Under the pieces are notes generated by a model. The model made no database searches and was not told where the DNA came from. It saw only the letters and a list, made by a program, of their open reading frames with translations. A stretch of 5,558 nt of DNA from CBDUXP01 sp965371225 [NCBI: uncultured bacterium] (GTDB lineage: Bacteria; Abyssobacteria; SURF-5; CBDUXP01): the NCBI GenBank assembly GCA_965371225.1, contig CBDUXP010000117.1, positions 1 to 5,558 on the forward strand, written 5' to 3'. Every line of letters starts with the position of its first letter. Positions within the stretch are counted from its first letter, which is position 1. Positions 1 to 5,558 of this stretch are shown piece after piece. The position numbers were made by a program, and so were the translations under genes.

Positions 1-390
1 GGGCAGGTGGCCCGGGAGGCGGGGGTGGGCGTCGAGACCATCCGCTTTTACGAGCGCCGGGGGCTCATCGAAGAGCCGCCCCGCCGCGAATCGGGCTACC
101 GCCAGTACCCGCCCGACGTGATCCCCCGCCTCGGGTTCATCCGGCGAGCCAAGACCTTGGGCTTCTCCCTCAAGGAGATCCTGGAACTGCTCTCGCTGCG
201 GGTCGATCCCGAATCCACCTGCGCGGACGTGAAGGCGCGGGCCGCGGACAAGATTGCGGGCATCGAGTCCAAGATCGCGGAGCTGGAACGGATGAAGGAC
301 GCGCTGGCCGACCTGCACCGGGCCTGCCGCGGCAAGGGGCCCACGAACGAGTGTCCCATCCTGGACTACCTGGACGCACCGGAGGGCTAG
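1..390 (+). CDS. merR: MerR-family soft-metal (mercury/lead-type) transcriptional regulator, 5'-truncated by the window edge
   Basis: The frame is open from base 1. Comparison from memory with Tn501 MerR suggests about 10 N-terminal residues are missing, so the in-frame GTG at 7 is probably not the true start. The visible part begins inside the winged-helix DNA-binding domain (helix-turn-helix, then ETIRFYERRGL and GYRQY), followed by LGFSLKEILELL and a long dimerisation helix. Numbering from GTG 7, Cys72, Cys107 and Cys116 are spaced 35 and 9 residues apart. That equals Cys82/117/126, the trigonal Hg(II) ligands of Tn501 MerR; CueR-type copper sensors lack the first cysteine. Lead sensors of the PbrR type share this spacing, so Pb(II) or Cd(II) cannot be excluded. 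Proteins of this family twist an overlong promoter spacer to activate transcription when metal binds. The gene is co-directional with, and two bases before, the next gene, so it probably heads the operon. Its promoter lies outside the window. Confidence 0.9.
   Translation, partial: GQVAREAGVGVETIRFYERRGLIEEPPRRESGYRQYPPDVIPRLGFIRRAKTLGFSLKEILELLSLRVDPESTCADVKARAADKIAGIESKIAELERMKDALADLHRACRGKGPTNECPILDYLDAPEG
381..386 (+). promoter_or_regulatory. Ribosome binding site that sets the start of the thioredoxin-MerC fusion
   Basis: GGAGGG ends six bases before ATG 393 and lies inside the last codons of the MerR-type gene. It favours ATG 393 over an in-frame upstream ATG at 351, which would overlap the regulator by 40 bases and add 14 residues unlike a thioredoxin-fold N-terminus. 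The overlap suggests translational coupling with the regulator. Confidence 0.75.
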
Positions 391-392
391 GC

Positions 393-1175
393 ATGCCGCG
401 CGTGGAACTGATCTTCGACCCCGACTGTCCAAACATCGCCGCCGCCCAGGCGAACTTGCGGCGCGCGTGCGAACTGGCCGGCGTACCCGCCGACTGGGTG
501 GAATGGGACCGGTCTACACCTGCGTGCCCGGACTACGCACAGCCCTACGGCTCCCCGACGATTCTGGTCGACGGCGCGGACGTGGACCCGGGCGCGCCCA
601 TGGACGGCGCGGCAAGCTGTCGCCTCTACCGCGACGCGCAGGGTCGCATCCTCCCCGCCCCGCCGCCCGAGCAGATCCTCGCCGCTTTGCGCGGGGCAAC
701 AGCGCACGGCGAACTCGTAGGAGCGCCTGGCATGCATACGACCGCGAATCCTCCGGCTCGAGGCCGATGGTTGAATTCTGCCGGCGCGCTGCCGGGCGTG
801 GGCGTCGCGTTGCTGCCGGCGTGTCCCGCCTGCTGGCCCGCGTACGCCGGGGTCCTGGGCGCCGCCGGATTCGGGCCGTTGTTGAACGTGCAGATGCAGT
901 TTCCCCTCACGGTCGCCCTGATGTTGCTCGCCCTCGGCACCCTCGCCTACCGGGCGCCTTCCCGGCGCGGGTACGGGCCCCTGGGTCTCGGCGTCGCCGC
1001 CACGGCCGTGCTGCTCGTCGCCAAGTTTTTGCTGCTGTCCATGCCGCTAACCTTTGCGGGCGGCGCCTTGCTGTTTGCCGCCGCGTTGTGGAACGCGTGG
1101 CCCCGCCGGGCGCAGGCCGACGAGGCGTGCCCCGCGTGCGCCACCACCGAGGCCGGTGCGAACGCGCCCGCCTAG
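393..1175 (+). CDS. Thioredoxin-like domain fused to MerC-like mercury transport membrane domain
   Basis: The protein has 260 residues. Residues 1-100 look like a small thioredoxin-fold domain: a beta strand VELIFDPDCPN, helix, then YGSPTILVDGADV with a probable cis-proline at Pro55. Cysteines are at 12, 26, 45 and 76; the active site is CPN, so it lacks a classical CxxC. A linker (about 101-128) leads to four predicted membrane helices at roughly 131-154, 170-187, 197-214 and 217-236. Helix 1 carries the CPAC pair (Cys144, Cys147), and the tail carries a second CPAC pair (Cys246, Cys249). Helix pattern, vicinal cysteines in the first helix and a cysteine-bearing tail resemble MerC, an inner-membrane Hg(II) importer of about 140 residues that needs no periplasmic MerP. 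The redox domain may pass metal from the transporter or re-reduce its thiols; that is inference. The MerC assignment is good by pattern but not proven by alignment. An internal start at 732 could yield the membrane half alone. Confidence 0.8.
   Translation: MPRVELIFDPDCPNIAAAQANLRRACELAGVPADWVEWDRSTPACPDYAQPYGSPTILVDGADVDPGAPMDGAASCRLYRDAQGRILPAPPPEQILAALRGATAHGELVGAPGMHTTANPPARGRWLNSAGALPGVGVALLPACPACWPAYAGVLGAAGFGPLLNVQMQFPLTVALMLLALGTLAYRAPSRRGYGPLGLGVAATAVLLVAKFLLLSMPLTFAGGALLFAAALWNAWPRRAQADEACPACATTEAGANAPA
720..734 (+). promoter_or_regulatory. Possible internal ribosome binding site and start codon at the domain junction
   Basis: GGAG at 720-723 is followed after eight bases by an in-frame ATG at 732 (Met114 of the fusion), exactly between the thioredoxin-like and MerC-like halves. 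Initiation here would produce a free 147-residue MerC-like protein, close to the usual MerC length. A TAG overlapping this site (718-720) is in another frame. The site could be a relic of two separate genes or an active second start; the sequence alone cannot tell. Confidence 0.4.
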
Positions 1176-1180
1176 CGAAC

Positions 1181-1185
1181 AGGAG
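1181..1185 (+). promoter_or_regulatory. Ribosome binding site that sets the start of the 89-residue thioredoxin-like gene
   Basis: AGGAG ends seven bases before ATG 1193. The same frame is open far upstream across the previous gene, so this site decides that translation begins at 1193 and not earlier. Confidence 0.75.
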
Positions 1186-1192
1186 AGTTCCC

Positions 1193-1462
1193 ATGGCTGA
1201 CAAACGAACCATCGAAGTGTTCAGCGCGGGGTGCGCCGTGTGTGAAGACACGATCACGCTGGTGAACAGCGTGGCGTGCCCATCCTGCGACGTGTCCGTG
1301 CTCGATATGCAGGACCCGGCAGTCGCTGCGCGCGCGAAAGCGCTGGGCGTTCGCTCCGTGCCGGCCGTCGCCATCGACGGCGCGCTCGCGGACTGTTGCG
1401 CGGGCCGCGGGCCCGACGAGGCCGCCCTGCGCGCCGCAGGGCTCGGCCAACCGCTCACCTAG
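1193..1462 (+). CDS. Small thioredoxin/glutaredoxin-like protein with three cysteine pairs
   Basis: This is an 89-residue single-domain thioredoxin fold without a signal peptide, so probably cytoplasmic. The first strand IEVFSAG leads into an active-site pair Cys14-x-x-Cys17 at the start of helix 1. A second pair follows at Cys29/Cys32 (ACPSC). After LGVRSVPAVAIDG, with a likely cis-proline at Pro57, there is a vicinal pair Cys68-Cys69 in ADCCAGRG. I recall similar short proteins, usually named only as thioredoxin family, beside merR/merT-like genes. Six cysteines in 89 residues suggest soft-metal binding as well as disulfide exchange; it might take the place of MerP as a thiol carrier or reduce the neighbouring redox proteins. 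It starts 17 bases after the fusion gene and its stop overlaps the ribosome site of the next gene, which supports one operon. The exact substrate is unknown. Confidence 0.82.
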   Translation: MADKRTIEVFSAGCAVCEDTITLVNSVACPSCDVSVLDMQDPAVAARAKALGVRSVPAVAIDGALADCCAGRGPDEAALRAAGLGQPLT

Positions 1463-1474
1463 GGAGGCAGACTC

Positions 1475-2113
1475 ATGGCTACGCGAACCCGTCGTACCTG
1501 GTTGATCGCTCTTGGGGCCGTCGCCTCGGCAGTGGTGCTCGTCGTGGCGCTCGTGGCCTACGCCGGTTCCCGCACGCCGCAGGTGGATGGACTCATCTAC
1601 TTGGAAGACGGGGTGGACGCGTTCGCGGCCGAGTTCGACCGCGGGGTCGGCACGCCGCGGCTGGTGATGCTGCTGTCGCCCGCCTGACCCGTCTGCCGCC
1701 AGGGCGTGGCCCAGGTACAAGACTATTTGACTGCGCACGAGGACTTGGACATGCAACAACACTTCGTCTGGCTGCCCATGTTCCCCCGCATTGCGGAGAA
1801 CGCGGCGTTGCCGGACGCGGTCGCCGACATGGCTGCCGACGGGCGGGTGCACTACTGGGACGGTGCGCAGGCGCTTGGGCGAGCCATGCGCGGCATGGTG
1901 CCGCCCGACGTGACGTTCCCGGGGTTGGGCGACGTTCTGTGGGACGCGTTCCTCGTGTTTGACGCGGACGCCACATGGGACACGGCGCAGGACCACGTAC
2001 TCGCAGCGGGCGCCACCATCGTGGAAGATCAGGCGAAACTCTTTGCGATGTTCGACGAATTGCAGCATCCCGAAACGCAGGCACCGGCTGAGGCCGCGGC
2101 CTCGGCGGAATAG
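1475..2113 (+). CDS. Membrane-anchored thioredoxin-like selenoprotein candidate (Sec-Pro-Val-Cys active site, in-frame TGA at 1685-1687)
   Basis: ATG 1475 has a strong GGGAGG site (1462-1467) seven bases upstream. The frame runs 70 codons, meets one TGA, and continues in the same frame to TAG 2111-2113, giving 212 residues on readthrough. Residues 4-7 are basic (RTRR) and 9-30 form one hydrophobic helix, so the rest is probably periplasmic or exported. The strand PRLVMLLSPA (61-70) is followed by the TGA codon, then Pro72-Val73-Cys74 and a helix: the layout of a thioredoxin CxxC with the first cysteine coded by TGA. Downstream come VWLPM (98-102), RVHYWD (124-129) and WDAFLVFD (156-163), typical of a thioredoxin-like family I recall near mercury-resistance genes. 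The continued coding after TGA argues against a true stop. A SECIS-like hairpin follows. Expected role: disulfide/metal chemistry with a selenolate. Alternatives are a TGC-to-TGA nonsense mutation, a sequencing error, or two pieces with re-initiation at GTG 1706 or ATG 1751. Confidence 0.85.
1685..1687 (+). other. In-frame TGA predicted to encode selenocysteine (residue 71)
   Basis: The codon order around it is CCC GCC TGA CCC GTC TGC, read as Pro-Ala-Sec-Pro-Val-Cys. It is the only in-frame TGA inside any gene of the window, and it sits at the catalytic cysteine position of a thioredoxin motif. None of the seven genes uses TGA as its terminator (six TAG, one TAA). Reassignment of TGA to tryptophan is unlikely, because tryptophan is coded by TGG throughout and tryptophan has no place in this motif. 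Confidence 0.82.
1698..1716 (+). promoter_or_regulatory. Candidate bacterial SECIS hairpin
   Basis: The RNA can fold with G1698-U1716, C1699-G1715, C1700-G1714, an A1701/A1713 mismatch, then G1702-C1712, G1703-C1711, G1704-C1710 and C1705-G1709, closing a GUG loop at 1706-1708. The loop begins 18 bases after the TGA. Known bacterial SECIS elements lie in the coding region just after the UGA, about 16 to 37 bases from the apical loop, with a G in the first two loop positions; both conditions hold. They recruit SelB with Sec-tRNA. A competing hairpin (1695-1699 with 1706-1710, loop CAGGGC) places its loop only 12 bases from the TGA. GC-rich DNA folds easily, so this is supportive and not conclusive. 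Confidence 0.6.
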
Positions 2114-2146
2114 GCCGCAGTCCGCAACGCCGTCAGGAGAAGAACC

Positions 2147-2533
2147 ATGGCTACGATGACCGAATCAACCACGGACAACGCCCAACAAGATCTGGCGGGT
2201 AGCCGGATCAACCTTGCGAAATATTGGGGCACCCCCATCGCCATGTGGGTGCTCGGCGGCGTCTGGCACGCGGCCACACCGGTGCTGTGGCCGATCAGTT
2301 TTCTGTGGATCGGCGCCGCGTGTTCGGCAAACGCCCTCCGCTGCCACCGCGTGCACTGCACGATCATGGGCCCGGCGTTCCTGGTGCTGGCGCTCGTGTC
2401 GCTGCTGAACGCCGTCGGCGTGGTCGCGTTGTCCTGGTCCCTGCTCGGGACCATAGCTGCGGCCACGGTCCTGATCGCCTATCTGCCCGAGTTCGCGGGC
2501 CTGAAGTACTTCGGGCGCACACCCGCAAGCTAG
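2147..2533 (+). CDS. Small cysteine-containing membrane protein of the metal operon, function unknown
   Basis: The protein has 128 residues; ATG 2147 has AGGAG (2135-2139) seven bases upstream. After a polar N-terminus (1-25) there are three or four hydrophobic segments, roughly 28-47, 48-60, 73-96 and 97-114. Between the second and third is a conserved-looking motif with Cys59, Cys66 and Cys71 (CSANALRC then HRVHC) followed by TIMGPAFLVLA. I recall unnamed membrane proteins with a similar C-x-x-N-x-x-R-C-x-R-x-H-C-x-x-x-GP pattern close to merR-like genes, but know no tested function. Three cysteines and a histidine at a membrane boundary suggest soft-metal binding or transport, or a redox partner for the preceding selenoprotein-like gene, whose stop lies 33 bases upstream. 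It has none of the MerT or MerF vicinal cysteine pairs in its first helix, so I do not assign it to those families. Confidence 0.75.
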   Translation: MATMTESTTDNAQQDLAGSRINLAKYWGTPIAMWVLGGVWHAATPVLWPISFLWIGAACSANALRCHRVHCTIMGPAFLVLALVSLLNAVGVVALSWSLLGTIAAATVLIAYLPEFAGLKYFGRTPAS

Positions 2534-2578
2534 AGACGCTTCCACGGCGCCGCAGTATGCTGTGAGCGGAAACGCGCG

Positions 2579-5074
2579 ATGCCGTCCGTAGACACCCACA
2601 CCCGCCTCGTCGTCGAGGGCATGACCTGCCAGCACTGCGTCGGGCGCGTCACGGACGCGCTCGAAGCGATGCCCCACGTGCGCGCCGCCGCGGTGGACTT
2701 GGAGGCCGGCACCGCCGACGTGACGGTGGCGGAAGCGGGCGCAAGCACAGCCGAGTTGGTCGCGGCCGTCACCGCAGCGGGGTACGCGGCGCGGGCTGCG
2801 GAGGCGGGCGATGGACGCGTCGGCCCTGCAACGGATGCCCCACTCGATGCGCCCGAACCGGACGCGCGCCACGGGGCCACGGCAGAACTCACGTTCGCCA
2901 TCGCGGGCATGACGTGCGCCAACTGCGCGAACACGATCGAGAAGGTCTTGCACCGGCAAGCGGGGGTGGCGGCCGCAAACGTGAACTTCGCGGCGGAGCG
3001 GGGTTGGGTCGAGTACGACGCGGCGACGCTGGACGAGCCGGCCATCTTCCGGGCCGTGGCCGAGGCCGGCTACCACGCCAGCTCCACGCGCACGCGGCGC
3101 GACCGGGGAGCGGACGCCCGCCGGGAATTGTTGTGGCTCGGGTGGGCCGTCCTGGGCGTGCTGCTCGTGGTGGGCCTGCACCGCTTCGGCGGCGCCGCCG
3201 GGATCGCAAACCTGCTGAACGGCGTAGGCGTCGCGTGGATGCGCCCGGCGCACGCGATCATGGCCGTCGCCCTCGTGATTCAAGCGACGGCCGGATTCAC
3301 GTTCTACCGGGGGGCGTACCACGCGCTCGCCAACCGGGCAGCGAGCATGGACGTGCTCGTGAGTCTCGGCATCACGGCGGCGACGGGATACAGCATGGCC
3401 GTGGTACTTGCGCCGGCGCTGTTCGCGGGCGAGACGCTCTTCTTCCACACGGCGGTGGAATTGATCGCGTTTATCCGCTTCGGCAAATACCTGGAAGCCC
3501 GCGTGAAGGGCCGGGCCAACGCCATGCTGCGCGACCTGCTGGAGGGGCAGACGGACCGGGCGACCCTGGTGGAGGGCGACCGCGAACGCGCGGTGGCTGC
3601 GTCGGAGTTGCAACCCGGCCAGGTGGTGCGGGTCCGGCCCGGTGAGCAGGTGCCCGTGGACGGCGTCATTCGCGACGGCGAAGGCGAAGTGGATGAAGCG
3701 CTCCTGACGGGCGAGCCGCTGCCCGTGGTCAAGGCGCCCGGCGACGCGGTCATGGGCGGGTCGATCAACCGCGCGGGGGTGCTGCTGGTAGAAGTGACCG
3801 GCGTCGGCCAGGAGACCGTGCTCGCGCGCGTGATCCAGATGGTGGAAGCCGCGCAGGGCGACAAGGCCCCCATCCAGCGGTACGCCGACCGCGTGTCCAA
3901 CTATTTCGTTCCCGCCGTGGTCGCGCTGGCGGCGTGTACGTTCGCCGGCCACCTGCTCGCAGCGGCCGGGTTAGTGCCGGCCCTGTCCGCAGCGATCGCC
4001 GTCCTCGTGGTGGCGTGTCCCTGCGCCCTCGGGCTCGCGACCCCCACCGCCATTGTGGTCGGCAGCGGCATCGGCCTGCGCCGCGGCATCCTGGTGAAGC
4101 GCGCGTCGGCGTTGGAGGGCGTGGCGCGCCTGGAACGCATCATGCTCGACAAGACGGGCACCATCACGGAAGGACGCCCCGACGTAGTCGGGATCACCCC
4201 GCTCGCGGATGACGCGTCCGCCGACTCCATCCTGGCGCTCGCGGCGCCGGTGGAGGCCGGCTCGGTGCATCCGTTAGCGCAAGCCGTCGTGCGCTACGCG
4301 CGCGCCCGCGGCGGCGAGCCGCAACCCGCCGCCGACATCGTGGAACGCGCGGGCCATGGCGTGCGCGGCACGGTGGACGGGGTGCCGGTGTGGGTGGGCA
4401 ACCGGCGACTGCTGGACCACGCCGGCGTGGACACGAACGGGATGGACGGCGCGGGCCCGCCCACTGCCGACGCGAGCGAAACGCTGCTCTACGTGGCCAC
4501 CCGAGCGGGCGTGCAGGGGGTGATTCGCCTGGCCGACAGGATCAAGGGGGATGCCGCCGCGGCCGTGGACGGCTTACACCGGGAAGGGATCACGCTGGTC
4601 ATGCTGACGGGCGACGCCGAAGCCGCGGCTGAGCGGGTCGCCGCCGAGGTGGGCGTGGACGAGGTGCGGGCGCGGCTGTTGCCGGAAGACAAGATCGCCG
4701 CGGTACGGGCCGAGCAGGCGGCGGGGTACACGGTGGGCATGGTGGGCGACGGGATCAACGACGCGCCGGCGCTGGCCCAGGCGGACATCGGCTTGGCCAT
4801 CGGCGCGGGGGCGGACGCGGCGAAAGAAGCCGGCGACATCGTGCTGGTGCGCGGGGACCTGGGCGACGTGGTGCGCGCGGTGCGGCTGGGCAAGGCCACG
4901 TTGCGCACCGTCAAGCAGAATCTCGGTTGGGCGGTGCTGTACAACGTGGGCGCGCTGCCGCTGGCGGCGGTGGGGCTGTTGCCGCCGGCGTGGGCGGGGA
5001 TGGCGATGGCGCTCTCCTCCGTGTCCGTGGTTGCGAACTCCCTGCGCCTGCGCCGCGTGGACGCGCGTCTGTAG
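2579..5074 (+). CDS. copA: P1B-type heavy-metal translocating ATPase, Cu(I)/Ag(I) exporter type (CopA-like)
   Basis: This is a full-length enzyme of 831 residues. Two N-terminal heavy-metal-associated domains carry MTCQHC (Cys17, Cys20) and MTCANC (Cys113, Cys116). Membrane helices begin near 184. The actuator domain has LLTGEP (TGE 377-379), and the transport helix holds Cys480-Pro-Cys482. Asp524 in DKTGT is the phosphorylation site; the nucleotide domain has His564-Pro565, here in SVHP instead of the common SEHP; TGD at 677-679 and GDGIND (723-728) complete the P-domain. Asn781 and Tyr788-Asn789 in the seventh helix and M810-x-x-S813-S814 in the eighth match the Cu(I)/Ag(I) P1B-1 group, not Zn/Cd/Pb pumps. 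It would export cytosolic monovalent soft metal using ATP. ATG 2579 is the first ATG after the previous stop and has only a weak site (GCGGA, eight bases away). The 45-base gap could hold its own control element, but none is clear. A role in mercury export is possible only as inference. Confidence 0.93.
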   Translation: MPSVDTHTRLVVEGMTCQHCVGRVTDALEAMPHVRAAAVDLEAGTADVTVAEAGASTAELVAAVTAAGYAARAAEAGDGRVGPATDAPLDAPEPDARHGATAELTFAIAGMTCANCANTIEKVLHRQAGVAAANVNFAAERGWVEYDAATLDEPAIFRAVAEAGYHASSTRTRRDRGADARRELLWLGWAVLGVLLVVGLHRFGGAAGIANLLNGVGVAWMRPAHAIMAVALVIQATAGFTFYRGAYHALANRAASMDVLVSLGITAATGYSMAVVLAPALFAGETLFFHTAVELIAFIRFGKYLEARVKGRANAMLRDLLEGQTDRATLVEGDRERAVAASELQPGQVVRVRPGEQVPVDGVIRDGEGEVDEALLTGEPLPVVKAPGDAVMGGSINRAGVLLVEVTGVGQETVLARVIQMVEAAQGDKAPIQRYADRVSNYFVPAVVALAACTFAGHLLAAAGLVPALSAAIAVLVVACPCALGLATPTAIVVGSGIGLRRGILVKRASALEGVARLERIMLDKTGTITEGRPDVVGITPLADDASADSILALAAPVEAGSVHPLAQAVVRYARARGGEPQPAADIVERAGHGVRGTVDGVPVWVGNRRLLDHAGVDTNGMDGAGPPTADASETLLYVATRAGVQGVIRLADRIKGDAAAAVDGLHREGITLVMLTGDAEAAAERVAAEVGVDEVRARLLPEDKIAAVRAEQAAGYTVGMVGDGINDAPALAQADIGLAIGAGADAAKEAGDIVLVRGDLGDVVRAVRLGKATLRTVKQNLGWAVLYNVGALPLAAVGLLPPAWAGMAMALSSVSVVANSLRLRRVDARL

Positions 5075-5077
5075 GCG

Positions 5078-5558
5078 TTACCCGGCGTCAGACGGTTCGC
5101 TGTCGCCTTCGGCGGAGCGGTCCAGGTCCACCATTTTTCCCCGGCCCAGATACGGCGTGGTGGCGATGCTGCGCATGTGATCCAGCTTGCCGAGCAGTTC
5201 CGAGATGCGCTCGCCCCCCTTACAGATCGATTCAATCTGGTGATAGAACTCGTGCGACTCGTCCATCACCGACAGGAGATAATCGGCGTACCCGACGATG
5301 GCCTGCAGCGGATTGTTGATCTCATGCTTGAGGGTGACGGTCATCTCCCCGATGGCCGCCATGCGTTCGGCCTCGATCAATTTCGCCTGCGTCGTCGCCA
5401 GCTCGTCCCACAGCCCCTTCGCGCGCAGGCTCGAGCGCACCCGGGCCAGGAAGACCCGCAGGTCGTAGGGCCGGCTCACGAAATCGTCCGCCCCCGCTTC
5501 GAAGCCGCGCTCCACGCTCTCCACGTCCTCGAGCGCCGTCAGCAGGATGATGGGCACG
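5078..5558 (-). CDS. Response-regulator receiver plus HisKA domain protein, 5'-truncated by the window edge
   Basis: The gene reads leftward from beyond base 5558 to TAA (5080-5078), giving the last 159 residues. The first ~45 are the C-terminal half of a receiver domain: PIILLTALED with the conserved Thr7, GADDFVSRPYD, and the last helix. The conserved receiver lysine is replaced by Arg29 (SRP for the usual SKP); the phospho-accepting aspartate would lie upstream, outside the window. A helical linker (50-67) leads to a HisKA dimerisation domain with H-box KHEINNPLQ (His78) and a second helix (103-127). The protein then ends after PYLGRGKMVDL with no HATPase domain, so it cannot be a complete kinase by itself. 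I recall similar receiver-HisKA proteins without ATPase in several phyla, so the short end may be normal. It may act as a phosphotransfer or scaffold protein. It converges on the ATPase gene with only three bases between, and probably belongs to another transcription unit. Confidence 0.82.
   Translation of the reverse strand, partial: VPIILLTALEDVESVERGFEAGADDFVSRPYDLRVFLARVRSSLRAKGLWDELATTQAKLIEAERMAAIGEMTVTLKHEINNPLQAIVGYADYLLSVMDESHEFYHQIESICKGGERISELLGKLDHMRSIATTPYLGRGKMVDLDRSAEGDSEPSDAG

Follow-up and report, generated by a model that had tools for sequence, protein, structure and literature searches.

A candidate membrane-anchored, thioredoxin-like selenoprotein gene beside a mercury-type regulator in an uncultured bacterium

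The in-frame TGA and its counterpart in relatives

The stretch of DNA analysed here (5,558 nucleotides, hereafter the window) contains a frame that opens at ATG 1475, runs for 70 codons to TGA 1685-1687 and continues for another 141 codons to TAG 2111-2113 (Table 1). This TGA is the sole interruption of the frame, and it raises the question of whether it is a stop or a codon for selenocysteine (Sec), and what a selenoprotein might do in such a place. The initial annotation had proposed a likely selenoprotein within a mercury-type operon, pointing to an identical frame before and after the TGA (70 and 141 codons) and to a joint reading SPA-(TGA)-PVC. Both observations were borne out: when TGA is read as Sec, the product has 212 residues and the joint LLSPA-U-PVC, and the downstream motifs listed at that time (VWLPM, RVHYWD and WDAFLVFD) are all found in it. 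G+C at codon positions 1, 2 and 3 was 0.729, 0.514 and 0.843 before the TGA and 0.745, 0.433 and 0.816 after it; thus, both halves look coding, with a similar codon-position composition on either side. The openness of the second half is by itself weak evidence, because a stop-free run of 141 codons was also obtained in 2.7% of base shuffles.

Table 1. Features of the window and the evidence on which each assignment is based
Feature	Position	Strand	Basis
Hg(II)-type regulator of the MerR family, truncated at its 5' end by the window	1..390	+	NCBIfam MerR 132.1 bits (under cut-off 150.85)
DF-like then MerC-like membrane domain, one frame	393..1175	+	NF049942 46.1 bits (cut-off 70); PF03203 19.7 (cut-off 27.6); both below
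Small CxxC thioredoxin-like protein	1193..1462	+	PF13192 32.1 bits, over cut-off
Predicted selenoprotein gene, 212-aa membrane-anchored thioredoxin-like UxxC protein	1475..2113	+	82 further distinct family genes; predicted thioredoxin fold
Hydrophobic helix at the N-terminus (residues 4-31), probably a membrane anchor	1484..1567	+	Structure model; hydropathy
TGA, predicted selenocysteine codon (residue 71)	1685..1687	+	Aligned codon TGA in 73/83 and Cys in 8/83 distinct genes
Predicted SECIS-like hairpin	1698..1716	+	Stem 1698-1700/1714-1716 and 1702-1705/1709-1712, loop GTG 1706-1708
128-aa hydrophobic, probably membrane protein	2147..2533	+	Matches no Pfam or NCBIfam family
Heavy-metal P-type ATPase, CopA-like, two HMA domains	2579..5074	+	TIGR01525 and TIGR01511 over cut-off

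Relatives were not easily found. The window protein had no match better than E 0.02 in Pfam or NCBIfam and none better than E 0.35 in PDB, and no relative was obtained by a scan of genome contigs with this protein alone, by tblastn of plasmids, or by scans of viral contigs with patterns steered by alignments that included provisional rows. A pattern-steered scan of genome contigs identified 22 loci (E 1e-17 to 1e-6); its patterns derived from the window protein and three provisional rows, an alignment that served for pattern choice only, and all family alignments from A6 on contain real sequences only. These loci lay in records labelled Chloroflexi, Acidobacteriota or its members, Armatimonadetes, Latescibacterota, Gemmatimonadetes, Calditrichia and Micromonosporaceae, and the aligned codon was TGA in 20 of them, TGC in L011 and TGG in L018. 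Profile searches with real sequences detected the family in 38 of 297 genomes of the phylum of G002 (Acidobacteriota), 8 of 301 of that of G001 (Chloroflexi), 14 of 16 of that of G012 (a 'Gemmatimonadetes' grouping with Latescibacterota), 7 of 296 of that of G009 (a Micromonosporaceae record) and 7 of 291 of that of G007 (an Armatimonadetes record), where absence from a given genome is uncertain since only about 10 candidates per genome were scored in most genomes.

It is these relatives, rather than the openness of the frame, that settle the reality of the TGA gene. Among 83 distinct genes including that of the window (fetched loci covering the codon; five partial matches missing it were set aside), the aligned codon was TGA in 73, TGC in 6, TGT in 2, TGG (Trp) in 1 and ACT (Thr) in 1, and TAA or TAG in none. 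The initial annotation had suggested examining homologues for Cys or TGA at residue 71, and with one or the other present in 81 of the 83 distinct genes its selenoprotein reading is supported. A recent nonsense mutation or a sequencing error would explain a single stop in an otherwise open frame, but such damage is very unlikely to have struck the same codon in 72 further distinct genes across several phyla, each time as TGA and never as TAA or TAG, and the motifs after the TGA are conserved. Division into two genes, the second starting from GTG 1706, is what a mechanical ORF list gives. It is more improbable still, because the conserved SPT-U-xx-C motif runs across the TGA, the Cys forms are uninterrupted, and the structure model shows a single domain, residue 71 lying directly before helix 72-87. 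Finally, the source organism might read TGA as sense (Trp or Gly), as the other genes of the window end in TAG rather than TGA and one relative has TGG at this position. The five other genes are, however, uninterrupted frames with no internal TGA and thus offer no pointer to reassignment within the window; with Cys in 8 of the 83 genes and selA in many relatives, this explanation is scarcely credible and the least likely of the three. On these comparisons, we consider it highly probable that 1475-2113 encodes a selenoprotein.

Sec and Cys appear to have been exchanged repeatedly. On a 53-row tree, at least seven exchanges were needed (the Cys label changes 7 times, and the starred branches force 7); alignment A7 took in the window together with 52 stretches out of a list of 53, from which L059 was omitted. 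The window grouped with 17 other Sec rows (99/94), and its exact place is unsure because it lies on a long branch (1.75). UxxC was present in 71 of the 73 TGA genes, and the other two, L049 and L059, had a second TGA and hence UxxU. In both of the latter (from G270 and G134, respectively) the motif reads SPT-U-PK-U. At L018 (7842-8483, Calditrichia), Trp and Ser replace both active-site residues; the genome nonetheless has selA and selB over cut-off.

The family has motifs of its own, namely SPT-U and WD, together with a Trp further on that is conserved. When 23 members were compared with curated models, the best match was E 0.0051 in NCBIfam and E 0.015 in Pfam, and no description of the family was present among the literature matches listed. 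Thus, these sequences apparently represent a selenoprotein family without a curated model, and what looks like a family spanning several phyla would have been missed by such models. A plain gene finder would split its genes at the TGA.

Selenocysteine machinery and a predicted hairpin 3' of the TGA

We examined the Sec machinery of the relatives. In the first 21 family-bearing genomes, selA was over cut-off in 19 and selB in 16, and tRNA-Sec exceeded the gathering score in 18 genomes and reached at least 65 bits in 17. In G009, which carries the Cys form L011, all three were under cut-off or absent. More widely, selA was detected in 59 of 64 genomes with the TGA form (18/19, 31/35 and 10/10) and in 66 of 105 family-free genomes (28/37 and 38/68), a difference with a Fisher p of 1.2e-5 overall and 0.006 for the phyla of G009 and G007 alone (10/10 versus 38/68), both values being indicative only because the genomes are related and their completeness is unstated. 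It should be noted that selA is common in these phyla regardless of the family, as the 66 family-free genomes show, that it was also present in seven Cys-form genomes, and that it was not found in 5 of the 64 TGA-form genomes.

The loop of the predicted hairpin begins 19 nt after the TGA, and the best hairpins after the TGA in the family have loops that start 17-25 nt downstream. Of the 41 TGA genes, 40 had G among the two bases that open the loop, as did 6 of the 8 others. Relative to synonymous recoding, the mean stability z was -1.45 for the 41 TGA genes and -0.62 for the 8 others, and p 0.05 was reached by 15 and 1 of them, respectively. The window hairpin itself had z -1.76 (p 0.0475), but stability is weak evidence, since the verified fdhF element of Escherichia coli scored only z -0.17 in the same test. 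Covariation provided stronger evidence than stability. In one set of 13 other members (16 loci minus 3 near-copies), 5 of 8 pairs were changed on both sides, with a covariation value of 0.433, whereas shuffles averaged 0.231 and sliding gave no value above 0.186; further pair types were not in excess in this set (447 of 500 shuffles as high). In another set of 18 other members (18 of 20 loci, L002 and L043 dropped), the value was 0.237 versus 0.070 for shuffles and at most 0.115 when slid; 2 of 6 pairs were changed on both sides, which is no excess (308 of 500 shuffles as high). Both sets were chosen by hairpin register, a choice that inflates the percentage paired, and 8 of the 41 TGA genes, including that of the window, belong to neither, so that the covariation stems from other members. 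By comparison with these relatives, SelB and tRNA-Sec would insert Sec at UGA 1685-1687, aided by the hairpin just 3' of it.

Predicted fold and mercury-type setting

An AlphaFold2 model based on 53 real rows (pLDDT 87.1, pTM 0.77) consists of a helix at residues 4-31 followed by a thioredoxin-like domain in which strand 62-67 leads to residue 71 and helix 72-87. Foldseek and VIA-align matched it to TlpA/ResA/DsbE-type thioredoxins, DipZ, peroxiredoxins and GPX4 (best VIA-align Z 12.2). The prediction is thus a single hydrophobic helix preceding a thioredoxin fold, with UxxC at the start of the helix that comes after the central strand. The predicted N-terminal helix, the hydropathy maximum of the product (2.87 at residues 10-28) and its basic N-terminus suggest a membrane-anchored domain that faces outside the cytoplasm.

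The gene lies in an apparent operon that would be under the control of the Hg(II)-type MerR and would also contain the DF/MerC-like protein, the small CxxC thioredoxin and a soft-metal ATPase. The best PDB match of the MerR was 4ua1; three cysteines line up gap-free between the two and correspond to the Hg ligands of Hg-MerR. The 'mercury-type operon' of the initial annotation stood in part: the Hg-type regulator and the MerT linkage in relatives (see below) favor it, whereas neither MerA nor MerP was present among the six window genes scanned against Pfam and NCBIfam (the window ends being open), the MerC match is under its cut-off and the ATPase scores as copper-translocating. The hydrophobic protein encoded between the selenoprotein and the ATPase contains a CHRVHC stretch. 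A tRNA-Thr reported by ARAGORN at 2245-2342 was taken as probably false because a coding frame covers the site and Rfam gave no hit. On the minus strand, 5078-5557 holds a converging frame that by eye resembles a response-regulator/histidine-kinase fragment.

Relatives provide a more direct tie to mercury. In 59 family-bearing genomes, 16 matches to MerT (PF02411) were over cut-off, and 10 of them shared contig and strand with a family gene and lay no more than about 4.1 kb from it (G092, G006, G063, G004, G029, G239, G047, G107, G009 and G007), compared with a chance expectation of about 0.03 of 16 by a hand estimate. Two of four weaker MerT matches were also within this distance of a family gene (G173 and, on the other strand, G120). 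The gene order of G029 (MerR, DF, MerT, family gene) resembles that of the window. In G107, MerT and a Cys form of the family are fused in one frame of 343 residues (L086, 7110-8141). After this frame come a MerP-like gene with a weak score (20.8 bits against a cut-off of 110) and a MerA (502.6 versus a cut-off of 454.45). Mer-type tblastn matches, some of them made solely by generic reductase or ArsR-type query sequences, occurred in 12 of 40 further neighbourhoods, whereas 40 control stretches taken from those genomes had none (p 1.9e-4). Such matches were absent from the other 28 neighbourhoods, and many family members, for example L014, lie elsewhere than in mer settings. Thus, the link to mercury operons holds over part of the family's range, and mercury does not account for the family as a whole. 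For the window, we put the probability of a selenoprotein and a soft-metal setting together at roughly four in five.

Possible role and relation to known systems

Judging from its neighbours and relatives, the selenoprotein of the window operon probably has mercury or a comparable soft metal as its target. The product would expose a Sec-x-x-Cys pair on its thioredoxin fold outside the cytoplasm, beyond the membrane helix, and would most likely work for a MerT/MerC-type transporter on the outer side of the membrane. Its exact step could be either of two, and the balance between them appears near even. Selenolate has a very high affinity for mercury, and as a carrier the selenolate/thiol pair may capture Hg(II) or a like metal and hand it over as MerP does via CxxC; this role is favored by the MerT fusion, which mirrors MerT-MerP fusions (NF033556). 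As a reductase, it may instead keep the cysteines of the transporter reduced, a role favored by the predicted thioredoxin fold.

A stricter version of the latter, in which the protein is purely a thiol-disulfide reductase for the transporter, DF or other exported proteins and never carries metal, is a serious contender at somewhat less than even odds. Matches of the predicted fold to TlpA/ResA/DsbE-type reductases, the UxxC pair, the many members outside mer settings and a DsbD-type gene adjoining the family gene in G496 are consistent with it. On the other hand, mercury-selenol binding is very tight, so that selenol-bound mercury would poison a redox selenoenzyme, and the MerT linkage and fusion, which resemble MerT-MerP fusions, speak against it. 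DsbD/CcdA as an electron donor was rejected, G496 being the only case of adjacency among 68 DsbD_TM matches, which also counts against a purely reducing role. ORFs of L117 and L119 that looked CcdA-like by eye had no match in Pfam, and that reading is not claimed. More specifically, the family could be a Sec-based counterpart of MerP in which a thioredoxin fold has been co-opted to carry Hg(II) or soft metal outside the cytoplasm to MerT/MerC-type importers, with a two-Sec UxxU subgroup; we regard this as a tentative proposal, with the odds somewhat against it.

As with MerP and the MerT-MerP fusions, some relatives have the family domain next to MerT or joined to it in one frame, and the UxxC or CxxC pair is on a small domain. 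In contrast with MerP, which has an HMA fold, its predicted fold is that of thioredoxin and its metal binding is putative, and L086 has a weak MerP-like gene as well as the Cys form of the family. A 2026 review (PMC13188914) gives 119 prokaryotic selenoprotein families or subfamilies, and the thioredoxin-fold UxxC selenoproteins in its Table 1 include Trx, DsbA-, DsbG- and TlpA/redoxin-like proteins and SaoT. The present family shares with these table entries the (here predicted) thioredoxin fold and Sec as the first residue of the CxxC pair. It differs from them in its own SPT-U, WD and later Trp, and in that several of those entries have NCBIfam or Pfam models whereas the 23 members match none well. 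Mercury-related selenoproteins named in the same review are a Sec-containing MerT, the UxxU metal-binding protein NF041115 and SaoL, and MerT/CopZ_Se is an existing NCBIfam model (NF045683); these resemble the family in having Sec in mercury or organometal proteins, and they differ in fold and family. Sec in mercury proteins is already known, and the family would add a thioredoxin-like case. OS_HP1, a hypothetical selenoprotein named in PMC2398784, is alike in having UxxC and no domain name; likened by its description only, it may be the same family.

Through a protein fused to MerT in one genome, selenium is tied to mercury resistance, which makes it testable whether certain bacteria employ biological selenium to catch mercury. 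If true, this would reverse the usual view of selenoproteins as the victims of mercury. A further observation concerns the Chloroflexi locus L002, where a TlpA/redoxin-like frame upstream of the family gene (6690-7262) contains an in-frame TGA (SFPG-U-PTC) in a cluster that also has an ArsR-like regulator and a GDCCVxC protein; this frame is a second selenoprotein candidate.
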